DNA from: Janthinobacterium silvisoli | GTDB lineage: Bacteria > Pseudomonadota > Gammaproteobacteria > Burkholderiales > Burkholderiaceae_D | Assembly (NCBI RefSeq): GCF_014200725.1 | Contig: NZ_JACHCL010000001.1 | Span: forward strand, 1,178,001-1,242,000 | DNA length: 64,000 nt | Reading direction: 5' to 3' | In this document: one piece after another, positions 1 to 64,000 of the stretch | Position numbering within the stretch: position 1 is the stretch's first letter | Layout: every line of letters starts with the position of its first letter | Made by a program: the position numbers and the translations under genes | Notes under the pieces: generated by a model | What the model was told of the DNA's origin: nothing | The model's database searches: none | Seen by the model: only the letters and a program-made list of their open reading frames with translations

Positions 1-284
1 ATGGCCGCATCCAGATCCAGATTCTGCGCCAGCACGCGGTTGATGATGCGTGTCAATGCGGGATCATTAAAACCATTCCACCAGGTATCAAGCGCGGGCG
101 CCGGCAAGCTTGCGCTGCGTGCATTGTGTCCATCCAGTTTCGCCTGTGCATGATAACTGGCCGGCATCGCTGTCTCCGGCGCACGGTAATCCGGTCCCGC
201 CACGCAGCCGGCCAGCAACAGCGCCAGCAGGCTTGCCCCCATGCGCAAGCTGAACGGTTGCGCGCCATCGATACGATTATTCAT
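1..284 (-). CDS. Outer-membrane efflux lipoprotein (NodT/OprM-type), N-terminal part
   Basis: The first 94 codons lie in the window and the gene runs off the left edge. The start ATG (complement of 282-284) follows a GGGAG-like ribosome binding site. A hydrophobic signal segment ends in a lipobox LLAGC with the acylated cysteine at residue 27, followed by VAGPDYRAPE, the typical start of NodT-family outer-membrane factors; WWNGFNDPAL fits the family's WW..F.DP.L motif. These proteins form the trimeric outer-membrane channel of tripartite pumps. It is divergent from emrA-emrB, which lack another outer-membrane partner here, so it probably completes that pump. Family is clear; the substrate is unknown. 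Confidence 0.85.
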   Translation of the reverse strand, partial: MNNRIDGAQPFSLRMGASLLALLLAGCVAGPDYRAPETAMPASYHAQAKLDGHNARSASLPAPALDTWWNGFNDPALTRIINRVLAQNLDLDAA

Positions 285-343
285 TTGTCCACTCCCTGTG
301 ATGCGGCTTGTTGCCGCAAAGATTCAGTCAGCTAGGTATTTCA

Positions 344-378
344 ATATACTTGCAAACTGCAATTGACAAGTATATAGT
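344..378 (+). promoter_or_regulatory. emrA promoter overlapped by an inverted-repeat operator
   Basis: A perfect 9-bp inverted repeat (344-352 and 367-375, ATATACTTG / CAAGTATAT) lies in the divergent emrA/outer-membrane-factor gap. A sigma-70-like promoter overlaps it: -35 TTGCAA at 350-355, 17-bp spacer, -10 TATAGT at 373-378. ACTTGCA recurs at 380-386. The placement would let a bound dimer occlude the promoter. By inference the HxlR-type regulator encoded at 3195-3719 is the likely ligand, since inverted repeats with ACTTG half sites are seen for that family. Confidence 0.55.
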
Positions 379-421
379 TACTTGCAGATTGAAAGCAATA
401 TCAAATAAAGGAAACCCTGAT

Positions 422-1516
422 ATGAGCAGTAATACCGAGGCTGCAGCCACCAACGTCCCTCCTCCCAGCAACAAGAAACGCCACGTAATGCTGCCGCTGG
501 CCATCGTTATCGCCATCGGCGCCATCTGGTATGGCGCACACTGGTGGCAGGAAGGGCGTTTCCTGGAAGAAACCGATGACGCCTATGTAGGCGGCGATAT
601 CACCGTCATCACGGCCAAGGTGCCTGGCTATATCGAGCAAGTGCTGGTCAGCGATAACCAGGTGGTGCACGCCGGCGATGTGCTCGCCAGGCTGGACGAC
701 CGCGATTACCGCGCAGCACTAGCTAATGCCGAAGGCGCGGTGGCCGCGGCGCAAGCGGCGCTGGCCAACCTGGAAGCAACGCGTGCGCTGCAGCAAGCGG
801 TGATTGCCCAGGCGCACGCCGGGCTGTCCGCCAGCAGCGCCGAAACCACGCGCGCGCGTGAAGATCAATTGCGCTACCAAAACCTGGCCGCCAAGGCGGC
901 TGTCTCCCAGCAGAGCGCGCAAAAAGCCAATGCCGACTATCAGCAGGCATTGGCGAGCGACAAGAAAAACCAGGCGCAAGTATTGGCGGCAGAGCGCGAG
1001 CTGGACGTGATCGGCACCCGCAAGCAGCAAGCCGAAGCAGCGCTGGCGCAAGCCCAGGCCGTGCGCGAAACGGCCCGTTTGAATCTCGGCTACACGGTAT
1101 TGCGCGCGCCGATCGATGGCAGCATCGGCAACCGCCGCGCGCGCAATGGCGCTTACGCGGCGGCCGGCAGCCAGTTGCTGTCCCTGGTGCCGGCCCACGG
1201 TTTGTGGATCGACGCCAACTTCAAGGAAAGCCAGCTGGCCGGCATGCAGGCCGGGCAACGCGTGCGCATCGCCGCCGACGTGCTACCGGGCCATGTCTTC
1301 CACGGCACCCTGGCCAGCCTGGCGCCAGCCACCGGCGCCCAGTTCAGCGTGTTGCCTGCTGAAAATGCGACCGGCAACTTCACCAAGATCGTCCAGCGCG
1401 TGCCGGTACGCATCGCGCTCGACGCCAAGGACGCCACCCTTGGCACCTTGCGTCCGGGCCTGTCGGTCAGCGCGGAAGTCGACGTGCGCCCAATCACGGC
1501 TGCGGTGACAAAATGA
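422..1516 (+). CDS. emrA: EmrA/HlyD-family periplasmic adaptor of a multidrug efflux pump
   Basis: The 364-residue protein is the membrane-fusion subunit that links an inner-membrane pump to an outer-membrane channel. The start at 422 is preferred over an upstream in-frame ATG (308) because AAAGGAAA precedes it and because the protein then begins with a short cytoplasmic tail and one membrane anchor (about residues 22-40). TDDAYVGGDI and the lipoyl half motif around VLARLDDRDY are typical of EmrA. A long Ala/Gln-rich coiled coil (about residues 95-215) and a second lipoyl/beta-barrel part (LRAPIDGSIG) follow. The stop overlaps the emrB start as ATGA, so the two are translationally coupled. 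Confidence 0.9.
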   Translation: MSSNTEAAATNVPPPSNKKRHVMLPLAIVIAIGAIWYGAHWWQEGRFLEETDDAYVGGDITVITAKVPGYIEQVLVSDNQVVHAGDVLARLDDRDYRAALANAEGAVAAAQAALANLEATRALQQAVIAQAHAGLSASSAETTRAREDQLRYQNLAAKAAVSQQSAQKANADYQQALASDKKNQAQVLAAERELDVIGTRKQQAEAALAQAQAVRETARLNLGYTVLRAPIDGSIGNRRARNGAYAAAGSQLLSLVPAHGLWIDANFKESQLAGMQAGQRVRIAADVLPGHVFHGTLASLAPATGAQFSVLPAENATGNFTKIVQRVPVRIALDAKDATLGTLRPGLSVSAEVDVRPITAAVTK

Positions 1517-3096
1517 GTGGCGCCAACGCTGCCCCCTGGCAACCGCAGGCGTTGACGCAAAGCCAGAAAATCCTGGCTTTCACCACCATGTGCGCGGGCA
1601 TGTTCATCGCCCTGCTGGACATCCAGATCGTTTCGGCCTCGCTGCGCGATATCGGCGGCGGCTTGTCGGCCGGCGCCGATGAAACCGTGTGGGTGCAAAC
1701 CAGTTACCTGATCGCTGAAATCATCGTCATCCCCATGTCGGGCTGGCTGTCGCGCGTGATGTCCACGCGCTGGCTGTTTGCCGCCTCGGCCGCCGGTTTT
1801 ACAGTGGCCAGCATGCTGTGCGGCCTGGCCTGGAATATCCAGAGCATGATCGCCTTCCGCGCACTGCAGGGTTTCCTGGGCGGCTCGATGATCCCGCTGG
1901 TGTTCAGCACGGCTTTCTTTTTTTTCCAGGGCAAGCAAAGGGTGATCGCCGCCGCCACCGTGGGCGGCATCGCCTCGCTGGCGCCGACCCTGGGACCAAC
2001 CGTGGGCGGCTTTATCACCGACCACACGTCCTGGCACTGGCTGTTTTTCGTCAACCTGGTGCCCGGCATATTTGTTGCCATAGTCGTACCGATGCTGGTA
2101 CGCATCGACCGGGGCGACCGCTCGCTGCTGCGCAATGCCGATTACCTGGGCATGCTGCTGATGGCGCTGTTTCTGGGCTGCCTGGAATATACGCTGGAAG
2201 AAGGCCCACGGCTGGGCTGGCTGGGCGATTCGGTGATACTCACCACGGCCTGGGTTTCAGGTCTGTGCGGCATCGGCTTTATCTGGCGCAGCCTGGTCTA
2301 CGCACATCCGATCGTCGACTTGCGCGCACTGAAAGACCGCAACTTCGCACTCGGCTGTTTCTTTTCCTTTGTGACCGGCGTGGGCATCTTCGCCACCATT
2401 TACCTGACGCCGCTATTTTTGGGCCGGGTACGCGGTTTCAGCGCGCTCGATATCGGGCTGGCCGTATTTTCCACGGGCGTGTTCCAGATCATGTCGATCC
2501 CGCTGTACACCATCCTGGGCAACCGGGTCGACCTGCGCTGGCTGATGATGTTCGGTCTCGGCTGCTTTGCCTTGTCGATGTACAACTTTGCGCCGATCAC
2601 CCACGACTGGGGCGCCGCCCAGTTGATGCTGCCACAAGCCTTGCGTGGCATCGGCCAGCAATTTGCCGTGGCGCCCACCGTCACCCTGACCCTGGGCGCC
2701 TTGAGTCCGGTACGCTTGAAACTGGCTTCGGGCCTGTTCAATACCATGCGCAACCTGGGCGGCGCGATCGGCATCGCCCTGTGTGCCACGATTTTGAACG
2801 ACCGCACCAACCTGCATTTCCTGCGGCTGGCCGAACATTTAAATGGCGGCAATGAAGCAATGAATGGTTTATTAAGCAATACGGCCGGCAACATGGTGGC
2901 CTTGGGCAACGACGACTGGACGGCGCACACAGGCGCCTTGCACCAGTTATGGGCGCTGACTTACCGCGAGGCACAAACCCAGAGTTTTGGCGATGTGTAC
3001 CTGTTCATCATGGTCGCGTTCGTCATCGCCATCTTGCTCGGTCCGCTGATGCGCAAGGTGACGCCGCCAAAAGCGCCGTCAGCCGATGGACATTAA
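1513..3096 (+). CDS. emrB: DHA2-family MFS drug:proton antiporter (EmrB/QacA type)
   Basis: The 527-residue integral membrane protein has the length and hydrophobicity pattern of 14-helix DHA2 transporters. The first helix carries FIALLDIQIVSASL, where the Asp in LLD is the conserved helix-1 acid (motif D1). Motif A-like GWLSRVMSTRWLF follows helix 2, and antiporter motif C is visible as LGPTVGGFITD in helix 5. It would export hydrophobic toxic compounds using the proton gradient, with EmrA and the divergent outer-membrane factor. Start and stop overlap with emrA shows operon structure. The substrate cannot be predicted. Confidence 0.92.
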   Translation: MSGANAAPWQPQALTQSQKILAFTTMCAGMFIALLDIQIVSASLRDIGGGLSAGADETVWVQTSYLIAEIIVIPMSGWLSRVMSTRWLFAASAAGFTVASMLCGLAWNIQSMIAFRALQGFLGGSMIPLVFSTAFFFFQGKQRVIAAATVGGIASLAPTLGPTVGGFITDHTSWHWLFFVNLVPGIFVAIVVPMLVRIDRGDRSLLRNADYLGMLLMALFLGCLEYTLEEGPRLGWLGDSVILTTAWVSGLCGIGFIWRSLVYAHPIVDLRALKDRNFALGCFFSFVTGVGIFATIYLTPLFLGRVRGFSALDIGLAVFSTGVFQIMSIPLYTILGNRVDLRWLMMFGLGCFALSMYNFAPITHDWGAAQLMLPQALRGIGQQFAVAPTVTLTLGALSPVRLKLASGLFNTMRNLGGAIGIALCATILNDRTNLHFLRLAEHLNGGNEAMNGLLSNTAGNMVALGNDDWTAHTGALHQLWALTYREAQTQSFGDVYLFIMVAFVIAILLGPLMRKVTPPKAPSADGH

Positions 3097-3114
3097 ACGC
3101 CGTGAAAGTGGCGT

Positions 3115-3152
3115 CTGCACAGGCAAGCCGTTACAATCGGCCGCTTGTGCAG
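3115..3152 (+). promoter_or_regulatory. Possible autoregulatory promoter of the HxlR-type gene
   Basis: In the 98-bp gap after emrB, a 7-bp inverted repeat (CTGCACA at 3115-3121, TGTGCAG at 3146-3152) brackets a -10-like TACAAT at 3132-3137. It could be an operator over a separate promoter for the regulator gene, or a weak hairpin. No clear -35 is visible. Confidence 0.25.
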
Positions 3153-3194
3153 CACCACCCCACATAGCCAGTAAGCATTCAAAAGGAGCCCATC

Positions 3195-3719
3195 ATGAAA
3201 CCCACGCAATTTTCCGACATGCCGTGCCCGATTGCGCGCAGCATGGGTCGCGTCGGCGACAGCTGGAGCATGCTGATCCTGCGCGACGCCTTCCAGGGCA
3301 TGACGCGTTTCGACGAATTTGTCAAAAGCACGGGTATCGCGCCCAACATCCTGACGCGCCGGCTGAACGACCTGGTCGACAACGGCATGCTGGAACGCCG
3401 TCTTTACAGCGAAAAACCGCCGCGCCATGAATACTTGCTGACGGAAATGGGCCGCTCCTTCCGGCCCATCATGTTTGCGCTCATTAACTGGGGCAATAAA
3501 CACTTTTCACCGGACGGCGTCCGCATGCAGCTGGTCAACCGCGAAACGGGGGCACTGGCCGTGCCCGTACTGTTCGATGCCGAAGCGCAACAGCCCTTGA
3601 CCGAAGATCATTACATGGTGGCGCCCGGCCCCGCCGCCAGCGACACCATGCGCGAGCGCCTGGCCAACGCCGAACGGCGCCGGCGCGAACGGCTGGGCCT
3701 CATAGAAAACAGCGCTTAA
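3195..3719 (+). CDS. HxlR-family winged-helix transcriptional regulator
   Basis: The 174-residue protein carries the HxlR signature from the N terminus: PCPIARSMGRVGDSWSMLILRD, then the winged-helix core with TRFDEF and IAPNILTRRLNDL and the wing ending in HEYLLTEMGRSF. The cysteine at residue 11 lies where redox- or electrophile-sensing HxlR proteins (YodB, HypR) hold their sensor cysteine. The C-terminal 60 residues extend beyond the usual domain and are charged. The start follows a strong AAAGGAGCC site. It sits directly after emrAB and probably controls them through the operator at 344-375. The DNA-binding role is secure, the inducer unknown. Confidence 0.88.
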   Translation: MKPTQFSDMPCPIARSMGRVGDSWSMLILRDAFQGMTRFDEFVKSTGIAPNILTRRLNDLVDNGMLERRLYSEKPPRHEYLLTEMGRSFRPIMFALINWGNKHFSPDGVRMQLVNRETGALAVPVLFDAEAQQPLTEDHYMVAPGPAASDTMRERLANAERRRRERLGLIENSA

Positions 3720-3832
3720 AAATTGACCTTCAAACTGAGCAGCGCTTCACGCTCCGCGCCACGGAAGATACCGCCAAAGTATTTTTTGTCGAACACATTG
3801 CCGATGTTCAAGGCCAGGCGGTAGCGGACTGT
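3716..3832 (-). other. Severed C-terminal tail of the TonB-dependent receptor gene
   Basis: Directly after the amber codon (complement of 3833-3835) the same reading frame stays open for 38 codons to a TAA at 3716-3718. It encodes TVRYRLALNIGNVFDKKYFG and then a stretch ending LLSLKVNF. That is the normal end of a TonB receptor barrel, with the penultimate N.FDK.Y motif and a final C-terminal phenylalanine needed for barrel assembly. This stretch therefore belongs to the receptor gene, is separated from it by one stop codon, and overlaps the last 4 bases of the HxlR gene. Confidence 0.8.
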
Positions 3833-6121
3833 CTAGTACGCCACGGCAATATCAGTCAATGTGTACGGGTCGTTCATATAGATCGTGTTGGCCGTGCCGT
3901 TATAGGGCGAGGCGCCACGGTAGCGCAGGCCGCCAGCCAGCATCAGGCCGGGCACGGCCAGCGGCCGATAATCGAGCCAGACGCTGGCCGCATGCCGCGT
4001 GGTCTGCAGGGTCTGGCGGCCGATTTCGTAGGCGCGGTTGCTTTGGGTGGTGCGCGGGTCCAGATAGGTATAACCGGTCAATACGCTCAGTTCGCTGAAT
4101 GGCTTGAAGCTGCCTTCCAGCTCCAGCCCCGTGGAGCGCACTTCACCGGTCTGGACGGAAGAACGCGGGTGATCCGGATCGGGCGTCGTGACATTCGTTT
4201 GTCTCAAGTCAAACAACGACGCCGTCAGCATGGTCGCGCTGCCTGCCGGCTGGTATTTCAGCCCCAGCTCCACCTGCTTGCCCTTGCGCGGATCGAACGC
4301 CTTGCCGTTGAAGTCGCGGCCCGTGGCGGGGTCAAATGAAGTAGCGTAGCTGGCATACGGCGCCAGACCATTGTCAAACAGATACAGCAAACCGGCGCTG
4401 CCGGTGGTGGCGCTGTCATCCATGCGCGTGGCCGTAGAACCTGTTTGCGTGGTGCGCGCGCGGTCGTGGCGCAGGCTGACATTGGCCACCCATTGCCGCA
4501 ATTTGAACTGGTTCAGGGTATAAATACCCGTCTGCTTCAGATGCGTGTCGGTGTAGTCCAGCTCAGGCGCATCGATGGCCAGTCCATACACGGGGGCATA
4601 GATATCGAGATTGGGCACATCCCAGCCAAAACCGAGGCCGTCGTTTTCCTGGTATTTCAGGTAATCTACGCCAACGATAAAGCGGTGCTCGATGTCGCCC
4701 CAGCGAAAATCCTGCTGCGCGCGGCTATCGACGGCCAGCGTCTTGCCATCGACCTTTTCGGCCAGGCTGCCGCGCGTGGCCGTGCGGCCGTCGGCCAGCA
4801 AATCCATGGCATAGATATGCTGGTAGCCCACCTTGATGGTCGAATAACGCAGGTTTTGCGTCAGCTTCCAGCCACTTTGCGTGCTGTGTTCAAACTGATA
4901 ACCGAGGGCGCGTGTGTCGCGGTCGAAATAATCGAACGATGGGTCACCCGCCGTGCGGCTGACCGGTAAATTCTTGATTTGCGGATACACGAACAGGCTA
5001 GGCCACCATGGTTTCGGCGTGCCCTGCTCTTGCGAATAGGTGCCCAAGACCGTCAGGCTGGTGTGGTCCGAAATGGCCCAGCGCAAGGACGGCGAAATCG
5101 AAACGCGGTTGTTCTTTGAATCGAGCGGGCGGTCATCGGCGTCGCGGCCCGTCATGGTGACGCGGTATAGCAGATCATCCTTGCCGCCAATCGCACCGCC
5201 CAGGTCGGCATTCAACTGGTAGCGGTTGTAGCGGCCGACCGAAAAACCCACGCTGTTGACGTGGCCGCCTTCAGGCAGCTTGGAAGTGACATTGATCATG
5301 CCGCCGGGACGGCCCTGGCCATAAAACACGGAGGCCGGTCCCTTGATCACTTCCACGCTGTCGATATCTTCCATGTCGCTATTCCAGGAGCCATAGCTAC
5401 CGGCCGACAGGAATTTCAAGCCATCCTGGTAATACGAGCTGCCATCGCTGAAGCCGCGGATGGTGGCGCCCGACATGCGCACATCGGCGCCGGTCACATC
5501 CGTCAGCACGCCCGCGGTGTAGGCCAACGACTGTTCGATGCTTTTCGGCGCCTGCGTCTTGAGCTGCTCGCGCGTGACGACGGCAATCGCGCGCGGCGTC
5601 TCGATCAAGGGCGTGCCCATCTTGGTGGCAGCGGCGCTGACGGGCACATAGCCGCGCGAGACGGTCGCCGTACCCGCATCCTGGGTGGCGCTGACGGAAA
5701 TCAAAGGCATCACCTTTTCGGGCGCGGTGGCGGCAGATTGCGGCGCGGCGCGCAGCACATAGCTGCCCGCTTCCAGTTCCACCGCCTGCAAACCCGTGCC
5801 TGCCAGCAAGGCGGCCAGGGCCGACTGCGGCGTATGCGATCCCTGCAGGCCAGCCGTGTTCTTGCCGCTGGCTTGCTCGGGCGTGTAGGTCAGCAAGACA
5901 TTGGCGCTACTTGCCAGGCTGCGCAACGCCGGCGCCAAGGGGCCGGCAGGGATGTTGTAGGCCAGGCGCGCACCTTGCGCCTGCTGCCCCACGCTCGCTT
6001 GCGCCTGCGCCACGGCAGGTATGCTGGCAGACAGGGCCAGGCTGCAGACAGCCAGCGCGACGGCGCGGGAGATGGGAGTGAATTTTAAGGAATGATGGTG
6101 TTGCTTGCTGCGAACTGACAT
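3833..6121 (-). CDS. TonB-dependent siderophore receptor with STN domain, cut by an in-frame amber stop
   Basis: The 762-residue product has a signal peptide (to about residue 40), then an STN domain (LAYNIPAGPLAPALRSLA onward, residues 53-123) typical of FecA/FpvA-like receptors, a plug domain (RAIAVVTREQL to VFYGQGRPGGMIN) and a 22-strand barrel. It would import ferric siderophores across the outer membrane. AGAGG lies 7 bases before the ATG. The frame ends at TAG after DIAVAY, yet the missing last strands follow in frame (3716-3832), so the protein as read lacks its normal C terminus. No FecI/FecR-type sigma/anti-sigma pair adjoins it. The gene may be a young pseudogene, a sequencing error or a readthrough case. 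Confidence 0.85.
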   Translation of the reverse strand: MSVRSKQHHHSLKFTPISRAVALAVCSLALSASIPAVAQAQASVGQQAQGARLAYNIPAGPLAPALRSLASSANVLLTYTPEQASGKNTAGLQGSHTPQSALAALLAGTGLQAVELEAGSYVLRAAPQSAATAPEKVMPLISVSATQDAGTATVSRGYVPVSAAATKMGTPLIETPRAIAVVTREQLKTQAPKSIEQSLAYTAGVLTDVTGADVRMSGATIRGFSDGSSYYQDGLKFLSAGSYGSWNSDMEDIDSVEVIKGPASVFYGQGRPGGMINVTSKLPEGGHVNSVGFSVGRYNRYQLNADLGGAIGGKDDLLYRVTMTGRDADDRPLDSKNNRVSISPSLRWAISDHTSLTVLGTYSQEQGTPKPWWPSLFVYPQIKNLPVSRTAGDPSFDYFDRDTRALGYQFEHSTQSGWKLTQNLRYSTIKVGYQHIYAMDLLADGRTATRGSLAEKVDGKTLAVDSRAQQDFRWGDIEHRFIVGVDYLKYQENDGLGFGWDVPNLDIYAPVYGLAIDAPELDYTDTHLKQTGIYTLNQFKLRQWVANVSLRHDRARTTQTGSTATRMDDSATTGSAGLLYLFDNGLAPYASYATSFDPATGRDFNGKAFDPRKGKQVELGLKYQPAGSATMLTASLFDLRQTNVTTPDPDHPRSSVQTGEVRSTGLELEGSFKPFSELSVLTGYTYLDPRTTQSNRAYEIGRQTLQTTRHAASVWLDYRPLAVPGLMLAGGLRYRGASPYNGTANTIYMNDPYTLTDIAVAY

Positions 6122-6174
6122 GTAGTGCCTCTCAAAGTAGCTACTGAAATGTTTCCCTACTTAGCAGGTGCCTT

Positions 6175-6193
6175 GAGAATGCGTATCGGTCAG
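6175..6193 (-). promoter_or_regulatory. Candidate Fur box upstream of the TonB receptor gene
   Basis: Read on the minus strand, the site ends in GATACGCATTCTC, which matches 10 of 13 positions of the right part of the Fur consensus; over 19 positions 11 match. It lies about 55 bases upstream of the receptor ATG, where iron repression of a siderophore receptor would be expected. The left half is poor. Confidence 0.4.
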
Positions 6194-6202
6194 GATCGGG
6201 GT

Positions 6203-6239
6203 AAAAAAAACCTGCCGGCAGCGTGGGCTGGCCGGCAGG
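6203..6239 (-). terminator. Rho-independent terminator after the serine hydrolase gene
   Basis: A 9-bp perfect stem (CCTGCCGGC at 6211-6219 and GCCGGCAGG at 6231-6239) is followed on the minus strand by eight U residues (complement of 6203-6210). It ends transcription from the gene whose stop is at 6258. Confidence 0.88.
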
Positions 6240-6257
6240 CATGCGGAGCAACTACGA

Positions 6258-7940
6258 TCAGTTGACGCGCTTGGCCGGCATGTCCTGCCCTTCCTGGCGC
6301 AGCACCAGTTGTTCTATCTTGCCATTGGCATCCTTGCTGAAACGCACTTCCGCATCGACTTCATTCGAGAAGAAAGCCGTATCGCTCATCGGCAACATCG
6401 TCAGCTTGCGGAAACCCGTCACCTGGGCAAAGAACTTGTCGCCTTCACGCGTCACTTCCAGGTAGACCTCGGGCGCCAGCGCATATTTGCCCACATAGGC
6501 GTCGAACTGCGCATTCGTCATGGCGACCACGGTGCGGGCCGGCTTGGCAACGCTGGCGCGCTCGAAGACCGACTTCGATTCGCCGCCGTCATTGAGGATC
6601 AGTTGCGCTTCGCCCTTCCGTCCCCGCTCAAACTCGGCCGTGGTCAAGGTGTTTTCAATCAGGAAGCCATTCGGCGAATAAGCCAGCAGACGCTGCGCGG
6701 GACGGCCCGTACGTTGCAGCAACAGATTGCCTTCGAAATTGCGGATCGTGTAGCCAGCGTTGTCATTGATTTTATACACGCCCGCATACGCGTCGAGGAT
6801 GGCAGGCTTGAGCGTGATGACCTTGATCTCGGGATACGGCCGGCCGACGGCGACAGCGGCCGCCTTGCGCGCCACCACATCAGGGTCGACCAGGCCCGTG
6901 TCGGAGTTTTCCAGCACGGCCACATACACTTTTTCCTTCGGCAAGCGCATCGCATAGGTGGCAAAACCGTTGATGCCACCGCCGTGATGGATCACCGGCG
7001 TGTTTTGCCACGTGCCCAGCATCCAGCCGTAGCCATAGCGGGTAGCCTTGCCGTCGTTCAGCTTGGCCGGCGTAAATGCCTGTTGCCAGGTGGCAGCCTT
7101 GAGCAGCTTGCCTTCCGAGATGGCGGCGTCCCAGCGGGCCAGGTCATCCACGGTCGATACCAATGCGCCGGCCGCATAAGGCTGGCTCAGGCTCAGGGGC
7201 AGGTTCGGCACATACGCGTCACCCGAACGGATATGGCCGGCCGCGCGCTTGACGGGAGCGCGTTCATGGCCTTCATAGGCGGTGTCGTTCATGCCCAGCG
7301 GTACGAAAATCTGCTGCTCGACGAATGTGGCGTAGGGCTGGCCCGACGCTTTTTCAATGATGGCGCCCAGCAAGAAATAACCGGAACTGCTGTAGCGCCA
7401 CTGTGAACCCGGTTCAAAGTCGAGCGGATCGTTCTTGAAGAAATCGATCATCTGCGCCACGCTCAAATCCTTGGTACTGTTGGGCACGAATTCGGGCTTG
7501 ATGGTGTAGTCGTGGATGCCGGACGTGTGCGTCAGCAACTGCTCTATCGTGATCTTCTTGCCGTGGGTCGGATAGTCGGGCAGGAAGCGGGTGATGTCAT
7601 CGCTCAGCGCCAGCTTGCCCTGGTCGGCCAGGATCAGGATGGCGACGGCCGTGAATTGCTTGGAGATCGAGCCCAAGCGCAGCGACATGTCGGGTGTCAA
7701 GGGCTGTCCCTCCTTGACGCTGGCCAAACCATACGCCTTGCGCAGCAGCGGCTGGCCATCCTTGACGACGATCACCACGGCGCCAGGTTCGGTGGAATTG
7801 AAATACGGAGCGATGCTGGCGTCGATCTGCGTAGCCAGCGCTTGCTGGCGCTGACTCAAGGGAGCGGGCTGGTCTGCCCAAGTGGAAGGTGTTTGCAACA
7901 GGATCAGGGTGGCGAGACAAATGCTGGAAATTTTAAACAT
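6258..7940 (-). CDS. Exported serine hydrolase of the beta-lactamase / class C-like family
   Basis: The 560-residue protein starts at 7940, where GGAAAG precedes the ATG and a clean signal peptide (MFKISSICLATLILLQTPSTWA) follows; a longer frame to 8030 has no such features. The beta-lactamase fold (about residues 30-370) shows catalytic SISK in LGSISKQFTA, YSSSGY as the Tyr motif and HHGGG at the KTG position. A C-terminal beta-rich domain of about 180 residues follows. Such proteins are mostly D-aminopeptidases, esterases or penicillin-binding-protein relatives rather than resistance enzymes. It stands alone with its own terminator. The substrate is unknown. Confidence 0.85.
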   Translation of the reverse strand: MFKISSICLATLILLQTPSTWADQPAPLSQRQQALATQIDASIAPYFNSTEPGAVVIVVKDGQPLLRKAYGLASVKEGQPLTPDMSLRLGSISKQFTAVAILILADQGKLALSDDITRFLPDYPTHGKKITIEQLLTHTSGIHDYTIKPEFVPNSTKDLSVAQMIDFFKNDPLDFEPGSQWRYSSSGYFLLGAIIEKASGQPYATFVEQQIFVPLGMNDTAYEGHERAPVKRAAGHIRSGDAYVPNLPLSLSQPYAAGALVSTVDDLARWDAAISEGKLLKAATWQQAFTPAKLNDGKATRYGYGWMLGTWQNTPVIHHGGGINGFATYAMRLPKEKVYVAVLENSDTGLVDPDVVARKAAAVAVGRPYPEIKVITLKPAILDAYAGVYKINDNAGYTIRNFEGNLLLQRTGRPAQRLLAYSPNGFLIENTLTTAEFERGRKGEAQLILNDGGESKSVFERASVAKPARTVVAMTNAQFDAYVGKYALAPEVYLEVTREGDKFFAQVTGFRKLTMLPMSDTAFFSNEVDAEVRFSKDANGKIEQLVLRQEGQDMPAKRVN

Positions 7941-8134
7941 GTAGACCACTTTCCAAAGAGGATAAACAAGCATGGCCGTGCCCTGACGGCGGCAATCGGT
8001 CTGACGTTGCGCCTTAGAAAATATTTCCAAAACGAAAAATCAGAGTAACAGACGCGCCTCTTGCAATTCTATCCATTTATCACATTGGAAATTATTCGCA
8101 AGTTATCATCTGGCGATTTTATGGCGCATGCCGT

Positions 8135-8668
8135 ATGCTCGACCGCACCCGGCCTGGCCGCAAACAAATAGAGGACCTTATTTTCACGCTATCTGCATAC
8201 AGCCAGCACCTGGCGCTGTGGGCGATACGCGCCTACCAGCGCTACCTGTCACCCTACAAGGGATTTTCCTGCGCTTACCGCGTGCGGACCGGACGCGACA
8301 GTTGTTCCGGCTATGGCTACCGCGTGATCGCACGCCACGGACTCATACCAGGATGGGCACTGCTGCGGCGCCGCCTGCATGCCTGTGGCGCGCACCATCG
8401 TGCTCATCTGGCCCAGCATCCGCCAACATTGCGCACGGCGCGGCATCGGGCCCAGGCCGGCCATTGCGACGTCCCCACTCTGGACTGCGGCGATTGCTCT
8501 TGCAGCCTGGACGATTTATTCAACGCGATCACCCCGATGAACTGCGACTGGTCACCGGGCAAAAAACGTCCCCCATTCCGTAACAGTTACACTACGAGCC
8601 AACATTTGAAACAGCAGCAAGTGGAGCATCGCCAGAAAATCGCGCGCATGCAAGAGCCTGAAAATTAA
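8135..8668 (+). CDS. YidD-like protein with a long cysteine-rich C-terminal extension
   Basis: Residues about 27-85 match the YidD (membrane protein insertion efficiency factor) pattern: AIRAYQRYLSPYKGFSCAYR, then a Cys-Ser, YGYRVIARHGLIPGWALLRR and a final Cys. Family members are usually 70-90 residues and help YidC-dependent insertion. This one is 177 residues and adds about 90 residues containing DCGDCSCSLDD and a charged tail. No clear ribosome binding site precedes the chosen ATG, so the start is uncertain. It is not next to rnpA or yidC, where classical yidD lies, so it is probably a paralogue. Confidence 0.65.
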   Translation: MLDRTRPGRKQIEDLIFTLSAYSQHLALWAIRAYQRYLSPYKGFSCAYRVRTGRDSCSGYGYRVIARHGLIPGWALLRRRLHACGAHHRAHLAQHPPTLRTARHRAQAGHCDVPTLDCGDCSCSLDDLFNAITPMNCDWSPGKKRPPFRNSYTTSQHLKQQQVEHRQKIARMQEPEN

Positions 8669-8810
8669 GGCAGATGAGACTTACCTACACATTGAGATTC
8701 ATTCGGAAAATGAATAACACCTATCGCAACTATGAATTTGCCGACTGCAAGGCAGCGGCCTATACTGCTGCCGTCTCCCCTACACTGCCTCCCATGCACA
8801 CCCATTCCAG

Positions 8811-8833
8811 CCCGCGCACACAGCGGGTTTTTT
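8811..8833 (+). terminator. Short hairpin plus T-run between the YidD-like and bestrophin-like genes
   Basis: CCCGC (8811-8815) pairs with GCGGG (8823-8827), followed by six T residues. It could end transcription from the YidD-like gene ahead of the bestrophin-like gene. The stem is short. Confidence 0.5.
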
Positions 8834-8881
8834 GTAGCCGGCACTTGCCATTCAGCAACTTCACCTTTTCGGGAGCGCAGC

Positions 8882-9823
8882 ATGATCGTGCGTGACCGCC
8901 CCTCGGCGTTAAAACTGTTCCTGGTCGTGCGTGGTTCCGTCCTGCCCCGCATCCGCACCACCCTGATCGTCAATACGCTGTTCGCCGCCTTCATTACCTG
9001 GTGCCATGGCACCTTGTTTGATCACAAGGTGATACTGACCACCATCCCATTTACGCTGATCGGCTTGCCGCTGGCCATCTTCCTGGGTTTCCGCAACACG
9101 GCCGCCTATGACCGTTACTGGGAAGGGCGCAAGCTGTGGGGTGAGCTGGTGCTGCGCTGCCGTAACTTTTCGCGCCAGTGCCAAAGCATGATACGCAGCG
9201 ACACACCGGCCCACGCCAAACTGGGCCTGGACGATGTGCGCGTACGCATGATTTACCGCACCATTGCCTTTTGCCATGCGCTGCGCCATCAGTTGCGCGA
9301 CACGCGCGACCCTGCCGAGCTGCAGCCGCTGCTGCGCCCGGCCGAGTGGGAGGCGGCCAACAAGGCATCGAACCCATCCGATTACCTGATGCTGCAAATG
9401 GGCCATGACCTCGCCGATTGCGTGCAGCAAGGCCGCATCGACAGCATCCTTGCCGCGCAAATCGATGGCACGATCAGCGCCATGGTCGGCGCGGGCGCTT
9501 CCTGCGAACGTATCCGCAGCACGCCGATTCCGTTTTCGTATTCGCTGCTGCTGCACCGCACGGCCTATCTGTACTGCTTTCTGCTGCCTTTCGGCCTGGT
9601 CGATTCGCTCGGGTTCATGACGCCCTTCGTGGTCGCCATCGTCGCCTACACCTTCTTTGGCCTCGATGCGCTCGGTGATGAAATTGAAGAGCCATTCGGC
9701 ACCGATGCGAATGACCTGCCCTTGACGGCCATGTGCCGCGCGATTGAAATCAACCTGCGCGAGTCCTTGCAGGACGACAATTTGCCGCCGCCCATGAAAG
9801 CCGTCGATTTCACCTTGAATTGA
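8882..9823 (+). CDS. Bestrophin-like (UPF0187/YneE) membrane channel protein
   Basis: The 313-residue protein starts at MIVRDRPSALKLFLVVRGSV with GGGAGCG upstream; an upstream in-frame extension to 8732 lacks family similarity. The family pattern is seen: two N-terminal helices, GFRNTAAYDRYWEGRKLWGEL, a helical cytoplasmic part, TPIPFSYSLLLHRTAYLYC with the conserved IPFxY motif, and GLDALGDEIEEPFGTDANDLP, the acidic stretch after the last helix. Bacterial bestrophins form pentameric ion channels in the inner membrane. It has no obvious operon partner; the copZ gene 83 bases downstream has its own promoter. Confidence 0.88.
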   Translation: MIVRDRPSALKLFLVVRGSVLPRIRTTLIVNTLFAAFITWCHGTLFDHKVILTTIPFTLIGLPLAIFLGFRNTAAYDRYWEGRKLWGELVLRCRNFSRQCQSMIRSDTPAHAKLGLDDVRVRMIYRTIAFCHALRHQLRDTRDPAELQPLLRPAEWEAANKASNPSDYLMLQMGHDLADCVQQGRIDSILAAQIDGTISAMVGAGASCERIRSTPIPFSYSLLLHRTAYLYCFLLPFGLVDSLGFMTPFVVAIVAYTFFGLDALGDEIEEPFGTDANDLPLTAMCRAIEINLRESLQDDNLPPPMKAVDFTLN

Positions 9824-9842
9824 AGCAGACCACAGCTTTCGC

Positions 9843-9873
9843 TTGACCTTGCCATCGGGGGAAGGCTTACAGT
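9843..9873 (+). promoter_or_regulatory. CueR-type (19-bp spacer) copper promoter of copZ
   Basis: The -35 TTGACC (9843-9848) and -10 TACAGT (9868-9873) are separated by 19 bp, the overlong spacer typical of MerR-family promoters. The spacer carries the dyad CCTTGCC ... GGGGAAGG expected of CueR operators. The cueR gene lies 1 kb away on the opposite strand. Confidence 0.82.
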
Positions 9874-9905
9874 GAAAACACTTAACCATTACAGGAGTGC
9901 TTGTC

Positions 9906-10106
9906 ATGTATCAATTGCAAGTAGAAAACATGAGCTGCGGCCATTGCGTCGGTTCCGTCACCAAGGCCGTGCAAGGCATCGATCCGGCCGCCCAGGTGCA
10001 GATCGACCTGGCAAGCAAGAGCGTGAAAGTGGAATCGTCTGGCGCGCTCGACAGCATCAAGGCTGCCATCGTGGATGCGGGCTACCCCGTTACCAGCGCA
10101 CAGTAA
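9906..10106 (+). CDS. copZ: CopZ-type copper chaperone (heavy-metal-associated domain)
   Basis: The 66-residue protein is a single HMA domain with the metal site MSCGHC near the N terminus (Cys at residues 10 and 13 bind Cu(I)) and the family's GYPV end. It would carry cytosolic Cu(I) to CopA. AGGAG precedes the ATG at a good distance; an in-frame ATG 3 codons earlier sits on the ribosome binding site and is rejected. The 19-bp-spacer promoter just upstream marks it as a CueR target. A strong terminator follows directly. Confidence 0.93.
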   Translation: MYQLQVENMSCGHCVGSVTKAVQGIDPAAQVQIDLASKSVKVESSGALDSIKAAIVDAGYPVTSAQ

Positions 10107-10125
10107 TCGCAACAGCATCATCCAG

Positions 10126-10158
10126 ACAGCCGGCCTTTGTGCCGGCTGTTTTTATTTA
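10126..10158 (+). terminator. Rho-independent terminator after copZ
   Basis: A perfect 9-bp stem ACAGCCGGC (10126-10134) / GCCGGCTGT (10141-10149) with a 6-base loop is followed by TTTTTATTT. It also overlaps the end of the convergent glutathione S-transferase gene (stop at 10156). Confidence 0.88.
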
Positions 10159-10884
10159 GCCGTCCAGTTCAGGATAATGGCGGAAGATGCCATCCTGGTT
10201 GAAATCTATCCTGCGCTTCGATTTCAGGTAGCGGGCGATATTGGGCCGTGCCGCCACCGTATCGTGCAAGTCGAACAGGGCTGGATATTGCGGCGCCAGG
10301 CGCGCCATGGCTTGCGGAAACGCATAATGCAGCCCCGCCAGCATCTGGAATAGCGACAGGTCGCCATACGTCAGTTTTGCTCCCACCAGCCAGCCGCCAC
10401 GGCGCGGATTGTTGGCCAGCACTTGCGTAAAGTAGGCAAGGAATTTGGGCAGACGAGTTTCGCGAAAATCCTGCGCGCGCTGGGCGGCGGCCTGCTTTTG
10501 TTCTTCATAATACTGATTCATCGACAGCGGATGGTGCGTATCGTGCACTTCCGTCAGCCAGTCGGCCATGGTCAGTTGCAGCTGGTTCAGCCACAGCCTG
10601 CCCTCTTCCGCGCGCGGCGCCAGGCCCAGGCGCCGCCCCAGGTACAACAGGATATTCGGCGTCTGGCCGATCAGCAACTCGCCATCACGCAGCACGGGCG
10701 GGGCATAGGCTGGATGGAGCGTGCTGCCGCCATCGAGGCAGGCCAGCACGGCCGGTACGCCCATGCCGCTTTTTTCAGGTTTACGCGCAATATCGACATA
10801 CTCGGCACCCGCCTCTTCCAGCGCCAGCCGGATGAATTCACCACGCCCTTGTATCGTAGGCCAGTAATACAATTCGTAGCGCAT
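10156..10884 (-). CDS. Glutathione S-transferase-like protein
   Basis: The 242-residue protein begins RYELYYWPTIQGRGEFIRLALEEAGAEY, an N-terminal thioredoxin-fold half in which the Tyr of YYWP lies at the catalytic tyrosine position of sigma/pi-type GSTs. It continues with PPVLRDGELLIGQTPNILLYLG (the glutathione-binding segment, with QTPNI at the usual QS.AI place) and an all-helical C-terminal domain with LTYGDLSLFQML. AAGGAG precedes the ATG. It starts 20 bases after the cueR stop on the same strand, so it is likely cotranscribed with copA-cueR; glutathione buffers Cu(I), which makes a copper-stress role possible. Confidence 0.85.
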   Translation of the reverse strand: MRYELYYWPTIQGRGEFIRLALEEAGAEYVDIARKPEKSGMGVPAVLACLDGGSTLHPAYAPPVLRDGELLIGQTPNILLYLGRRLGLAPRAEEGRLWLNQLQLTMADWLTEVHDTHHPLSMNQYYEEQKQAAAQRAQDFRETRLPKFLAYFTQVLANNPRRGGWLVGAKLTYGDLSLFQMLAGLHYAFPQAMARLAPQYPALFDLHDTVAARPNIARYLKSKRRIDFNQDGIFRHYPELDG

Positions 10885-10904
10885 GCGGACTCCTTTGAGT
10901 TACT

Positions 10905-11324
10905 TCAATGGCAGCAAGCCTTAGCCTCTTCTTTGCCAGCTAATCCCAGGCTTTGCAAAATCGGGCAATCAGGCCGGTCGTCGCCGTGGCACGATTGCGC
11001 CAGATGGGCCAGGGTATCACGCATTTCCGTCAATTCGGTGATGCGCTGGTTCAAGTCAGCCACGTGGGACAGGGCGATGTTTTTCACATCGGCGCTGGCG
11101 CGCTGGTTGTTTTGCCATAACGATAACAATTCGCGGATTTGCTCCAGCGAAAAACCCAGTCCCCGCGCCCGCTTGATGAAGCGCAGCGCATGCAAATCAT
11201 TCGGCGTGTAGACGCGGTAACCGGCATCGGTACGCGCACTGGGTTTTAATAAGGTGATGCTTTCATAATAACGTATCATCTTTGCCGATACGCCAGTTTC
11301 ACTTGCTGCCTGACCGATGTTCAT
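10905..11324 (-). CDS. cueR: CueR, MerR-family Cu(I)-responsive activator
   Basis: The 139-residue protein has the MerR winged-helix N terminus (MNIGQAASETGVSAKMIRYYE), the TDAGYRVYT wing and a dimerisation helix. The metal-binding loop CHGDDRPDCPIL holds the two Cys (C-x7-C) that bind Cu(I) in CueR, and the tail ends in a CCH motif. ATG 11324 is chosen because AAGGAG lies 8 bases upstream; the GTG at 11333 touches that site. It follows the copA stop after 5 bases and should activate copA and copZ through their 19-bp-spacer promoters. Confidence 0.93.
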   Translation of the reverse strand: MNIGQAASETGVSAKMIRYYESITLLKPSARTDAGYRVYTPNDLHALRFIKRARGLGFSLEQIRELLSLWQNNQRASADVKNIALSHVADLNQRITELTEMRDTLAHLAQSCHGDDRPDCPILQSLGLAGKEEAKACCH

Positions 11325-11329
11325 CCTGA

Positions 11330-13741
11330 TCACTCCTTGGTATGTGCGCTGCGCGCTGTCCAGCGGCGCAGCAACAGGGCATTGCTGATCACGCTTACCG
11401 AGCTGAACGCCATCGCCGCGCCCGCCACCATGGGGTTGAGCAAGCCGAAGGCGGCCAGGGGAATGCCGATCAGGTTATAAATGAATGCCCAAAACAGATT
11501 CTGCCGTATCTTGCTATAAGTGCGGCGCGAGATATCGATGGCGTCCGCCACCAGCGCCGGATCGCCGCGCATCAGGGTAATCCCCGCTGCATGCATGGCG
11601 ACATCGGTACCGGTCGACATGGCAATACCGACGTCAGCGGCCGCCAGCGCCGGTGCATCATTGATGCCGTCGCCCACCATGGCCACCTTCGCGCCCTCGC
11701 CTTTTAGCATTTCAATTTTAGCGGTTTTATCGGCTGGCAACATTTTCGCGGCCACCACGTCGATGCCCAGCAACTTGCCGACGGCGTCGGCGCTGCCTTG
11801 ATTGTCACCGGTCAACATCACCGTCTGTATGCCCAAACTATGCAAGTGGGCAATTGCCGCCTGCGCATTCGGCTTGACCTGGTCGCTGAAGGCAAACAGG
11901 CCCAGCAATTGCGATCCCGAGGACAGCCAGGAAATCGTGTTGCCCGTGTTTTCCAGGGTTTGCGCCTGGGCTGCCAGCGGCGCCATATCCACACTCAATT
12001 CCTGCATCAGCCGCGTGCTGCCCAGCTTCAAGTCCTGGCCATCGACCTGCGCCGCCAGTCCCCGTCCCGGCAAGGCTGACAAACCAGTCGCGATCAATGG
12101 CGCAATGTTACGCGCAGCAACTGCATCGAGCACGGCGGTGGCCAGGCTGTGTTCGCTACCACGCTGGATACTGGCTGCCAGTTGCAGCAAGCGCGCCTCG
12201 TCAATGCCATGCGCATGCAAGGCCGCCAGCGCAGGTTTGCCCACCGTCAAGGTGCCCGTCTTGTCGAACACCACGGTGGTGACGGCGTGCGCCACTTCCA
12301 GCGCTTCCGCATCCTTGATCAGGATGCCGTAGCGGGCCGCCACGCCCGTACCGGCCATGATGGCGGTCGGCGTGGCCAGACCCAGCGCGCACGGGCAGGC
12401 GATCACCAGCACGGCGACGGCATTGATGATGGCTGTTTCCAGCTGCCCCGTGGTCAGCCACCAGCCCAGCAGGGTCAGCAGCGCCAGCACCAGCACCACG
12501 GGAACAAAGATGGCGCTGACCTTGTCCACCAGATGCTGGATCGGCGCCTTGGCTGCCTGCGCGTCTTCCACCAGGCGGATGATGCGCGACAAGGTCGTCT
12601 CGCCGCCCACCGCCTGGGTGCGCACCAGCAGCAAACCATCGGCATTGATGGAGCCGCCCGTGACCTTGTCGCCCACATGCTTATCAACCGGCAAGCTTTC
12701 ACCTGTGATCAAGGACTCATTGATCTGGCTGGCGCCTTCCACCACCACGCCATCGACGGCGACCCGCTCACCGGGGCGTATCACCACCAGCTCGCCCACC
12801 TTCACCTGCTCGACGGGTACATCCAGTTCGACATCATCGCGGCGCACGCGGGCCGATTCCGGACGCAATACTTGCAGGGCGCGGATGGCTGACGCCGTTT
12901 GCCGCTTGGCGCGCGATTCCAGCCATTTCCCCAGCAATACGAGGGTAATCACCACGGCCGCGGCCTCAAAATACAGGTGCGGCAGCATGCCTTCTGCTGT
13001 CAACCACTGGTAGACCGACAAGCCATACGCAGCGCTGGTGCCCAGGGCTACCAGCAAATCCATATTGCCGCTGCCGGCCCGAGCCGCCTTCCAGCCTGCC
13101 TTGTAGAAACGGGCGCCAAAATAAAACTGCACCGGGGTAGCCAGGACAAATTGCACGGCGCCGGGCAGCATCCAGTGGATACCTGCCCATTCCAGAAACA
13201 TTGGCAACATCAGGGGAAATGCCAGGATCGCCGCCAACACGACCTTGAGGCCGTCGCGCGACGGCGTATGGGCGGGCGCATTCGATGACTTGGCCACCGG
13301 CACAGATGCCTCGTAGCCAGCCTTGGCGATGGCGGCGATCAGGGCTGCCGCATCGGCATCGCAAGTGACCTTCACACGCGCGCTTTCGGTGGCCAGGTTG
13401 ACGCTGGCGCCCGCCACGCCGGGCACTTTCAACAGGGCTTTTTCCACCCGGCCCACGCAAGAGGCGCAAGTCATGCCGGCCACGTTCAAGTCTATGTCGC
13501 GCTGGGCCACCGTGTAGCCAGCCTTTTCCACAGCCGCCTGCAAGGTGGCAAACGGGATGACGGTGTCAGATATGACCTTGGCCGTTTCCGTGGCCAGGTT
13601 GACACTGGCGCCGGTCACGCCGTCGACCTTCAACAGGGCTTTTTCCACCCGGCCCACGCACGACGCGCAGGTCATGCCCTCGATGGCCAGCGCCTGCGCA
13701 TGGGCAGGGGAAGAAGATAGGGACGATGCGGTCTGGTTCAT
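11330..13741 (-). CDS. copA: CopA, Cu(I)-exporting P1B-type ATPase
   Basis: The 803-residue pump has two N-terminal HMA domains, each with [18 protein letters not shown] (near residues 19 and 88). Eight membrane helices follow, with the CPC copper site in [11 protein letters not shown], the phosphorylated Asp in DKTGTLT and the hinge [16 protein letters not shown]. It exports cytosolic Cu(I) by ATP hydrolysis. The nucleotide-domain SEHPL motif reads SEHSL here. AGGATC precedes the start. It is the first gene of a copA-cueR-GST unit and has its own CueR-like promoter. Confidence 0.95.
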
Positions 13742-13776
13742 GGCAGATCCTGTACGATAGATTAACTAATGTGTTC

Positions 13777-13807
13777 AGGATCTGCTATCCAATGATGGGA
13801 AGGTCAA
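13777..13807 (-). promoter_or_regulatory. CueR-type promoter of copA (degenerate right half)
   Basis: On the minus strand TTGACC (complement of 13802-13807) is followed by CCTTCCC as at copZ, and after 19 bp by GATCCT (complement of 13777-13782). The left dyad half is good, the right half (GGATAG) is weaker than at copZ. Location just upstream of copA supports the call. Confidence 0.55.
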
Positions 13808-13832
13808 GCCTTATTTAATTGCTACAAAAACA

Positions 13833-14585
13833 TCAACGGACCACGCAATCGATCGCCGCCGCATTTTTTCCTGCCCCACCCGCAGCTGGTGCACCGCTGG
13901 GCGCGGAAAACGCGGGCGGCGGCGTGAACTGGATGTCAGGATGCGAGGGAATGATGACGGGCGGCTGCAGGATGTCCGGTGTAAAGCCGAATTGCCCTGC
14001 CGCAAAGTTTTGCGCCCCGCCCGTATTACTCACATGAATCATCCCCTCGATCACTTGCACATACAAGCCAGGCGCCAGGCTGCTCGTCGCTGCCGGTGAC
14101 GGCAACACTGACGCAGGTATTCCACCGACCAGCGTCGCCGTAAAGGTGGTGCCCCGTATACCGATGGTCGCCGATGGCGTCTTCATCTCGAAACGCTCCT
14201 TGTTGCGCTTGCCCAGCAAGCCCGTCACCGAACGCAAGCCGCCCTTGAGCAGGCTGAAGATGGCATGGTCGCCATCGGGTTGCTGCGCCTCATAGCTGAA
14301 CTGCTCGATGACGAAGCTGGTATTGGGCTTCAGGGTGATTTCGCTATTGTCGATCAGTTTGATAAGCGCATAGGTATCCTTTTCCGTCAGCAAGGTATCT
14401 CCCGACTCGACTTCGGACTTGATGGCCAGGATCTTGACCTTGCCATCGGCTTTCTTGGCGAACAAGGGGCCATTCAATTGCATCACCGTGCCTGCCACCT
14501 GCCCGGCCCAGGCCTGCATGCTGGCGCACAGCAGGACCAGCCACAGCAAAGCCTTAATTGCAGTACATTTTTTTAGTGCCGTCAT
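13833..14585 (-). CDS. Secreted FecR-domain protein at the end of the two-partner secretion operon
   Basis: The 250-residue protein starts at 14585 after AGGAAAC and has a signal peptide ending near AWA (residue 26). A FecR domain follows (GDTLLTEKDTYALIKLIDNS, ITLKPNTSFVIEQF, then the KTPSATIGIRGTTF segment). The C terminus is Pro/Ala-rich and ends with a lone Cys. It has no transmembrane anti-sigma architecture, so it is a periplasmic or exported FecR protein rather than a sigma regulator. Its start lies 32 bases inside the tpsA 3' end, so translation is coupled. FecR proteins of this kind often accompany CHASE2 cyclases, as here. Confidence 0.8.
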   Translation of the reverse strand: MTALKKCTAIKALLWLVLLCASMQAWAGQVAGTVMQLNGPLFAKKADGKVKILAIKSEVESGDTLLTEKDTYALIKLIDNSEITLKPNTSFVIEQFSYEAQQPDGDHAIFSLLKGGLRSVTGLLGKRNKERFEMKTPSATIGIRGTTFTATLVGGIPASVLPSPAATSSLAPGLYVQVIEGMIHVSNTGGAQNFAAGQFGFTPDILQPPVIIPSHPDIQFTPPPAFSAPSGAPAAGGAGKNAAAIDCVVR

Positions 14586-17500
14586 TGAATTTGTTTCCTG
14601 TTGATTGATCCGACGTGGCCACTTCCTTGACGTCATCCTTTTTCTTGTCCGGCGCCGCCGTGCTCGTCACCGTAGGCAGCAGGGGGGTGTTAGCGTGATC
14701 ACCCTGTTTGATGATGTTCAGCGCGTCATTGATGGCTGTGTTCACGCTTGGGGGAATAACGGGAGGCACGGTCACCGGCGGCACAGTACTGGGCAGGAAG
14801 ATGGCGTCAGGCATGGACACCGTGCCGCCAGGCGCCAGCAGGCTGACGTCGCTGCGCTGGCGGTTGATACGTACACCGGAGGTGCCCGTGATGTTGCCAG
14901 CCTTGGCCAGCACGCTCATGCTGGACGCGCCGGGCACCGTAAAGCTGGCGTTGCCGGCGAAGCGCACGCTGGCGCCAGCGCTGGCGGCAAAGCTGCCGCC
15001 ACTGGCTACGGTGGCGGCGCCGTCGAAGCTGATGTCGCGCCCGGCAGTCAGGCTGACATTGTGCGCTGCGTTCAAACGGGCGCCGTCCGCCAGGGCAACA
15101 TCGGTATCGGCCGTGATGCTGATATCGTTGCCGTTCACCACGCCATTGAGCGTGACCGGGCTATGCGACGTCAGTGCAACATTGCCGCCATTGCCGTTGA
15201 TATTGCCTGCCGAAATACCGCCCGTATTCTCGATGGCAATATTGCCAGCGCCACTGCTGATGGCGCCCAGGGTCAAGGTGCCGGGCGCCGACGTGTTATT
15301 GAGCACGATACCGCCATCGCCACTATTGCTGGCAGTAAAGTTACTGACCTGATTGCCGGCATTGTCCAGCACGGTGCCATTCGACGATTGCGTGCTCAGG
15401 CTCGCTGCCACGATGGCGCCAGTCTGGCGTATGGCACCATTGAGCGCACTCAAGCGCACATCGCTCGCCGCCAGGCTGGCAAAGCGCAGGTCGCCGCTAG
15501 CCTGGTTAATCACCAGCTGACCGCCCAAGTTGATTGCGCCGGCCGTCTGGCTGAAGCTATTGCCAATCGCCAGATTGCCGCTACCTCCCAGCAAGCCGCC
15601 ACTTTGTCCGTAGCGGTCGGCCGACAAGCTGCCGTTCAACTGTAAGTTGCCGCCGCTGATATTCAAGCCATCACTGCCGCCGATCACGGAGCGGTCCTGT
15701 GCGCCCTCGCCCAGACTCAAGCTGCCGCCCGTCAATACCAGGCCAGTCGCAAGATTCAGGTTCTTCAAGGTCGTGCTGCCGGCCGCCGCGTTATAGGTGA
15801 CGATGCCATTGCTATGCGAGAAATCGACGGCCAGCACGTTCGCGCCTTCCGGCACCACACCGCCATCCCAGTTCGCCGCATCGCTCCACAAGCCATTGCC
15901 GCTGCCTATCCAGGTAGACAACAGTTTTTGCGAAATCGTCGCGTGGGTGATACCGCCTGTTGTGCTCAACACATAATTACCCGCATCGGCGCCTGCCAGG
16001 CGGAAACCAGTGGCCGTGACCAGCTTGTCCGCACCCGCATTCTTGTCCGCGAAACTGCCGCTACCGCCCGCCACGCTGACCAGATCCTGGCCCAGCACGC
16101 CAGATAGCGAAGCGCTGACAGCTGCATTAGTAGTGCCGTCATAGACCTTGTTGCCGGCAATCAGGCCCGTCAGGTTCAAGGCAGCGGGCGTGATGCTGGC
16201 CAACAAACCGGTCGGCAAGACCACAAGGTAATTGCCTGCATCCTGGCCAGACAAAGCCACGCCGGTAAGACTCACGGCCTTGTTGGCGCCCACGTTTTTA
16301 TCGGCAAAACTGGCGCCAGCTGTGACGCCCAGCACATCGCCGGCAATCCGGTCATCGCCCAGCACCACACTTGCCGCCGTGCCGCCGTCATACACTTTAC
16401 TAACGCCAGTTGCCGACAGATTCAAGGCGCGCACGGCAATATCGGCGGTGGTGCTGCCGCCATGCGTATTTAATACATAGTTGCCGGCATCGGCGCCGGC
16501 AACACCAACATTCGTCACGCTGACGGTTTTGCCCGTACCGGCATTCTTGTCGCCAAATGCGGCATTGCCAGACAGGTTCAAGGCATCTCCCGCTACCCTG
16601 TCATCGCCGATATTGACGCCAGCGCTGGTATTGCCATCATAGGTTTTGTTGATGCCGCTGAAACTCACATTCAGGGTACGCGCAGCGATATCGGCCGTGG
16701 TGCTGCCGCTATGGCCGCTCAATACATAGTTGCCCGCATCGGCTCCGGTCACGCCGACATTTGTCACGCTGACGGTTTTTCCCGTACCGGCATTCTTGTC
16801 GCCAAATGCAGCATTACCGGACAGGGTCAAGACATCGCCAGCGACACGGTCATCGCCGATATTCACGCCAGCCGACGCCGTACCATCGTAAGTCTTGTTG
16901 ATGCCGCTGAAACTCACATTCAGGGTACGCGCAGCGATATCGGCCGTGGTGCTGCCACTATGGCTGCTCAATACATAGTTGCCCGCATCGGCTCCGGTCA
17001 CGCCGATATTCGTCACGCCGACGGTTTTGCCCGTACCGGCATTCTTGTCGGCAAAGCTGGCATTACCGGACAGGGTCAAGGCATCGCCAGCGACGCGGTC
17101 ATCGCCGATGTTCACGCCAGCCGACGCCGTACCATCGTAAGTCTTGTTGATGCCGCTGAAACTCACGTTCAGGGTGCGTGCGGCGATATCGGCGGTAGTA
17201 CTACCGCCATGGCTGCTCAATACATAGTTGCCCGCGTCGGCGCCAGTTACCCCAACATTCGTCACGCCGACGGTTTTGCCCGTACCGGCATTCTTGTCGC
17301 CAAATGCAGCATTACCAGCCAGGGTCAAGACATCGCCAGTGACACGGTCATCGCCGATGTTCACGCCAGCCGACGCCGTGCCATCGTAAGTCTTGTTGAT
17401 GCCGCTAAAACTCACATTCAAGGTACGTGCCGCGATATCGGCCGTGGTGCTGCCGCTGTGGCTGCTCAATACATAGTTGCCCGCATCGGCGCCCATCACG

Positions 17501-20500
17501 CCGATATTCGTCACGCCGACGGTTTTGCCCGTACCGGCATTCTTGTCGGCAAAGCTGGCATTGCCAGACAGGGTCAAGGCATCGCCAGTGACACGGTCAT
17601 CGCCGATATTCACGCCAGCGCTGGTATTGCCATCATAGGTTTTGTTGATGCCGCTGAAACTCACATTCAGGGTACGCGCAGCGATATCGGCGGTAGTCAT
17701 ACCGCCATGGCTGCTCAATACATAGTTGCCCGAATCGGCACCGGTCACGCCGATATTCGTCACGCTGACGGTTTTTCCCGTACCGGCATTCTTGTCGCCA
17801 AATGCGGCATTGCCAGACAGGTTCAAGGAATCGCCCGCTACCCTGTCATCGCTGATCTGGACGCCAGCGCTGGTATTGCCATCATAAGTCTTGTTAATGC
17901 CGCTAAAACTCACGTTCAGGGTGCGTGCGGCGATATCGGCGGTAGTCATACCGCCATGGCTGCTCAACACATAGTTGCCAGCGTCTGCGCCCGTCACACC
18001 TACATCGCTCACGCTGACGGTTTTATTAGTGCCAGCGTTCTTGTCGCCAAATGCGGCATTACAAGACAGGTTCAAGGCATCGCCCGCTACCCTGTCATCG
18101 CCGATCTGGACGCCAGCGCTGGTATTGCCATCATAAGTCTTGTTGATGCCGCTAAAACTCACGTTCAGGGTGCGCGCAGCGATATCGGCCGTGGTGCTGC
18201 CGCCATGGCTGCTCAACACATAGTTACCCGCATCGGCACCACTCACGCCAACATTGCTCACGCTGACGGTTTTGCCCGTACCCGCATTCTTGTCAGCAAA
18301 GCTCGCATTACCGGACAGGTTCAAGGCATCGCCCGCTACCCTGTCATCGCCGATCTGGACGCCAGCGCTGGTGTTGCCATCATAGGTTTTGTTGATGCCG
18401 CTGAAGCTCAGGTTCAAGGTACGTGCCGCGATATCGGCCGTGGTGCTGCCACTATGGGTATTCAACACATAGTTGCCCGCGTCAGCGCCGACAACTTCGA
18501 CACCGCTCACACTGACGACCTTGTTGGTACCCGCATTCTTGTCAGCAAAGCTGGCATTGCCAGCTAGATTCAAGACATCGCCAGCGATACGATCATCGCC
18601 GATATTAACGCCGGCGCTGGTATTGCCATCATAGGTTTTGTTGATGCCGCTGAAGCTCAGGTTCAAGGTGCGTGCCGCGATATCGGCCGTGGTGCTGCCA
18701 CTATGGGTATTCAACACATAGTTGCCCGCGTCAGCGCCGGCAACTTCGACACCGCTCACACTGACGGTCTTGTTGGTACCCGCATTCTTGTCAGCAAAGC
18801 TCGCATTACCGGATAGGTTCAAGGCATCGCCCGCTACCCTGTCATCGCCGATATTGACGCCAGCGCTAGTATTGCCATCATAGGTTTTGTTGATGCCGCT
18901 GAAGCTCACGTTCAGGGTACGCGCGGCGATATCGGCCGTGGTGCTGCCACTATGGGTATTCAACACATAGTTGCCCGCATCGGCGCCACTCACGCCAACA
19001 TTGCTCACGCTGACGGTTTTGCCCGTACCCGCATTCTTGTCAGCAAAGCTGGCATTGCCAGATAGGTTCAAGGCATCGCCCGCTACCCTGTCATCGCCGA
19101 TATTGACGCCAGCGCTGGTATTGCCATCATAGGTCTTGTTGATGCCGCTAAAACTCACATTCAAGGTGCGCGCCACGATATCGGCCGTGGTGCTGCCACT
19201 ATGGCTGCTCAACACATAGTTACACGCATCGGTACCACTCACGCCAACATTGCTCACGCTGACAGTTTTGCCCGTACCCGCATTCTTTTCAGCAAAGCTC
19301 GCATTACCGGACAAGTTCAAGGCATCGCCCGCCACCCTGTCATCGCCGATATTGACGCCAGCGCTGGTATTGCCATCATAAGTCTTGTTGATGCCGCTGA
19401 AACTCACATTCAAGGTGCGTGCCGCGATATCGGCCGTGGTGCTGCCACTATGGCTGCTCAACACATAGTTACCCGCATCGGTACCACTCACGCCAACATT
19501 GCTCACGCTGACAGTTTTGCCCGTACCCGCATTCTTTTCAGCAAAGCTCGCATTACCGGACAGGTTCAAGACATCGCCCGCCACCCTGTCATCGCCGATA
19601 TTGACGCCAGCCGACGCCGTACCATCGTAAGTCTTGTTAATGCCGCTAAAACTCACATTCAAGGCGCGCGCAGCGATATCGGCCGTGGTGCTGCCACTGT
19701 AGGCAGCCAGCACATAATTGCCGCCATCAGTGCCGGACAGCGCGCCGCTGCCGCTGTAATTAATCGTCTTGCCATGGCCGGCGTTCTTGTCGCCGAAGCT
19801 GGCCTGTACATTCGCCAGGCTGACCTGGTCGTTGCCCAGCACGCCCGCAAGCGCGGCGTTGATGCCGGCACTATTGCTGCCGTCATACACCTTGTTGATG
19901 CCGCTGACAGTGCCCAGGTTCAAAGTCGCGCGGCTGATATCGGCACTCCCGCTGGCCGTGTCGGAGGCCAGCATGTAGTTGCCGGACGCATCACCAGACA
20001 AGCCGAGACCGCTGGCGTTGACGGTCTTGCCGCTGCCGGCATTCTTGTCGAGGAATTGCGCATTGCCGCTGGCATGAATGTCGTCGCCAGCGACCACATT
20101 ACTCAGTACATACGTGGCGCCGCCAAAAGCGCTAGTGCCGTCATAGACCTTGCTGCCGCCGACGGTCACACCGAGCATGCGCGGCGTGATCGACAAGGAA
20201 TTGGCGCCAATCAGACTGATGTCGTACTTGGTCGACCACAAGCCATCGAGCGCGTAGCTGCCGACATTGCGCGCCGATTGATAGCCCAGCGTGCCGTTGG
20301 CGCCGGTATCGCCGTCGAGCAGGCCGGTGTACACCAGCGTACCGTTAAAGATGGCGAACTGGCCATCATAGACTTTGCTGGTGGCGGCGCCCGACACATT
20401 CACTTCCAGCGGTTTCAGGAACGCTTTGAGCATCGGCGTCGTATGGCCGCTATAGATGCGCCACACGGCGGAATTACTGAAATTAAAACCATTGAAACTC

Positions 20501-23500
20501 GATTGCTGCTGCATATGTTCGGCGCTCAAACCGCTGGCGCCACCATTGTCAGTTTGCTGGCCGGAACTGTCGGTATTCCAGTAAGCGCCGCTGAGCGTGC
20601 CGCCCACATTGCTGCCGACCACGCCGCCTATCGCCGCCGTAAAGCCGCTGCCATTGACCGCGCCGCTGCTAAATACATTGCTGATGGTGCCGCTATTGCT
20701 ACCGGCCAAGCCGCCCAGGTTTTCATGCACCAGTGTCATGTCTGCACCACTCGCCATGCCGACCGCGCCGGTGGCATAGGCATCGCTGATGCTGCCACTA
20801 TTGCCACCGACCAGGCCACCCACGCTGCGCGAACCACTGACATTGCCGGTCGCATACGATTGCGTGATCGTTGCCTGGTTGCTGCCGACCAGGCCGCCGA
20901 CCAACTCACGTGCGCCATTGACGGCGCCGCTGGCGGTCGAGACGGTGATCAGGCCGCTGCCGGAATTGGTGCCGGCCAGTCCGCCGACCGCAGCGCCGCC
21001 GTCCGAGTTGACACCAGTGACACCGCCGCTGGCGCCGGAATTCTTGATCACACCGCTGTTGGCGCCCACCAGGCCGCCGACGGCATTGCTGCCAGTGACA
21101 CTCGCACTGCTGAACACATTATCAAGCGTGCCACCATCGTTCAAGCCAACCACGGCCCCCACATTGTAGCGGCCCGTGATACTGCCGCCTTGCAAGCTCA
21201 GGTTGCTGACATTGCCGTTCTTCAAGCGGGCAAACAGGCCTACGCCCGAGGTACCGGGCAGATTGGCGGTATTGACCATCAAGCCGCTGATCACATGGCC
21301 AGCGCCGTCAAACATGCCGGCATAGCCTGGCACGTCACCATTGGCGATGGAGGTAAAGCCGGCCCCCTGATTCCAGTTGGTGGTGCCGCTGGCATCGATA
21401 TTGGCGGCCAGCACATAGTTGTTTGACATGTCCAGGGTATTGATGCCCTGCAAGCCGTAGATATCGGCGATACGGTAAGGTGCCGCGCTACTGCCGTCGC
21501 CACCCTGGACGCGCAGGAAACTGCCGTTCTGCAAGTTAAAATCATGCGCATAAAACGCCGGCAGGCTGGCGCTGTTTTGTTGCCACGCGCCGCCATCGAG
21601 TGTAAATTGGCGGCCCACGTTGACGGTGCCATTCGCACTGATGTTACCAGCAACCATCAAATCCTTGGCCACGGTCAAGGGACCGCCTAGATTCATTGCG
21701 CCGCTGGTACGCAGTTCCAGCAAATTCAAGCTGCTCAAGCCGCTCAAATCCAGGCTACCCAGCAAATTCAAGGGACCGTTAAAGGTATGGCCGCCGACCG
21801 TGATATGGCCGGCGGCGATGGTTTTCAATTCGGTGTCGGTCAAGCCCAGGCTAGTCGAACTGTCGGCTGCGCCGCTGCCGATATCGATTTCGCCATCGGT
21901 ACGGCGCTCCAGCGTGACTTGCCCGCCAGACAGCGAAGCTGTGCTGCCACCCAGGCTCATCTTGTCGGCTTGCAGCATCAGATTATTCGCCTGCAGGCTG
22001 CCGCCACTATCAACGGTCAATGTGCCGCCCACGCCCGTTTTCAGTTGCAGATAACTGTCAGGCTGCAGCATCGTCAACTGGTTCGACACGGTGATATTGC
22101 CACCGCTTTCCAGGTTCAGATTCTTGATACCGGTACCAGTCGTGATTTGCGCCAGATTGATTGCCTGAGGCACAGAAATATTGCCGCTATTGCTGTTACC
22201 TATATTCAATGTACCGGCAGAAATCCGGTTCAATTGATCATTCTGCAAATACAAGGCATTGGCCGCAATGGCGCCGAGAGTAATCGGTCGAGCGTTACTC
22301 CAGGGAGCCAGGCGAACGCTGGCATGGCTACCCGCACCGCCAAAATTGATGTTGCCGGAAAAACTGATGTTATCGGCTTGCAAAGTCACTGTCTGGTTCG
22401 CCACGCCGCTGCCGATCAGTTGATCGCCAGCGCCAGTGAGCACGATGCCACCTCCCGCCGTGTTGGAGCTTAGCGACAGATTGCCACTTCCGACATTGAT
22501 GCTGCCAATGCCGTTACTAGCCACATTGGCGCCGGAAATTGTTACTGCGCCACCATTGGTAGTAATCGCAGCATTAAAAGTCACATTCGAACTATTCCCT
22601 GGGAGAGTACCGGACGCAGCATCATTGGCCGACAGCGTCACCGCACCGCCATTGGTCGTAATGGCCGCATTGACATTGATCGCCTCGCCCGCCTGCGCCG
22701 TCAAGCCGACGTTCGCCTGCGCGATATTGATGGCGCTGCTGAAGGTGATGCGGTGCAGCGCCTGCAAGGTGACATTACTGGTCGCATTGGAAATCAGGTC
22801 GGCGCCGATGGAAGTCGTGCCAGTGACCGGGGCGTCGCCAAACTGATCAACGTTGCCGAGCGCGCCGCCGCCACCGGCCACCACATCGATATCGTAAGGA
22901 TCGAGCAGCCAGTTGCCCTGTTTGCCGCGGCTGGAACGGGTATCGACGCGGATGCCGTCGACCGCCAGGTAATGGCCCGAGGTTTCCACAAAACCGCCAT
23001 CGCCGGACGCGGCCCCGCCGCGCGCCGAAATACTGCCGAATACACGCGCGGTCTGGTCGCCCCAGACGATCACCTTGCCGCCATTGCCGCTGTCGACCGC
23101 ATCGGCGGCCACCGTGGCATCGCTGCCAACGAACACCTGGCGCACATTGGGAATCGCGGCATTCTTACCCTGGTAATCGCCGCCCAGCAACACCGTGCCG
23201 CCGCCCTTGGCGCCGCTGGCGTCAACGCGCGCATTGCCGGTCAAGCCGACCTGGTCGCCCAGCACCGTGACCTGGCCGCCCGTGCCGGCGCTATTGCTGG
23301 CACTGGTCACGCTGCCCGCTTCCAGCAAGGCCTTGCCGCTCGCTTGCAGGACGATCTTGCCGTTTTCACCGACCACCGCGCTGTTCGCGTTCAGGCTGCC
23401 GCGCTGGTTGATCAGCGCGCCATACATGCCGATCTTGCCGCCCTGCGCAATCACCTGGCCCACGTTGAGCGCCTGGTCCGACGGCGCCGACACGACTACT

Positions 23501-24147
23501 TGCAAACCGGGGTTGGCGGCATCGGCCAGTTGCACGCTATGGCCAGCGGCCAGCACCACTTCGCCATTGGGTGCGGTAATGATGCCGCTATTGCTGACGT
23601 TCGGCGCGATCAGCAATACCTTGCCGCCGCTGTCCGCATTGATACTGCCCTGGTTGCTGACGGCGCCGGCGCTGCTGGCGCCGTTAAAATTCATTTTGCC
23701 GGCCAGGAAGTCCTGGTTCGACAATCCGAGGCTGGAGGCCACCAGGCCATTGACGTCGACCCGTGCATCGCGGCCAAACAGCACGCCGTTCGGATTGATC
23801 AGGAATACCTTGCCATTCGATTGCAGCGCACCGAGGATCTGGCTCGGGTCTTGCCCCGTGATGCGATTAAGCACGGCGCTATTCGCGTTTTGCTGGATAA
23901 AGCGCGTCAATTCTCCAGGGTTGATCGAAAAACTCTGCCAGTTGATGATGGTGTTGGGCGTGTTCGTAATCGAAAACACATTGCCTTGCTGATTGAACGT
24001 CGCTTGGCCACTGACGACTTGCGGCAAGGTCGGGTTCGCATAGGCCGCGCCGAAGCAGCTTGATATCAGCAGCGCCAGCGCGGTGCGGCGCAAGGGCGGC
24101 GTCAGGGCGGCTTGGCGGCTAGGCAGGATGGAATCGGTATTTTTCAT
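14554..24147 (-). CDS. Giant TpsA-type exoprotein (filamentous haemagglutinin-like adhesin)
   Basis: The 3197-residue protein is the exported partner of the adjacent TpsB. A signal peptide ends near AYA (residue 37). The TPS domain follows (TFNQQGNVFSITN, NWQSFSINPGE, and NPNGVLFG at the conserved NPNG motif), then a beta-helical body. Residues about 1030-1260 hold GLUG-like repeats (VGGLVG.NSG). YDG/MBG-type units follow, including thirteen 83-residue copies (residues 1492-2570), more degenerate units, and a second beta-helical part. The end is a Pro-rich linker and a lysine-rich tail ending MYCN. It is probably a surface fibre for adhesion or biofilm. It starts 15 bases after the tpsB stop. 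Confidence 0.92.
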   Translation of the reverse strand: MKNTDSILPSRQAALTPPLRRTALALLISSCFGAAYANPTLPQVVSGQATFNQQGNVFSITNTPNTIINWQSFSINPGELTRFIQQNANSAVLNRITGQDPSQILGALQSNGKVFLINPNGVLFGRDARVDVNGLVASSLGLSNQDFLAGKMNFNGASSAGAVSNQGSINADSGGKVLLIAPNVSNSGIITAPNGEVVLAAGHSVQLADAANPGLQVVVSAPSDQALNVGQVIAQGGKIGMYGALINQRGSLNANSAVVGENGKIVLQASGKALLEAGSVTSASNSAGTGGQVTVLGDQVGLTGNARVDASGAKGGGTVLLGGDYQGKNAAIPNVRQVFVGSDATVAADAVDSGNGGKVIVWGDQTARVFGSISARGGAASGDGGFVETSGHYLAVDGIRVDTRSSRGKQGNWLLDPYDIDVVAGGGGALGNVDQFGDAPVTGTTSIGADLISNATSNVTLQALHRITFSSAINIAQANVGLTAQAGEAINVNAAITTNGGAVTLSANDAASGTLPGNSSNVTFNAAITTNGGAVTISGANVASNGIGSINVGSGNLSLSSNTAGGGIVLTGAGDQLIGSGVANQTVTLQADNISFSGNINFGGAGSHASVRLAPWSNARPITLGAIAANALYLQNDQLNRISAGTLNIGNSNSGNISVPQAINLAQITTGTGIKNLNLESGGNITVSNQLTMLQPDSYLQLKTGVGGTLTVDSGGSLQANNLMLQADKMSLGGSTASLSGGQVTLERRTDGEIDIGSGAADSSTSLGLTDTELKTIAAGHITVGGHTFNGPLNLLGSLDLSGLSSLNLLELRTSGAMNLGGPLTVAKDLMVAGNISANGTVNVGRQFTLDGGAWQQNSASLPAFYAHDFNLQNGSFLRVQGGDGSSAAPYRIADIYGLQGINTLDMSNNYVLAANIDASGTTNWNQGAGFTSIANGDVPGYAGMFDGAGHVISGLMVNTANLPGTSGVGLFARLKNGNVSNLSLQGGSITGRYNVGAVVGLNDGGTLDNVFSSASVTGSNAVGGLVGANSGVIKNSGASGGVTGVNSDGGAAVGGLAGTNSGSGLITVSTASGAVNGARELVGGLVGSNQATITQSYATGNVSGSRSVGGLVGGNSGSISDAYATGAVGMASGADMTLVHENLGGLAGSNSGTISNVFSSGAVNGSGFTAAIGGVVGSNVGGTLSGAYWNTDSSGQQTDNGGASGLSAEHMQQQSSFNGFNFSNSAVWRIYSGHTTPMLKAFLKPLEVNVSGAATSKVYDGQFAIFNGTLVYTGLLDGDTGANGTLGYQSARNVGSYALDGLWSTKYDISLIGANSLSITPRMLGVTVGGSKVYDGTSAFGGATYVLSNVVAGDDIHASGNAQFLDKNAGSGKTVNASGLGLSGDASGNYMLASDTASGSADISRATLNLGTVSGINKVYDGSNSAGINAALAGVLGNDQVSLANVQASFGDKNAGHGKTINYSGSGALSGTDGGNYVLAAYSGSTTADIAARALNVSFSGINKTYDGTASAGVNIGDDRVAGDVLNLSGNASFAEKNAGTGKTVSVSNVGVSGTDAGNYVLSSHSGSTTADIAARTLNVSFSGINKTYDGNTSAGVNIGDDRVAGDALNLSGNASFAEKNAGTGKTVSVSNVGVSGTDACNYVLSSHSGSTTADIVARTLNVSFSGINKTYDGNTSAGVNIGDDRVAGDALNLSGNASFADKNAGTGKTVSVSNVGVSGADAGNYVLNTHSGSTTADIAARTLNVSFSGINKTYDGNTSAGVNIGDDRVAGDALNLSGNASFADKNAGTNKTVSVSGVEVAGADAGNYVLNTHSGSTTADIAARTLNLSFSGINKTYDGNTSAGVNIGDDRIAGDVLNLAGNASFADKNAGTNKVVSVSGVEVVGADAGNYVLNTHSGSTTADIAARTLNLSFSGINKTYDGNTSAGVQIGDDRVAGDALNLSGNASFADKNAGTGKTVSVSNVGVSGADAGNYVLSSHGGSTTADIAARTLNVSFSGINKTYDGNTSAGVQIGDDRVAGDALNLSCNAAFGDKNAGTNKTVSVSDVGVTGADAGNYVLSSHGGMTTADIAARTLNVSFSGINKTYDGNTSAGVQISDDRVAGDSLNLSGNAAFGDKNAGTGKTVSVTNIGVTGADSGNYVLSSHGGMTTADIAARTLNVSFSGINKTYDGNTSAGVNIGDDRVTGDALTLSGNASFADKNAGTGKTVGVTNIGVMGADAGNYVLSSHSGSTTADIAARTLNVSFSGINKTYDGTASAGVNIGDDRVTGDVLTLAGNAAFGDKNAGTGKTVGVTNVGVTGADAGNYVLSSHGGSTTADIAARTLNVSFSGINKTYDGTASAGVNIGDDRVAGDALTLSGNASFADKNAGTGKTVGVTNIGVTGADAGNYVLSSHSGSTTADIAARTLNVSFSGINKTYDGTASAGVNIGDDRVAGDVLTLSGNAAFGDKNAGTGKTVSVTNVGVTGADAGNYVLSGHSGSTTADIAARTLNVSFSGINKTYDGNTSAGVNIGDDRVAGDALNLSGNAAFGDKNAGTGKTVSVTNVGVAGADAGNYVLNTHGGSTTADIAVRALNLSATGVSKVYDGGTAASVVLGDDRIAGDVLGVTAGASFADKNVGANKAVSLTGVALSGQDAGNYLVVLPTGLLASITPAALNLTGLIAGNKVYDGTTNAAVSASLSGVLGQDLVSVAGGSGSFADKNAGADKLVTATGFRLAGADAGNYVLSTTGGITHATISQKLLSTWIGSGNGLWSDAANWDGGVVPEGANVLAVDFSHSNGIVTYNAAAGSTTLKNLNLATGLVLTGGSLSLGEGAQDRSVIGGSDGLNISGGNLQLNGSLSADRYGQSGGLLGGSGNLAIGNSFSQTAGAINLGGQLVINQASGDLRFASLAASDVRLSALNGAIRQTGAIVAASLSTQSSNGTVLDNAGNQVSNFTASNSGDGGIVLNNTSAPGTLTLGAISSGAGNIAIENTGGISAGNINGNGGNVALTSHSPVTLNGVVNGNDISITADTDVALADGARLNAAHNVSLTAGRDISFDGAATVASGGSFAASAGASVRFAGNASFTVPGASSMSVLAKAGNITGTSGVRINRQRSDVSLLAPGGTVSMPDAIFLPSTVPPVTVPPVIPPSVNTAINDALNIIKQGDHANTPLLPTVTSTAAPDKKKDDVKEVATSDQSTGNKFNDGTKKMYCN
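16438..19674 (-). repeat. Thirteen tandem 249-bp repeats inside tpsA
   Basis: The unit encodes 83 residues starting AARTLNVSFSGINKTYDG and ending SGSTTADI. Thirteen units follow without any length change (13 x 249 = 3237 bp), at residues 1492-2570. They differ only by point changes such as NTSAGV/TASAGV, NIGDD/QIGDD and NTHSG/SSHGG. More divergent copies flank them (residues about 1330-1491 and 2571-2740). Exact period and high identity point to recent expansion and homogenisation by recombination. Assembly from short reads would be unreliable here, so the copy number should be treated as provisional. Confidence 0.95.
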
Positions 24148-24162
24148 GAATTATTCTGGCTA

Positions 24163-25791
24163 CTAATAGGACAGGGCCAGCCTGAAATGCAGGCGGTTGC
24201 TGTCGTTCCGGCCGGTGTCACCGGCATTCAGTACGTGCGCGTAATCGATTTGCAGATTGGCATAACGGCTCAGCAGCAAGCGCGTCCCGATACCAAAACT
24301 GCCGATCGCATTGCCTTGCGCTTCGCCCGGCAAGCCATGATTGCGGTTCAGCCAGGCGCTGTCGTAAAACACCAGCCCGCGGCACTGAGACAGGGCCGTA
24401 TTGCTACACCAGCTGGGCGTGTAAATTTCCAGATTCAGGCTGGCGCCGGAGTCGCTCGATACCTGGCGCTCGTCGAAACCGCGTACCGACGCAGCACCGC
24501 CGGCGCCGAACTGTTCTCCAGGCACCAGCGCATCGGGCGTATATTGCGCATTGAAAATACTGCGCAACTGCCATTCATTCGATAGCACCTTGCCCCAGTT
24601 CATGCTCAGGCGTGCCGTGCTGTAGCTCGCCTTGGCGCCAGCCCGCGCCAGGTTGAAATCTGCCTGGGTGCCGTGGCGGCCACCGGGCAGGTTGCGCGAC
24701 AGGGTCAGCGCCAGGCTGGCTTCGCCATCCTCATGCGTCCAGGCGCCCACATAGGCCACGCTGAGTGGATGCACGGTCACGTCGCCGCCCAGTTCAAAGC
24801 CCAGCAATTGCACGCTATTCTGATACGCCTTGTAATCGATGCCATAGATCAGCTTGGGCTCATAATTGCCGGTTTTGGCGAAGTTCTGGTTGTAGCGCAG
24901 GCCGGCCATGGTGCCACGGCCACTGACCGCCAGGTCAAAAATACCGGCCGCCACGGTGCCCGAATCCACATTCGAATAACTGGCAAATGCATCGATCGAA
25001 TCACCGAGCGCATACAGCGGCACATGGTAGCCAAGACCATAAATGGCTACCTTGTCCGGCTTTTCCAGCGAAGTGGTGTATTGCAGGCTGGCGACATGGT
25101 CGCGGCCCCACAGATTGGCGTTTTGCAACACCACGCCGGCATGCGTCTTGCCAGTTTGCCCACTGCCCGTATTGTCCAGGTTCAGCATGGCTTTCCACGG
25201 ATTTTCATCGGCCACCGACACGGCCGCGTCGAGCTGGCCCTCAAGCTCGCTGGCAGCCAGCTTGACTTCCATCTTGCGGGCCGGATTCTCATTCGCCAAT
25301 TTCAGGCTTTTTCCCAATGCCGGCAAGTTCGGCGAATTGCCCACGCGCAGCGAGGGCAAGGCGTTCAGCACATTGGCCTCATCGACATGGCGGTTACCGG
25401 TGATCGTAATCTGGCCAATCGCCGTTTCCACCACGGTCAGTTGCACCACGCCCCGTTCAAGCTCCTGCTCCGGCAAGGTGACTTGCACCACCGTGTAGCC
25501 GCGTTCACGGTAAGCGTTTTCCAGCGCTTCGACGGCATGCTGAATGTCGCCAAAATCGCGCTGCGTACCGGTAAATGGCGTCAGCAAGGCGGACAGCAAT
25601 GCGGGCGACAGCAAGGTATTGCCCTGCACATCAAAACGGGCGATGTCGAAATGGGGAATGGCAATATCCGTCACGGGGGCAGGCAGCGCAGCCTCATTTT
25701 GCCCTGCAGCCGATGGGGCAATTGCGCAGGCAGCGCCCGCGACGAACAAAAGCGCCGAGCCCGCAAGCAGGTGCACCAAACGATAATTCAT
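24163..25791 (-). CDS. TpsB-type outer-membrane translocator (ShlB/FhaC family)
   Basis: The 542-residue protein has a signal peptide (to about residue 23), a POTRA domain (FDVQGNTLLSPALLSALL to ERGVVQLTVVE, residues about 53-122), a second POTRA (GQITITGNRHV onward) and a 16-strand barrel. The barrel carries the conserved VRGFDE motif (loop L6) and ends in LALSY, an aromatic C-terminal residue as required for barrel insertion. It secretes TpsA across the outer membrane by recognising its TPS domain. The next gene downstream is tpsA after 15 bases. No clear ribosome binding site precedes the ATG. Confidence 0.92.
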   Translation of the reverse strand: MNYRLVHLLAGSALLFVAGAACAIAPSAAGQNEAALPAPVTDIAIPHFDIARFDVQGNTLLSPALLSALLTPFTGTQRDFGDIQHAVEALENAYRERGYTVVQVTLPEQELERGVVQLTVVETAIGQITITGNRHVDEANVLNALPSLRVGNSPNLPALGKSLKLANENPARKMEVKLAASELEGQLDAAVSVADENPWKAMLNLDNTGSGQTGKTHAGVVLQNANLWGRDHVASLQYTTSLEKPDKVAIYGLGYHVPLYALGDSIDAFASYSNVDSGTVAAGIFDLAVSGRGTMAGLRYNQNFAKTGNYEPKLIYGIDYKAYQNSVQLLGFELGGDVTVHPLSVAYVGAWTHEDGEASLALTLSRNLPGGRHGTQADFNLARAGAKASYSTARLSMNWGKVLSNEWQLRSIFNAQYTPDALVPGEQFGAGGAASVRGFDERQVSSDSGASLNLEIYTPSWCSNTALSQCRGLVFYDSAWLNRNHGLPGEAQGNAIGSFGIGTRLLLSRYANLQIDYAHVLNAGDTGRNDSNRLHFRLALSY

Positions 25792-25814
25792 GAGTGAAGA
25801 TTTCTTGTAGTTGC

Positions 25815-25855
25815 ATGAGCACGACGCTGGCCAGGCGCAACACCGTTGTGCTCAT
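25815..25855 (-). promoter_or_regulatory. Inverted repeat in the tpsB leader region
   Basis: ATGAGCACGAC (25815-25825) is nearly the reverse complement of GTTGTGCTCAT (25845-25855); the single mismatch would be a G-U pair in RNA. It lies 24 bases upstream of the tpsB ATG in the 251-bp gap behind the cyclase gene. It could be an operator or an mRNA hairpin that affects tpsB translation. I see no certain promoter in the rest of the gap. Confidence 0.4.
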
Positions 25856-26042
25856 CAATTGATTGAATGCAAAGTTTAGACGGGTTTTCGTTTCCAGTCA
25901 GAACTTTCTACTATTGGAACAGCGATTTCCGCCATCACCGTGCGAATCTGCGTCCAAGTCCCTGAAAAAGCAGCTTTTTTCACAACAACAGTAGCGGACA
26001 GGCCAGCATGCCGGGCCAGCATTTTACCTCTTTATGCGCCAC

Positions 26043-28307
26043 CTACTTGCTGTCAAAAATAGTCACGCCATCCCAGTCATCCGGCGGCGATTGGGCCAGG
26101 TAGCCAGACAGCCGCGCCGCATACAGCCGATACAAGCCATCCTGTGGCTGCTGGCGCAGCAATTGATCGACCAGTTGTTGCGCGCCGGCCCACTCGCGTG
26201 CGCGCAGCAAGACCAGCACACGCGACCAGCATTCCAGGCGCGCCAAGGCAGCCGCGTCCATATCTTCCTGCAAGCCCAGCGGCTCGAAAATGGCCACCGC
26301 TTGCTGCTTGCCCTTGACCGCTACCCGGTCCAGTTCCCGGTACGCAAATTGCGGTGCGGCATGGCGGGTGGTGGCACTGACAACGATGCCAACGCCATAC
26401 GTCTTGGTAATGCCTTCCAGGCGCGCGCCCAGATTGACGGCGTCGCCCATCACCGTGTAGGCGCGGCGGATGCGCGAGCCCATGTCGCCCACATGCATCA
26501 GTCCCGTATTGATGCCGATGCCGATCTGCAACGCAGGCCAGCCACGGGCGATAAAATCGTCATTCAGGCGCGCCGCGCTGCGCTGCATCAGCAAGGCGCT
26601 GGCGACGGCCCGGCTGGCATGGTCGGGGAAGGCCAGCGGTGCTCCCCAGAACGCCATCACGGCGTCGCCGATGTATTTGTCGAGCGTGCCGCCATGGCTG
26701 TCGCGGATATCTTCCGACATGGCCGTCAGGTACAGATTGATGTATTCGCGCAAGGCCGCCGGCGCCATGTTTTCCGAGATCGCCGTAAAACCGCGCACGT
26801 CGGCAAACAGCACCGTCAATTCGCGGTTCTCGCCTTCCATGGTGTAGCGCTGGGGATTGTCAGCCATCTCGGCCACCAGTTCGGGCGCCACATATTCGCC
26901 AAAACGGGCCACCAGCGCACGTCCCTTGCGCACCTCGAAAAAGTAGCCCCAGGCCACGTTCACGATAAACAGCGCGACGATCAGCAACAGCACGACCGCA
27001 CTATCGACCAGCATATCCTGCACCCGGTACAGATACAGATTAAAGCCCAGCGTGGCGCCCAGCGCGCCCAGTGCCAGCAGCATGGACCAGGCTGGCGACA
27101 GTACCGCCAGCGCGCCGGCCAGCGCCAGGCCGGCCAGCAGCACCTGGCCCAGTTCGATCGCCAGCGCGTAATCGGGACGCGATTTGAAGCGGCCATCGAG
27201 GATGGACTTGATCAGGTTGGCGTGCACTTCCACCCCCGGATATTCGGCATTGACGGGCGTGGCCCGCACATCGTTCAAGCCGGGCGCGCTGGTGCCGACC
27301 AGGGCGATCACCTCTTTCAACAAGGCAGGCGGTACCTTACCCTGCAGCACGTCGGCCGCCGAGACATAGGCAAACGCGCCGCCCGATGGCCCGCCACTGC
27401 CGCGGTATTGCACGGTGGTGGTCAGCGCTTCGCCCACCGGAATGGCGCGCGGGCCTTGCGGCGTGAACATCAGTAATTGATCGAGGCCGCCATTGGCCAG
27501 TTCGGCGGCCGACATATTGTCAGCGCTTTGCGTGAAATGCGGTGTGATGGCGCGCGCCTTCAGGTACACGGCAGCCGTCGCCAGCGACAGCGATGGATAA
27601 TAGGCGTTGCCTATGCGCTGCAGCAAGGTTGACGAGCGCACCACGCCATCGGTATCGGTCAGCGCCGTAAAAATGCCGGCGCCGCTGGCAGCATTCTGCA
27701 ACTGCGCAATATTGGCTTCGTAGCCACGCGCTGAAAACGCCGTGACAGCACGTCCGTTCAAGCTTGCTACAGTGAACGCCGGCGCCGGCAGCACGCCCTT
27801 CTTTTGCTGGTCAGACACATTAAAACCCAGCACAACCGGCTGGCCGCGCATCGCTTGCGCCAGCAAGCCATCGTAATCCATGCCGGGCTTGAGTCTGGCC
27901 AGCTGGGCATCAAAACCAGGCACGCCGGCCAGCTCATGCTGAGCCAGCTTTTCCAGTACGGCATAACCGGAACTGGTGTCGGCTTCCGGAAACGAGATAT
28001 CGTAACCGAGCGCCGCCACGCCATAATGCCGCGTCAACTGCGTCACTAGCTGCGCCTGGATATCGCGGCTCCAGGGGAAACGGCCGATACGGGTCAGGCT
28101 GTTTTCATCGATGTCGACAATCACGATGCGCCGGTCCAGCACGGCCGGCTCGGCGCGCATGCGCAAGTCGCTCAGCATGGCGTCCAGCCGGATAATCGTT
28201 GCGCTATCGACCAGGCCGATGCTCAGACTTGCCGCCAGCATGGTCAGCACCAGGCCTGCCAGCCAGCGCGCGCCGTATTTTTTCAGTTGGCCGGCCAAGG
28301 CCGCCAT
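26043..28307 (-). CDS. CHASE2-domain class III adenylate/guanylate cyclase
   Basis: The 754-residue membrane protein has one N-terminal helix, an extracytoplasmic CHASE2 sensor domain (about residues 35-350, with VIVDIDENSLTRIGRFPWSR and the late GTSAPGLNDVRATPV motif), three membrane helices (about 375-450) and a class III cyclase domain (about 480-660). The cyclase domain shows metal-binding LFADVRGFTAIS, DKYIGDAVMAFWGAP and YTVMGDAVNLGARLEG, so it looks catalytically complete; cAMP is the likelier product. A helical C-terminal tail follows. Its ATG overlaps the stop of the upstream HD-GYP gene (TGATG), showing coupling. A GTG one codon earlier is possible. Confidence 0.9.
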   Translation of the reverse strand: MAALAGQLKKYGARWLAGLVLTMLAASLSIGLVDSATIIRLDAMLSDLRMRAEPAVLDRRIVIVDIDENSLTRIGRFPWSRDIQAQLVTQLTRHYGVAALGYDISFPEADTSSGYAVLEKLAQHELAGVPGFDAQLARLKPGMDYDGLLAQAMRGQPVVLGFNVSDQQKKGVLPAPAFTVASLNGRAVTAFSARGYEANIAQLQNAASGAGIFTALTDTDGVVRSSTLLQRIGNAYYPSLSLATAAVYLKARAITPHFTQSADNMSAAELANGGLDQLLMFTPQGPRAIPVGEALTTTVQYRGSGGPSGGAFAYVSAADVLQGKVPPALLKEVIALVGTSAPGLNDVRATPVNAEYPGVEVHANLIKSILDGRFKSRPDYALAIELGQVLLAGLALAGALAVLSPAWSMLLALGALGATLGFNLYLYRVQDMLVDSAVVLLLIVALFIVNVAWGYFFEVRKGRALVARFGEYVAPELVAEMADNPQRYTMEGENRELTVLFADVRGFTAISENMAPAALREYINLYLTAMSEDIRDSHGGTLDKYIGDAVMAFWGAPLAFPDHASRAVASALLMQRSAARLNDDFIARGWPALQIGIGINTGLMHVGDMGSRIRRAYTVMGDAVNLGARLEGITKTYGVGIVVSATTRHAAPQFAYRELDRVAVKGKQQAVAIFEPLGLQEDMDAAALARLECWSRVLVLLRAREWAGAQQLVDQLLRQQPQDGLYRLYAARLSGYLAQSPPDDWDGVTIFDSK

Positions 28308-29929
28308 CACGGCCTGTATCCGGGAATGGCCGCCTCGTCGACAGCATCGATCTGGCTGGGATCCATATGTTTTTCAGCAAAGGCGCGGTACACCTTGCTG
28401 CGGATAAACACATCGAACAGATCGGGATCGATATGGCCATTCAGGCTGAAATTACCGAGGATGCGCAGCGATTCGGACAGCGACTTGCCTTTTTTGTAGG
28501 GCCGGTCGCGCGCCGTCAGCGCTTCAAAGATATCGGCAATCGCCATCAGCCGCGCCGGCACCGACATCTGCTCTTTCGTCAAGCCGCGCGGATAACCCTT
28601 GCCATCCATGCGCTCATGGTGGCCACCCGCGTATTCCGGCACTTTCTGCAAGTGTTTCGGCCACGGCAAGGCTTCCAGCATGCGGATCGACACGCTGATA
28701 TGGTTGTTGACGATGGCCCGTTCGGCCGCCGTCAAGGTGCCGAAACGGATGGTCAGGTTTTCCGTCTCGTCGGCATCAAGAAAGTCGCGCAGCTCGCCGT
28801 CGGCTGCGCGCCAGCGGCGCCGCGCAATCTGGCGCACCCGCTGCTGGTCGGCCTCGGCCATGCCTTCGCCACCGATATTGGCACGGCGGATAAAGTCGCG
28901 CTCCTCGCGCAAGGCAACCTGCTCGCCAGCCAGCGCGACGGCTATCGCATCGACCTGGTCGGGATGCGTGATTTGCCGCTGCAAGGCCGCGATCTCGGCG
29001 TCACGCAGCAGCACTTCGTACCGCGTGTCGATCAGGGCGATGCGGTCAAAGATGGTTTCCAGCTTGGTGGCCTTGTCGACCACGTGCACGGGCGTGGTGA
29101 TCTTGCCGCAATCGTGCAGCATGCCGGCCAGCCACAGTTGCTTGCGCTCATTGTCACTCAGGCGAAACTCGGCCAACGGCCCCGTTTGCGTGGCGTGCGC
29201 CGCGTCCGCCAGCAACATCGTCAGTTCCGGTACGAACTGGCAATGGCGGCCCGTGTAAGGCGATTTTTCATCGATGCCGATATTGATCAGCTTGACCAAG
29301 GATTCCAGCAATTCTTCCAGCTGCAGGATCAGTTGCTGGTTCGTCAATGCCACGCCCGCCTGCGCCGCCAAGGCCTCGATGAAACGCTGGTCGGTAGCGG
29401 AGAAAGCACGCACCTGGCCGGTGGCCTCATCCTTGGCATTGACCAGCTGCAGCACGCCGATCAAGTCCCCTTCATGGTCGCCCATGGGCACTGTCAATAT
29501 CGATTGCGTGTGATAGCCATGGTGGCGGTCGAATGCCTGCATGCCAGAAAAATTGAAGGCTTCCTCACGGTACACATCGGCAATATTCACGCAGCGGCGC
29601 ATATGGGCTGCATAAGCCGCCACCGAAGCCAGGTTAGGCTGTCCCTGCGCGTCGAACAGGGGCACGCCCGGTACGCCGATATCGCTACCCAGGCCGATAC
29701 CCAGGCTATCGTTGACGCTGATATGGAAATCGAGCTGGCGCCCGTCGGCCGCTGGCCGGTACAGGGTCGCACCATCGGCGCCGCTCATGCTCTTGGCCAG
29801 CAGCACGATGCGCTGCAGCAGCGGCCCGATATCGCGCCCCTGACCGCCCAGGCCATGGCCGAGAGCGACGCTCAGTTCGGTCAACTGCTCCAGTCTGTGG
29901 GCGATTTTCTCGGGGTGCAACTGCGGCAT
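28307..29929 (-). CDS. GAF-domain HD-GYP phosphohydrolase
   Basis: The protein (540 residues from the ATG at 29929; the frame is open to 30037 but neither start has a good ribosome binding site) has an N-terminal GAF sensor domain (about residues 20-200, with SILTVPMGDHEGDLIGVLQL). The HD-GYP domain follows: HDCGKITTPVHV for metal binding, a long insert, HHERMDGKGYPRG as the HHE/GYP motif, then ADIFEALTARDRPYKK. HD-GYP enzymes mostly degrade c-di-GMP. It is translationally coupled to the CHASE2 cyclase, which links two second-messenger activities in one operon. Function of the GAF ligand is unknown. Confidence 0.87.
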   Translation of the reverse strand: MPQLHPEKIAHRLEQLTELSVALGHGLGGQGRDIGPLLQRIVLLAKSMSGADGATLYRPAADGRQLDFHISVNDSLGIGLGSDIGVPGVPLFDAQGQPNLASVAAYAAHMRRCVNIADVYREEAFNFSGMQAFDRHHGYHTQSILTVPMGDHEGDLIGVLQLVNAKDEATGQVRAFSATDQRFIEALAAQAGVALTNQQLILQLEELLESLVKLINIGIDEKSPYTGRHCQFVPELTMLLADAAHATQTGPLAEFRLSDNERKQLWLAGMLHDCGKITTPVHVVDKATKLETIFDRIALIDTRYEVLLRDAEIAALQRQITHPDQVDAIAVALAGEQVALREERDFIRRANIGGEGMAEADQQRVRQIARRRWRAADGELRDFLDADETENLTIRFGTLTAAERAIVNNHISVSIRMLEALPWPKHLQKVPEYAGGHHERMDGKGYPRGLTKEQMSVPARLMAIADIFEALTARDRPYKKGKSLSESLRILGNFSLNGHIDPDLFDVFIRSKVYRAFAEKHMDPSQIDAVDEAAIPGYRP

Positions 29930-30108
29930 GGTGGGCGCTGGGAAGATAAGGAAACAGGCGCCAGTGTAACTGCTGGTTTGCCGCACTGTACATTGATTAA
30001 CCGCAACAAACTGAAATAACTTTCTGTGTCGCAGCATAAATAAATATTGGCTTTGACCATATTGATTAGAATAGAATCAACAGTCATTACACAGTAACAA
30101 GGTATTGC

Positions 30109-30999
30109 ATGAAATTCACGTTCAGGGGCGTCCGCGGCTCTATCCCCTCCCCTGGCCCCCTTACGGCACGCTATGGCGGCAATACCACTTGCATCGAGGT
30201 ACGCAGCGATGACGATGATCTGATCATCCTCGACGCTGGCAGCGGCATCTTTTCATTGGCACAACAGTTACCGGCTGGCCAGCGCGTCGATGCGCACATC
30301 TTCATCACGCACAGCCACTGGGACCACATCCACGGCCTGCCCATGTTTACGCCACTGTTCGTGGCCGGCAACCGGGTGCGCCTGCATGGCGCGCTCGACA
30401 CCGTCAGCGGACGCGGCATCGAACATGTGATGGCGGTGCAATTGCAAAGCAGTTACTTTCCCGTCAGCGAAGCGGCCATGGCGGCCAGCATCGAATACCG
30501 CACCATCGCCGAACACGACACCGTCATGGTCGGCCAGGCGCGCGTGCGCGGCGTGCAGATGAACCACCCGGTCGTCAACCTGGGCTACCGCATCGACTGC
30601 GCAGGCGTTTCGCTATTCTTCAGCGGCGACCATGAACCGTTCTACAACCCCTACCCGCCCGGTCACGTTGACCACGCCGTCTGCGCTAGCCACAACGCTA
30701 CCCGCCAGGCACGCATCGAGACCATGGTGGCCGGCGTTGACGCCCTGATCATGGATTGCTCGTATACGCGCGAGGAATACCCGGACAAACAGGGCTGGGG
30801 CCACGGCACGTTCGACGCCGCATTCGAGCTGGCCCTGCGCTGCGGCGCCCGCCGCCTGTACTGCACCCACCACGAACCGACCCGCAGCGATGACCAGCTG
30901 GAAGCCGTGTTCGCTGATGTGCAGGCCCGCTATCAGGATAGAGTGAACGGCTTGCAAGTGTTTTTGGCGTATGAGGGATTGACGGTGGCGCTGGCTTAG
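30109..30999 (+). CDS. Metallo-beta-lactamase-fold hydrolase
   Basis: The 296-residue protein has the MBL fold: RGVRGSIPSPGPLTARYGGNTTC at the start (the G[ST]..SPG pattern of the PhnP/phosphodiesterase-like subgroup), ILDAGSG, the zinc motif THSHWDHIHG, a later His in MNHP, Asp in SGDHEP, and a late His in YCTHHEPTRSD. The fold is usually a phosphodiesterase or ribonuclease-like hydrolase; genes of this subgroup often sit near cyclase or HD-domain genes. It is divergent from the HD-GYP/cyclase unit with about 180 bp between the chosen starts. A cyclic-nucleotide phosphodiesterase role is possible but unproven. Confidence 0.82.
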   Translation: MKFTFRGVRGSIPSPGPLTARYGGNTTCIEVRSDDDDLIILDAGSGIFSLAQQLPAGQRVDAHIFITHSHWDHIHGLPMFTPLFVAGNRVRLHGALDTVSGRGIEHVMAVQLQSSYFPVSEAAMAASIEYRTIAEHDTVMVGQARVRGVQMNHPVVNLGYRIDCAGVSLFFSGDHEPFYNPYPPGHVDHAVCASHNATRQARIETMVAGVDALIMDCSYTREEYPDKQGWGHGTFDAAFELALRCGARRLYCTHHEPTRSDDQLEAVFADVQARYQDRVNGLQVFLAYEGLTVALA

Positions 31000-31087
31000 G
31001 CTGTTGCAGCCGCACTATGTTGCACAGCGAACGGTGCGCTTCATCGCGGCACGGCATGATGAAGACTCATTCTTCAAGGAGAGCGCC

Positions 31088-31258
31088 ATGAGCAAGACCA
31101 ACGACACGCCGCGCGAACAGCAACAGCAGGAACACCTGCAAGCCGAGCAGGAAGCCAACAAGATCCGCCAGCAAGCCGAGCAGGATAAAGGCGCGATCCG
31201 CCAGAACGATGGCCTGAAGAAACATCAGGGCGGCGACAAGGGACCGCGCGGGCAGTAA
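31088..31258 (+). CDS. Small, highly hydrophilic glutamine/glutamate-rich protein
   Basis: The 56-residue protein starts at an ATG with a very good AAGGAG 7 bases upstream. It has no hydrophobic segment, is rich in Gln, Glu, Lys and Asp, has a predicted helical middle (LQAEQEANKIRQQAEQDKG) and a Gly-rich end. It resembles the small hydrophilic stress proteins common in proteobacteria, but I cannot name a family. It is followed by a strong terminator, so it is a complete transcription unit or the last gene after the MBL hydrolase. Confidence 0.7.
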   Translation: MSKTNDTPREQQQQEHLQAEQEANKIRQQAEQDKGAIRQNDGLKKHQGGDKGPRGQ

Positions 31259-31273
31259 GCAGGCAGCACAGAC

Positions 31274-31302
31274 AAAAAAAGGGAGCCCGTGGGCTCCCTT
31301 TT
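31274..31302. terminator. Bidirectional terminator between the small protein gene and pit
   Basis: GGGAGCCC (31281-31288) and GGGCTCCC (31291-31298) form an 8-bp stem with a 2-base gap, with seven A upstream and four T downstream, so it can work on both strands for the two convergent genes. Confidence 0.88.
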
Positions 31303-31321
31303 CATTGATGCTGAACGTTCA

Positions 31322-32332
31322 TTACATGATGTGATGACCGATCCACCATGCAATCGCAGCAACAAACGCGGAGGCAGGAATCGTGAATATCCAGGCCCAG
31401 ACGATATTGCCTGCCACGCCCCAGCGGACGGCGGACATTTTTTGCGAGGAGCCGACGCCGACGATGGCGCCCGTGATCGTGTGCGTGGTCGACACGGGGA
31501 TGCCCAGCGCGGTCGACAGGAACAGCGTAATGGCGCCGCCCGTTTCAGCGCAGAAGCCGCCGACTGGTTTCAACTTGGTGATCTTCTGGCCCATGGTCTT
31601 GACGATGCGCCAGCCGCCGAACAGCGTGCCGAAGCTGATGGCCGTGTAGCACGAAATGATCACCCACAGTGGTGGCATGGAATCGGCGGCGCTCGAGTAG
31701 CCGGCGGCGATCAGCAGCATCCAGATGATGCCGATGGTTTTTTGCGCATCGTTGCCGCCGTGGCCCAGGCTATAGGCTGCAGCCGAAAACAATTGCAGGC
31801 GGCGGAACCATTTATCGACCTTGCGCGGCGTCGAGCGCACGAACACCCATGACACGATCAGCATCATGATGGAGCCGAAGATAAAGCCCAGCAAAGGCGA
31901 GATGACGATGAAGGCCACGGTTTTCCACAGGCCGGCCGAGACCAGCGCGCCCGTGCCCGACTTGGCGACAGCGGCGCCCACCAGGCCGCCAATCAGCGCG
32001 TGCGAGGACGACGAGGGAATCCCGTAGTACCAGGTAAACAGGTTCCAGAAGATGGCGCCCATCAGCGCGCCGAAAATCACGTACTGGTCGACCACGGTCG
32101 GGTCGATCGTGCCCTTGCCCACCGTGGCGGCCACGGTCAGCTGGTGAAAAATGAAAATGGCGACAAAGTTGAAGGTCGCGGCCATGGCAACGGCCGTCTG
32201 CGGTTTCAATACGCCCGTCGAGACCACCGTCGCAATCGCGTTGGCGGCATCGTGGAAACCGTTCATGAAGTCAAACAGCAGCGCCAAGGCGATCAACAGG
32301 CCTAGCACGTAGATGCTGATTTGTATGGTCAT
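31322..32332 (-). CDS. pit: PiT-family low-affinity inorganic phosphate transporter
   Basis: The 336-residue membrane protein has the PiT signature twice: GFHDAANAIATVVSTGVL near the N terminus and SLGHGGNDAQKTIGI in the middle, the inverted-topology GxNDxxxA motifs of the family. GIPVSTTHTITGAIVGVG lies near the C terminus. It imports (metal-)phosphate by proton or cation symport. The DUF47/PhoU-like gene lies 44 bases upstream on the same strand, a common pair in which the DUF47 protein is thought to control the transporter. Confidence 0.93.
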   Translation of the reverse strand: MTIQISIYVLGLLIALALLFDFMNGFHDAANAIATVVSTGVLKPQTAVAMAATFNFVAIFIFHQLTVAATVGKGTIDPTVVDQYVIFGALMGAIFWNLFTWYYGIPSSSSHALIGGLVGAAVAKSGTGALVSAGLWKTVAFIVISPLLGFIFGSIMMLIVSWVFVRSTPRKVDKWFRRLQLFSAAAYSLGHGGNDAQKTIGIIWMLLIAAGYSSAADSMPPLWVIISCYTAISFGTLFGGWRIVKTMGQKITKLKPVGGFCAETGGAITLFLSTALGIPVSTTHTITGAIVGVGSSQKMSAVRWGVAGNIVWAWIFTIPASAFVAAIAWWIGHHIM

Positions 32333-32376
32333 TGTTTATATTCTTTTCTGATTCTGGTTCAGGACATGCCCAACGC

Positions 32377-33003
32377 TTACGCGTTTTCGACGATGATGCC
32401 TTCGATGATATTGGACACATCTTCGCAACGGTCGGTCACGGTTTCCAGAATTTCGTAGATCGCTTTCAGCTTGATCAGGTTGCGCACGTCCGGTTCGTCG
32501 CGGAACAGCTTGGACATGGCGGCGCGCATCACGTGGTCGGCGTCCGATTCCAGGCGGTCGATTTCTTCGCAGATGGCGACGATCTTGCGTGAGTTATCCA
32601 TATTGTGCAGCAGGGCAACGGCGTCGCGCACTTTCTCGGTACAGGCCAGCACCAGTTCAGCCAGGCGCTTGGCTTCCGGCGTGACGGCTTTCAAGTCATA
32701 CAGGGAAACGGTCTGGGCGGCATCTTCCAGCAAGTCCAGGATGTCGTCCTGGCGCGTGATCAGCTGGTGAATGTCATCGCGGTCGATCGGCGTGATGAAG
32801 GTCTTGTGCAGCATTTCCACGGTGGCGTAGGTGACTTTGTCCGCCTGTTTCTCAATGCTTTCGATCGCATGTACGCGGTTTTCCAGGTCATCGAAATTGG
32901 TCATCAGGCCAAGCATCTCTTTTGCGCCTTTAACGCACAGTTCTGCGTGCTGGTTAAACAATTCAAAAAACTTGCCCTCAGTGGGCATCAAGCGTCCAAA
33001 CAT
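32377..33003 (-). CDS. DUF47/PhoU-like phosphate transport regulator
   Basis: The 208-residue protein starts at MFGRLMPTEGKFFELFNQHA with GGAG upstream; a longer in-frame extension is not family-like. It is all-helical, and its motifs (EKQADKVTYATVEMLHKTFITPIDRDDIH and a second set EEIDRLESDADHVMR) are the two acidic metal-binding repeats of the PhoU-like fold. Length is the family norm. It is cotranscribed with pit and probably modulates phosphate uptake. Confidence 0.92.
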   Translation of the reverse strand: MFGRLMPTEGKFFELFNQHAELCVKGAKEMLGLMTNFDDLENRVHAIESIEKQADKVTYATVEMLHKTFITPIDRDDIHQLITRQDDILDLLEDAAQTVSLYDLKAVTPEAKRLAELVLACTEKVRDAVALLHNMDNSRKIVAICEEIDRLESDADHVMRAAMSKLFRDEPDVRNLIKLKAIYEILETVTDRCEDVSNIIEGIIVENA

Positions 33004-33047
33004 GTCATTCTCCGTTAAGCATTGAGTCGTGTTATTTACTACAGAAA

Positions 33048-33072
33048 GCCGCCCCCGTTTTGCGGGGGCGGC
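33048..33072 (-). terminator. GC-rich hairpin between dnaB and the DUF47 gene
   Basis: GCCGCCCCCG (33048-33057) and CGGGGGCGGC (33063-33072) form a perfect 10-bp stem. On the minus strand it is followed only by TTTCTGT, so it is a weak or Rho-assisted terminator after dnaB rather than a classical one. Confidence 0.6.
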
Positions 33073-33099
33073 CAATGGAATTAGCAGTGCTGCTCTGTG

Positions 33100-34485
33100 T
33101 TAGTCGCCCTGGTACAGCGCCAGGCCACCACTGTAATTGCCAAATTTGGTGTACTGCCCCATGAAGGTGAGGCGGATGCTGCCGATCGGGCCGTTACGCT
33201 GTTTGCCGATAATGATTTCGGCAGTGCCCTTGTCGGGCGAGTCGGGGTTGTAGACTTCGTCGCGGTAAATGAACAGGATCACGTCGGCATCCTGCTCAAT
33301 AGCGCCCGATTCACGCAAGTCCGACATCACGGGACGTTTATTCGGGCGTTGCTCCAGCGAGCGGTTCAGCTGGGACAGCGCGATCACGGGGCAACCGAGC
33401 TCTTTCGCCAGCCCTTTCAAGCCCCGCGAAATCTCGGAAATCTCGGTCGCGCGATTGTCGCCAGGGGTATTGGCCGACATCAGTTGCAAGTAGTCGACGA
33501 TGATCAGGCCCAGCTTGCCGCATTGACGCGACAGCCGGCGTGAACGGGCGCGCAACTCGATCGAGTTCAGCGCCGGCGTTTCATCGATGTATAACTGGGC
33601 GTCATTCATCTTTTGAATCGCATTGGTCAGGCGCGGCCAGTCTTCATCGTTCAGGCGGCCAGTCCGCAGACGATGCTGGTCGAGCTGGCCGACGGAACCG
33701 AGCATACGCATGGCCAGCTGGGCGCCGCCCATCTCCATCGAGAATACGGCGACCGGCAAGCCGCTGTCGATGGCCACGTTTTCGCCGATATTGACGGAAA
33801 ACGCCGTTTTACCCATCGAAGGACGGCCGGCCACGATCACCAGGTCACCCGGTTGCAAACCCGAAGTCATGCGGTCGAGGTCGATGAAACCAGTCGGCAC
33901 GCCGGTGATTTCACTTTGATTGTCACGGCTGTAGAGTTCGTCGATGCGCTCGACCACCTGTGTCAGCAGCGGCTGGATCGCGGTCCAGCCCTGGGCGCCG
34001 CGGGCGCCCTCTTCGGCGATGGCGAAAATCTTCGATTCCGCCTCGTCCAGCATTTGCTTGACTTCCTTGCCTTGCGGGCTGAAAGCCGTGCCCGAGATAT
34101 CGTCGGCCACCGTGATGAGTTTGCGCAGCACGCCGCGGTCGCGCACGATCTCGGCATAACGCCGGATATTCGCGGCCGATGGCGTGTTTTGCGCCATGGC
34201 GTTCAGGTAAGCGAGTCCGCCCACATCATCGGCCTTGCCGAGCTGGGTCAGGGTTTCAAAGACAGTAATGACATCGGCTGGCTTGGAAGCGTTCACCATC
34301 TTGACGATTTGCTCGAAGATGATGCGATGGTCATAGCGATAGAAATCCTCCGCATGCATGAAGTCGGCAATGCGGTCGTACGCAGCATTGTCGCGCAGTA
34401 GGCCGCCGATGACGGATTGTTCTGCTTCGATCGAATGCGGCGGAATACGGAGGGAATCCAGTTGTGGATCTGAGGGGGCGTTCAT
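33100..34485 (-). CDS. dnaB: Replicative DNA helicase DnaB
   Basis: The 461-residue protein has the N-terminal DnaB domain (PPHSIEAEQSVIGGLLRDN) and a RecA-like C-terminal domain with Walker A GRPSMGKT, the H1a segment SMEMGGAQLAMRML, Walker B LIIVDYLQLM and VIALSQLNRSLEQR. It unwinds DNA at the replication fork. Length matches the family. It has no Shine-Dalgarno sequence; instead a -10-like TATAAT lies 7 bases before the ATG (see separate entry). It is downstream of rplI with a terminator between them. Confidence 0.97.
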   Translation of the reverse strand: MNAPSDPQLDSLRIPPHSIEAEQSVIGGLLRDNAAYDRIADFMHAEDFYRYDHRIIFEQIVKMVNASKPADVITVFETLTQLGKADDVGGLAYLNAMAQNTPSAANIRRYAEIVRDRGVLRKLITVADDISGTAFSPQGKEVKQMLDEAESKIFAIAEEGARGAQGWTAIQPLLTQVVERIDELYSRDNQSEITGVPTGFIDLDRMTSGLQPGDLVIVAGRPSMGKTAFSVNIGENVAIDSGLPVAVFSMEMGGAQLAMRMLGSVGQLDQHRLRTGRLNDEDWPRLTNAIQKMNDAQLYIDETPALNSIELRARSRRLSRQCGKLGLIIVDYLQLMSANTPGDNRATEISEISRGLKGLAKELGCPVIALSQLNRSLEQRPNKRPVMSDLRESGAIEQDADVILFIYRDEVYNPDSPDKGTAEIIIGKQRNGPIGSIRLTFMGQYTKFGNYSGGLALYQGD

Positions 34486-34492
34486 GGCGCGA

Positions 34493-34498
34493 ATTATA
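34493..34498 (-). promoter_or_regulatory. -10 element immediately upstream of the dnaB ATG
   Basis: A consensus TATAAT (minus strand) ends 7 bases before the dnaB start codon. If used, transcription would start at or next to the ATG and give a leaderless mRNA. No good -35 is seen at 16-18 bp. Confidence 0.4.
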
Positions 34499-34565
34499 CC
34501 TGCTTCGGCGTCAAGGCAAAAAAAAAGGGCTAAAAATCAGCGAAAAATACATGAAAAAAAGGCGA

Positions 34566-34590
34566 CAAAAAAGCCGGGCGAACCCGGCTT
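34566..34590 (-). terminator. Rho-independent terminator after rplI
   Basis: AAGCCGGG (34571-34578) pairs with CCCGGCTT (34583-34590) with a CGAA loop, and the minus strand continues into a U-rich run (complement of 34566-34570). It ends the rpsF-priB-rpsR-rplI operon. Confidence 0.88.
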
Positions 34591-34631
34591 TTCATGATGC
34601 GGCCACGCTTGCGGGCCAGGCCCGCAGACGA

Positions 34632-35087
34632 TTACGCGTTCGCGTCAGCGACGACAGCGATAACAACTTCAACCACGACGTCGGTGTGCAGAGCAACCGA
34701 AACGTTGTGCTCGCCAACAACTTTCAGCGGGCCGGTAGGCATACGGATTTGTGCTTTTTCAACAGCAAAACCTTGCTTGGTCAGCGCTTCAGCGATGTCG
34801 AAGTTGGTGACGGAACCGAACAGACGGCCATCAACACCAGCTTTTTGAGCAACTTGAACGGTCAGGCCGTTCAGTTTTTCGCCTTGAGCTTGCGATGCAG
34901 CCAGTTTGGCAGCAGCAGCTTTTTCCAGTTCAGCGCGCTTGACTTCGAATTCAGCCACAGCGGTAGCCGTAGCACGACGTGCCAGGCGTTGTGGGATCAG
35001 GAAGTTACGTGCATAACCGTCTTTAACTTTGACGACTTCGCCGAGATTACCGACGTTAACAACTTTTTCTAACAGAATGATTTGCAT
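34632..35087 (-). CDS. rplI: 50S ribosomal protein L9
   Basis: The 151-residue protein has the L9 N-terminal domain with [33 protein letters not shown], the RNA-binding signature, a connecting helix rich in Ala/Glu/Lys, and the C-terminal domain ([17 protein letters not shown]). It is the last gene of the ribosomal operon, 27 bases after rpsR, and is followed by a strong terminator. Confidence 0.98.
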
Positions 35088-35114
35088 AGTTCTTCTCCAG
35101 GGATATCTGACCGA

Positions 35115-35405
35115 TTAAGCGTGGTGCAGATCGGTGTATGGCAGCAGCGCGAGGAAGCGTGCGCGCTTGATTGCGGTGTCAACTTGGCGCTGGTAGTGCG
35201 CTTTGGTACCGGTCAGGCGTGCTGGCATGATCTTGCCATTTTCCTGGACGAAATCTTTCAGCGTATCGACGTCTTTGTAGTCGACTTGTTCAACGTGTGC
35301 TGCGGTGAAGCGGCAGAACTTCTTACGTTTGAACAATGGGTTTTGCTGTTTGCGTTTTTCTTTAAGCTTGAGCTTATTTTTGTCGAACTTTTTACCGAAT
35401 GCCAT
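35115..35405 (-). CDS. rpsR: 30S ribosomal protein S18
   Basis: The 96-residue protein has the S18 core ([22 protein letters not shown], then [34 protein letters not shown]). It has a lysine-rich N-terminal extension of about 25 residues compared with E. coli, as often in this bacterial group. The ATG lies one base after the priB stop and AGGAGCC for it is inside priB, so the genes are coupled. Confidence 0.97.
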
Positions 35406-35406
35406 G

Positions 35407-35745
35407 TCAGGCTCCTGTATCTAAAAATGCGCTAGTCAGTGTGACTGCACTAAAATCAATGATGTGAAACACCAAACTCTTGCTGTTGCGGCTTTTCCTG
35501 GCCAGGAAACCTGTGAACTGATACACACCACCCAAGCTTGCCTGGTTAAACCTGCCTGAGATTTCGCCAGCGGCTAGCGCGGCAATGTCAAACTCGGTCA
35601 AACGGGCAATACCAGCCTCCATTTGCTGCGAACTGTGTTGCAATACTGCATTCACAATCGGCAAGCCTGCCGGGGTATAGCGCAATGTTTCGCGCTCGGC
35701 AATGATGGCGGTAACTTGTAGCTGGTTCAGCGCAGGTCCTGTCAA
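35407..35745 (-). CDS. priB: PriB, primosomal replication protein N
   Basis: The 112-residue protein has the OB-fold pattern of betaproteobacterial Pri[32 protein letters not shown], then [22 protein letters not shown]. PriB helps PriA reload DnaB at stalled forks and lies between rpsF and rpsR as in E. coli. No ATG exists at the N terminus: the frame starts with TTG at 35745, 3 bases after the rpsF stop, or with CTG at 35730 preceded by AGGACC. The exact start is therefore uncertain. Confidence 0.9.
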
Positions 35746-35748
35746 AAA

Positions 35749-36135
35749 TTAAGCGGCGACGGCTGGAGCAGCTGCTGGTGCTTCGGTGCGGTGGCTTTTG
35801 GCCGCGTCTTCGCGTTGTACCGATTTCATCATCGGCGAAGGAGCTGTTTCAGCTTTCTTCATTTTAACGGTCAGGTGACGCAACACGGCATCATTGAATT
35901 TGAATGCTGTTTCCAACTCGACCAGGGTCTCGTTGTCGCATTCGATGTTCAGGCAGATGTAGTGTGCTTTAGGCAGTTTTTGGATCGAGTAAGCCATTTG
36001 ACGGCGGCCCCAATCTTCCACGCGGTGTACCGACCCGCCGCGGGTGGTTACGCTGGCTTTGTAGCGTTCGATCATCGCGGGCACTTGCTCGCTTTGGTCC
36101 GGATGGACGATAAAGACTATTTCATAATGACGCAT
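35749..36135 (-). CDS. rpsF: 30S ribosomal protein S6
   Basis: The 128-residue protein has the S6 core: [25 protein letters not shown], the signature [26 protein letters not shown], and [14 protein letters not shown]. The C-terminal 25 residues are an Ala/Glu-rich tail. AAGGAG lies just upstream of the ATG. It is the first gene of the rpsF-priB-rpsR-rplI operon; S6 pairs with S18 in the 30S platform. Confidence 0.98.
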
Positions 36136-36155
36136 GCAAACTCCTTCAGGTCGGA

Positions 36156-36181
36156 TTGATAATCGCCCACCTCGGCGTCAA
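36156..36181 (-). ncRNA. Possible S6:S18-type autoregulatory leader hairpin
   Basis: In the roughly 66-base rpsF leader, the minus strand reads TTGA, CGCC, a 6-base loop, GGCG, an ATTA bulge and TCAA, which folds into a bulged hairpin just upstream of the rpsF ribosome binding site. S6:S18 autoregulation through such a leader is established in many bacteria; that this hairpin is that element is inference from position and shape only. Confidence 0.3.
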
Positions 36182-36207
36182 GACGAGTGTGGGAAGGTCA
36201 GCCGAAG

Positions 36208-36236
36208 ATTATAACCGCTATTTGCGAACTATTCAA
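36208..36236 (-). promoter_or_regulatory. Sigma-70 promoter of the rpsF operon
   Basis: On the minus strand -35 TTGAAT (complement of 36231-36236), a 17-bp spacer and -10 TATAAT (complement of 36208-36213) give a near-consensus promoter about 72 bases upstream of the rpsF ATG. Confidence 0.8.
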
Positions 36237-36330
36237 TGATTCCCTGTTTTGCGCCTGCCAGCACTGCCGTGCAGGCAGTTTTACTGGAAAATCGGTCAAA
36301 AAGCCTGAAATACACTTGCATAGTCGGCGA

Positions 36331-36365
36331 TACTGTACAAAAATACAGACTGTTCATATAGACAG
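36331..36365 (+). promoter_or_regulatory. Two tandem LexA (SOS) boxes upstream of lexA
   Basis: The first box TACTGTACAAAAATACAGAC (36331-36350) and a second with CTGT at 36350-36353 and ACAG at 36362-36365 both show CTGT-N8-ACAG. Their centres are 17 bp apart and the second ends 23 bases before the lexA ATG, so they cover the promoter. This fits autorepression of lexA. Confidence 0.9.
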
Positions 36366-36388
36366 CATTTCACGATGCCCCCACCCCC

Positions 36389-37027
36389 ATGATCAAGCTG
36401 ACAGCACGACAAGAACAAATCCTGAACCTGATCAAGGACGCGATTGAAAACACGGGCTTTCCACCGACCCGCGCCGAAATCGCCAACGAACTGGGTTTCA
36501 AATCGGCCAATGCGGCCGAAGAGCATTTACAAGCGCTGGCGCGCAAAGGCGCCATCGAGATTTCGCCCGGCACCTCGCGCGGCATCCGCCTGACAGGCGC
36601 CACCACCAGCGAGCCAGCGCCGATCAAAGTGCCAGCCGCCTTGCTGATGTCCTTGCCGCTAATCGGCCGGGTAGCCGCTGGCTCGCCCATCCTGGCAGAA
36701 GAAAACCTGGAAGCGAGCTACAACGTCGACCCGGCCCTGTTTTCGGCCAAACCCGACTTCCTGCTGAAAGTGCGCGGCTGGTCCATGCGCGACGCCGGCA
36801 TCATGGATGGCGACTTGTTGGCGGTAAAAAAGATCGATAGCGCCAAGAACGGCCAGATCGTCGTGGCCCGCATCGGCGACGAAGTCACCGTCAAGCGCTA
36901 CAAGAAGACGGGTTCCGTGATCGAACTGTTCCCGGAAAACCCGGACTTCAAGGTGATTACCGTCTCGCCCGAAGATGAGTTTGCGCTCGAAGGTTTAGCG
37001 GTGGGCCTCATGCGTAGCTGGCATTAA
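36389..37027 (+). CDS. lexA: LexA, SOS repressor and autoprotease
   Basis: The 212-residue protein starts [19 protein letters not shown] and has the LexA winged-helix domain ([25 protein letters not shown]). The cleavage site Ala-Gly is in RVAAGSPIL, the catalytic Ser in [11 protein letters not shown], and the catalytic Lys in EVTVKRYKK. RecA-stimulated self-cleavage relieves repression. Two SOS boxes lie upstream and a strong terminator lies directly downstream. It is divergent from rpsF. Confidence 0.98.
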
Positions 37028-37040
37028 GCCTTGCAAAGAC

Positions 37041-37076
37041 AAAGGGCCGCACAGCATTGCTGTGCGGCCCTTTTTT
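37041..37076. terminator. Strong terminator between the convergent lexA and metZ genes
   Basis: AAAGGGCCGCACAGC (37041-37055) pairs with GCTGTGCGGCCCTTT, with a 3-base loop, followed by TTTTTT on the plus strand. Adenines on the left arm let it work for metZ on the other strand too. Confidence 0.93.
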
Positions 37077-37090
37077 ATAGTCTGGGCGTT

Positions 37091-38332
37091 TTATACGTCC
37101 AGCGCCTGGCTGAAGTCTTCCAATAAGTCGGCCTCATCTTCGATACCGACCGACACGCGGATCAAGGACTCGGCGATGCCCATGCTGGCGCGGCGTTCGG
37201 CGCCCATTTCATAGAAAATCGTGTGGGCGACGGGTATCACCAGGGTGCGCGTGTCACCCAGGTTGCTGGCGGGAATGGCCAGATTCAGGCGATTGAGGAA
37301 GTCGAAGCAATCGATGCCGTCTTTCAGCTCAAAACTGAACAGCGATCCATAGCTGCGAAACAGCTCGCTGGCGATGCCATGCTGGGGATGCGAAGGCAAA
37401 CCGGGGTAATGCACGGCCGCCACGCGGGGGTCGGCGGCCAGCATGGTCGCCAATGCCAGCGCGTTCGAGCAGGTGCGGTCCATGCGCAAGGCCATGGTTT
37501 CGGCGCCCACGGCGATGTGGTGGGCCGCTTCCGGGCCCAGCGAAGCACCGAAGTCGCGCAAGGCCTTGGCGCGGATTTGCGCGATGCCCCACTGGGCGGG
37601 CGCCGCCTTTTTATAATTTTCAAAAATATTCGGGTACTGCGTCCAGTCAAATACGCCCGTGTCCGTCAAGCTGCCGCCCAGCGCATTGCCATGGCCGCCG
37701 ATCGATTTGGTCAGCGCATTGACTACCAGGCCCGCACCCACCGATTTCGGACGGAACAGGTATGGCGTGGTCATGGTGTTGTCAACCACGTACAAGATGC
37801 CCTTTTCACGGCACAGGTCGCCGATTTTCTTCAGGTCGGCGATCTGCGTACGCGGGTTGGCGATGGTTTCCACAAACACGATGCGCGTGGCGGGCGTAAT
37901 CGCGGCCGCCACGTTGGCCACATCGGTAGCGTCGACAAACGCCACTTCTATGCCCTGCCCCGTGACGGTTTGCCACAGGCTGTTGGTATTGCCAAATAAA
38001 AAGGCCGACGACACCACCTGGTCGCCGGCGCGCAGCAACGATTGCACGATGGCGCCGATGGCGCCCATGCCGGTGGCGAAACACAGGGTCGCCAGGCCAT
38101 CTTCCATCTTGTTGACCTTGTCTTCCAGCGCGGAGACAGTCGGATTGCCCTGGCGGCCATAACGGAAGCCTGGCTCCTTGCCCTGGAACACGGACGCCAG
38201 CTGGCGCGCATCGCTATAACCAAAGGCAACAGAAGTGTGCACGGGCTTGTGCAGCGAACCGTGCTCGATGCCCTTGCGGCGGTCGTTATGCAAGATGGTG
38301 GTGGTGAAGCCGTAGTTTTTTTTATTGGTCAT
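37091..38332 (-). CDS. metZ: O-succinylhomoserine sulfhydrylase (MetZ)
   Basis: The 413-residue PLP enzyme of the Cys/Met family makes homocysteine from O-succinylhomoserine and sulfide. GYSDARQLASVFQGKEPGFRYGRQGNPT, ATGMGAI and VVNALTKSIGGHG (PLP lysine in TKSIGGHG) are visible. The start ATG at 38332 (MTNKKNYGFTTTILHNDRRKG) fits family length; a longer frame upstream is not family-like. It follows purF on the same strand, as often in betaproteobacteria, but no ribosome binding site is visible and a terminator-like hairpin ends 10 bases before the ATG. Confidence 0.93.
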   Translation of the reverse strand: MTNKKNYGFTTTILHNDRRKGIEHGSLHKPVHTSVAFGYSDARQLASVFQGKEPGFRYGRQGNPTVSALEDKVNKMEDGLATLCFATGMGAIGAIVQSLLRAGDQVVSSAFLFGNTNSLWQTVTGQGIEVAFVDATDVANVAAAITPATRIVFVETIANPRTQIADLKKIGDLCREKGILYVVDNTMTTPYLFRPKSVGAGLVVNALTKSIGGHGNALGGSLTDTGVFDWTQYPNIFENYKKAAPAQWGIAQIRAKALRDFGASLGPEAAHHIAVGAETMALRMDRTCSNALALATMLAADPRVAAVHYPGLPSHPQHGIASELFRSYGSLFSFELKDGIDCFDFLNRLNLAIPASNLGDTRTLVIPVAHTIFYEMGAERRASMGIAESLIRVSVGIEDEADLLEDFSQALDV

Positions 38333-38342
38333 GATTGCAAAG

Positions 38343-38370
38343 AAAAAAAAGCCCGGCGCGCAGGCCGGGC
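38343..38370 (-). terminator. Terminator-like hairpin between purF and metZ
   Basis: GCCCGGC (38351-38357) pairs with GCCGGGC (38364-38370), and the minus strand continues with eight U residues (complement of 38343-38350), then CUUUGCAAUC and the metZ AUG. It should terminate purF transcripts or act as a conditional attenuator for metZ. Confidence 0.8.
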
Positions 38371-38376
38371 AGAGTA

Positions 38377-39900
38377 TTACGCTTCCGTCGTCGCCAGGTT
38401 CAGGTTCAGCTGGGAACGGGGGGTGTCTTCGGGCGCTGCCGCCTTCGGATGGTGGCGCGCGTATTCCAGGCGGTCCAGGTATTCCTGTGACACGTCGCCC
38501 GTCACGTAGACGCCATCGAAGCACGACGCTTCAAAGTTGGTCAGGGCTGGGTTGACGTCGGCAATCGCCTGCTTCAATGCATCGATATCCTGGTAGACCA
38601 GGTAATCGGCCGTGATTTCGCGGCATACTTCTTCCGTGGTGCGACCGTAGGCGATCAGCTCGTCGCGGGTCGGCATGTCGATGCCGTACACATTCGGGAA
38701 GATCACCGGTGGCGCTGCCGAGGCAAAGATCACTTTCTTGGCGCCCGCTTCGCGTGCCATCTGCACGATTTCACGGCTAGTGGTGCCGCGCACGATGGAG
38801 TCGTCGACCAGCAATACCACTTTATCCTTGAATTCGGAGGGAATCGCGTTCAGCTTCTGGCGCACGGATTTCTTGCGCGCCGCCTGCCCTGGCATGATGA
38901 AGGTACGGCCGATGTAGCGGTTCTTGATGAAACCTTCGCGGTATTCGATGTTCAGCGCCAGGGCCAGCTGGATGGCGGCCGGACGCGAAGAATCGGGAAT
39001 CGGCATGACCACGTCGATGCCGCCTTCAGGCAGTTCGCGACGGATCTTTTCAGCCAGGTACTCACCCATTTTCAGGCGCGTGGCGTAGACGGAAGCGCCG
39101 TCGATCACGGAATCGGGGCGGGCCAGGTAGACGAATTCGAAGACGCAAGGGTTCAGGCTGGCGTTGTCGGCGCACTGGGCGCTGTGCAATTGCTTGTCTG
39201 CATCGATGAAAACGGCTTCGCCTGGGGCGATATCGCGCACGAAGCGGAAGCCCATGCCTTCCAGGGCCACGGATTCGGAAGCGATCAGGTATTCGATGCC
39301 TTGCTCCGTTTCATTGATGCCCAGGCACAATGGACGGATGCCATGCGGGTCGCGGAAGGCCAGCAAGCCCACGCCGGCGATTTGCGCGACGGCAGCGTAG
39401 CCGCCTTTGACGCGGCGGTTCAGCACGGTCACGGCCTTGAAGATCGCTTCCGGATCCAGCATCAGGCCGGTGGTAGCTTTCTGGATTTCATGGGCCAGCA
39501 CGTTCAGCAGCACTTCCGAATCGGAATCGGTATTGATGTGGCGGCGGTCGTTCTTGAACATTTCCTGCTTCAACTGTTCCCAGTTGGTCAGGTTGCCATT
39601 GTGCGCCAGGGTGATGCCGAACGGCGCATTCACATAAAACGGCTGTGCTTCCTCTTCGCTCGACGAGCCGGCCGTCGGGTAGCGACAGTGGCCGATGCCG
39701 GAATTGCCTTGCAACGAACGCATGTTGCGCGTACGGAAGACGTCACGCACCAAGCCATTGGCTTTGTGCATGGAAAACATACTGCTGTGATTGGTCGCAA
39801 TCCCTGCCGCGTCCTGACCGCGATGTTGCAGAAGCAACAATGCATCATAGAGCAATTGATTGACAGGTTGATGGGAAACGACGCCGACGATGCCACACAT
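38377..39900 (-). CDS. purF: Amidophosphoribosyltransferase (PurF)
   Basis: The 507-residue enzyme makes the first committed purine intermediate, phosphoribosylamine, from PRPP and glutamine. Residue 2 is the catalytic Cys (MCGIVGVV), and the class II glutaminase domain includes GIGHCRYPTAG and HNGNLTN. The phosphoribosyltransferase domain has the PRPP loop VVLLVDDSIVRGTTSRE. Length matches the E. coli enzyme. It lies after cvpA, as in E. coli, 38 bases away. Confidence 0.97.
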   Translation of the reverse strand: MCGIVGVVSHQPVNQLLYDALLLLQHRGQDAAGIATNHSSMFSMHKANGLVRDVFRTRNMRSLQGNSGIGHCRYPTAGSSSEEEAQPFYVNAPFGITLAHNGNLTNWEQLKQEMFKNDRRHINTDSDSEVLLNVLAHEIQKATTGLMLDPEAIFKAVTVLNRRVKGGYAAVAQIAGVGLLAFRDPHGIRPLCLGINETEQGIEYLIASESVALEGMGFRFVRDIAPGEAVFIDADKQLHSAQCADNASLNPCVFEFVYLARPDSVIDGASVYATRLKMGEYLAEKIRRELPEGGIDVVMPIPDSSRPAAIQLALALNIEYREGFIKNRYIGRTFIMPGQAARKKSVRQKLNAIPSEFKDKVVLLVDDSIVRGTTSREIVQMAREAGAKKVIFASAAPPVIFPNVYGIDMPTRDELIAYGRTTEEVCREITADYLVYQDIDALKQAIADVNPALTNFEASCFDGVYVTGDVSQEYLDRLEYARHHPKAAAPEDTPRSQLNLNLATTEA

Positions 39901-39938
39901 GGTGTGCTCCTAAACTGTGCTACTGATTTTAAAAAAAT

Positions 39939-40427
39939 TCAAAATTTCACATGCTGCGCGTAAGCGACAGGCAGATAAGGCTTGACGGAGCGCGCGCCCT
40001 GTTCGGCGAGCGGACTGAGCAACGCGTTTTTCCAGAACGGCTGCTGGGGAATGGAGGTCATGCCACACAAGATGACGACGGTCAGCACAATCACAAGGCC
40101 GCGCGCCACACCGAACAGGCTGCCCAGGGTGCGGTCGGCCAGGCTCAGGCCCGTGACCTTGACCAAGGCATCGACCGTCATGCCCAGCAATCCCATCAGG
40201 ATGCGCACGCCGATAAACAGCACCACAAAGGCCAGCAGCAAGCGGATGGCTTCGCCTGGAACGGCTTCAGGCAGGAATTTTGCCAGGGTCGCACCATAGG
40301 CGTTGGCAATCACAAACGCCACCACCCAGCTGACCAGCGACAGCATTTCCTTGACCAGGCCGCGCATCGTGCTGATCAGCACCGATGTCACCAGCACAAA
40401 CAGCACCAGGTAATCGAAGATCGTCAC
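39939..40427 (-). CDS. cvpA: CvpA family membrane protein
   Basis: The 162-residue protein has four hydrophobic helices and the CvpA pattern (FDYLVLFVLVTSVLISTMRGLVKEMLSLVSWVVAF and LADRTLGSLFGVARGLVIV). CvpA proteins of the inner membrane are tied to colicin V production in E. coli and to bile or envelope stress in other bacteria. It sits just upstream of purF, the conserved order. Confidence 0.93.
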   Translation of the reverse strand: MTIFDYLVLFVLVTSVLISTMRGLVKEMLSLVSWVVAFVIANAYGATLAKFLPEAVPGEAIRLLLAFVVLFIGVRILMGLLGMTVDALVKVTGLSLADRTLGSLFGVARGLVIVLTVVILCGMTSIPQQPFWKNALLSPLAEQGARSVKPYLPVAYAQHVKF

Positions 40428-40468
40428 GCGCGCTCAACCTTGTTGTAAAGTCACACAGGCCACAGAAA

Positions 40469-41467
40469 TCACTGTGCTACCACGCTGCCGCCCAGGCCCA
40501 GCTTTTGCACCTTGGCAAGCGTCTTTTCCGCTTCTTCGCGGCTGCCCGACGGGCCTACGCGCACGCGGATGCGCTCGCCGGACGCGCTGGACACTTTTTG
40601 CGTATAGGAGCTGATGCCCGCATCGCGCAACTTGTCCTGCAATTCGTTGACCTTGTCTTGCGTCGCCAGCGCCGCGACCTGCACCACGAACTTGCCCGTG
40701 GCAGCGTCGTGCGGCTTGTCTTGCACCTTGGCAGCCTGGCTGACCGGTTTACCTTCCAGTATCGCCAGCGCACGCGCCGCATCGTCGCTGGACTGGGCTG
40801 GCTTGGCCGGTTTTTCCACCTTCGGCTCAGGCTTCGGTTCTGGCTTGGCTTCCGGTTTAGGTTCGGGCTTTTCGTGCTTGGGTTCCGGCTTGGGCTCTGG
40901 CTTCGGCTCAACCTTCACCGGCTTGGGTTCAGGCTTGGGTTCAATCTTCGGTTCCAGATACTCGGGCTTGGCCGGCGCAGGCGTAGCGGCCGCCAGCACA
41001 GGCGCCGGTGCCGAGACCGGCGCTGGAGTCGGCGCAGGCTTGGCCCTGGCCGGCGCTGGCGTATCGACGATTTCCTCGGACTGGTCCAGGCCCTGATCAT
41101 TCGCGGCCGAGGCCTGGGTCGGCTGCGCTGGCAGTGGCGCAGGCGCAGCCGCCGGTTTGTCTTTCGACGGAATCTCGATGGCGATATCGTTGACGGGCGC
41201 CTTCGACTCGGAATCGAGCAGCATCGGCAAACCGATGGCCACGCCCAAGGCCAGGGCGACGGCCCCGATCAGGCGGCGGCGCGCGCGTTTTTTCTCTGGC
41301 AAGGCCGGGTCCGGCGCTTCCTTGCCGCCACGGCGCGAGCCGCCTCCACCTGAAGTGTTGGCGGCGCGCTTGCGGTTAGTCGCCTGGGCTTCGCCAGGGA
41401 CATAAAAGCCGCTGTCTTCGCCAGAGGATTCTTGCTTGTTTTTAAATAGTTTCGAGAACAAGCCCAT
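40469..41467 (-). CDS. SPOR-domain cell-division/peptidoglycan-binding protein (DedD-like)
   Basis: The 332-residue protein has a cytoplasmic N terminus, one membrane helix (about residues 66-84), a long periplasmic linker (85-250) and a C-terminal SPOR domain (about 255-330, GKFVVQVAALATQDKVNELQDKLRDAG and RVRVGPSGSREEAEKTLAKV). SPOR domains bind denuded glycan at the septum. The linker is dominated by KPEP and KPEPKPE-type repeats, giving stiff, charged proline repeats. It occupies the dedD position between folC and cvpA. Gene symbol dedD is position-based. Confidence 0.88.
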   Translation of the reverse strand: MGLFSKLFKNKQESSGEDSGFYVPGEAQATNRKRAANTSGGGGSRRGGKEAPDPALPEKKRARRRLIGAVALALGVAIGLPMLLDSESKAPVNDIAIEIPSKDKPAAAPAPLPAQPTQASAANDQGLDQSEEIVDTPAPARAKPAPTPAPVSAPAPVLAAATPAPAKPEYLEPKIEPKPEPKPVKVEPKPEPKPEPKHEKPEPKPEAKPEPKPEPKVEKPAKPAQSSDDAARALAILEGKPVSQAAKVQDKPHDAATGKFVVQVAALATQDKVNELQDKLRDAGISSYTQKVSSASGERIRVRVGPSGSREEAEKTLAKVQKLGLGGSVVAQ

Positions 41468-41491
41468 GCGTGATTTTCAGTCGAGTGCGTT

Positions 41492-42790
41492 TCAATGAAG
41501 TGAGGATTTTCGGGCCTTCATCACACCGGCAACGGTGAGGAAAGATCCAAAGACCACAATTCTATCATTCTCACCGGCCCGGCTCATTGCATTTGCAAAA
41601 GCTTGTGCAGGTTCATCGAAAATTGACACAGTATGCTCGCTGCTATCGGGTTTATCTTCCAGCAAGATCTGCACCTTGGCCGCCAGTTCCGAGGCCGTGG
41701 CTGCGCGTGGCGAAGGCAGGCCCGTCAGGCACCAATGATCGACATGTTCCGACATCGCAGCCAGTACGCCATCGATATCCTTGTCATGCATGGAGCCGAA
41801 AACCGCATAGGTATAAGGGTGGAAACCCATATTGCCCAGGTTCTGGTTCAGTGCCGAAGCGGCATGCGGGTTGTGCGCCACGTCCAGGATCACGCTGGGG
41901 CGGCCAGGCAATACCTGGAAGCGGCCCGGCAATTCCACCGTTACCAAGCCGGTGCGCACTTCTTGCGCGCCGACCGGCAATTGCAATTTCAACACTTCCA
42001 GCGCGGCCAGCACGGCGCAGGCATTCAGGATCTGGTTGGCGCCGCGCAAGCTCGGGTACGCCAGCGAATTGCGGCGCTGTTCGCGGCCGCCATAATTCCA
42101 CTGCTGCTTGTCGCCCGCATAATTGAAGTCGCGTCCCATCAGCCACAGATCGGCGCCGATCGCCTCGGCATGGTCGATCAGCGACTGCGGCGGCACCGGG
42201 TCGCTGCAGATGGCAGCCTTGCCTGGACGGAAAATGCCAGCCTTTTCAAAGCCGATCGCTTCGCGCGTATCGCCCAGGAACTCCGTATGGTCGATATCGA
42301 CGCTGGTGACGATGGACACGTCGGCATCGACAATGTTGACGGCGTCGAGGCGGCCGCCCAGGCCCACTTCCAGGATCACCACGTCTTGCCCTGCTTCGGC
42401 CAGCAAATGCATGATGGCCAGGGTAGTAAATTCGAAATACGTCAGCGGGATATCGCCGCGCACCGCTTCGACGGCATTGAAGCTGGCGATCAATTGCTCG
42501 TCGGTGGCCATTTCACCACCGATGCGGGCACGCTCGTTAAAATCAAGGAAGTGCGGCTTGATGTACAGGCCAACCTTGTAGCCGGCGCGCAGCAAGACCG
42601 ATTCGAGCATGGCGCAGGTGGAACCCTTGCCATTGGTGCCAGCCACCATGATCACAGGGCAGGAAAACGCCAGCGCCAGGCGCTGCTTGATTTCCAGCAC
42701 GCGCTCCAGGCCCATATTGATCACGGTTTCGGAATGGCGGGTTTCCAGCATGGTCAACCATGCCGGCAGAGTCGTAGGGAGGTTTTGCAT
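41492..42790 (-). CDS. folC: FolC, dihydrofolate synthase/folylpolyglutamate synthase
   Basis: The 432-residue Mur-ligase-family enzyme adds glutamate to dihydropteroate and folates. The ATP-binding loop is VMVAGTNGKGST, followed by KPHFLDFNERARI (usual SPHL..FNER), EVGLGGRLDAVN and VTSVDIDHTEFLG, and the C-terminal domain with DVAHNPHAA and FGSMHDKDID. It lies between accD and the SPOR gene as in E. coli. Confidence 0.96.
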   Translation of the reverse strand: MQNLPTTLPAWLTMLETRHSETVINMGLERVLEIKQRLALAFSCPVIMVAGTNGKGSTCAMLESVLLRAGYKVGLYIKPHFLDFNERARIGGEMATDEQLIASFNAVEAVRGDIPLTYFEFTTLAIMHLLAEAGQDVVILEVGLGGRLDAVNIVDADVSIVTSVDIDHTEFLGDTREAIGFEKAGIFRPGKAAICSDPVPPQSLIDHAEAIGADLWLMGRDFNYAGDKQQWNYGGREQRRNSLAYPSLRGANQILNACAVLAALEVLKLQLPVGAQEVRTGLVTVELPGRFQVLPGRPSVILDVAHNPHAASALNQNLGNMGFHPYTYAVFGSMHDKDIDGVLAAMSEHVDHWCLTGLPSPRAATASELAAKVQILLEDKPDSSEHTVSIFDEPAQAFANAMSRAGENDRIVVFGSFLTVAGVMKARKSSLH

Positions 42791-42904
42791 AGGAGATAAG
42801 GGACGGTGAAATGATGCGCGGCGCGCAAACAGATAGTGTATCCGCTAGCGCGCCGCGATGTGGCGATCAACCAATTAAGAGTTGCTTAAAGGAACGAAAT
42901 TACC

Positions 42905-43777
42905 TTAAGCGAGTACCTCGGCTGCCTGGTTTTGCAACAGGGCCAGCAGGCGGGCGATTTCTTCGCGCATCTTGCGGCGGTCGACGATCATGTCCACGGC
43001 ACCCTTGGTGACGAGGAACTCGGAACGCTGGAAGCCTTCCGGCAATTTTTCACGCACGGTGTTTTCAATCACGCGCGGGCCCGCAAAGCCGATCAGCGCT
43101 TTTGGTTCAGCAATCACTACGTCGCCCATGAAGGCGAACGAGGCCGATACGCCGCCCATGGTCGGGTCGGTCAGCACGCTGATGAATGGCAGTTTCTTTT
43201 CGGACAACTTGGTCAGCATGGCAGTGGTCTTGGCCATCTGCATCAGGGACAGCAAGCCTTCCTGCATGCGCGCGCCACCGGTGGCGGTAATGCAAATGAA
43301 CGGCACTTTCTGTTCCAGTGCGATCTGCGCGCCGCGCACGAAGCGCTCGCCGACCACGGAACCCATGGAGCCGCCCATGAATTCAAATTCGAAGCACGCC
43401 ACCACGACTGGCAAGCTCATGATGGCGCCACCCATGACGACCATCGCATCCGTTTCGCCCGTGGCTTCCATGGCCGATTTCAAACGATCCGGGTATTTCT
43501 TGCTGTCTTTGAACTTCAAGGTATCGACTGGCAGGATTTCCTGACCGATTTCATAACGGCCGCCCGCGTCAAGCAGGCTGTCCAGGCGTTCACGCGCGCG
43601 GATGCGCATGTGATGGTCGCATTTCGGGCAGACATGCAGGTTCGATTCCAGATCGGTGCGGTACAGCACGGCTTCGCACGATGGGCATTTGACCCACAAG
43701 CCTTCCGGCATGGTTTTGCGCGCGGCAGCGTCAGAGCGCTGTATGCGCGGTGGCAGCAGTTTTTCCAACCAACTCAT
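42905..43777 (-). CDS. accD: AccD, acetyl-CoA carboxylase carboxyltransferase beta subunit
   Basis: The 290-residue subunit starts [13 protein letters not shown] with AAGGAG 6 bases upstream; a longer frame to 43843 is not used. The N-terminal zinc finger shows C-x2-C-x15-C-x2-C ([10 protein letters not shown] to CPKC). The crotonase-like domain has the conserved [18 protein letters not shown] and [12 protein letters not shown]. With AccA it moves CO2 from biotin to acetyl-CoA. It lies after trpA and before folC. Confidence 0.97.
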
Positions 43778-43965
43778 ATTTTCTCCTTGGGCCATAAGCG
43801 GGACATCGGTCAATGTCCCCGGCAGACGGTAAAAGGGCGGCAAACACAGAGGGCGCCGCCCCGAATTTTATCTATTGCTTACAAATCAGTGGCCGAAGTG
43901 TAGCCGTTTATCGCCGGGCTGTCGAACTTTGCCGCCGCACAGGAGTGCCTAAAACACAAGATTAC

Positions 43966-44763
43966 TCAGGCGTCCAGAGCTGCGCGTATGCCTGCCGTAA
44001 AGCTGCGCACGGCATCCACCGCGCCGCCTGCCGGGGCATTTTCGATTTCCTGGATGATGCGGCTGCCGATCACGACTGCATCGGCCACCTTGGCGACGGC
44101 CTGGGCAGTCGCCGCATCGCGGATGCCGAAACCGACGCCGATAGGTAATTTTACATGCTGGCGGATCGCCGCGAGACGTTCGGCTACCTGTTCTGTATCA
44201 ATGTTACCGGCGCCTGTCACGCCTTTCAGCGACACGTAATAGCTGAAGCCGCCACCGACCTTGGCGACCTGCTGTATCCGTTCCTCGGTCGAGGTGGGCG
44301 CCAGCAGGAAGATCAGGTCCAGACCCGCCTCGCGCATGGCGCTGGCAAATTGCTCGCATTCTTCGGGCGGATAATCGACCACGATGGCGCCATCGGCGCC
44401 TGCTGCTTGCGCTGCGGAAATAAAAGCAGCGCTGCCGATGCGTTCGATCGGGTTGGCATAACCCATCAGCACGACGGGCGTAGTTTGATTGCTCAGGCGG
44501 AACTGGCGCACATACTCAAATACATCGTGGATCCCGATATTGAACTTCAGGGCGCGCTCGCAGGCGCGCTGGATCACCGGGCCTTCGGCCATCGGGTCGG
44601 AAAACGGCACACCCAGTTCCAGCACGTCGGCGCCGCCCTCGACCAAGGCGTGCATCAGCGGCACGGTGGCCTCGGGACCAGGGTCGCCGGCAGTAATAAA
44701 CGTGACCAGGCCGGTCTTGTTATGGGATTTTAAATTGGCAAAGGTGGTGGCGATACGGGACAT
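43966..44763 (-). CDS. trpA: TrpA, tryptophan synthase alpha subunit
   Basis: The 265-residue TIM-barrel protein cleaves indole-3-glycerol phosphate. The catalytic Glu lies in [18 protein letters not shown] and the Asp in [20 protein letters not shown] and [17 protein letters not shown] bind phosphate. The start [16 protein letters not shown] fits the family. It follows trpB after 71 bases that contain a perfect hairpin repeat. Confidence 0.97.
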
Positions 44764-44790
44764 AGGATTCTTTCTATTCTGTGGAAAACT

Positions 44791-44817
44791 GGGGTCAGAC
44801 CCGCCGGGTCTGACCCC
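44791..44817 (-). repeat. Perfect 12-bp-stem hairpin between trpB and trpA
   Basis: GGGGTCAGACCC (44791-44802) and GGGTCTGACCCC (44806-44817) form a perfect stem with a 3-base loop. The minus strand continues AGUUUUCC, so it may partly terminate. The GGGTCAGACCC core is, as I recall, a dispersed REP-like element in Oxalobacteraceae; I saw no second copy in this window. Confidence 0.8.
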
Positions 44818-44834
44818 GGCAGTTAACAGCTCGA

Positions 44835-46085
44835 TTAGCTGAAATTGAGTCCCATCCGTTCCGCCACGGTGTGCATGTCCTTGTCGCCACGGCCCGACAG
44901 GTTGGCCAGTACGATCTGGTCTTTTGGCAAGGTGGCCGCCAGCTTGGCCGCGTACGCCAGCGCATGCGACGATTCGAGCGCCGGGATGATGCCTTCGATA
45001 TGGCAACAGTCGTGGAAAGCCTGCAGCGCTTCTTCGTCCGTGATCGACACATATTGGGCGCGGCCCGAATCTTTCAGCCACGCATGTTCCGGACCCACGC
45101 CAGGATAGTCGAGGCCAGCCGAGACGGAATGCGTCTCGATGATCTGGCCATTGTCGTCCTGCAGCAGATAGGTGCGGTTGCCGTGCAGCACGCCCGGATA
45201 ACCGGCCGTCAGCGAAGCCGAATGCTTGCCCGTGTCCAATCCCTCGCCGGCCGCTTCCACGCCGATCAGTTTCACGTCTTTCTGGTCGATATACGGGTAA
45301 AAAATACCCATGGCGTTGGAACCGCCACCGATGCAGGCCAGCACATAATCAGGCTGGCGGCCTGTCATTTCCGGCATTTGCACCAGGCATTCTTCGCCGA
45401 TCACTGACTGGAAATCGCGCACCATCATCGGGTACGGATGCGGTCCTGCCACCGTGCCGATGATGTAAAAGGTGTTTTCAATATTCGTGACCCAGTCGCG
45501 CATGGCTTCATTGAGCGCATCCTTGAGGGTCTTGGAACCGGACTCGACCGGCACGACGGTGGCGCCCAGCAATTTCATGCGGTACACGTTTTGCGCCTGG
45601 CGCTTGACGTCTTCGCTGCCCATGTAGACCACGCATTCCAGGCCGAAGCGGGCGCAGATGGTGGCAGTGGCGACGCCATGCTGGCCGGCGCCCGTTTCGG
45701 CAATGATGCGCGGCTTGCCCATGCGCTTGGCCAGCAAGGCCTGGCCTATCACGTTATTGATCTTGTGCGCGCCCGTGTGGTTCAAGTCTTCGCGCTTGAA
45801 GTAGATTTGCGCGCCACCGGCTTGCTCGGACCAGCGCTTGGCGTGGTAGATCGGCGAGGGGCGGCCGACGAAGTGCTTCAGCTCGTAGCGAAATTCTTCC
45901 AGGAATTCCGGGTCGGCGCTGTAGCGGGCATACGCCTCTTTCAGTTCAGCCAACGCGTGCGTAAGCGTTTCGGCAACGAAAGAGCCGCCATACGGGCCGA
46001 AATGGCCGCGTACGTCGGGGAAAGGGTAATCGGCGGCGTGAAACAATGCAGCGGCGGCGCCACTGTCTTTGATTTGGTCAGTCAT
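44835..46085 (-). CDS. trpB: TrpB, tryptophan synthase beta subunit
   Basis: The 416-residue PLP enzyme condenses indole with serine. [15 protein letters not shown], then [15 protein letters not shown] with the PLP Lys in HK, and IGGGSNAMG for phosphate binding are visible. The start MTDQIKDS is chosen because GAGGA precedes it; the first codons overlap the last 8 bases of trpF. An upstream frame extension is rejected. Confidence 0.97.
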
Positions 46086-46761
46086 GGGGTAATCCTCTGG
46101 CAATGATGGCATCGGCATCCTGTACCGCGCGGATAAAATCGCGGACTTTGGATGCGTCCTTGATGCCCTTGGACGCTTCGACACCACTGCTGATGTCGAC
46201 CGCGTAAGGGCGCACGCGCACCACTGCGTCAGTCGCGTTTTGTACGCTCAAGCCACCACTTAAAACGACCCGAGGCGCGAGCTCTTTTGGGATGAGGGAC
46301 CAATCAAATACCTTTCCTGCACCGCCGTAGGCATCCACATAAGTATCCAGCAAAAGGCTGGCAAACAAGGGACTGGCGGCGCGATAGCGCTGCTCATATT
46401 CTAGCAAATCTTCACCACTGGTGTCAGGTTTGACGCGAAACACCTGCGTATAAGGCCGATTCACGGTCGCCGCCAGCGTGGCGCTGTGTTCCGGCGTTTC
46501 GTCGCCATGAAACTGTAGCAGCGACAAGGGGGCCACGGCCAAGGTCGCTTTCACTTCTTCCACGCTGGCGTTGACGAACAGGCCCACCGTGCTGACATAC
46601 GGCGGAATGACGGCGATCAGGCTGGCTGCCTGTTCCGGCGTGACGTAGCGCGGACTCTTCGGATAAAACACGAAGCCGATAGCGTCGGCGCCGGCCGCGA
46701 CGACGGCGGCGATATCGTCAAAGCGGGTCAGGCCGCAAATCTTGATGCGTGTGCGTGGCAT
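46078..46761 (-). CDS. trpF: TrpF, phosphoribosylanthranilate isomerase
   Basis: The 227-residue TIM-barrel enzyme has [11 protein letters not shown] with the catalytic Cys, [12 protein letters not shown], and the catalytic Asp in [17 protein letters not shown] binds phosphate near the end. It isomerises PRA to CdRP in tryptophan synthesis. It lies 14 bases after truA and overlaps trpB. Confidence 0.96.
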
Positions 46762-46775
46762 GGGTATTTCTTTCC

Positions 46776-47606
46776 TTAGAACCAGGGCAAGGCGCTGCTG
46801 CTATCCTGCGGCAAACCCCATTTCGGGTCGTAATCGATCTTCGCCAGGTACAGGCCGTCCGGCATGAAGGTGGGCGCGGCGGCGTGGCGATCTTTGCTTT
46901 CCAGCAAATATCCCATCCATTCCGGCTCTTCGCGTCCGCTGCCGATATACACCAGCGAACCGACCAGGTTGCGCACCATATGGTGCAAGAAGGCGTTGGC
47001 AGTGATGGTAAAGATGATCAGTTCACCACGGCGCTCGATACGGATATCGTGCATCAGCTTGATTGGCGACTTGGCCTGGCACTGGGCAGCGCGAAAGGCC
47101 GTGAAGTCGTGCCAGCCCAGCAAGGGCTGCACGGCTTGCTGCATGCGCTCCACATCGAGCGGGCGGAAAAAGAAACCGGCGCGCCCCGCCACCAGCGGCG
47201 AGCGCGTGGGGTTGTTGTACAGCACATAGTGATAAGTGCGGGCACGGGCGCTGAAGCGGGCGTGGAAGAAGTCATTGACCGTCGGGTCGCCAACAAGTTC
47301 CTTGGCCCAGCGCACGGCGATGGACGGTGGCAGGAAGGCATTGACGCCGCGCACCCAGGAATGGATGTCGCGCGTCAATTCTGTATCGAAATGCACGACT
47401 TGCTCAAGCGCATGCACGCCCGTATCCGTGCGGCCAGCACAGGTGGTGGCCAGGCGCACGCGGGCAAATTGTTCCAGGGCGTTTTCCAGCTGGTCTTGCA
47501 CCGTCTGGCCACCGTCCTGCTTTTGGTAGCCATGCCAGGCCAGGCCGTCATACTGCAGACCCAAGGCGATGCGCTTCAATGGCGTTGCGGAAGTAATGTT
47601 TTGCAT
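46776..47606 (-). CDS. truA: TruA, tRNA pseudouridine(38-40) synthase
   Basis: The 276-residue protein modifies uridines 38-40 of tRNA anticodon arms. The catalytic Asp lies in CAGRTDTGVHALEQVVHF; GLQYDGLAWHGYQ and FLHHMVRNLVGSLV are the other family blocks. There is no Shine-Dalgarno sequence, but a consensus TATAAT lies 6 bases before the ATG (separate entry). It sits between fimV and trpF, the usual betaproteobacterial order. Confidence 0.96.
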   Translation of the reverse strand: MQNITSATPLKRIALGLQYDGLAWHGYQKQDGGQTVQDQLENALEQFARVRLATTCAGRTDTGVHALEQVVHFDTELTRDIHSWVRGVNAFLPPSIAVRWAKELVGDPTVNDFFHARFSARARTYHYVLYNNPTRSPLVAGRAGFFFRPLDVERMQQAVQPLLGWHDFTAFRAAQCQAKSPIKLMHDIRIERRGELIIFTITANAFLHHMVRNLVGSLVYIGSGREEPEWMGYLLESKDRHAAAPTFMPDGLYLAKIDYDPKWGLPQDSSSALPWF

Positions 47607-47612
47607 CGGCGC

Positions 47613-47618
47613 ATTATA
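47613..47618 (-). promoter_or_regulatory. -10 element immediately upstream of the truA ATG
   Basis: A consensus TATAAT on the minus strand ends 6 bases before the truA ATG. The -35 region at 16-17 bp is weak (TGCAAG/ATGCAA). If active, it would give a leaderless truA mRNA, separate from the upstream fimV transcript. Confidence 0.45.
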
Positions 47619-47648
47619 CCGGTGCTGCGTCGCCTTGCATCCTCGCGA

Positions 47649-47754
47649 CTAAGCGCCTGAGACGGCGTTCAGGGCAAGGCGCACGGTCGAAGACATTACG
47701 AATAGTACGGCGAGACCGTGCAACGCAGCCATGGATGTCGTATCAGGCGCTTAG
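47649..47754. repeat. 106-bp imperfect palindrome (BIME/MITE-like) at the end of fimV
   Basis: The ends are perfect 12-bp inverted repeats (47649-47660 and 47743-47754). Inside, GCACGGTC (47681-47688) and GACCGTGC (47714-47721) pair again, with partly matching arms between, so the whole element folds into one long hairpin around a loop of about 25 bases. It fills the fimV-truA gap and its outer end reaches into the fimV stop codon. Palindromes with a GCGTTGC ... GCACGG pattern look like dispersed repeats of this bacterial group, but the family is not verified. Confidence 0.75.
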
Positions 47755-50300
47755 CTAAGCAATGCTTTCATGGTGTTGGCCTTGGCGACCTGTTCGGCGC
47801 TGCCACCCTTGATCACTTCATCGATCAATTCACGCGCGCCTTCCTTGTCGCCGATTTCCTGATAAGCAATCGCCAGGTCCAGCTTGGTATCCATTTCCAT
47901 ATGAATAGCCGACAGCGGATCTTCCACGCCGGGGCCGGCAGTCTTGCCATCGTTCAAGTCCAGGTCGATGCCGGACAAGTCAAACTCTTGCGCTGCTGGC
48001 AAGGTTTCAGCCGGTGACGGCGACGCTGGCTCAGGCGGCACGACCGGTGCGGCCGAAGCTGCTGCCGGCGCGGCATCGAAACCGGCCAGGTCTACATCTT
48101 TCAAAGGATCAGGCAGCGGCGTCAAGCCTGGGCCTGCGCCATTGACGGGGCCGGCAGGCGGCTCCAGGTCCAGACCAAAATCCATGCTGGCGTCAAATTC
48201 CGCATCCTTCGCCGCTTGCGTGGCGGAAACTTCAGGCGCATCGGGTACGGGAATGGCGGCAGGGCCAGGCATCACGATAGGATCGCTGGTCGAGACGGGC
48301 TCGAAATCGAGGCTGTCGAGATCAAAATCCAGATGATGCGGATCGGCAGGCGCAGATACTGGCGCTGGAGGCACTTCGGGCTGTTCATCGGGCAAATCCA
48401 TGCTGCTGCCGACCAAGGCATCGCTAGCCCCTGGGCCCTTGCTCAAGCTCACCACTGCATCGACATCGGCGTTGCGGTACAAAGGATTGTGCGGGTCAAG
48501 CGCCAAACCCATGGCGGCCGCTTGCGGCCATTCTTCGCCTTGCCCTTGGGTCTGGCTGTACAGTTCGCTGGCCTGTGCTTCGAAAGCCGCCGCATCATTG
48601 CGGGCCGAATAGATTTCCAGCAGTTTCAAACGGGCTGCATGGCGATCCGGATGGGTCCGCAAGGCTTCCTTGAGGATTTCTTCCGCCTGGCCATCGCGGC
48701 CATACGCGATGTAGACATCGGCTTCGGCCACCGGGTCGACTTCGTTGCCATCGAGGGCAGTCGCGCCCGCCACGGCAGCCGCGCCTGCTACCGCTGCAGC
48801 GGCACCGGCGCCAAACAAATGATTGCTCGCTTCCGAATGCTGCTGTTCCGGCGCCAGGCTGTGTTCTGCCACCGGCGCCGATGCTGATTCTGCGGCTGGT
48901 GACGTTTCCGGCTCAAACGTGGGTGGTACGTCGTCGCGTGGCGGTTCGGCATCTTTCCGGCGGCGCGCGACCACCAGCGCGGTAGCAGCGGCCAGCAAGG
49001 CTGCCACGGCAATGCCGATGGCGCCCGCATGGTCACCGAACTTGTCGGCCAGCGTAGGCTCCAGCGGGGAAACCTGTTTCACCAGCGGCACCGGCTTGGC
49101 TTTCGGCACTGGCGGCTGGGCCGCTGCGCTGGCGTCCGCGCCGGCCACGGCAGGTACGGATGCAACTGGCTCGGCCGGCTTGGCCGGTGCTGGCGCGCTC
49201 TTGTCGGCCATGGCCTTGTTTTTGACGGCCATCAGCTTTTCCAGGTCGCTGACGTTCTTTTCCAATTCTTTCACACGCGAGGCCGCTTCTTCCACCTGTT
49301 TGGCCTTGGCGATCTTGTCTTCATCGCTGGCGACTGCGCTCTTGCCGGCAGCTTTCGCCGCCGATTCCGCCTTCGACAGCTTCAGCTTGTCTTGCGCTTC
49401 GCTGACAGCGGTTGGTTTTTCTTCGACCTTGGTGGTGCTGATCTTGCCGGCCGTGCTTTGTCCTGGCTGCGCAGACTTGGCAGGCTTGCTTTGCGCGACC
49501 TGCCCTGCCAGCTTGTTACGATACGCTTCGAAATCGATGGCGTGCGCCGTCACCACGCTCTTCGCTTCGGCAGCATTGGTGGCGCGAATAGCGTCCGCAC
49601 CGGGCACAGCCAGGATGCGGCCAGCCTGCATGCGGTTCATGTTTTCGCCCTTGAAGGCGTCGGGATTGGCGCGGTACAGGGCGACCAGCATCATGTCGAG
49701 CGAGACGCCGGACGGCTTCAATTGACTGGCGATGCGGCTCAGCGTGTCGCCCGGCTTGACGCGGTAATCGGCGGCTTTTTTGGCAGCGTCCGCTGCGGGC
49801 GCAGCTGCAGCAGCAGGAGCAGCAGCCGGCTTGCCCTTGCCAGGCGCGGCCACTTGCGGGCCACGCGTCTGGCGCGCTTCCGGCGTATCGAGCACGAAGG
49901 CATATTCGCGTACCTGGCGGCCATTCTTGCCGCTCAGCTCCAGCAGCAGGTCGACCATCGGTTCAGTGACGGGTTGAGCCGAGCTGATGCGGACAAACGG
50001 TTTGCCGTTGCGGCTTTCCACGGCAAAACTCAAAGCGCTCAAGGCCGGATTGAATTCCACGTTGGCCTGCTTGTAAGCATCAGGCGGCGCCAGCTTGGCC
50101 AGCAAGCCCGACAATTCGTCACCCTTGACGGAGGTCAAGTCGATCTCGGCGCGCAGAGGCTGGCCGGCAGCCGACAGGACGGTGATTTTGCCCAGCTCGG
50201 CCGCGGACGCCGCCGTAGACAATAACACTGCGCATGCGACCGCGCTACTGAGTGTTTTGAGAGCAAGGGAGGCGACCCGGGGACGAGTGTGTGCAGGCAT
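47751..50300 (-). CDS. fimV: FimV/HubP-type polar landmark protein
   Basis: The 849-residue protein has a signal peptide (to about residue 33) and the FimV N-terminal domain (ELGKITVLSAAGQPLRAEIDL). A LysM domain follows (YRVKPGDTLSRIASQLK, residues about 183-240), then a Lys/Ala-rich coiled coil, a membrane helix near residue 430 and a long acidic cytoplasmic part with a TPR-like stretch (EADVYIAYGRDGQAEEILKEAL). The conserved C-terminal FimV motif (LDLAIAYQEIGDKEGARELIDEVIKGG) ends it. FimV controls type IV pili and polar localisation. It lies between asd and truA, the conserved order. Confidence 0.93.
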   Translation of the reverse strand: MPAHTRPRVASLALKTLSSAVACAVLLSTAASAAELGKITVLSAAGQPLRAEIDLTSVKGDELSGLLAKLAPPDAYKQANVEFNPALSALSFAVESRNGKPFVRISSAQPVTEPMVDLLLELSGKNGRQVREYAFVLDTPEARQTRGPQVAAPGKGKPAAAPAAAAAPAADAAKKAADYRVKPGDTLSRIASQLKPSGVSLDMMLVALYRANPDAFKGENMNRMQAGRILAVPGADAIRATNAAEAKSVVTAHAIDFEAYRNKLAGQVAQSKPAKSAQPGQSTAGKISTTKVEEKPTAVSEAQDKLKLSKAESAAKAAGKSAVASDEDKIAKAKQVEEAASRVKELEKNVSDLEKLMAVKNKAMADKSAPAPAKPAEPVASVPAVAGADASAAAQPPVPKAKPVPLVKQVSPLEPTLADKFGDHAGAIGIAVAALLAAATALVVARRRKDAEPPRDDVPPTFEPETSPAAESASAPVAEHSLAPEQQHSEASNHLFGAGAAAAVAGAAAVAGATALDGNEVDPVAEADVYIAYGRDGQAEEILKEALRTHPDRHAARLKLLEIYSARNDAAAFEAQASELYSQTQGQGEEWPQAAAMGLALDPHNPLYRNADVDAVVSLSKGPGASDALVGSSMDLPDEQPEVPPAPVSAPADPHHLDFDLDSLDFEPVSTSDPIVMPGPAAIPVPDAPEVSATQAAKDAEFDASMDFGLDLEPPAGPVNGAGPGLTPLPDPLKDVDLAGFDAAPAAASAAPVVPPEPASPSPAETLPAAQEFDLSGIDLDLNDGKTAGPGVEDPLSAIHMEMDTKLDLAIAYQEIGDKEGARELIDEVIKGGSAEQVAKANTMKALLS

Positions 50301-50417
50301 AGTTGGAATAATCTTAGTTGACGTGGGAAAACAGTTACTTTTCCAGAGCTATCAACATATCATCATGCCCAGAGCTATGCAAGCTCCGCATGGTTGAGTC
50401 TTGAGGGGCTAGGGACG

Positions 50418-50444
50418 AAAAAAAAACCGGGAAAACATTCCCGG
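50418..50444 (-). terminator. Rho-independent terminator after asd
   Basis: CCGGGAA (50427-50433) pairs with TTCCCGG (50438-50444) and the minus strand continues with nine U residues (complement of 50418-50426). It separates asd from fimV. Confidence 0.9.
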
Positions 50445-50461
50445 CTTCACTTCGTCGCTAC

Positions 50462-51589
50462 TTACGCATCTAAAAGAATTCGCAGCATGCGGCGCAATGG
50501 CTCAGCCGCGCCCCACAGCAACTGGTCGCCCACGGTGAACGCGGACAGGTATTCGCCGCCCATGCTCATCTTGCGCACACGGCCTACCGGGATCGTCAGG
50601 CTGCCCGTGACGGCCGCTGGCGACAGGTCGCGTACAGACGCTTCGCGCGTGTTCGGCACGAATTTTACCCATTGATTGTTGCTCGCGATGATGTCGTTGA
50701 TTTCATCGAGCGGCACGTCTTTCTTCAGCTTGATGGTCAATGCCTGCGAGTGGCAGCGCATGGCGCCGATACGCACGCACAGGCCATCGACCGGGATTTC
50801 TTTCGTACCAAAATCGATGCCGCGGCCCAGGATCTTGTTGGTTTCCGCGCCGGCTTTCCATTCTTCCTTGGATTGGCCATTGCCCAGGTCCTTGTCGATC
50901 CACGGTATCAGATTGCCAGCCAGCGGCGCGCCGAACTGCTTGATTTCGTCTGGCGAGTAGCCGTGCTGGGTGGCCAGCACCTGGCGGTCGATTTCCAGGA
51001 TGGCCGAGGCCGGGTTTTCCAGCAGCGCCTTGACGGAGCTGTTGATGGTGCCAAACTGCGTCAGCAACTCGCGCATATGCTGCGCGCCGCCGCCCGATGC
51101 CGCCTGGTAAGTCATCGAGGTCATCCAGTCGATCAGATCATGCTGGAACAGGCCGCCCAGGCCCATCATCATGCACGAGACGGTGCAGTTGCCGCCAATA
51201 TAGTTTTTGACGCCCTTGCCCAGCGCATCCTTGATCACGTGCAGGTTGACCGGATCGAGCACGATGACGGCGTCTTTTTCCATGCGCAAGGTCGAGGCCG
51301 CATCGATCCAGTAGCCGTCCCAGCCCGCTGCGCGCAGCTGCGGGAAAACGGCACTGGTGTAGTCGCCGCCCTGGCATGAAATAATGATGTCGCACTTGGA
51401 CAGTTCGGCGATGCTGTTCGCATCTTTCAGGATGGTTTCATTCTTCGCCATGGCCGGCGCTGCGCCGCCCGTGTTCGAAGTGGTGAAAAACACCGGTTCG
51501 ATGTGGGCGAAATCGCCCTCTTCCTGCATGCGCTGCATCAGGACCGAACCGACCATACCGCGCCAACCTACCAAGCCAACTAATTTCAT
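50462..51589 (-). CDS. asd: Asd, aspartate-semialdehyde dehydrogenase
   Basis: The 375-residue NADP enzyme starts [21 protein letters not shown]; the ATG at 51589 has GAGGAATG at the right distance, while the in-frame ATG two codons earlier overlaps that site. The catalytic Cys is in [11 protein letters not shown]. It makes aspartate semialdehyde for lysine, threonine, methionine and diaminopimelate. It follows leuB after 45 bases. Confidence 0.96.
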
Positions 51590-51634
51590 TACCATTCCTC
51601 AAGATGAGACGGCCACTGCCGTCATTGAATTATT

Positions 51635-52705
51635 TTATCCCAATGCTTTCACAACCGCATCGCCCATGGCCTCGGTACCGACCAAAGTCGTACCCGCTTC
51701 GTGGATATCGGCCGTGCGCAAGCCTTGCGCCAGCACTTTTTTCACCGCTGTCTCGATGCGGTCTGCCTGCTCTGCGCGATTGAGTGAATAGCGCAACATC
51801 ATGGCCGCCGACAAGATCGTCGCCAGCGGATTGGCAATGCCCTTGCCCGCGATATCGGGCGCCGAACCATGCGATGGCTCATACAAGCCCTTGTTGTTGG
51901 CGTCCAGCGAAGCCGATGGCAGCATGCCGATCGAACCGGTCAGCATGGCCGCCGCGTCCGACAGGATGTCGCCGAACATATTGCCCGTCACCATGACGTC
52001 GAATTTCTTCGGCGCCCGTACCAGTTGCATCGCGGCATTGTCGACATACATATGATCGAGTGCGACATCCGGATATTCCTTGTGCACATCGATAACGATG
52101 TCTTTCCAGAACTGGAAGGTTTCCAGCACATTGGCCTTGTCCACGCTGGTCAGGCGCTTGTCGCGCTTTTGCGCCGCCTGGAAAGCCACGTGGGCGATGC
52201 GGCGGATTTCGCCTTCCGCATAGCGCATGGTGTCAAAACCTTCGCGCTGGCCCTTGAACGGACCGTCCGGGCACTCGCGCACGCCGCGTGGCTGGCCGAA
52301 ATAAATGTCGCCCGTCAATTCGCGGATGATCAGGATATCCAGGCCAGACACCACTTCCGGTTTCAAAGTGGAAGCACCGGCCAGTTCCGGATACAGGATC
52401 GCCGGACGCAGGTTGGCGAACAGGCCCAGGTTCTTGCGCAAGCCCAAAATGGCTTGCTCCGGGCGGAACTGGCGCTCCAGGTTGTCGTACTGATAATCAC
52501 CTACCGCGCCAAACAGCACGGCGTCGGCTGCCTTGGCCAGGGCCAAAGTCGCTTCCGGCAAAGGGTGGCCATGGGCCGCATAACCGGCGCCGCCGACCGG
52601 TGCGCTTTCCAGTTCGAACGATTCGCCGAGCACATTCAAGACCTTGACGGCTTGGGCGACGATTTCAGGACCAATCCCGTCGCCGGGCAAAATTGCAATT
52701 TTCAT
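51635..52705 (-). CDS. leuB: LeuB, 3-isopropylmalate dehydrogenase
   Basis: The 356-residue NAD enzyme starts [34 protein letters not shown] and the IDH/IMDH signature [19 protein letters not shown] are visible. It oxidises and decarboxylates 3-isopropylmalate in leucine synthesis. It follows leuD after 12 bases. Confidence 0.97.
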
Positions 52706-52717
52706 GGATTTAATCTT

Positions 52718-53365
52718 TTAGATAACGTTGGCCAGCCACGGTTGGCTATGCAAATGGCGCTCTTCAAAGGCGCGGATATCGTCGGCGTGACGCAGGGTCA
52801 GGCCGATATCGTCGAGTCCATTCATCAGGCAATATTTGCGGAAAGCATCGATCTGGAATGGATACGACACGGAACCATTGCTGGTCGCCACGCACTGCTG
52901 TTCCAGGTCCACCACCAGTTTGTAGCCAGGGAAAGCTTTCACCTCATTGAACAGATAGTCGACTTGTGCTTCCGACAGCACGATCGGCAGCAAGCCATTC
53001 TTGTAGCAATTATTGAAGAAAATATCGGCGAACGACGGCGCAATGATGGCGCGGAAACCATATTGATCGAGCGCCCACGGCGCATGTTCGCGCGAGGAAC
53101 CGCAACCGAAGTTCTTGCGCGTCAGCAAGATCGAGGCGCCCTGGTAACGCTGTTCGTTCAACACGAAGTCCGGGTTCAGCGGACGGCGGCTATTGTCCTG
53201 GCCCGGTTCGCCGTGGTCCAGATAGCGCCATTCGTCGAACAGATTGGGGCCGAAACCGCTACGGTGGATCGATTTCAGGAATTGCTTTGGAATGATGGCG
53301 TCGGTATCGACGTTGGCGCGGTCCAGCGGGGCCACCAGGCCTTCGTAAATCGTAAATTTATCCAT
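52718..53365 (-). CDS. leuD: LeuD, isopropylmalate isomerase small subunit
   Basis: The 215-residue protein has the small-subunit swivelling domain ([20 protein letters not shown], then [40 protein letters not shown]). It pairs with LeuC. It lies in the order leuC, entericidin-like, leuD, leuB. Confidence 0.97.
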
Positions 53366-53414
53366 GCTATTTCTACTCGGTAAGACGGCGGCGCAGCGCG
53401 CCCGCCGTCACGGT

Positions 53415-53537
53415 TTATTTTCCGCCGGCGCCGGTGACGACCTGGCCGACTTTCTGCACATCGCGGCCGAAACCGGAAACGGTGTTGCAGCCGGTCAAGA
53501 TGATGGCGGCGATGGTGAGGGCGAAGAGTTTTTTCAT
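53415..53537 (-). CDS. Entericidin A/B-family small lipoprotein
   Basis: This 40-residue gene lies between leuC and leuD. It encodes MKKLFALTIAAIILTGCNTV, a signal peptide with lipobox LTGC (Cys at residue 17), then the entericidin tail GFGRDVQKVGQVVTGAGGK. Entericidins are small envelope lipoproteins of antidote/bacteriolytic type. The location inside the leu operon is common in Burkholderiales. No clear ribosome binding site is visible. Confidence 0.88.
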   Translation of the reverse strand: MKKLFALTIAAIILTGCNTVSGFGRDVQKVGQVVTGAGGK

Positions 53538-53609
53538 GATGTGTACGTTTTAGAAATAAAATGAGGGGCTGAAACCGCTAGTGTAATCGAGCAGCGTCCA
53601 GCCCTGCAT

Positions 53610-55013
53610 TCATCGCAGTGCCCGCACATCCACAAAGTGGCCTGCAATACCTGCCGCGGCCGCCATGGCAGGCGACACAAGGTGAGTGCGGCCGCCCTGC
53701 CCTTGCCGGCCTTCGAAGTTGCGGTTCGAGGTCGACGCGCAGCGTTCGCCCGGCTCCAGCCGGTCGGCATTCATCGCCAGGCACATGGAACAGCCCGGTT
53801 CGCGCCATTCGAAACCGGCATCCTTGAAGATGCGGTCCAGGCCTTCGCGTTCAGCCTGGTCCTTGACCAGGCCGGAACCGGGCACCACCAGCGCCAGGGT
53901 CACGTTCGAGGCGCGGTATTTGCCACGCACCACGGCGGCGGCCGCGCGCAAGTCTTCGATACGCGAATTGGTGCAGGAACCGATAAACACCTTGTCGATG
54001 CGGATGTCGGAAATCGGCGTATTCGGTTTCAAGGCCATGTAGACCAGCGCCTTTTCAATCGCGTCGCGGCGCACGGCGTCTTTTTCCTGGTCGGGATCAG
54101 GCACGCGGCCATTGACGCCGGTCACCATTTCGGGCGAAGTGCCCCAGGTCACCTGCGGCACGATCTCGGCGGCATTCAAGGTCACCACCAGGTCGAAACG
54201 GGCGCCCGGGTCCGAATGCAGGGTGCGCCAGTAAGTCACGGCGCGCTCCCAGTGCGGACCGGCTGGCGAAAATGGACGGCCCTTGACGTAATTGATGGTG
54301 GTGTCGTCAACGCCGATGATGCCGGCGCGCGCGCCCGCTTCGATCGCCATGTTACAGACCGTCATGCGGCCTTCCATCGACAGCGAGCGGATGGTCGAAC
54401 CGCCGAACTCGATACAGTAGCCGGTGCCGCCGGCCGTGCCGATCTTGCCGATGATGGCCAGCACGACGTCTTTCGCCGTCACGCCAGCAGGCAGCGCGCC
54501 ATCGACCTGCACCAGCATGGATTTGGATTTCTTTTGCAACAGGGTTTGCGTGGCCAGCACATGTTCCACTTCGGACGTGCCGATACCATGCGCCAAGGCG
54601 CCGAATGCGCCATGGGTGGACGTATGCGAATCGCCGCACACCACGGTCATGCCGGGCAAGGTCGCGCCCTGCTCGGGGCCGATCACGTGCACGATGCCCT
54701 GGCGCTTGTCGTTCATGTTGAAGTACGTCAAACCATAATTCTTGGCATTCTTGTCCAGGGTTTCTACCTGCAATCGCGAAACCGGATCTGCGATGCCATC
54801 GGTACGGCTGGTGGTCGGCACGTTATGGTCGGCCACGGCCAGGTTGGCGGACAAACGCCACGGCTGGCGGTTCGCTGCGCGTAGGCCGTCGAAAGCTTGC
54901 GGGCTGGTGACTTCGTGCAGCAAGTGCCGGTCGATGTACAGGATTGTCGTGCCATCATCGTCGGCCCGCACAACGTGGGATTCCCAAAGTTTGTCGTAAA
55001 GCGTCTTCATCAT
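53610..55013 (-). CDS. leuC: LeuC, isopropylmalate isomerase large subunit
   Basis: The 467-residue aconitase-family subunit has the [4Fe-4S] ligands in GSCTNSR and in CSMCLAMN, plus [31 protein letters not shown]. The start is one of two adjacent ATGs (55013 chosen, since it aligns with MAKTLYDKL of relatives). No Shine-Dalgarno is visible. It is the first gene of the leu block. Confidence 0.97.
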
Positions 55014-55377
55014 GATTTATGCAGCGTTGCCACAGCCTGTGTAAGTAAGCACTAATGCGTAAGCGCTAATAAGTAATCAGTCATACAGATCCAAAGGATC
55101 GGCAATGATTATGCCATATTTTGCGCAATACAGAACCGAAACAGGCAAAACCGTAGGATTGGCGATACAAAGTTCGGAGGGTGCAATTGATATGAGCTAA
55201 AAATTGCTGAAATATCCCTTTTACTGGCATGGCCGATGCATCAGCTGCCCTGCGCCCGAAGGAATGTCTGCGGAGCAAGAAATTATGTGTTCTTCATTCC
55301 TCTTTCGTGTATCGTGTTTCGACAAAAACAATAGCGCGCGCATTCGCTCGCGCTACACATACAGTCGGGGATGATTG
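55014..55377. other. 364-bp divergent gap between leuC and the S41-type protease gene
   Basis: The gap holds a possible leuC promoter on the minus strand: TTGGAT (complement of 55089-55094), 17-bp spacer, TATTAG (complement of 55066-55071). Near leuC there is a run of similar TAAGTAAGC/TAAGCGCTAA motifs (55043-55073) that could be regulator sites. A 7-bp hairpin (TAGCGCG at 55332-55338, CGCGCTA at 55349-55355) lies in the protease leader. No further gene is supported. Confidence 0.4.
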
Positions 55378-56508
55378 ATGAAATCGAGCTTTTTCGCGCT
55401 GGCCGCCCTGATGGCAGCCGGCGGCCAGGCGGCAGCCGCCACGCCCGGAGAAATCTGCGTGCAAGACTTGCGCGCCATTCCGTCCTTCCTGCTGGAAAAC
55501 GACACGGGTGCACGCCAGCACCTGGCGCAAAAAGGCCAGGCTTATTTTGACCTGGCGCTGGCCACGGCCACCACGGCGGCGGCTGGCGCAGCGGACAGCA
55601 AAGCCTGCGATGCCATCCTGGAAAACTATGTGGGCATGTGGCGCAAGGGCCATTTGCATGTCAAGCCGGGCAGCGCGCAAGACGTCGCCAAGCCCTCCCC
55701 GGCCCAGCCCGCCGTTGCGGGTCAAGCCGCGCCGTCCAAGGAACCGTCCTTGCAAGTATTGTCAGAGACAACTTTATTATTGACACTGCCCAGCTTCCAC
55801 GGCCGCTACCGCACCGCCATGGCCACCCTGCTCGACACGCACCAGACCACGCTGGCCTCGCATTCGAACTGGATCCTGGATGTGCGCAGCAATGGCGGCG
55901 GCAGCGACGCCACGTATGCACCCCTGCTGCAATGGATCAGTTCGGGGGAAATGCTCAACATGGGCGCCGAATGGCTATCCACGCCAGCCAATATCGATGG
56001 ACAGGAAAAGGTCTGCCCCTTGCTGGCCCCGGGCGACCAGAACTGCGCCGCCTTTTCCGTCCAGGCCGTGGCGCAGATGCGTACCGTCAAGCCGGGCGAC
56101 TATGCGCCACAGAACGATGGTGGCGTGATCAGCTATACACGCTTGAGCCCGCCAGAGTTACACCAGCCTGCACGCGTGGCCGTATTGATCGATAAGGCGT
56201 GCGCCAGTTCCTGCGAAGAATTCCTGCTGGCGGCACGGCAAAGTTTCCATGTCAAACTGGTCGGCCGCAACAGTTATGGCGCGCTCGATTATTCCAACCT
56301 GCGCCTGCACGCCCTGCCTTCGGGAGTGCGCCAGTTGCAATACGCCACCTCGCGCTCGGCCCGCCTGCCCACCCTGCAAGTGGACCTGGGCGGCATCATG
56401 CCGGATATCTACTTGCCGCCGCCCAAGGATGACGCGGCCCGCGCGCAGGAAATCGTGCGCGTGCAACGCTGGCTGGAAGGTGGCAGCCTACGGCCAGCCG
56501 GTATTTGA
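55378..56508 (+). CDS. Secreted S41-family (C-terminal processing-type) peptidase homologue
   Basis: The 376-residue protein has a signal peptide (to about residue 20, QAAAA). The tail-specific protease fold is shown by NWILDVRSNGGGSDA (the conserved DLR.NGGG motif) and AVLIDKACASSCEEFLLAARQ (the catalytic Ser in the ASSCEEF stretch). It then has an interfold GRNSYGALDY segment. There is no PDZ domain. It is probably periplasmic; the substrate is unknown. ATG 55378 is preferred over TTG 55375 because of GGGGATG upstream. Confidence 0.83.
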   Translation: MKSSFFALAALMAAGGQAAAATPGEICVQDLRAIPSFLLENDTGARQHLAQKGQAYFDLALATATTAAAGAADSKACDAILENYVGMWRKGHLHVKPGSAQDVAKPSPAQPAVAGQAAPSKEPSLQVLSETTLLLTLPSFHGRYRTAMATLLDTHQTTLASHSNWILDVRSNGGGSDATYAPLLQWISSGEMLNMGAEWLSTPANIDGQEKVCPLLAPGDQNCAAFSVQAVAQMRTVKPGDYAPQNDGGVISYTRLSPPELHQPARVAVLIDKACASSCEEFLLAARQSFHVKLVGRNSYGALDYSNLRLHALPSGVRQLQYATSRSARLPTLQVDLGGIMPDIYLPPPKDDAARAQEIVRVQRWLEGGSLRPAGI

Positions 56509-56516
56509 TTCGGCAA

Positions 56517-56546
56517 TAAAAAAACCCGCTACGCGTAGCGGGTTTT
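56517..56546. terminator. Bidirectional terminator between the protease and cheA genes
   Basis: AAAACCCGCTA (56521-56531) and TAGCGGGTTTT (56536-56546) make a perfect palindromic hairpin with A and T runs on both sides, serving the two convergent genes. Confidence 0.92.
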
Positions 56547-56565
56547 GTCGGGAGTAAGGCGAGGC

Positions 56566-58446
56566 TTAGGCAGCGAGGCGCACAGTTCCCCTGCAACCAT
56601 CCATCAGGAACGACAGGCCTACCACCAGCACCAGTTCTCCTTCAGCCGAGCGGGCCGTGCCGGTAATGCCTTCCACGGTAATGGCCGTCATCGGCTTGAT
56701 CACCAGGTCGGCCGTACCATCGACGGCTTCCACAGCAAGAATATACGGTTGCGGTGCGGCCACCACGATGCCGACGCGCTCGCTGCACGATTCGTAGCCC
56801 AAAGCGCCCGCCAGCGAACGTACCGGCAATGGACGGCCCTGGTCTTTCAGGACCGGCGCGCCGCCCACTTCCATGAAGGTTTCCGGCAATTCAACCACAC
56901 GCTGCACCACGGCCATCGGCAGCGCCAGCGCGGCGCCCGAGGTGGACACCAGCATGGTCGGCACGATCGACAGTTCGATCGGCAGGCGGATGGCAAACTT
57001 GGTGCCATGGCCCAGCGCCGATTCGATGTGGATGGCGCCACGGTTTTTTTCCACGGCGGTTTTGACCACGTCCATGCCTACGCCACGGCCGGAAACGCTG
57101 GAAGCGACTTCCTTGGTCGAGAAACCTGGCAGGAAGACCAGCTGGAAGCATTCGTCGTTGCTCAACTGCGCGTTTTCGCTGATCAAGCCTTTTTGCTGCG
57201 CCTTGCTGCGCAGGAAGACCGGGTCCATGCCTTTGCCATCATCTTGCAGCACGATCATGACGCTATTGGCTTCCTGCCATGCTTTCAGCGAAATATACGA
57301 CTTGGCAGGCTTGCCCGCCGCCAGGCGGTCTTCCGGCGATTCCACGCCATGGTCCAGCGAGTTGCGCAGCATGTGCACCAGCGGATCGTACAGGCTGTCG
57401 ACTACCACGCGGTCGACTTCCGTTTCAGCACCTTCGATCGTCAGCTCGACATCCTTGCCCAGGTCTTTGGCCAGCTCGCGCACCAGGCGCGGGAATTTCT
57501 GAAACAGGCGCCCCACCGGCTGCATGCGTGTGGCCAGCGTAGCGCGCTGCAACTCGGTCGAGTAGCGCGAGGCGCGTTCCAGCGTTTCGGCCAGGGTCGC
57601 CATCAAGCTGGCAGCCGGGCCTTCGAATTTGAATTGCAGCAAGCGCTCCAGCAGCACGGCAGCCTGGTTAGCGGCCTGCACCGATTCGCCGGCCACTTCC
57701 AGCAAGGCGTCGAGCTTGACTGCGTCGACGCGGATGCTGTCTTCCTTGACGGGCGCGGCATGGCGCACATCGGCGCCTTCGCGGCGGTCCACGCCATCCC
57801 AGTTTTTGGCAGCCGGCTTGGCAGCGGCGGTAGCAGTGGCAGGCGCGGCAGTAGCGACCGGTGCGGCCGCAGGCGTTGCCGCCACAGTAGCAACCGGTGA
57901 GGCGGCAAGCTTGCTGCCTTCCGGCACCACGGCGTTATACATGCCGGTCCAGTCCAGGCCGTCTTCACCGACGACTGGCGTGGCGGCAAGCGGTGCGGCT
58001 GCCACCGTTTCGGCCACCACCTCGATGACAACAGGGGCAGCAGTAGGTGCAGCAGGCGCATCCTTGCCTTCGATGGCGTTCGTCAGGATATGTTCCAGTT
58101 CCTGCGGCATGGCCGGCAAGGATTCCGGCGCGGCGCCATTGGCCAGTTCCGTCAGCTGGTCGGCCACGAAACCGGACGCCTGCAGCGCCGCCTCGATGGC
58201 CAGCGGCGTGACGGGCGCGGCACCCGTGCGCAAGGCATCAAACAGATTTTCCGTCAGGTGGCAGGCCGCCACCAGCGCGGGCAAGCCCATGAAGCCGGCG
58301 CCGCCCTTGATCGTGTGAAAAGAACGAAACACTGCATTGAGCGTTTCCTTGTTGTCAGGATCGCGCTCGAGACGCAATAGGTGCTCTTCAACATTAACTG
58401 CAAGATCCATCGCCTCGACGACGAAATCCTTGAGCATATCGTCCAT
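56566..58446 (-). CDS. cheA: Chemotaxis histidine kinase CheA
   Basis: The 626-residue kinase has an HPt domain (residues 1-105) with the phosphorylated His in RSFHTIKGGAGFMG (about residue 44), an Ala/Pro-rich linker where a CheY-binding P2 domain is expected but not seen, a dimerisation segment (about 245-300), the ATPase domain with HMLRNSLDHGVE, DDGKGMD, GFSTKE and GRGVGMDVV, and a CheW-like P5 domain at the end. It phosphorylates CheY/CheB-type regulators. Its ATG overlaps the cheZ stop (TAATG). Confidence 0.93.
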   Translation of the reverse strand: MDDMLKDFVVEAMDLAVNVEEHLLRLERDPDNKETLNAVFRSFHTIKGGAGFMGLPALVAACHLTENLFDALRTGAAPVTPLAIEAALQASGFVADQLTELANGAAPESLPAMPQELEHILTNAIEGKDAPAAPTAAPVVIEVVAETVAAAPLAATPVVGEDGLDWTGMYNAVVPEGSKLAASPVATVAATPAAAPVATAAPATATAAAKPAAKNWDGVDRREGADVRHAAPVKEDSIRVDAVKLDALLEVAGESVQAANQAAVLLERLLQFKFEGPAASLMATLAETLERASRYSTELQRATLATRMQPVGRLFQKFPRLVRELAKDLGKDVELTIEGAETEVDRVVVDSLYDPLVHMLRNSLDHGVESPEDRLAAGKPAKSYISLKAWQEANSVMIVLQDDGKGMDPVFLRSKAQQKGLISENAQLSNDECFQLVFLPGFSTKEVASSVSGRGVGMDVVKTAVEKNRGAIHIESALGHGTKFAIRLPIELSIVPTMLVSTSGAALALPMAVVQRVVELPETFMEVGGAPVLKDQGRPLPVRSLAGALGYESCSERVGIVVAAPQPYILAVEAVDGTADLVIKPMTAITVEGITGTARSAEGELVLVVGLSFLMDGCRGTVRLAA

Positions 58447-59303
58447 TAGAATCCCAAATCGGCAAGAAGGTCGTCAACATTATTCTGGTCCAGCGCCACG
58501 GAGGGCACCGACGGGCCCTGCATCAGCGGTACGGCCGGTTTTTGCGCCAGCTTTTCGCGCACTTCGGCTGGCGCATTGTCGCGCAGCAGCTGGGCCAGTT
58601 CGTTTTCCACCGTCTTGGTAATGTTCACCACTTTTTTGATCAGCTGGCCCGTGATGTCCTGGAAGTCCTGGGCCATCATGATTTCCAGCAAGCGCGCTTT
58701 TTCCGCTTCCGTGGCAACCGACACGGCTTGCGTGAACTGGCGCGTATCGCCGGCCAGGGCCTTGAATTCCTCCAGGCTCAGCTTGCCATCGAACAGCGCC
58801 GTCCAGCGGCTGTCCATGTCCTTGGCCTTTTTCGACAGCACGTCCTGCGCCGGCATGCCTTCATCCAGGGTGTTCAACACCTTGTTGGCGGCCTGTTCAG
58901 TCAAGGTAGCCACGTATTCCAGGCGGTCTTGTGCATCGACGATCTGCGACGACGCTTCTGTCAATGCCTTGTCGTAACCCAGTTCGCGCAAGGAGTCGTG
59001 CAGCAGGCGCACGATGCCACCGAGGCGTTCAAACATGGGCTGGTCGGATTTGTCGACCGGATCGGCTGCCGGTGCTTCAGTGGCCGGCTCGGCTGAAACG
59101 TCGGCGGCTGCTTCCACCGCCGGGGCCGGCGCCGCTGCCGGTGCAGCGACGCTGGCCGATACCGAGTCAAACAAGGCTTCAAAATCGTCGTCCGCTATCT
59201 CGGCGGGCACTGGTGTGGCGGCCGTGGCAGGCGCGGGCGCGGCCGCGCGTTGCGCAGATACTTCATCGAATAAGGCATCGAAATCATCAGCGGCGTTGGT
59301 CAT
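58446..59303 (-). CDS. cheZ: CheZ, CheY-P phosphatase
   Basis: The 285-residue protein begins with an Ala/Pro/Asp-rich tail (DDFDALFDEVSAQ repeated as DDFEALFDSVS), then the CheZ helical hairpin (ERLGGIVRLLHDSLRELGYDKAL onward). The catalytic region MAQDFQDITGQLIKKV holds the Asp/Gln pair, and the CheY-binding peptide NNVDDLLADLGF ends it. It removes phosphate from CheY. It is the first gene of the cheZ-cheA pair. Confidence 0.93.
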   Translation of the reverse strand: MTNAADDFDALFDEVSAQRAAAPAPATAATPVPAEIADDDFEALFDSVSASVAAPAAAPAPAVEAAADVSAEPATEAPAADPVDKSDQPMFERLGGIVRLLHDSLRELGYDKALTEASSQIVDAQDRLEYVATLTEQAANKVLNTLDEGMPAQDVLSKKAKDMDSRWTALFDGKLSLEEFKALAGDTRQFTQAVSVATEAEKARLLEIMMAQDFQDITGQLIKKVVNITKTVENELAQLLRDNAPAEVREKLAQKPAVPLMQGPSVPSVALDQNNVDDLLADLGF

Positions 59304-59738
59304 ATCCCTGCTTCTCCATAATTTGTCAAAATTCCGCCTGAACTGTGCGTTTTACAGACTGATACCCACAATTTCTCGATTAAGATGATTTGAGGCAATA
59401 CCGCTGCGATGGTGCGAGTGTAGCAGGGCGTTGCCCTATTGGTAAATCTCAAAACGCGCTTCCCACTATAAAGCGGACCTACAATTGCTTTTCCTCACGG
59501 AAATAAGTGTTCCCACTGTTGTATTTTGAAATACTACCATTGGCCTGCGGACAAGAACATGCCCAGGCAAGAAATCCCCTTCCCTTCCCACACACAAAAG
59601 CGATCCTCTTGCCAATGTTGTCTATACTGAAGGTGCAAGAGTGTTGACAATTATCAAGTCTTTACATGAAAACAATGCTGCAGCCACGTCTACAATAAGA
59701 CCTGCTGCGCGCGCCGGTCCATACACCAAGGAGCTGCC
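59304..59738. other. 435-bp divergent gap between cheZ and the universal stress protein gene
   Basis: The gap is AT-richer than its neighbours and holds no supported gene. It contains the FNR-like box at 59644-59657 and a -10-like TACAAT at 59691-59696 for the plus-strand gene. I saw no clear flagellar (sigma-28) promoter for cheZ. Confidence 0.5.
59644..59657 (+). promoter_or_regulatory. FNR/ANR-type box upstream of the universal stress protein gene
   Basis: TTGAC-AATT-ATCAA matches the TTGAT-N4-ATCAA consensus with one mismatch. With the -10-like TACAAT at 59691-59696 the box centre is about 52 bases upstream of the start point, not the canonical 41.5, so the promoter assignment is uncertain. 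Confidence 0.6.
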
Positions 59739-60206
59739 ATGTATAAGAAAATTCTGATCGCCACCGACGGTTCAGCCGTCTCCAACCTGACCGCCTGCGC
59801 CGGCGTAGCCTTTGCCGAGCAGATGCAGGCCGACATCCTCGCCCTGTATGTAGCGCCCGAGTATCAATACCCCGTGTATATCGAAATCATTCCACCGAGC
59901 TATCCCAGCGAAGAGGAATACCGCATCGCCATGCGCAAGGCCGGCGCCGGCCACTGGCAAGCCGTGCTAGATGCGGCAGCGAAGCGGGGCCTGCACGCAA
60001 CGGGATTGACGACCTTCTCTGACAGCCCTGCCCTGAAGATCGTCGAGGTGGCCCAACTGCAAGATTGCGACCTGATTTTCATGGGCTCCCACGGCCGCAG
60101 CGGCTGGGGCCAGCTCTTGCTGGGTAGTGTCACCAACAAGGTCTTATCGCATTCGACGCTGCCAGTGCTGGTGCATAGGCTGATCAAGGAACCGCCGGCC
60201 TCATAG
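59739..60206 (+). CDS. Universal stress protein (UspA family)
   Basis: The 155-residue protein has the Usp fold: KKILIATDGSAVSNLT, LALYVAPEY, DLIFMGSHGRSGWGQLLLGSVTNKVLSHS with the ATP-binding G-x2-G-x9-GS motif, and a final TLPVLV strand. It therefore should bind ATP. AAGGAG precedes the ATG. Single Usp proteins of this kind are often under oxygen control, which fits the FNR-like box upstream. Confidence 0.94.
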   Translation: MYKKILIATDGSAVSNLTACAGVAFAEQMQADILALYVAPEYQYPVYIEIIPPSYPSEEEYRIAMRKAGAGHWQAVLDAAAKRGLHATGLTTFSDSPALKIVEVAQLQDCDLIFMGSHGRSGWGQLLLGSVTNKVLSHSTLPVLVHRLIKEPPAS

Positions 60207-60345
60207 CAGGTCATAGGAAAGAGTGGCGCACGGTTGAAACACGGGTGGGCGCCATTTTTCAGCTAATATGACAAGCTTTCTGATTTTTTAACATCTCTTT
60301 TTAACAATTGGCCAGTTCCTGACGGCCAGCAAAGACTGCAGGCCT

Positions 60346-60990
60346 ATGATACGTATTGTGATTGCCGACGACCACACCATCATGCGCGAGGGTTTGAAGC
60401 GCATACTCGACGGCGCGCCCGATATCGATATCGTGGGCGAAGCCATTGACGGCTTTGAAGTGCTGAACCACGTGCGCCAGGGCGGCTTCGACCTGTTGCT
60501 GCTCGACCTGTCGATGCCAGGGCGCAGCGGGGTCGACCTGATACGCCAGATCCGCAGCGAAGCACCCAAGCTGGCCATCCTGATCCTGACCATGCATGAA
60601 GAGGAACAATACGCCGTGCGCGCCATCCGCGCTGGCGCACAAGGCTACCTGACCAAGGAAAGCGCCGGCACCCAGCTGGTCGGCGCGATCCACAAGGTGG
60701 CCTCGGGCCGTCCCTACATCAGCGCCGAAGTGGCGGAACAACTGGTGCTCAACATCATGATGCCCAATGAAAGCCTGCTGCACAAACAGCTGTCGGACCG
60801 CGAATTCGAAGTCTTCTCGCTGCTGGTCTCAGGCAAGTCGATCACGGAAATCGCCAACAACCTGCATTTGAGCGTCAAGACGGTCAGCACGCACAAGACG
60901 CGCATCATGCAAAAGATGGGCATGAGTTCCCTGTCGGAAATGGTGCAATACGCCGTTGCCCACCGCTTGCTGTTACCGTTCAAGACTTGA
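60346..60990 (+). CDS. NarL/FixJ-family response regulator
   Basis: The 214-residue protein has a receiver domain (IRIVIADDHTIMREGL, phosphorylated Asp in LLLDLSMPGRSG, Thr in LILTMHEE, Lys in YLTKESAG) and a LuxR-type helix-turn-helix (LSDREFEVFSLLVSGKSITEIANNLHLSVKTVSTH). No sensor kinase is adjacent, so it is an orphan here. It lies between the usp gene and a Crp/Fnr regulator, which suggests a redox or oxygen theme. Confidence 0.93.
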   Translation: MIRIVIADDHTIMREGLKRILDGAPDIDIVGEAIDGFEVLNHVRQGGFDLLLLDLSMPGRSGVDLIRQIRSEAPKLAILILTMHEEEQYAVRAIRAGAQGYLTKESAGTQLVGAIHKVASGRPYISAEVAEQLVLNIMMPNESLLHKQLSDREFEVFSLLVSGKSITEIANNLHLSVKTVSTHKTRIMQKMGMSSLSEMVQYAVAHRLLLPFKT

Positions 60991-61286
60991 ACGTTCGCGC
61001 CGCCTCCTGTCGCCATCCTCCCCGCATCCCTGCGCAGTAGGAACAATCCTACAGACACTGCCGTAGCTCCTACTGCCATATTCAGCCACTGCTGATATTA
61101 ATTTTATACGGTTGTTGGCATACTGAAACCAGTCATCAAGTTGCTGGAAAGTTATGACATCACACCGCAAGTCTTCAGCGAATTGAGCAATACACGCCAG
61201 AACCAACGCCACCGGTCCATGGGCCGGGCGCCATTTCTGTGCATTTCGTTATACACATCTGAATTACCTGCCACCAGGAGATGAAC

Positions 61287-62168
61287 ATGCTGTCCACGCA
61301 AACGTCTGAAAACCGTCCGGCCTCGTCACCAGCGCCGTCACCTTCGATGGAAGCCGGGCGCCAGCGCCAGGGGCGCTTATGGTCAAACCTGAAGGAAGTA
61401 TGCGACCTGCTGCACATCTCCAACGCCTGCACCATTGCCGCGGACGAACTGCTATTCCAGCATGTACAGTTCAAAACCGGGCAGCGCATCCACACCATCG
61501 GCCAGCCATTCGATACCCTGTACATCGTCAATTCGGGCTTTTTGAAAACCGTGCTGATCGACGAATTCGGCAATGAGCAGGTACTGAGCTTTCCCATGAA
61601 AGGCGATATGCTGGGCGTAGACGGCATCCATTCGCGCCATTATTCATCGGAAGCGGTGGCCTTGTCCGACTGCGACCTGATCCTGCTGCCGTTCAAGAAA
61701 CTGACAGCGCTGGGCCGCGTCCACCTGGAACTGGAAAATGTCATGTACGGCGTGATGAGCCGCGAACTGGTGCGCGAACAGGCGATGATCGGCATGCTGG
61801 GCGCCCTCAGCGCCGAAGCGCGCGTGGCCCGTTTCCTCGTCTCGCTGGCCGACCGCTTCGCGCAAATGGGCTACTCCAGCAAGCTGTTCAACCTGCGCAT
61901 GACGCGTCACGAAATCGGCAGCTACCTGGGCCTGACTCTGGAAACAGTCAGCCGCACCCTGTCCGCCTTCAATGAAATCGGCTTGATCACGGTAGACCAG
62001 CGCACCATCGGCATCAAGGATCCCGATGCGCTGAAAACCCTGCGCCGTCTGCCGCCATCGCGCTCGCGCGCCAAGCAACTGGCTGCCGCCAAACTGAAGG
62101 CCGACACGCAGGCTGCCGCCAAGGCAGAAGCCGAAACGGATGCCGCACAACTGCTGGCGACGGTTTAA
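61287..62168 (+). CDS. Crp/Fnr-family regulator lacking the classical FNR cysteine cluster
   Basis: The 293-residue protein starts at 61287, where AGGAG is 6 bases upstream (the ATG at 61281 touches it). It has a cyclic-nucleotide-binding-like sensor domain (FKTGQRIHTIGQPFDTLYIVNSGFLKTVL), a long dimer helix, and an FNR-type recognition helix (RHEIGSYLGLTLETVSRTLSAF, with E..SR as in FNR). The N terminus has only CDLLHISNAC, not the C-x2-C-x5-C cluster of FNR. The C terminus has a 45-residue Ala/Lys-rich tail. It likely binds TTGAT-type boxes, but how it senses is unclear. Confidence 0.88.
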   Translation: MLSTQTSENRPASSPAPSPSMEAGRQRQGRLWSNLKEVCDLLHISNACTIAADELLFQHVQFKTGQRIHTIGQPFDTLYIVNSGFLKTVLIDEFGNEQVLSFPMKGDMLGVDGIHSRHYSSEAVALSDCDLILLPFKKLTALGRVHLELENVMYGVMSRELVREQAMIGMLGALSAEARVARFLVSLADRFAQMGYSSKLFNLRMTRHEIGSYLGLTLETVSRTLSAFNEIGLITVDQRTIGIKDPDALKTLRRLPPSRSRAKQLAAAKLKADTQAAAKAEAETDAAQLLATV

Positions 62169-62204
62169 CCCCTTAAAAATTAACAGCAAGCCAGACACAG
62201 GCTT

Positions 62205-62244
62205 GACCCGGCCGGAGCGCTTGCCGCCCCGCCGGGTCTTTTTT
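62205..62244 (+). terminator. Rho-independent terminator after the Crp/Fnr gene
   Basis: GACCCGGC (62205-62212) pairs with GCCGGGTC (62231-62238), followed by six T residues. It separates the regulator from hemP. Confidence 0.85.
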
Positions 62245-62421
62245 GCCTGCAGCCCATCGCTATACCCCCCCCATTCCCACCTCCCCTTGCACTTTCCCTG
62301 CCACCGCATGGCATTTCGCCATCTGAATTGACCAGGCAGCAATCCCCTCTCAAAAAAGCCCAACTAAATGCCTAATTTCGCGTAAATAGGGCTTGCTTTT
62401 CGGGCCACATTCAACAATAAT

Positions 62422-62440
62422 GCAAATACGAATCATTCTC
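62422..62440 (+). promoter_or_regulatory. Fur box upstream of hemP
   Basis: GCAAATACGAATCATTCTC matches the 19-bp Fur consensus at 13 positions. It ends 23 bases before the hemP ATG, where Fur binding would block transcription under iron-replete conditions. Confidence 0.75.
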
Positions 62441-62463
62441 AACTGAGATAAAAGAAAGTCAAA

Positions 62464-62661
62464 ATGCACACTTCAAAACCCGCCTTGGCCCAGGATGCAC
62501 CTTCCGTTCACGCTCGTCCGCCTGTCAGCATGGCGCAACCGGCGCGCCGCATCACCAGCGAAGCGCTGCTGCAGCAGGGACGTGAAGTAGAAATCGAACA
62601 CAGCGGCAAGATTTATCGCCTGCGCGTCACCCAATTGAATAAGCTGATCCTGACTGCCTGA
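62464..62661 (+). CDS. hemP: HemP, hemin uptake protein
   Basis: The 65-residue protein has the HemP family end: ITSEALLQQGREVEIEHSGKIYRLRVTQLNKLILTA. HemP is a small protein or regulator of iron- and haem-uptake genes in proteobacteria. The Fur box just upstream supports iron control. The first 25 residues are Ala/Pro-rich. No haem receptor is next to it in this window. Confidence 0.88.
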   Translation: MHTSKPALAQDAPSVHARPPVSMAQPARRITSEALLQQGREVEIEHSGKIYRLRVTQLNKLILTA

Positions 62662-62757
62662 GCTGCCTGAGCATTACGCAGCAGCAGGCATCACCGCGCC
62701 AGCCAGTCGCGCGCCGCGTGCGCGCCAGCCAGCCAAACCACCGCACAGGAGTGTTTG

Positions 62758-63084
62758 ATGGCGATCGACCGTAACTCTTCGATGTCTGCCGGCGCAACCG
62801 GGCAACAGCCTGAATTGATGCTGTCAGCCGTATTACACCTGATGTCGCATTATCATGCCAACAGTGCCTGCCCGAAACTGGCGTCGGTGATCGAACGCCA
62901 TTTGCAAGTCCTGTCCAGCCTGCCCGACCTGGCGCCCGTGCTGCAAGCGACTTGCCAGCAACTGTCGCAGCAATGGGCCACGCTGGTCGCCCTGAATCTG
63001 CCCACGCAGCCGAAAACCACCTTCATCGAACGCCTGGGCCGCATGGTCGGCAGCAAGCGTCCGGCCGCTTCCCTGCCGCAATAA
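62758..63084 (+). CDS. Unrecognised 108-residue protein downstream of hemP
   Basis: The ATG at 62758 has AGGAG 6 bases upstream; a TTG one codon earlier is rejected. The protein is helical and soluble (LMLSAVLHLMSHYHANSACPKLASVIERHLQVLSSLPDL), with one Cys in each half (NSACPKL, QATCQQL) and a basic end. I do not recognise a family. It lies between hemP and the DUF2325-like gene with short gaps (96 and 36 bases), so it is probably in the same Fur-controlled unit. Confidence 0.75.
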   Translation: MAIDRNSSMSAGATGQQPELMLSAVLHLMSHYHANSACPKLASVIERHLQVLSSLPDLAPVLQATCQQLSQQWATLVALNLPTQPKTTFIERLGRMVGSKRPAASLPQ

Positions 63085-63120
63085 TTCTTCCGCTCCCCCT
63101 ACGCCTAACAGGATACCGCC

Positions 63121-64000
63121 ATGTGTGACAAAGACAAGTCCCTGCCCGTCATCAGCAATTGTTCCAGCGGCGAGGCCGAAAAGGCCGCGCTCGCTTCGCG
63201 CCGGCGACGGCTGTGGGAACTGTCGCATACCTGCCACTGCCCGCTGGTTGGCGTCGGCTTGCCACTCGGCTACCTGCGCAAGCTGGTCGGCAAGATGACG
63301 GGCGGCCGCGTGCTAGCCGACGATTACGAAGTGCATGTGGGCGCCGTGACGGAATGCGGCGTGCGCAACCGTTTGTCGGAAGCGTTGCAAAAAGAACTGG
63401 AACGCCGTTACGCGCCCGTGATCCTGCGTTTTCGCGGCGCCAAGACCACGGAACAGGTGGCGCAATTATGGCGCGCGGCCGTGGCCAATGGCGATGTGGC
63501 CGGCGCCTTCTGGGCAGGCTTGACGCATCCGCGCTGCGATGCGGAACTGGAAGAGCAGATGTGCCGGGACTTGCACATGATCCAGCACCAGGCCGGCGCC
63601 TGCGTGCGCGCCGACATGGGCAAATTCACAGCCTTGCAGGAAGAAAACGCGCGCCTGACGCACGAACTGGCCAAGCTGCAACAACGCAGCCACGCCCTGC
63701 TGCAAGAAAAGACGGGCGACCTGGAACGCCAGGAAGCGCTGCTGCTGCGCGCGCGTGCCGAAACCATCGGCAAAGATAGCGTGATCGATAGTTTGCGTGC
63801 CGAACTGGCACAATTGCAAGCCATCGTACCGGAACTGGAAGCACGCACCCGCCTGGTCGAACGGCTGGCGCAGATGGATGAACGTGAAAAGGAATTGCGC
63901 CAGCAAATCAGCGAATTGAAACAGGCGCAACCGCGTACCATGCCCGTCGCACCGCCACCGGCGCCGAAGCTGGAAGCGCAGAGCGGCGGCAAGCTCAAGA
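63121..64000 (+). CDS. DUF2325-like coiled-coil protein, N-terminal part (cut by window end)
   Basis: The frame is open from ATG 63121 (AGGA upstream) through the end, over 293 codons. Residues about 25-60 read RLWELSHTCHCPLVGVGLPL, then GYLRKL, the Cys/His pattern (HTCHC) found at the start of DUF2325-family proteins. Residues about 60-160 are helical with several Cys (VTECGVRNRLSEAL, HPRCDAELEEQMCRDLH), and a coiled coil runs from about 170 to the edge. The C-terminal DUF2325 domain would lie outside the window. Function is unknown; family call is tentative. Confidence 0.65.
   Translation, partial: MCDKDKSLPVISNCSSGEAEKAALASRRRRLWELSHTCHCPLVGVGLPLGYLRKLVGKMTGGRVLADDYEVHVGAVTECGVRNRLSEALQKELERRYAPVILRFRGAKTTEQVAQLWRAAVANGDVAGAFWAGLTHPRCDAELEEQMCRDLHMIQHQAGACVRADMGKFTALQEENARLTHELAKLQQRSHALLQEKTGDLERQEALLLRARAETIGKDSVIDSLRAELAQLQAIVPELEARTRLVERLAQMDEREKELRQQISELKQAQPRTMPVAPPPAPKLEAQSGGKLK

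Follow-up and report, generated by a model that had tools for sequence, protein, structure and literature searches.

To our knowledge, the retention of giant two-partner secretion (TPS) adhesins, and the way in which a cell knows that they have been deployed, are understood for a few systems only. HMW1, HxuA and CdrA are described as TPS adhesins whose C-terminus holds them by means of a cysteine device in the periplasm (PMC5422565, PMC7616799, PMC11898600, PMC13192263). One review presents this cysteine hook as a loop closed by a disulfide inside the tail of the adhesin, and another as a bond to TpsB. The N-terminal retention module of LapA and MpIBP is presented as a periplasmic stopper of a giant RTX adhesin, with involvement of c-di-GMP (PMC12805831, PMC10865825, PMC12077191). 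The BiofilmReg operon of Burkholderia, as described, encodes a response regulator, a LysM-FecR protein and a CHASE2 histidine kinase, and has a link to biofilm (PMC5192318). A search of openly licensed papers found none in which a TPS adhesin is paired with FecR or with a CHASE2 cyclase, which is weak evidence of absence.

The window analysed here is a stretch of 64,000 nucleotides from Janthinobacterium silvisoli. An earlier note on this DNA had described GAF/HD-GYP, CHASE2 cyclase, TpsB, TpsA and overlapping FecR genes on one strand, with a divergent MBL-fold gene. All six reading frames were found intact, and the overlap of codons claimed for the HD-GYP and cyclase genes is confirmed at 4 nt. 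The features are as follows.

13833..14636, minus strand: fecR-like gene with its likely start at ATG 14585, coding for a signal peptide, a FecR domain and a Gly/Ser/Ala-rich tail that ends in IDCVVR
13845..13847, minus strand: TGC codon of the FecR tail cysteine, fourth residue from the end (codon read), Cys247 counted from the 14585 start
14554..24147, minus strand: tpsA, 3197 aa; the TPS secretion domain lies towards the N-terminus, and there are a GLUG stretch, 17 YDG stretches and a basic tail ending in KKMYCN
14560..14562, minus strand: TGC codon of the TpsA tail cysteine, Cys3196, second residue from the end (codon read)
16420..19736, minus strand: tandem array of YDG repeats inside tpsA, 249-bp period, 13.3 copies
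24163..25791, minus strand: tpsB, POTRA_2 and ShlB/FhaC barrel
25792..26042, minus strand: gap of 251 nt between the cyclase gene and tpsB
26043..28310, minus strand: CHASE2-class III adenylate cyclase, GTG start; catalytic set D, K, D, T, N, R present
28307..30037, minus strand: GAF-HD-GYP phosphohydrolase, metal and GYP residues intact
30109..30999, plus strand: MBL-fold hydrolase, RNase Z-like/Lactamase_B_2, divergent

Pfam scores lie above the curated cut-off for every gene label. The TPS domain of TpsA scores 109 bits with PF05860 and 79.8 bits with TIGR01901, and TpsB scores 98.9 bits for ShlB (PF03865) and 71.7 bits for POTRA_2 (PF08479). By domain content TpsA and TpsB are thus a type Vb (two-partner) secretion pair, and export of TpsA by TpsB is predicted. 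The two genes are 15 nt apart, and tpsA and fecR overlap by 32 nt if the likely FecR start is used and by 83 nt if the first ATG is. A riboswitch or promoter was sought in the gap between the cyclase gene and tpsB; there was no sigma-70-like site on the minus strand and no Rfam match.

The grouping of these genes is conserved. In a survey of 50 CHASE2-cyclase loci, TpsA and FecR were both in view at 33 and all six genes together at 28, and the six-gene set recurs in three gene orders. The conserved co-occurrence that the earlier note had called for is therefore found, across genera as well as gene orders, and the six-gene arrangement is not due to chance. The cyclase is present in 21 of the 22 genomes with a TPS-type FecR, counting as full-length those FecR matches with E <= 1e-60 (so that weaker or incomplete matches, those of G057 and G026 among them, are not counted) and those cyclase matches with E < 1e-180 (so that G031 and G050, where the matches are long but weak, are left out). 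Many Betaproteobacteria have the TpsA-FecR arrangement, as do a few metagenome-assembled genomes labelled otherwise.

The FecR protein has the FecR domain by profile (PF04773, 42.5 bits) and by fold. An initial structure model built on 27 sequences was of low quality (pLDDT 62) and was replaced by one built on 64. The likely start at 14585 lies directly ahead of the signal peptide, as judged by eye. The protein had been called secreted; with a signal peptide and no further membrane segment seen, the sequence fits a periplasmic protein. A lipoprotein was considered and rejected, the lipobox being absent by eye. Ahead of the FecR domain there is only a signal-peptide-like N-terminus (helix 9-26), with no cytoplasmic anti-sigma region or inner-membrane span. 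This distinguishes it from the FecR/PupR anti-sigma regulators of cell-surface signalling, as does its position beside an adhesin. The protein shows a resemblance in fold to the "cell surface anchoring domain" of an adhesin, and a weak one in sequence; it scores 27 bits against the retention-module profile, below the curated cut-off of 50.

The most telling feature, missed by the earlier note, is that the adhesin and the FecR protein carry matching cysteines in their tails. Among 132 deduplicated TpsA reading frames, a lone tail cysteine is found in 75/76 of those with a FecR gene within 4 kb downstream, and in 3/48 of those without. The TpsA of the window follows this pattern, with a single cysteine among its last 60 residues; the pair of neighbouring C-terminal cysteines that an HMW1/CdrA intramolecular hook calls for is absent from it, and is found in some control TpsA proteins that lack a FecR. 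The tail cysteine is also present in 73 of the 76 FecR proteins paired with those TpsA, so that one tail cysteine predicts the other, and the two tails tend toward opposite charge. In the window it is the sole FecR cysteine beyond the signal peptide, and it is invariant in a 64-sequence alignment whose members were chosen for having it. The number of cysteines is odd in 110/111 tail-cysteine FecR proteins (not deduplicated; 100 distinct C-terminal strings), and the tail cysteine is therefore without a partner in its own protein. A programmed frameshift fusing TpsA to FecR at an A-run in the overlap was rejected by eye, because neither the frames nor the FecR signal peptide fit.

Matching unpaired tail cysteines and a stopper-like FecR suggest an adhesin kept at the cell surface through a plug to which it is disulfide-linked. 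We hypothesise that TpsB exports the long TpsA adhesin while its basic C-terminal residues, with their lone cysteine, remain in the periplasm, where this cysteine would form a disulfide with the lone FecR tail cysteine. This bond we regard as fairly probable. With a fold that seems to resemble that of the RTX-adhesin retention plugs, FecR would then act as a separate stopper that keeps the fibre from exiting the TpsB pore, and such retention is rather likely. Paired tail cysteines together with a plug-like fold, both overlooked in the earlier note, make FecR likely to be a structural partner of the adhesin, and not merely a regulator. On balance we favour the whole reading, in which a plug in the periplasm is joined by a disulfide to the C-terminus of the adhesin and is coupled to signalling by cAMP and c-di-GMP. 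What is observed in its support is the linkage of the genes, the pairing of the tails, the odd number of cysteines, the resemblance in fold and the kept catalytic residues.

Such a plug would correspond to the HMW1/CdrA cysteine hook and the LapA retention module, but made of two proteins. It shares with HMW1, HxuA and CdrA a TPS adhesin and a proposed anchoring by a periplasmic C-terminal cysteine, but in contrast to the HMW1/CdrA hook there is one tail cysteine, whose candidate partner is the separate FecR protein. With LapA and MpIBP it shares a proposed giant-adhesin stopper, of seemingly related fold and weak sequence match, and a c-di-GMP enzyme nearby; there, however, the plug is part of an adhesin of type 1 secretion and is cut by LapG, whereas here it is a separate protein serving a type Vb adhesin. 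The predicted route of anchoring is thus one where a separate plug takes the place of a built-in hook, and would give a concrete task to FecR proteins that act outside iron signalling.

An alternative is that FecR is chiefly a signalling ligand or sensor, similar to PupR/FecR, with the cysteine link reporting the state of the adhesin to the CHASE2 cyclase and TpsB itself retaining the fibre. This is unlikely: at distant loci such as L186, L188, L195, L196 and L200 the TpsA-FecR pair retains its two cysteines while CHASE2 is absent from the 10 kb viewed, and the plug-domain match of FecR fits a structural role. It might also be that the tail cysteines are not bonded together, each pairing elsewhere (TpsA-TpsA, FecR-FecR, TpsB or another thiol protein). 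The sequence evidence does not fix which cysteine meets which, lone-cysteine TpsA without a nearby FecR do occur (L240, L248), and TpsB has a conserved cysteine pair. This pair is present in 73% of 71 FecR-type and 54% of 26 other TpsB; it is not specific to FecR-type loci, and was rejected as the tail-cysteine partner. With each tail cysteine predicting the other, and tails tending to opposite charge, separate partners are quite improbable. That the genes merely hitch-hike, the TpsA tail being kept solely through its overlap with FecR signal-peptide codons, is very improbable and already largely refuted, for although the window and 45 further pairs have all candidate FecR starts inside tpsA, the lone cysteine is retained in 29/30 non-overlapping pairs, the FecR tail is far outside the overlap, and the gene order varies.

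Returning to the disulfide-linked plug, the MBL, HD-GYP and CHASE2-adenylate cyclase genes would form its control module, tying adhesin retention to cAMP and c-di-GMP. The cyclase (CHASE2 182 bits, Guanylate_cyc 69 bits) is a CHASE2 class III adenylate cyclase by sequence, and is predicted to make cAMP. Its catalytic residues, which we take to be the two metal Asp, Lys/Thr, Asn and Arg, are kept in 82-83 of 83 sequences. In the HD-GYP protein (HD_5 131 bits, GAF 55 bits), which would lower c-di-GMP, 12 of the 13 positions checked in the HD and HHE..DGxGYP metal site are kept in 57-58 of 58 sequences; the thirteenth, an Asp present in the window protein, is excluded from this count. Because these active-site residues are nearly invariant, both enzymes are probably active. 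The MBL protein reaches 71 bits for Lactamase_B_2 (its residue conservation was counted over the first six positions). The earlier note had proposed that sensing, cyclase, HD-GYP and FecR jointly control or respond to the fibre, with the MBL enzyme as the matching phosphodiesterase. Conserved co-occurrence and the kept residues agree with the first part, as do the near-constant presence of the cyclase with a TPS-type FecR and the cAMP-receptor gene seen at two distant loci. A cAMP phosphodiesterase role of the MBL protein is not supported, since its score with the model for cyclic-nucleotide phosphodiesterases (NCBIfam NF041851) is 49.2 bits and the cut-off is 400.

Genes for CHASE2 proteins recur next to those for FecR proteins, and for this reason CHASE2 may read FecR and tune cAMP, a step put forward tentatively. 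BiofilmReg likewise has a FecR protein gene adjoining a CHASE2 receptor gene in Burkholderiales, but as described it has a histidine kinase and not a cyclase, its FecR carries LysM, and a TPS adhesin, HD-GYP and MBL do not appear in it. Profile searches gave no LysM match in our locus, and no response regulator was recognised by eye among the translated flanking genes.

It is worth adding a more doubtful possibility, that the plug is detachable and doubles as a signal. The CHASE2 cyclase would read fibre-bound versus free FecR and answer through cAMP and c-di-GMP, and the cell would thereby sense, across the outer membrane, whether the adhesin is loaded, held or lost. Release of the LapG/CdrA type was rejected, as a search of this genome found no LapG (PF06035); the plug could instead be released by disulfide reduction. 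In some lineages the cAMP response would run through the cAMP receptor, CRP; in two distant loci scanned, a CRP gene lies between the exported reading frame and FecR.

The six genes lie side by side in the window, five of them on one strand and given here in order of transcription. All six have Pfam matches above cut-off.

28307-30037, minus strand, GAF-HD-GYP gene (first in transcription order)
26043-28310, minus strand, CHASE2 adenylate cyclase gene (second)
24163-25791, minus strand, tpsB (third)
14554-24147, minus strand, tpsA, encoding 3197 aa (fourth)
13833-14636, minus strand, FecR-domain gene (last)
30109-30999, plus strand, MBL gene, divergent from the other five

The flanks look ordinary. 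Judged by eye from the translations, one of them codes for a copper-type P-ATPase together with a MerR-like regulator, the other for a PiT-like phosphate transporter together with a replicative helicase. The top relative of the FecR among the matches listed in named genomes is from Janthinobacterium sp. S3T4 (92%), which places the window genome in Janthinobacterium or very close to that genus. Within its YDG-domain part (Pfam), tpsA carries a tandem array of 13 copies of a 249 bp unit (16420-19736). Complete TpsA ORFs in the genus (the window and L032-L037) run from about 1700 to 3700 aa, and repeat number is apparently behind this wide spread.

In the family, at least 91 of 116 genomes have CHASE2, with one in the window genome. 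Sixty CHASE2-centred stretches were taken from among the matches listed, mostly of the window's longer CHASE2 type, with upstream stretches added for 19, and were annotated using profiles made from the window proteins. They contain 50 CHASE2-cyclase loci (window included): MBL is found in 45, HD-GYP in 36, TpsA in 35, TpsA with FecR in 33 and all six genes in 28, some loci without the full set being truncated by contig or stretch ends. One of the 33, L039, has a FecR of a different kind. There are three gene orders. The first, with MBL divergent from HD-GYP, cyclase, TpsB, TpsA and FecR, is that of the window and of each of the six congeners retrieved; in the second order, cyclase, TpsB, TpsA and FecR are followed by MBL and HD-GYP; and in the third, TpsB, TpsA and FecR lie upstream of MBL, HD-GYP and cyclase. 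Six loci of the third kind have a divergent GAF gene in between, the single one scanned (L105) being GAF-MshEN-T2SSE. Because the set survives rearrangement, these orders argue for a functional link among the six genes, and the grouping recognised in the earlier note stands as a conserved one.

A sample of 60 genomes, chosen without regard to the trait, yielded 25 full-length cyclase orthologs (E below 1e-180) and 22 full-length FecR of TPS type (E at or below 1e-60; both cut-offs set by us), all 22 adjoining a TPS match. The cyclase occurs in 21 of the 22 FecR-bearing genomes. Four others carry it with no full-length FecR of this type, and 34 lack both (Fisher 3e-11, a guide only, as the genomes are related). 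The remaining FecR-bearing genome, G019, has TPS and FecR and lacks a full-length cyclase of this type, and the TPS-FecR pair can therefore stand alone.

In the window, TpsA ends ...KKMYCN and FecR ends ...IDCVVR. The same cysteines, second from the end in TpsA and four from the end in FecR, recur throughout the family loci, in all TpsA whose end can be read and in all FecR linked to a TPS. The pairing was tested more widely by scanning named genomes with the FecR alignment (best 80 of at least 547 relatives), using search patterns that exclude the cysteine. Controls were 60 TPS regions away from CHASE2 loci, drawn from 110 TPS matches in 60 genomes, and the window genome's second TPS. After duplicate removal there were 132 complete TpsA. 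Where a FecR follows within 4 kb (76 TpsA), a lone terminal cysteine is present in 75, the sole exception being L119, whose FecR is of a different kind. It is present in three of the 48 TpsA that have no downstream FecR over a view of 4 kb or more, and four of the 48 show the classical hook pattern of two close terminal cysteines. The three are L246, which has a FecR directly upstream; L230, which is atypical (...EKCSDD); and L240 (4418-15976, genome G001), which ends ...KLYCN, has no FecR in 4 kb or near by in the genome's FecR search, and is a real exception. The other TPS locus of G001 has the FecR, which the L240 TpsA may share. The second TpsA of the window genome (3669 aa) has no cysteine and no FecR beside it. 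For eight further TpsA too little sequence is in view for a FecR call; among these is L248, which has the C-terminus ...KLYCN next to a contig end, in a genome with no FecR at E 1e-60. A different C-terminal pair (...DPCQ..., cysteines 35-37 residues apart) is seen in L119 (11254-16608), L245 and L247, and in L119 it adjoins a distinct 527-residue FecR.

The FecR tail cysteine is found in 73 of the 76 TPS-linked FecR, missing from L119, from L179 and, in L135, from the first FecR but not the second. A further 38 FecR with the tail cysteine are duplicates or have no complete upstream TpsA in view, and many of these follow an ORF ending in a lone cysteine. Nineteen FecR have neither the tail cysteine nor a TpsA upstream in view. 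No TPS is present in the locus for 17 of these, seven being Duganella proteins from the same search (best 80 of at least 547); the other two are the L119 gene again (as L039) and a FecR just before a tpsB-tpsA pair (L172). TPS loci with a FecR lacking that cysteine include L135, L179 and L172. The tail cysteine is absent from all eight FecR read of the 16 others in the window genome.

Further features of the sequences support a bond between the two proteins, which would be a disulfide. After the signal peptide, 110 of the 111 tail-cysteine FecR (100 distinct C-terminal strings) have an odd cysteine count, either one, or one plus internal pairs, mostly CX3C, so that the tail cysteine is left without a partner inside FecR. 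In TpsA the count is odd in 66 of 76 FecR-linked proteins versus 16 of 56 others. TpsA is basic just before its cysteine in 59 of the 73 pairs with both cysteines, FecR is negative around its own in 46 and neutral in 24, and the tail pairs have 25 different spellings. One caveat is that all possible FecR starts fall within tpsA in 46 of 76 pairs, so that the two reading frames constrain each other in these; of the remaining 30 pairs, 29 still have the lone TpsA cysteine. We propose, as a new part of the reading, that FecR is a disulfide-linked plug. This would be a variant of known adhesin anchors, belonging to neither the cysteine-hook nor the LapA family as defined, and no description of it was found in the openly licensed literature searched.

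Active-site residues checked in the signalling enzymes are well conserved. Both metal Asp, the Lys/Thr pair, Asn and Arg of the cyclase are kept in 82-83 of 83 sequences, the HD-GYP residues checked in 57-58 of 58 and the first six metal-site positions of MBL in 69 of 69, some genomes being counted in both collections. Among solved structures, the cyclase is closest in sequence to a phytochrome-adenylate cyclase fusion. In two distant loci (L191:5570-7156 and L176:9140-9814), a large ORF (C-terminus ...PSCN) and a FecR (C-terminus ...ECVVRR) flank one or two CRP-family cAMP receptor genes, the set being upstream of an FtsK-like gene (by eye). The large ORF is probably TpsA, its TPS domain being out of view; if so, the CRP genes independently tie cAMP to the TpsA-FecR pair. 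The earlier note's suggestion that second messengers control or respond to the adhesin is plausible, and its idea that MBL is the matching phosphodiesterase is unsupported.

FecR genes also occur directly before CHASE2 genes with no adhesin in view, and a Burkholderia biofilm operon pairs a LysM-FecR with a CHASE2 histidine kinase (PMC5192318). By analogy with these arrangements, CHASE2 might read FecR.

GAF-MshEN-T2SSE ATPase genes (PilB-like, possibly c-di-GMP-binding) repeatedly adjoin the MBL/HD-GYP/cyclase module:

L105:16751-19219, GAF-MshEN-T2SSE gene
L052:12774-15242, GAF-MshEN-T2SSE gene
L071:16990-19710, GAF-MshEN-T2SSE gene

At L052:4003-6981 a CHASE2-Ser/Thr protein kinase gene directly precedes the CHASE2-cyclase gene and MBL, and similar tandem pairs are found in L055, L061, L063 and L067 (kinase domain checked in L052 only). 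In L082, L083, L084 and L087, a FecR gene is directly upstream of a CHASE2 protein matching the HD-GYP profile.
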